DNA of 12,110 nt. Origin: Bacillota bacterium (GTDB lineage Bacteria; Bacillota; DTU025). The stretch spans positions 1-12,110 of the forward strand of contig DUWJ01000240.1 of the NCBI GenBank assembly GCA_012842765.1. The letters are read 5' to 3'. A program made the position numbers and the translations under genes. Below, one piece after another: positions 1-12,110 of this stretch (the first letter of the stretch is position 1; every line of letters starts with the position of its first letter). Under the pieces are notes generated by a model that was not told the origin of the DNA, ran no database searches, and was given only the letters and a program-made list of their open reading frames with translations.

Positions 1-37
1 AAAGACGGCGCCCGGTCGCTCTGGCCGGACGCCGTCT
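1..37 (-). terminator. Rho-independent terminator of the FNT channel gene (cut by window edge)
   Basis: An 8-bp stem pairs AGACGGCG (3-10) with CGCCGTCT (30-37), and after one C/A mismatch it extends by a 4-bp CCGG/CCGG inner stem. Read on the minus strand the hairpin begins 7 bases after the TGA stop at 45-47 and runs into T residues (AAA at 1-3 on the plus strand). The T-run is cut by the window edge, so its full length is unknown. Confidence 0.75.
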
Positions 38-44
38 CATTGCC

Positions 45-863
45 TCAGTTCCGGCCAGGGCTTACACGTTTAGGCGATGAGCTCTTACGAAGGTATGCAA
101 CCCAGTACACAGTCGCAACCAATAAGCCTCCTCCCACTACGTTCCCCAATGTCACAGAAACCAGATTTGGCAACATGGAGAGGGCAGGCAATCCACTGAT
201 ACGCGCGCGAATCATGAAACCTACCGGCATGTAGAACATGTTCGCCACCGAATGCTCAGCGCCACACATCACGAAAGCGGCAACTGCCATCGCCGTTGGT
301 ATGACTCTGCCGGTCACATCGTCAGCAGCATAGGACATCCAAACACCCATACATACCAGCCAATTGCATAGGATTCCCCTTGCAAACCCCGTTCCAAATT
401 CAATATTGGCCTTTGCTATGGCTGTGTTAACAAAGCCTTCGGCAATTTCCAGTCCCGGAGCAGCCCAAAGCTCTGTCTTGTAATAGAGCCATGCAACAAA
501 GAGGGCGCCAACGAAATTGCTCAGGTAGACTATGACCCAGTTTCGGAGGAGTTGAACAATGGTAATGCGCCCTTCCAAAAGCCCTGCAACCATCAGCGAG
601 TTCCCGGTGAAAAGTTCAGCTCCACCTATTATGACCATTGTTATCCCAACTGTGAATATGAGGCCTGATATGAAGCGAATTATTCCCGGTCCGGCCCAGG
701 GCCCGAGAGCCAAAGAGACAGTATGGGATGTCGCCCCAGCTATCGCTATGAAACTTCCAGCAAGAAATCCCAGCGCCACCAGGGTTACAAAATCTGCGTT
801 CGCTTTGGTCACTGAAGAGTCGACAACAGTCTTCGCTATTTCCGCAGGCGCCTTGTACGCCAT
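45..863 (-). CDS. Formate/nitrite transporter (FNT) family channel
   Basis: This is a 272-residue integral membrane protein of the FocA/NirC/HSC family, which forms pentameric channels passing small monovalent anions (formate, nitrite or hydrosulfide) across the cytoplasmic membrane. Family hallmarks seen are GAELFTGNS (81-89), GILCNWLVC (163-171), the central pore histidine in GAEHSVANMF (His204) and a final NLVSVTLGNVVGG segment (233-245), with about six hydrophobic segments. Length is normal for the family. I chose ATG 863 (MAYKAPAEIAK) because AAAGGA lies 11 bases upstream. A TTG at 905 would add 14 residues but falls inside the -10 box, and an ATG at 875 overlaps the AAAGGA. The gene is monocistronic, with its own promoter and terminator. 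The substrate cannot be decided from sequence, because no formate lyase, nitrite or sulfite gene is adjacent. Confidence 0.93.
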   Translation of the reverse strand: MAYKAPAEIAKTVVDSSVTKANADFVTLVALGFLAGSFIAIAGATSHTVSLALGPWAGPGIIRFISGLIFTVGITMVIIGGAELFTGNSLMVAGLLEGRITIVQLLRNWVIVYLSNFVGALFVAWLYYKTELWAAPGLEIAEGFVNTAIAKANIEFGTGFARGILCNWLVCMGVWMSYAADDVTGRVIPTAMAVAAFVMCGAEHSVANMFYMPVGFMIRARISGLPALSMLPNLVSVTLGNVVGGGLLVATVYWVAYLRKSSSPKRVSPGRN

Positions 864-904
864 TTCCAGCACCATCCTTTGTCCATGAAAGTGGCTGTAC
901 GCCA

Positions 905-933
905 ACTATTTCACTGAAATGCAACATTGTCAA
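905..933 (-). promoter_or_regulatory. Sigma-A-type promoter for the FNT channel gene
   Basis: On the minus strand there is a perfect -35 TTGACA (928-933), a 17-base spacer and a -10 AATAGT (905-910, four of six consensus bases). Transcription would start near 898, giving a leader of about 35 bases before ATG 863. This placement excludes the longer reading frame starting at 905. Confidence 0.65.
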
Positions 934-961
934 TGTCGCACCAAGTCGCTTTTCCCATCAC

Positions 962-980
962 TTCCCAACGGGAAATTCCC
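962..980. promoter_or_regulatory. Possible operator: TTCCC/GGGAA inverted repeats in the divergent promoter region
   Basis: TTCCC (962-966), GGGAA (970-974) and TTCCC (976-980) give two overlapping inverted repeats, the second being GGGAA-A-TTCCC. They sit between the FNT promoter and the start of the LysM hydrolase gene. Just downstream is a TTGACG (987-992) that could be a plus-strand -35, but I see no convincing -10 at 16-18 bases. A regulator binding here is only a guess. Confidence 0.2.
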
Positions 981-1060
981 CTTTCTTTGACGAATACATC
1001 GTTAGTCTGGAAGATCGCCCCCTTCCAAACCAGGTTTATCAGAGAAAGGAGTTACAACTA

Positions 1061-1897
1061 TTGAACGCCAGAACAAACAACAACAGCAAACACATCTTCA
1101 CAGTTGCACTTCTTGCAGCTCTAATCCTGGTCGCAAACGCTGCCGGGGCATCCGCCGCCACCGTATACAGAGTGGTCGCGGGCGATTCACTGTTTTTCAT
1201 TGCCCAACGATACGGCGTAACCGTCAGTGCCATTCGTGGAGCAAATGGATTGGTAGGCGACATGATATACCCTGGGCAAACACTGACAATACCAAATGGG
1301 GTCTCAACCACTCCGCCAGCACAATCGGGCACTAGTTACACAGTGAAAAGCGGAGATTCTCTGTTCCTGATAGCGCGGCGATATGGAACAACGGTAGACG
1401 CCCTAAAGGCTACCAATGGGCTCTATAGTGAATGGATCTACCCCGGGCAACTACTGGTAATTCCTTCTGGAACAACAATATCGCCTGATCCAAATCGCGG
1501 CGGGACTATCCCTTCAAGGGGAGCTTGGAGCCAATCCGACCTGACTCTCCTTGCACAGTTGGTTACCGCAGAAGCAGGGGGCGAACCCTATGAGGGGCAG
1601 GTTGCCGTTGCAGCCACTGTTCTAAATAGAATAAGCAGCGGCCTATATCCCAACACTATTCCAGAGGTCATCTACCAGGTGGTGGATGGTCGATATTACC
1701 AGTACAGTCCTGTGCTGGACGGACGGATCAATAATACACCCTCGTCCACAGCTATAGGCGCAACAACAGAAGCCCTTAACGGATGGGACCCATCTTATGG
1801 GGCTCTGGGCTTTTATAACCCATCCAAGACTTCTAATTACTGGGTGCGTTCTCGCACCGTAACACGGGTAATAGGCGACCACGTATTCTTCAAGTAA
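1061..1897 (+). CDS. Secreted LysM cell-wall hydrolase, SleB-like (Hydrolase_2)
   Basis: This 278-residue exported protein is predicted to cut peptidoglycan. A signal peptide (1-32) has a basic start, a hydrophobic core and an ASA-A cleavage site. Two LysM repeats follow (about 35-78 and 92-135; YRVVAGDSLFFIAQRYGV and YTVKSGDSLFLIARRYGT), which bind peptidoglycan glycan strands. A linker rich in Pro, Gly and Thr leads to a SleB/CwlJ-type catalytic domain (about 156-278) with AEAGGEPYEGQVAVAATVLNR. Glu171 is the expected catalytic acid by analogy with SleB lytic transglycosylase. The late QYSPVLDGRIN and GALGFYNPSKTSNYWV motifs also fit. The start is TTG: AAAGGAG (1045-1051) lies 9 bases upstream and the next residues give a clean signal peptide. 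The family includes germination cortex-lytic enzymes, but a vegetative wall-remodelling role is equally possible. No germination partner such as YpeB is nearby. Confidence 0.92.
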   Translation: MNARTNNNSKHIFTVALLAALILVANAAGASAATVYRVVAGDSLFFIAQRYGVTVSAIRGANGLVGDMIYPGQTLTIPNGVSTTPPAQSGTSYTVKSGDSLFLIARRYGTTVDALKATNGLYSEWIYPGQLLVIPSGTTISPDPNRGGTIPSRGAWSQSDLTLLAQLVTAEAGGEPYEGQVAVAATVLNRISSGLYPNTIPEVIYQVVDGRYYQYSPVLDGRINNTPSSTAIGATTEALNGWDPSYGALGFYNPSKTSNYWVRSRTVTRVIGDHVFFK

Positions 1898-1937
1898 GGG
1901 GCGCAATCATCTGTGCCATACAAACGTAATGGCGCAT

Positions 1938-1969
1938 CAATTCCCCGGAGCGCAATCTCCGGGGAATTG
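1938..1969 (+). terminator. Strong hairpin after the LysM hydrolase gene (no T-run)
   Basis: CAATTCCCCGGAG (1938-1950) pairs perfectly with CTCCGGGGAATTG (1957-1969) around a six-base loop, 40 bases after the stop codon. A T-run is absent on both sides, so it is either a non-canonical terminator or a 3'-end stabilising structure. Confidence 0.6.
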
Positions 1970-2029
1970 GCTTGCCACCGATGATGAAAGAGTCCCCATC
2001 CCCTCTTATGTAAGCGGCTCGAGCAGCTA

Positions 2030-2058
2030 TTGAATTATCCAACAGAACAATGTACAAT
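2030..2058 (+). promoter_or_regulatory. Sigma-A-type promoter for the FmdB-like gene
   Basis: TTGAAT (-35, 2030-2035), a 17-base spacer and TACAAT (-10, 2053-2058, five of six consensus bases). The start point would fall near 2065, almost on the ribosome binding site at 2067-2071, so the leader is very short. The upstream in-frame ATG at 2050 would not be transcribed. Confidence 0.6.
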
Positions 2059-2079
2059 CGTCCGAGGGAGGGACAGACC

Positions 2080-2313
2080 GTGCCAATCTACGAGTACAAC
2101 TGTGAGAAGTGTGGCAAATTCGAATTTCTGCATGCAGTCGGTGAAGGACCCCTTGCGCGGTGTCCCAAATGCGGCTCCCCGGTCCGTAGGCTTGTCCCCT
2201 CTAGAATGGGCATAGCTTTCCACGGATCCGGCTTTTACGCGACCGATCATCGGTCGGAGGAGTACAAAAGAGAAGCCCGCAAGGATGGAGAACCAGGAAC
2301 CTCCGCCTCTTAA
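2080..2313 (+). CDS. FmdB-family zinc-ribbon protein
   Basis: A small 77-residue protein of the FmdB/CxxC_CXXC_SSSS family, named for a putative regulator in formamidase/amidase operons; the molecular role is mostly unknown. The N-terminal PIYEYNCEKCG and the later RCPKCGSP supply four cysteines (8, 11, 28, 31), consistent with a single zinc ribbon. It is followed by the typical FHGSGFYATD motif (47-56) and a charged tail. The start is GTG 2080, because family members begin MPIYEY and because GGAGG (2067-2071) is 8 bases upstream. The ATG at 2050 would add ten residues unlike the family and lies upstream of the predicted transcription start. It has its own promoter and terminator. No amidase gene is nearby, so the family name gives little guidance here. 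Confidence 0.9.
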   Translation: MPIYEYNCEKCGKFEFLHAVGEGPLARCPKCGSPVRRLVPSRMGIAFHGSGFYATDHRSEEYKREARKDGEPGTSAS

Positions 2314-2358
2314 AACGACTGAGCTAATTCAGGCATCGATCGGTAGCCACACTGATCG

Positions 2359-2389
2359 AGGCGACCGCTACGTAATGCGGTCGCCTTTT
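2359..2389 (+). terminator. Rho-independent terminator of the FmdB-like gene
   Basis: AGGCGACCGC (2359-2368) pairs with GCGGTCGCCT (2377-2386) around an 8-base loop, directly followed by TTTT (2386-2389). It lies between two convergent genes. On the minus strand the same stem lacks a T-run, so it is at best a weak terminator for the propeller gene. Confidence 0.88.
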
Positions 2390-2474
2390 AACTATCCAGT
2401 AGCCACTACACCCGTTCCCTCGGCACTCTCACGGCACGTCTGTGTTTCTCCAACTTCCAGCCTCACCACAGATG

Positions 2475-3572
2475 CTATTGTCCTGCTGTCCTTCCCCAGT
2501 CAGGGAAGACTACATTCCCAGTCCCTGTCATCTGGAAAAGTCCACCTCCGGAGTGAACCACGTACACGCCGTACCGCCCCGTGCCCTCTATTCGAGCTGA
2601 CACCGCCACCGCCCTGGAATCAGGGCTCCATGCCAAACCAGAGTATCTTGGATCGCTCACAACCTCCGCTTCGTGCCTGCAGCTGCCGTCTCGCGGATCG
2701 AGAATGATCACCTTTACGGCCTGACCGTTGTCTAAATTCCGCTGGCCGACGCAATAGGCGATCATCTTCCCATCTGGAGCCCAGGCAATCGACCAAGGCC
2801 ATACTTCCCGGTCAACTTTGCTTCTCACTGTTTCTCCGGTCAGGACGTCCACTATGCACATAACAACAGCTTCGTCTTCGCACGCAATGTAGGCCACACT
2901 TTCCCCGTAAGAAGCAGCCGCAAGCCCGCAAACCCGCTCCGGCGCATCGGTTAACAACACACCGCTTCCATCCGCCATTTCTCGCATGATTACATTACCG
3001 GAGTGTACATAGGCAATTCTGTAGCCGTCCCCAAGCCAAGAAGCGAACTGCCCTTCGAATGATTGCTTCATTGCTCCCGAATCGGCATCAACGACGTACA
3101 CGTGCGCATCAATCTCATACATTATGCTCTCGCCGCTCGGCGACCACCTCGGGGTGACCAGTCCCGCTAGGGGCTGAGTAATAGCCCGATCCAAGTCGGC
3201 GTGCACGTCAACAATATGGATCTTACCGTCCGCGCCTTGGATCGCCACAAGGCGGCCATCAGGCGAAAGCGCGGCAACCGAGGCCCAAGAGCACCCGACC
3301 GAAGCAAGCATCTTTGATGACCAGTCTTCGGCGTTGAAGATCAACAGCCCAGGGCCGCCATACCGGTCCGAAATGGCTGCAATAGATCCATCAAGTCCAT
3401 GGACAGCAGGAAGCACTAGCACGTCGCCTTCTGCAAGCATCTCTCCAGGGCTCAGCCAAGGGTTGAGCTCCAGCAACGCAGAGACCGAAACCCCGTAGCA
3501 GGCCGCAATTGCACCTACCTCCTGGTCCCCCGCGCAACAGTGTCTGGGGCTACGATACTCTCCTTCAGGCAT
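2475..3572 (-). CDS. LysM plus TolB/WD40-like beta-propeller protein
   Basis: This 365-residue protein has an N-terminal LysM-like module (about 4-56: GDQEVGAIAACYGVSVSALL, then LNPWLSPGEMLAEGDVLVLP). A beta-propeller follows (about 60-365), recognised by recurrent blade motifs: LSPDGRLVAI (102-111), WSPSGESIMY (143-152), WAPDGKMIAY (264-273), WSPDSRAVAV (315-324) and FPDWGR near the end. Six or seven blades are likely. I prefer ATG 3572 because GAGGTG (3579-3584) is 6 bases upstream. A TTG at 3665 would add 31 residues with a modest hydrophobic stretch but has a poor ribosome site. From ATG 3572 no signal peptide is visible. LysM proteins without a signal peptide occur among sporulation proteins such as SafA, so a spore or cytoplasmic role is possible; this is inference. 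It lies 115 bases after the importer operon on the same strand and may be co-transcribed. No enzyme motif was seen. Confidence 0.82.
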   Translation of the reverse strand: MPEGEYRSPRHCCAGDQEVGAIAACYGVSVSALLELNPWLSPGEMLAEGDVLVLPAVHGLDGSIAAISDRYGGPGLLIFNAEDWSSKMLASVGCSWASVAALSPDGRLVAIQGADGKIHIVDVHADLDRAITQPLAGLVTPRWSPSGESIMYEIDAHVYVVDADSGAMKQSFEGQFASWLGDGYRIAYVHSGNVIMREMADGSGVLLTDAPERVCGLAAASYGESVAYIACEDEAVVMCIVDVLTGETVRSKVDREVWPWSIAWAPDGKMIAYCVGQRNLDNGQAVKVIILDPRDGSCRHEAEVVSDPRYSGLAWSPDSRAVAVSARIEGTGRYGVYVVHSGGGLFQMTGTGNVVFPDWGRTAGQ

Positions 3573-3578
3573 AAAAAA

Positions 3579-3584
3579 CACCTC
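3579..3584 (-). promoter_or_regulatory. Ribosome binding site deciding the start of the LysM-propeller gene
   Basis: GAGGTG on the minus strand, separated from ATG 3572 by six T residues. It is a much better site than anything before the upstream TTG at 3665. Confidence 0.65.
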
Positions 3585-3687
3585 GCTTGCGACCGTCCCT
3601 CGAACCAAATATATGCCTATTGCACCAAGAAGGTGCTTAGACAGACCTGGTTCGAACAGTCCCAAGCGAGGCGCCTTATATCCGTAA

Positions 3688-4722
3688 CTAACGCTCTGCC
3701 CTATGGCACGCTACCTGATGAGTGCCTTCATGGAGCACCAACGGAGGCTCAACCTGTTTACATATGTCCATCGTATACGGACATCTAGGATGCAACCGAC
3801 ATCCTTGTGGCGGGTTCACGGGGCTCGGTATCTCGCCCTTCAGAACCTCTGCAAACCCGCGATGCCTCGGATCGGGCACGAACACCGCTCCGATCAGAGC
3901 CGTTGTGTAAGGATGCAAAGGAGTCTGGATGACTTCATCAGCCGTCCCCATTTCCACGATCTTGCCGAGGTACATCACGGCTATCCTATCGCATATATGC
4001 CGCGCAGTGGCAAGGTCATGGGTAATGTAGATAAACGTGACCCCTCTAGTCCGCGAAAGCCTTAGCATCAAGTTGAGCACTTCACCCCTGATCGATACGT
4101 CCAGCATCGAGACCGGCTCGTCTGCGACTATAAAATCAGGATCCACGCTCAACGCTCGTGCCACAGCAACCCTCTGGCGCTGTCCGCCGGAAAGCTCATG
4201 TGGATATCTTCCCATGTATTCCTCGGGCGGAACCATCTCCACATCAGCAAGGACAGATGCCACAACGTCGCGTGCATCGTGAGCCGATGAGGCAAGCCCC
4301 TGCAGAATCAGGGGTTCGGCTATAACCGTCTGAACGTCCATACGCGGGTTCATCGATTCATAAGGGTCCTGGAATATGATCTGCATCTTCCGACGCAGCT
4401 TCTTCATCTCCGCCTCGTTAAGATCGAAGATGTTCTGGCCTTCCAGAATCGCCTCACCGGATGTTGCATCAGTAAGCCTCAGAATCGTTCTGGCCAGGGT
4501 GGTTTTTCCACAACCCGATTCGCCCACCAAGCCCAAAACTTCGCCTTTGTACACATCAAGGCTTACCCCGTCCACCGCGCGCAATACCGGCTGTTCCTTT
4601 GTCTTCATCGACTGCCAGAACCCCATGCGGACAGGGAAGTGTTTGACGAGATCTCTTACCTGAAGTATGACCTCGCCATGCTCAACCACATTCGACTTCT
4701 GAGCCGTATTTACTGCGCCCAT
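3688..4722 (-). CDS. dppF: Dipeptide/oligopeptide ABC importer ATPase, DppF/OppF type
   Basis: This 344-residue cytoplasmic ATPase pairs with the DppD-like subunit to drive peptide import. Motifs in order are Walker A GESGCGKTT (67-75), Q-loop Gln118 in IIFQDP, signature LSGGQRQR (177-184), Walker B FIVADEP with Asp201/Glu202, D-loop SMLD and switch His235. All catalytic residues are present. The oligopeptide-type C-terminal region carries four cysteines (308, 314, 321, 339) in PQGCRLHPRCPYTMDICK and VACH. OppD/DppD-type proteins are known to place an Fe-S cluster with such a motif. ATG 4722 has a G-rich ribosome site and overlaps the end of the dppD-like gene by 13 bases, indicating translational coupling. 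It is the last permease-complex gene of the operon. The dpp versus opp name is by family only, since peptide length preference cannot be read here. Confidence 0.95.
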   Translation of the reverse strand: MGAVNTAQKSNVVEHGEVILQVRDLVKHFPVRMGFWQSMKTKEQPVLRAVDGVSLDVYKGEVLGLVGESGCGKTTLARTILRLTDATSGEAILEGQNIFDLNEAEMKKLRRKMQIIFQDPYESMNPRMDVQTVIAEPLILQGLASSAHDARDVVASVLADVEMVPPEEYMGRYPHELSGGQRQRVAVARALSVDPDFIVADEPVSMLDVSIRGEVLNLMLRLSRTRGVTFIYITHDLATARHICDRIAVMYLGKIVEMGTADEVIQTPLHPYTTALIGAVFVPDPRHRGFAEVLKGEIPSPVNPPQGCRLHPRCPYTMDICKQVEPPLVLHEGTHQVACHRAER

Positions 4723-5702
4723 ATGTCCACCCCCTGCTCAACGATTTCCGCTTTGTGGCAGGCAACATAGTGCTTCTTACGCGAAACCTCACGAAGGGGC
4801 GGTTCCACGGTCATGCACTCCTCGTCCGCAAGCGGGCACCGCGGATGGAACCTGCATCCAGTCGGCGGAGCAATCAGGTTGGGAGGGAAGCCAGGAAGCG
4901 ATCTCACCGGCGACCTCTCCGCATGGATGTTGGGGAATGATTTCACGAGCCCCATGGCATATGGGTGAGTTGGATTCACGTAAACATCCATGACGCTGCC
5001 GTACTCCGCAACTTTGCCGGCATACATGATAACGACAGAGTCGCAGGTCTGCGCAATCACCGACAGGTCGTGAGTGATCAACATCATGGAGAGGTTGAGT
5101 TCCTCTCTCAGTTCTCCGATAGCCTTCAGGATCTGCGCCTGAACCATCACGTCCAGCGCCGTTGTGGGCTCATCCGCGATAATGAGGTCAGGGTGACATG
5201 CAAGGGCCATGGCGATGACCGCCCGCTGCTTCATGCCCCCACTGAACTCGTGTGGATACTCCCCAAATCTGTTCGGGTTAATGCCAACAAGGTCGAACAG
5301 GTCTTTTGTCCGGCTCACAGCCTCTTCATGAGATACATCCTCATGTTCGAGGATAGCCTCGACGATCTGATCGCCGACCCTGTGGACTGGGTTCAGGGCA
5401 TTCATTGCGCCCTGAAATATCATTGATATCTGCTTCCATCGAACATCTTTGCGAAACTGCTCCTCAGGCATCTTCAGTATATCCTGCCCGTTCATAACCA
5501 CACTGCCGCCATGATACTCACCGTTCCTTGGCAACAGGCGGAGGATTGAGATCGCCATGCTCGATTTACCACACCCGGATTCCCCAGCGATTCCCACTGC
5601 CTTTCCACGCTCAATGTCAAAGCTTACGGAATCGACCGCCTTAACATGGCCCCTGAGGGTCCGGTAGTACATTTTCAGGTCTCTCACTTCAACCAGGGCC
5701 AT
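4710..5702 (-). CDS. dppD: Dipeptide/oligopeptide ABC importer ATPase, DppD/OppD type
   Basis: A 330-residue partner ATPase. It shows Walker A GESGCGKSS (40-48), Q-loop Gln97 in MIFQGAMNALNP, signature FSGGMKQR (153-160), Walker B LIIADEP with Asp177/Glu178, D-loop TALD and switch His211 in ITHDLSV. The C-terminal oligopeptide_HPY-type tail has four cysteines (283, 289, 296, 315) in PTGCRFHPRCPLADEECM and VACH, the arrangement that holds a [4Fe-4S] cluster in characterised OppD-type subunits. The FSGGMKQR signature and GAMNALNP are typical of the D rather than the F subunit. ATG 5702 starts 2 bases after the dppC-like stop and has a GGGAGAG site about 9 bases upstream. Length and active-site residues are normal, so the unusual parts of this system do not extend to the motor. 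Confidence 0.95.
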   Translation of the reverse strand: MALVEVRDLKMYYRTLRGHVKAVDSVSFDIERGKAVGIAGESGCGKSSMAISILRLLPRNGEYHGGSVVMNGQDILKMPEEQFRKDVRWKQISMIFQGAMNALNPVHRVGDQIVEAILEHEDVSHEEAVSRTKDLFDLVGINPNRFGEYPHEFSGGMKQRAVIAMALACHPDLIIADEPTTALDVMVQAQILKAIGELREELNLSMMLITHDLSVIAQTCDSVVIMYAGKVAEYGSVMDVYVNPTHPYAMGLVKSFPNIHAERSPVRSLPGFPPNLIAPPTGCRFHPRCPLADEECMTVEPPLREVSRKKHYVACHKAEIVEQGVDIWAQ

Positions 5703-5704
5703 TG

Positions 5705-7372
5705 TTACGATCTCTCCCTATACCGTGGATTGTAGATCTCGTTAACCGAGTTCCCGATAAACACAAACGCCAAGCTTAGAAGCGTAAGCGCTATACCGGG
5801 CGGGAGCAGCCACCACCAAGCCAGACGCGTAAAGGCACCAAACTGCTTGGCATTCTGCAGCATTCTTCCCCATGTAGGAACGCGCGGGTCTCCCAGGCCA
5901 AGGAAGCTCAATGAAGCCTCCGTGAGAATTGCTCCAGGTATCCTGAGGACCAGATTGGCAAAGATCAGCGGCATCACGTTCGGCAGTATGTGCTCGCGCA
6001 TGATGTAACCACCGGATGCCCCTGATGCCTTAGCCGCCTCTACAAACATCCGTTCCTTCAGCGACAGTGTCTGCGATCTCACCAGCCTTGCAATTCCCAT
6101 CCATGAGAAGATAGCAAGCAAGATGACTATGTTAAGGACACTCTTGCCAAATAGAGCGCCGAGAATAATCAGAACCGGCAAGTCGGGGATGGACATGAGC
6201 ACGTCCGCGATTCGCATGAGGACTTCATCCACCGCGCCCCCAAAATACCCCGCGCAAAGGCCCACACTAGTTCCTATCACAATCGCGATAAACGCGGATG
6301 ACAGACCAATTGCAAGCGCAATTCGCGTTCCATAGATCAGCTGCGACCAGAGGTCTGAACCCATATGGTCAACCCCGAGAATTCCATGAACCAAGCCGAG
6401 AATCTCAAATTTCACCGGGGTAACCATGAGTGTGACAGGACCCTCCTTCGAGTCCGTCCACGAGCTGAGCCTCAAGGTGTAAGTGCCCCTCTCAGAGAAG
6501 AGGATATCAGTTGGCTCGTCGAAGAAGCCCTGCCCCAGTCGCATCTTTAAATCATAGTCTCTCGCATCAACGAGGACCGTTCCTGACTCCACACTTCCGT
6601 AGACCCTTGCATCCCAAACATCGAAGACCTCTCCGTCCGGGGTCATCAGTTCCAGCATGATCACAGTTTCGGCACTGCTAGGCGCATCAACTGAGTAATC
6701 GAAACTGAACGAAAATGTCTGCGGAGGAGTATAGTCATAATCAACTTCATACGTCAAGAGCAGCTTTTTAGCGGATGCATCGATCCCTGAGTCAATCTCG
6801 GGTTCGAAGTCGAAACCATATTCATCCTCGGGCTCTGGCGAAGGCTCAGTCTCCTCGTTGCTTTCCAAAAGTCCCCAAGGATCCCAATCGGTAGCAGCCG
6901 AGGCCCAAAAGCCCTCCTCTTCTTCCCACGTATCTTCCTCGACGGTCTCTTCTACCTCCACCACATGAGTCTGCGGCAGGACTATCTCCATTCCAACCCC
7001 GTCAAAGTATGGAAACTCGTATGGGGAAATGGATATGTCATCCACCTCTTCGCGGACCCAATCATCCGGGCCGAGGTTCATGCGTATGGTCGGCGGAGCG
7101 TCCTTGAATTTTGCGCTCGTCTTGGCCATCCAAGCGGGTGCAGCCAGCCTATCAGCAAGATACAAATCTTCCATCGGATCGTAAGGCGCGATATACGGTG
7201 CGAAAAGCGCGATCAGAACGTATACGATAACTATGCCCAGACCCACCATACCCTGGGGCTTGCGTCTGTACTGTTCCCAAAAGGTAAGCGGCTTTGGAAC
7301 AGCAACGGTGGCGGCCTTAACAGCAGCAGCTCTTTCTTCACTTTTCGACCTCGGCTCAGTCTGCTGACTCAC
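5705..7372 (-). CDS. dppC: Peptide ABC importer permease, DppC/OppC type, with large extracytoplasmic insertion
   Basis: This 555-residue permease is nearly twice the usual length of about 280-300. The N-terminal part is normal for OppC: KPLTFWEQYRRKPQGM, TM1 (43-63), then LFAPYIAPYDP. The standard second part restarts at HGILGVDHMGSDLWSQLIYG (329-348), followed by about five membrane segments. The cytoplasmic ATPase-coupling loop has EAAKASGASGGYIMREHILP (445-464), and a conserved SLSFLGLGDPRVPTWG (488-503) follows. Between them, about 66-328 is extra. It has a very acidic part (24 Asp/Glu in 139-194, no Lys or Arg from 108 to 201) and then a likely beta-rich domain (about 203-320). OppC topology puts the insertion outside the cell membrane, on the receptor side. 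GTG 7372 overlaps the dppB-like stop by 4 bases (GTGA), with AGGTGG upstream. No frameshift or internal stop is present. Confidence 0.93.
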   Translation of the reverse strand: MSQQTEPRSKSEERAAAVKAATVAVPKPLTFWEQYRRKPQGMVGLGIVIVYVLIALFAPYIAPYDPMEDLYLADRLAAPAWMAKTSAKFKDAPPTIRMNLGPDDWVREEVDDISISPYEFPYFDGVGMEIVLPQTHVVEVEETVEEDTWEEEEGFWASAATDWDPWGLLESNEETEPSPEPEDEYGFDFEPEIDSGIDASAKKLLLTYEVDYDYTPPQTFSFSFDYSVDAPSSAETVIMLELMTPDGEVFDVWDARVYGSVESGTVLVDARDYDLKMRLGQGFFDEPTDILFSERGTYTLRLSSWTDSKEGPVTLMVTPVKFEILGLVHGILGVDHMGSDLWSQLIYGTRIALAIGLSSAFIAIVIGTSVGLCAGYFGGAVDEVLMRIADVLMSIPDLPVLIILGALFGKSVLNIVILLAIFSWMGIARLVRSQTLSLKERMFVEAAKASGASGGYIMREHILPNVMPLIFANLVLRIPGAILTEASLSFLGLGDPRVPTWGRMLQNAKQFGAFTRLAWWWLLPPGIALTLLSLAFVFIGNSVNEIYNPRYRERS

Positions 7373-8352
7373 TTTGCACCACCTGCCCCAACGCGGATCC
7401 TCGGATCAACAAGACCGTAGGCAATATCCGCCAGTAAATTGCTTATCACAACGGCCAAGGCTATAAGATAGAAAGCACCTTGCGCCGCCGGATAGTCCAT
7501 CTGAAGCGTAGCATCGAGAAGGTACCTTCCAACCCCATGCCATGAGAATATGCTTTCCGTGATAACAGCCCCTGACACCATCCCGGGCAAGGACATGAAA
7601 AGCAAGGTGACTATCGGCGGGAGAACGCTGCGCAACGCATGGTGATAAAGGACATCTTTCTCCGAAATCCCCTTGGCCCGCGCAGTTATGATGTAGTCCT
7701 GCCCAAGCGCTTCGGTCATTGTGTTCCTAGCATACAGAGCCCATGAACCAAACCCCACAATCATGTTGCTCGTTACCGGGAGTACCAGGTGCCATAGCCT
7801 GTCAAGGAAGATATTCCATCCTCCAGCCGGAGGAGGCGCGCTCATAGTGCCGTGTATGGGCAATATGGGCCAATAGTAACCGAATAGGAGAAGCATGAGC
7901 AACTGGATGAAAAATGTAGGCACTGCATGAGTAAAGAGACCTGCCGTTATCACGACTCGATCCGTAAACGAGCCTGGATTTGCAGCGGCCTTCACTCCCA
8001 AGCGCATCCCCGTCAGTGATGTGAGGATGAATGTGCAAAGGAACAGCTTGATCGTATTGGGAAGCCTTTCCTTGAGTTCCGACCAGACTGGCCGTCTCGT
8101 CGAAAAAGAAAGGCCCATATCAAATTTGAGCAGATTCCCCATATAGGTAACGTACTGCTTTAATGGGGGATCATCTAGGCCGTACTGACTCCTCAATTCA
8201 GCCTTCGCTTCCGGTGTGAAATTGGGATCAATGATCATCTTAGTCGGGTCACCCGGCATCACACGGAAGAGGACGAAGTTGAGGGTGAGTATGACGTATA
8301 GGACTATTAAGGCATAGACCAATCGCTTGATGACATACGAACGAAAACCCAA
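7369..8352 (-). CDS. dppB: Peptide ABC importer permease, DppB/OppB type
   Basis: This 327-residue inner-membrane permease forms the channel with the DppC-like subunit. It begins with the family pattern YVIKRLVYALIVLYVILT and FRVMPGDP, has the extracytoplasmic LRSQYGLDDPPLKQYVTYM segment (53-71) and GLSFSTRRPV, and carries six predicted membrane segments. The EAA coupling loop is at about 223-247 (ARAKGISEKDVLYHHALRSV), followed by the conserved ITESIFSWHGVGRYLLDA (264-281). Length and motifs are ordinary, in contrast to its partner. The start is TTG 8352, with GAGGTGA about 8 bases upstream; no ATG fits the conserved N-terminus. It lies 89 bases after the SBP1 stop, with a stable hairpin in between, and overlaps the next gene by 4 bases. 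Confidence 0.95.
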   Translation of the reverse strand: MGFRSYVIKRLVYALIVLYVILTLNFVLFRVMPGDPTKMIIDPNFTPEAKAELRSQYGLDDPPLKQYVTYMGNLLKFDMGLSFSTRRPVWSELKERLPNTIKLFLCTFILTSLTGMRLGVKAAANPGSFTDRVVITAGLFTHAVPTFFIQLLMLLLFGYYWPILPIHGTMSAPPPAGGWNIFLDRLWHLVLPVTSNMIVGFGSWALYARNTMTEALGQDYIITARAKGISEKDVLYHHALRSVLPPIVTLLFMSLPGMVSGAVITESIFSWHGVGRYLLDATLQMDYPAAQGAFYLIALAVVISNLLADIAYGLVDPRIRVGAGGAK

Positions 8353-8387
8353 ATCCGTCTCACCTCATTCTGCCTTATCACCGGCTA

Positions 8388-8420
8388 TGCCGCCCCAGGC
8401 CCCAATGGCCCGGGGCGGCA
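8388..8420 (-). promoter_or_regulatory. Stable hairpin between the SBP1 and dppB-like genes
   Basis: TGCCGCCCC (8388-8396) pairs with GGGGCGGCA (8412-8420). After an A/C mismatch the stem continues with GGCC/GGCC around a CCAAT loop. On the minus strand no T-run follows (the T-run lies before it), so it probably does not fully stop transcription. A position between the binding-protein and permease genes fits an mRNA-stabilising or partial-attenuation element that raises binding-protein levels, as known for other importer operons. The function here is inference. Confidence 0.65.
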
Positions 8421-8441
8421 AAAAGCCAGATCATTTAGGCC

Positions 8442-10148
8442 CTACTTCTTCAGACGCCAGTAGTTCGGGTTCTTAACGAGCCTTACATATTCGCCGGGCA
8501 CGTATTCCTTAAGAATGAAGGGTCCCGTTCCAACAAGTTTGGAGTAACCCTTAATCTTCGGGTGCGGCTCCTTCCAAGGCTCGAAGCCCTTCCAGTCCTT
8601 TACATCCTTCCAGATGTGCTTAGGCAGGAAGGACAGGTCTGCACTGTAGATGTGCCAGTAGCTGACGTTGGCGAAGTAGACCTTGACCGTGTATTTGTCG
8701 AGCAGCTCAACCTTGACGATGTCCTGCGTCGCAGGGAGATACCTCGGAACCTTATTCGCTTTGAGGTAGTTGATGGTGAATTCTACATCCTCAGCGGTGA
8801 ACGGCATTCCGTCAGACCACTTGATCCCCTTCTCGATATACCAGGTCACCGTGGTGCCCTTCTTGCCGGGCTGCGGCTCCCATACGCCAACGTCCCACTT
8901 GCGGGCCATCCATGGCATATCATCGAGAGTGTCAGGATGCATTGCCATCAGGCTGTCATTCAACCTTGAGAGCACTTCCTGCTCGTAGGCGCTTGACGCG
9001 ACACACGGGTTGAGGTTCTTCGGCTCCTCTGAAAGCGCCCACCTGATGGTTCCGCCTTCAATGGGCCTGCCTGAACGGTCCACCCTACGTATGTTCAAGG
9101 TGGTCCACAGGTTGTTGTAGCTAGCTGCGCCGAAGCCCTTCATGGGCACGTATCCTGTTACCAGGTCCTTGCGGAACGCATCGATGTACGGCCTCGAGTA
9201 GAGCGGCACGTACGGCATCTCTCTGGCAAGGATCATCTGGCAGGCGTCTGACGCCGCTTTGGCCTCTTTCAAGTTAGACGCGTACCTGAGAAGCTCAGAC
9301 TGTTTGTCGTACTCAGGATTACGCATTCCCGGGTTATTGTAGCCAGCTTCGACGTCCTGTGACGAATGGAAGAAGTCATACAGGAAGTCTGGGTTCCTGC
9401 TGAGCGACCATGCCAGGACATACATGTCAAAATCGCGAATATCGATCTTGTCGAGCATGACTGGGAAGTCCATTGGCTCTGGCACCACAGGCAGACCAAC
9501 CTTCTGGCAGGAATCAGCGATCATCTTGCCGAGTTCCGCGGAGGTCGCGGCTACCTCGTAGGTAGGCGTGAAGATCTTCATCTGGGCAAGCGGTTTGCCC
9601 GTCTTCGGATCGATCCTCACCTTGGTCACAGGATCCAGCTTGTATCCGGCCTTATCCAAAACCTCAGCAGCCTTAGCATAGCTGAATGGATAGACAGGAA
9701 CATCGGCCTTATAGAAAGGCGACACCTGTGGCACAAAACTCGTCATCGGAAGCATATAGCCCTTGAAGAGCGTGCGAATGATGTTATCGCGATCGACACA
9801 GTGTGCAATCGCCTGGCGGATCGGTTGAGAAGCCAACGGCTCCTTCCTCATGTTAAAGCAAAGGTAGAACATGTGGAAACCAAGAGTCATCGTCATGTCG
9901 GAGTTAGGCATGGCCTTAGCCCTGTCGATATCCTCAGGCTGAGTGAGGCCAGACCAGACGACGCTTTCACCACGCTCATATGCGATTCTTCTGGCTTGCT
10001 GCTCCTTTATGATCGGCATAATGATCTCGTCGACGTGCGGACCAGTGGTCTCGAACGCCATCTTCGCGGCGCCGGGCGCGCCGGCGATGCCGAGAGCAAG
10101 CACGAGCGCCAAGACTACGGCAATCGGCAAGCGAACTTTTTTCGGCAT
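8442..10148 (-). CDS. Peptide-binding protein (SBP_bac_5 family) with circularly permuted halves, SBP1
   Basis: A 568-residue exported peptide-binding protein for the adjacent importer. The signal peptide (about 1-28, KKVR then a hydrophobic core, APGAA) has no lipobox cysteine. The order of fold segments is unusual. Residues 37-350 match what is normally the second half: VDEIIMPII, YLCFNM, RQAIAHCVDRDNIIRTLF, YAKAAEVLDKAGY, LAWSLSRNPDFLYDFFHSSQ, MPYVPLYSRPYIDAFRKDLV. A short linker IRRVDRSGRPIE (353-364) leads to what is normally the first half: GGTIRWALSEEPKNLNP (365-381), KGIKWSDGMPFTAEDVEFT (440-458), GTGPFILKEYVPGEYVRLVK (540-559), ending NPNYWRLKK. Each half appears once and complete, so this is a permutation rather than a fusion. 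ATG 10148 is set by AAGGAGGT 9 bases upstream; an earlier in-frame start at 10205 adds 19 non-signal residues. The motif assignment is read by eye. Confidence 0.9.
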   Translation of the reverse strand: MPKKVRLPIAVVLALVLALGIAGAPGAAKMAFETTGPHVDEIIMPIIKEQQARRIAYERGESVVWSGLTQPEDIDRAKAMPNSDMTMTLGFHMFYLCFNMRKEPLASQPIRQAIAHCVDRDNIIRTLFKGYMLPMTSFVPQVSPFYKADVPVYPFSYAKAAEVLDKAGYKLDPVTKVRIDPKTGKPLAQMKIFTPTYEVAATSAELGKMIADSCQKVGLPVVPEPMDFPVMLDKIDIRDFDMYVLAWSLSRNPDFLYDFFHSSQDVEAGYNNPGMRNPEYDKQSELLRYASNLKEAKAASDACQMILAREMPYVPLYSRPYIDAFRKDLVTGYVPMKGFGAASYNNLWTTLNIRRVDRSGRPIEGGTIRWALSEEPKNLNPCVASSAYEQEVLSRLNDSLMAMHPDTLDDMPWMARKWDVGVWEPQPGKKGTTVTWYIEKGIKWSDGMPFTAEDVEFTINYLKANKVPRYLPATQDIVKVELLDKYTVKVYFANVSYWHIYSADLSFLPKHIWKDVKDWKGFEPWKEPHPKIKGYSKLVGTGPFILKEYVPGEYVRLVKNPNYWRLKK

Positions 10149-10157
10149 TAAGTACGT

Positions 10158-10165
10158 ACCTCCTT
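10158..10165 (-). promoter_or_regulatory. Consensus ribosome binding site of SBP1
   Basis: AAGGAGGT on the minus strand, 9 bases before ATG 10148. It fixes the start at MPKKVRLPIAVV, directly at the signal peptide, and predicts high translation as expected for a binding protein. Confidence 0.85.
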
Positions 10166-10374
10166 GAAATGTTAATTTGATTGCATGGGTATCAGTTCTC
10201 GTCACTTTGCGACATATGCGTCGTGTGATTCGAATCGATGGCCCAACAATCCCTGCAGGTGGGAGAAGACAACTTTGCGGCGATAACTCTTTTTAGCCCA
10301 TCGCCATGCCCAAAAGGTTGATTCGTCACCAGATATCAGAATTCCTTCTACCTTCCATGCGCGATACGGCCAAA

Positions 10375-10391
10375 ACTTGAACGCACTTGAA
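10375..10391. repeat. Direct repeat ACTTGAA, one helical turn apart
   Basis: ACTTGAA (10375-10381), CGC, ACTTGAA (10385-10391): two 7-base copies with a 10-base period on the same DNA face. It lies about 230 bases upstream of the SBP1 start. It could be a regulator site, but a repeat this short can also arise by chance. Confidence 0.3.
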
Positions 10392-10513
10392 ACAAATTTG
10401 GTTCCCCGCCTTAACTGTTGTTTATTCGAGGCTTACTGCTAAAGTCCTTCATACCATTATTGATATTAACTTCAGCAACCTCTTACTTGCGCTAGTCCCG
10501 TACCGTACAGGAG

Positions 10514-10551
10514 CGGATGCCCCCCAAGGCAAACGCCTCAGGCGGCATCCG
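10514..10551 (-). terminator. Long hairpin just after SBP2 (no T-run)
   Basis: Seventeen positions pair around a four-base loop (GTTT on the minus strand), with one G-G mismatch and two G-T pairs. The outer arms are CGGATGCC and GGCATCCG. It begins 17 bases after the SBP2 stop (TAG at 10569-10571). No T-run follows on the minus strand, so it may be an imperfect terminator or a 3'-end protector of the SBP2 message. Confidence 0.65.
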
Positions 10552-10568
10552 TCAAGAACGTCGGCGTC

Positions 10569-12110
10569 CTACTTGCTCGGAGGGTTGAGACGCCAGTAGT
10601 TCGGGTTCTTTACGAGCCTCACGTATTCGCCAGGCCTATACTCCTTGAGGATGTATGGACCATGTCCAACCAGCTTAGAGTAACCCTTGATCTTTGGGTG
10701 AGGTTCCTTCCAAGGTTCGAATGTCTTCCAGTCCTTTACATCCTGCCATATGTGCTTCGGCAGGAATTCGGCGACACGATATAGGTGCCAGTAACTTACG
10801 TTTTGGTAGTAGATCTTAACAGTGTATCTGTCGATCAGCTCGACCTTCACAACATCATCAGTAGTGGGCTTGTACCTCGGCACCTGGTTTGCCTTGAGGT
10901 AATCCATAGTGAACTTGACATCCTCAGCGGTGAACGGTTGGCCGTCGGACCACTTTATGCCCTTATTGATGTACCAAGTTACAACTGTGCCCTTCTTACC
11001 AGGCTCAGGCTCCCAGACTCCAACATCCCACTTGCGAGCCATCCACGGCATGTCATCCAGGGTATCCGGATCCATCGCCTGGAGACCGTCATAGATCCTG
11101 GAAAGAACCTCCCATTCGTAGGCGCTGCTGGCGACGCAGGGGTTGAGGTTCTTCGGCTCCTCATCCAACGTCCACCTGATAGTGCCGCCCTCGATCGGCC
11201 TGCCGGACCGGTCAACACGGCGGATATTCAGTGTTGTCCACATATTGTTGTAGCTCGCGGCGCCATAGCCCTTCATCGGAACGTATCCGGTAACGAGGTC
11301 CTTCCTAAAAGCGTCAATGAAAGGCCTCGAATACAGCGGCACGTACGGCATCTCCCTGGCGAGAATAAGCTGAGCCTTGTCTGATGCAGTCTTAGCCGTC
11401 TTGAGATCTGGGGCATAGTTTAGATCCTCAAGAAGCTTATCTAGCTCGGGATCGCGAATACCAGGCCTGTTGTAGCCGGCCTCGACGTCCTGCGACGAAT
11501 GGAAGAAGCTGTATAGGCTTGTTGGGTTCCTGCTAAGGTTCCAGGCCAGGCAGTACATGTCGAATTCCATTATGTCAAGTTTATCGAGCATGACTGGGAA
11601 GTCCATCGGCTCGGGCACGACGGGAAGGCCAACCTTCTGGCATGAATCGGCAATCATTTTGCCAAGTTCCGCAGAGGTCGGAGCAACCTCGTACGTAGGC
11701 GTGAAGATCTTCAATTCACGCATGGGTTTCCCCGTCTTGGGATCGATTCTCTTCTTAGTGGCCGGATCGAGCTTGTAGCCGGCCTTGTCGAGAACCTCCG
11801 CAGCCTTTGCATGACTGAATGGATAGACAGGCACGTCAGCCTTATAGAAAGGCGACACCTGTGGAATGAAACTCGTCATAGGAAGCATATAGCCCTTGAA
11901 GAGCGTGCGGATTATGTTGTCGCGGTCGGTGCAGTGTGCAATAGCCTGACGTACAGCTTGGTCGGCCAATGGGTATTCCCTCATGTTGAAGCAAAGGTAG
12001 AACATGTGAAAACCAAGAGTCATAGTCATGTCAGCATTGGGGATGACCTTCGCCCTATCGATATCCTCAGGCTTGGTAAGGCCAGCCCACACAACACTTT
12101 CGCCGCGCTC
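10569..12110 (-). CDS. Peptide-binding protein with circularly permuted halves, SBP2 (5' end outside window)
   Basis: The last 513 codons of a second exported peptide-binding protein, a close paralogue of SBP1. The frame is open to the window edge, where the first visible residues ERGESVVWAGLT align with SBP1 residues 58-69. By that alignment about 57 codons are missing, and the start should lie near 12281. It has the same swapped order: VVPEPMDFPVMLDKLDI, FHSSQDVEAGYNRPG and VPLYSRPFIDAFRKDLV first; the identical linker RRVDRSGRPIEGGTIRW (about 11182-11226); then SDGQPFTAEDVKFT and VKNPNYWRLNPPSK at the end. Over SBP1 residues 58-186 I count 15 differences in 129 positions by hand. Divergence is greater elsewhere, for example near LLEDLNYAPDLKTAKTA and in the HLYRVAEFLPK segment. 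It is separated from SBP1 by a hairpin and the 420-base spacer. Different peptide preferences of the two are plausible but not shown. Confidence 0.9.
   Translation of the reverse strand, partial: ERGESVVWAGLTKPEDIDRAKVIPNADMTMTLGFHMFYLCFNMREYPLADQAVRQAIAHCTDRDNIIRTLFKGYMLPMTSFIPQVSPFYKADVPVYPFSHAKAAEVLDKAGYKLDPATKKRIDPKTGKPMRELKIFTPTYEVAPTSAELGKMIADSCQKVGLPVVPEPMDFPVMLDKLDIMEFDMYCLAWNLSRNPTSLYSFFHSSQDVEAGYNRPGIRDPELDKLLEDLNYAPDLKTAKTASDKAQLILAREMPYVPLYSRPFIDAFRKDLVTGYVPMKGYGAASYNNMWTTLNIRRVDRSGRPIEGGTIRWTLDEEPKNLNPCVASSAYEWEVLSRIYDGLQAMDPDTLDDMPWMARKWDVGVWEPEPGKKGTVVTWYINKGIKWSDGQPFTAEDVKFTMDYLKANQVPRYKPTTDDVVKVELIDRYTVKIYYQNVSYWHLYRVAEFLPKHIWQDVKDWKTFEPWKEPHPKIKGYSKLVGHGPYILKEYRPGEYVRLVKNPNYWRLNPPSK

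Follow-up and report, generated by a model that had tools for sequence, protein, structure and literature searches.

A predicted circularly permuted receptor of the SBP_bac_5 family in an Opp-type importer operon of a Bacillota bacterium

Introduction

Can the two halves of a substrate-binding protein exchange places in the chain and still make a working receptor? The question is raised by a gene in a stretch of 12,110 nucleotides from a Bacillota bacterium (contig DUWJ01000240.1 of assembly GCA_012842765.1), called the window in what follows. Its product, SBP1, belongs to SBP_bac_5, a large microbial receptor family in which a GPHVDEII-type segment ordinarily comes after the NPDYW motif. A first-pass annotation, made from the letters alone, had found these parts in the opposite order and proposed a true circular permutation.

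Circular permutation is known in substrate-binding proteins. TpMglB-2 (Tp0684) of Treponema pallidum is a natural circular permutant of 'Type Ic / Cluster Bc', a type also found in treponemes and Gram-positive bacteria (PMC4990184). It shares with SBP1 the natural permutation of a substrate-binding protein, but it is a Type I / cluster B glucose receptor of another fold class, in which a smaller part of the chain was moved and a fourth hinge crossing arose, whereas SBP1 is of cluster C and about half of its chain is displaced (PMC4990184). SBP1 is not a Type Ic / Cluster Bc protein, PF00496 being its sole profile match at E <= 0.001. For SBP_bac_5, no description of a permuted protein was found among the matches listed by title in the open-access literature; subscription papers could hold one.

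Results

Gene structure and order of the halves

SBP1 is encoded on the minus strand (8442..10148) by a single open frame of 568 aa with an ATG at 10148 and a stop at 8444-8442, in agreement with the frame, start and strand first annotated. A Shine-Dalgarno-like AAGGAGG, read by eye, precedes the ATG (10159..10165, minus strand). Residues 1-29 (10062..10148, minus strand) form a signal-peptide region; its class was assigned by eye, AlphaFold2 placed a helix at residues 6-21 with low pLDDT over 17-29, and no lipobox cysteine was seen by eye within these residues. The signal-peptide-like segment runs directly into GPHVDEII. By segment limits that we set ourselves, the canonical C-terminal half (C1 and C2, residues 34-354; 9087..10049, minus strand) now comes first. 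It is followed by a linker of seven residues from the old C terminus to the old N terminus (9066..9086, minus strand) and then by the canonical N-terminal half (N, residues 362-568; 8445..9065, minus strand), which begins at GGTIRW and ends with NPNYWRLKK. Reading through the protein located the motifs where the annotation had put them.

Comparison with the family profile gave the same order. The whole protein matched PF00496 with an E-value of 1.6e-69 and 235.2 bits (curated cut-off 32.4), and the match was not collinear from N to C terminus: profile positions 146-365 aligned at genome positions 10040-9357 and positions 4-145 followed at 8915-8445. These are the two out-of-order partial matches, the C-terminal part of the model first, that the annotation had named as support for a permutation. 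Every part is present once, cyclically shifted, in one frame. Five of the ten NCBIfam receptor models that match SBP1 likewise reported two stretches, and the best stretch lay in the first half of SBP1 for NikA, SapA and TIGR04028 and in the second half for Opp4A and CntA. When the PDB was searched with the sequence, the best stretch fell inside one half in all 60 of the best 60 of 94 matches, and the search with a profile gave the same result (60/60, best 60 of 115). In the three printed alignments of the sequence search both halves of SBP1 matched in swapped order. The swapped order of the halves in SBP1 is thereby confirmed.

Other receptors of the same genome

Upstream of SBP1 lies a tandem paralogue, SBP2 (10569..12110, minus strand), for which PF00496 and a contig overlap gave the same permuted order. 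Its 5' end is on contig C208, which overlaps the SBP2 contig by 141 exact bases and carries the SBP2 signal peptide followed by the C half. Canonical PF00496 receptors, with one Pfam stretch each, are encoded on contigs C191, C365 and C185, and the receptor of C187 (G000:C187; L002:1504-3066, minus strand) was confirmed to have the order C2-N-C1. The genome thus holds all three cyclic orders of PF00496, with C1-C2-N present twice.

Predicted fold

AlphaFold2 predicted one fold for SBP1, with a pLDDT of 93.6 and a pTM of 0.87. Foldseek matches to the model covered 290-342 columns with TM scores of 0.41-0.47 by query length (best 50 matches), and the structure aligners fitted about half of the model, its N half apart, to solved receptors. 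AppA of Bacillus subtilis (1xoc) was the best match by both sequence and fold among the matches listed. PDB searches by sequence and fold returned, among the matches listed, no solved structure in the C1-C2-N order.

Relatives in the C1-C2-N order

Homologues were collected by three word-based searches, one of a set of 5.8 billion proteins, from which the best 120 of 359 matches were taken, and two further ones, from which the best 120 of 3108 and of 662 were taken. The resulting 345 proteins, SBP1 included, were each cut into the segments N, C1 and C2. The canonical order N-C1-C2 was found in 153 of them, C1-C2-N in 135 and C2-N-C1 in 53, with only two segments present in the remaining 4; the collection is biased by the queries, so these counts are not frequencies. 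The C1-C2-N order had already been found in 104 of the first 239 proteins collected, and the search for homologues of like order that the first-pass annotation had suggested thus produced many. Among the matches listed, the C1-C2-N relatives of SBP1, some of them fragments, ranged from 92% down to 32% identity, and in most more than 90% of the length was matched. At the old ends, matched segments were separated by a median of 5 residues (range 0-36, n = 135).

Of 398 Bacillota genomes, 26 were found to encode a receptor of the window type, with up to three copies per genome; they comprise the source genome, two members of its genus (G249 and G297) and 23 further genomes of the phylum at E <= 1e-80. 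Window-type genes stand in tandem in the source genome (G000), G249 and G297. The named members of this order in the first homologue search and the locus set come from metagenome or uncultured assemblies, and three named archaeal proteins also have it (P0105, P0242 and P0259). Judged by these sequences, the C1-C2-N receptors are an established family that extends beyond one odd gene. Since both archaea and the phylum of the window have proteins in this order, it is old.

We considered whether the permuted receptors have lost the lipid anchor. Among proteins in which the first segment starts at residue 15 or later, 8 of 98 window-type proteins of the series P0001-P0103 and none of 33 others of that type had a crude lipobox pattern, compared with 30 of 147 canonical and 4 of 49 C2-N-C1 proteins; the pattern is too crude for such a claim, which was dropped. 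A separate observation concerns a C-half fragment (L022, about 6151-6729; G148:C97:24038-24454, probably the same contig), which immediately precedes a full permuted receptor gene that has no permease genes adjoining it.

A second permutation, C2-N-C1

In P0112 the chain is cut in a different loop, between C1 and C2. Its last residues read by eye like a translated sequencing adapter; the 3' end is therefore probably a contig artefact, and longer relatives exist. The few named relatives of P0112 in this order are archaeal (P0126 of Korarchaeota and P0192 of Hodarchaeota). The order also occurs in the archaeon Halalkalicoccus jeotgali (WP_238532955.1), in the cultured Alphaproteobacteria Roseomonas marmotae (WP_237182973.1) and Nitratireductor (WP_113156578.1), and in P0329. 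These are SBP_bac_5 proteins with PF00496, circularly permuted like SBP1 but cut at the other site. The order is present in the phylum of the window as well. In the source genome and 20 relatives, nine candidates were picked by their profile coordinates. Besides the C187 protein, seven of the eight others that were fetched were confirmed, one of them in the one-contig 2.8 Mb genome G008; the candidate of G009 was not confirmed.

The change of order can separate close relatives. The C2-N-C1 protein P0161 shares 82, 77 and 85% identity with the canonical P0167 over N, C1 and C2; the signal-peptide regions of the two are also related (52%), and their C-terminal anchor regions are 61% identical. 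Some changes of order could be only apparent, produced by gene conversion between paralogues; the similar identity over the three segments argues against piecemeal exchange in this pair. More broadly, P0161, P0164 and P0166 are about 80% identical per segment to P0167 and P0189, which differ from them in order.

History of the orders

In a tree of 66 re-ordered proteins, 20 of the 21 C1-C2-N proteins formed one clade (bootstrap 96, SH-aLRT 88), with P0106 apart, and an AU test did not reject a single clade of all 21 (p 0.395). Supported branches forced one change to this order in two trees, including that of the 66 proteins, and two changes in two others, which were quick trees with the archaeal P0104 group apart. 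A single origin of C1-C2-N is therefore uncertain. For C2-N-C1, one clade was rejected (p 3.5e-7), and supported branches forced at least four changes in the 66-protein tree and 3, 3 and 4 in three other trees.

The importer operon

SBP1 is followed on the minus strand by genes for an OppB-type permease (7369..8352), assigned with Pfam and NCBIfam profiles, an OppC-type permease (5705..7372), and OppD-type (4710..5702) and OppF-type (3688..4722) ATPases, both assigned by profile match, giving the order SBP-OppB-OppC-OppD-OppF. Between SBP1 and OppB a strong RNA hairpin is predicted (8353..8441, minus strand; MFE -49 kcal/mol, z -5.74). No U-run was seen after it and the terminator listing was empty there; the hairpin perhaps sets an excess of receptor over permease.

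The arrangement recurs elsewhere. Among 13 genome loci, 12 have OppB after the receptor; seven show the full set and five end at the locus limits, while the receptor of L022 stands without the OppB-OppC-OppD-OppF set; in 12 regions of other genomes the set is full in eight and partial in L089, L090 and L091, and the receptor of L093 is without it. These locus counts are not independent, since L022 and L093 are apparently one contig of 34,528 bases and the two locus sets overlap. No non-importer gene that could hint at the ligand was widely common in the 12 regions.

The gene after OppF (2475-3665, minus strand) has weak beta-propeller matches and, by eye, a LysM-like start, and relatives of it adjoin OppF in four other regions (L085-L088). 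A canonical receptor and an OppC lie upstream of the permuted operon in G249:C70, G148:C102 (L086) and G225:C160. In L086 this is a full canonical-receptor operon, whose receptor groups with the canonical P0108-P0114 in a quick tree.

The nearest curated models by E-value, for the receptor and both permeases, are those of Opp4-type importers (NF045467, NF045472 and NF045476), but the scores are far below the cut-offs (126.5 of 650, 254.8 of 450 and 237 of 350 bits). SBP1 is accordingly not an Opp4A equivalog, matching NF045467 in two stretches, and the OppC differs from that of Opp4-type importers by an extra domain.

An inserted domain in OppC

Where the gene is whole or almost whole (ten loci), the OppC of the permuted-receptor operon measures 444-555 aa, as against 303, 306, 312 and 332 aa for the other four OppC frames of the source genome. 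The additional residues come after the first transmembrane segment and before the permease domain; in the OppC of the window they stand between OppC_N and BPD_transp_1 (residues about 80-330). The insert (6386-7144, minus strand) consists of an acidic stretch and a predicted beta-sandwich and matches no Pfam family; its conserved core has 118 aa (6410..6763, minus strand). In the usual OppC topology the region after the first transmembrane segment is outside the membrane, and the beta-domain is presumably extracytoplasmic.

With a 118-column model of the core, the insert was found in 26 of the 398 Bacillota genomes searched for the receptor. Receptor and insert occur together in 25 genomes (Fisher p 2.3e-37, the rows not being independent), in 24 of these on the same contig and strand with the insert 1412-1705 nt after the SBP gene. 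In G249 and G319, which have one of the pair only, the missing gene would by estimate lie off the contig. Such co-occurrence is no test of the function of the insert, because an operon is passed on as a unit.

The insert was rejected as a general marker of permutation: the OppC beside C2-N-C1 receptors is of ordinary length in two isolates (314 and 308 aa) and at the C187 locus of the source genome (312 aa). Several further long OppC frames (379-474 aa) were found in 21 genomes, one of them, of 410 aa, near a canonical receptor (G148:C74), and two OppC matches lie in frames of 638 and 628 aa (G009:C18:92161-92853 and G008:C1:1769050-1769871). In Nitratireductor, the OppC beside the C2-N-C1 receptor (L095:7613-9286) carries an unlike insert of about 290 aa in the same place, which is repeat-like and, by eye, propeller-like. 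Neorhizobium (L096:6995-8590 and 4932-6585) has OppB- and OppC-type domains in one protein of 531 aa, and the adjoining receptor is annotated as two frames.

Discussion

Taking sequence and predicted structure together, SBP1 and SBP2 can be regarded as genuine circular permutants of the cluster-C / SBP_bac_5 fold, and the first-pass reading of SBP1 as a true permutation is supported by the PF00496 order, by SBP2 and by the homologues. With the known cluster C / Type II receptors of this family (AppA 1xoc, DppA, NikA, NikZ) SBP1 shares PF00496, the predicted fold, the OppBCDF operon and several sequence motifs, but its halves are reversed and each aligns with them separately. In our judgment SBP1 is very probably a working receptor in permuted form. 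A short linker connects the old C terminus with the old N terminus, and the chain is opened in the NPNYW/VDEII loop. Since so short a linker can bridge the old ends and the new ends are presumably in a loop at the surface, the same receptor is expected, and a single compact unit is predicted. Such a protein, once secreted, would bind a solute outside the membrane, dock on OppB-OppC and deliver the solute to the adjacent OppB-OppC-OppD-OppF importer; the predicted single fold suggests that it should be able to do so. The ligand may be peptide-like, a guess by analogy with the best match AppA, which was solved with a nonapeptide.

Could the permutation be only apparent? Chance and gene-boundary errors are excluded as the source of the order by SBP2, which gave the same picture, and by the many proteins that have it. 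In one contig of a 482-contig assembly one might suspect a chimera, misplaced gene ends or gene decay, but the order recurs in G249, G297 and 23 other genomes of the phylum, the Shine-Dalgarno-like site and signal peptide are in place, and the related C2-N-C1 order occurs in the one-contig genome G008 and in named isolates, so that the probability left to such an artefact is negligible. It is highly improbable, too, that the halves pair between chains in a segment-swapped dimer or higher assembly. A permuted chain could exchange halves, and no solved structure in this order was among the PDB matches listed, but the single-chain prediction is confident and the gap at the old ends is short throughout the 135 proteins.

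With SBP1 taken as a permuted receptor, the OppC beta-domain might be a partner that compensates for the permutation by docking or retention. The near-complete coincidence of receptor and insert, with the two exceptions apparently explained by contig ends, and the ordinary length of the other OppC frames of the genome speak for this idea, which we nevertheless consider unlikely: operon genes are co-inherited, C2-N-C1 receptors adjoin OppC proteins of ordinary length, and a long OppC also stands near a canonical receptor. Less unlikely, although still doubtful, is that the order arose when half genes split and fused again, or when tandem paralogues recombined, instead of by whole-gene duplication, fusion and trimming. 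The tandem window-type genes, the canonical receptor and OppC that by coordinates precede the permuted operon on its contig in G249, G148 and G225, and the C-half fragment of G148:C97, a frame of 207 aa just upstream of the permuted gene, point that way, but neither half-gene pairs nor an N-C-N-C intermediate occur among the 345 proteins. The lack of fusion intermediates in this set (0 of 345) carries little weight, as the set was drawn from the best 120 matches of each of three word-based searches.

Whichever route produced them, the permuted receptors suggest a broader view of the family. We consider it somewhat more probable than its opposite that the SBP_bac_5 fold is permutation-prone and has repeatedly been re-cut at two loops to give all three cyclic orders, with changes recent enough to separate proteins about 80% identical, some possibly reversions, and with the second type of cut shifting the lipid or membrane tether between lobes while the importer still works. 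We take the cut of the window type to lie in lobe I, the lobe of the old ends in OppA and DppA, so that little movement of the tether would result; for C2-N-C1 we assume a cut in the other lobe, which would make the tether change lobes.

Members of SBP_bac_5 are annotated with collinear models, and those of the permuted branches that have a name at all bear that of an ordinary receptor. The cut sites that nature has permitted in this fold would be of direct use to biosensor engineers. The pair P0161 and P0167 comes close to a natural controlled experiment, and natural permutants of this kind may serve to probe the role of chain order in folding, export, hinge closing and docking on the permease.
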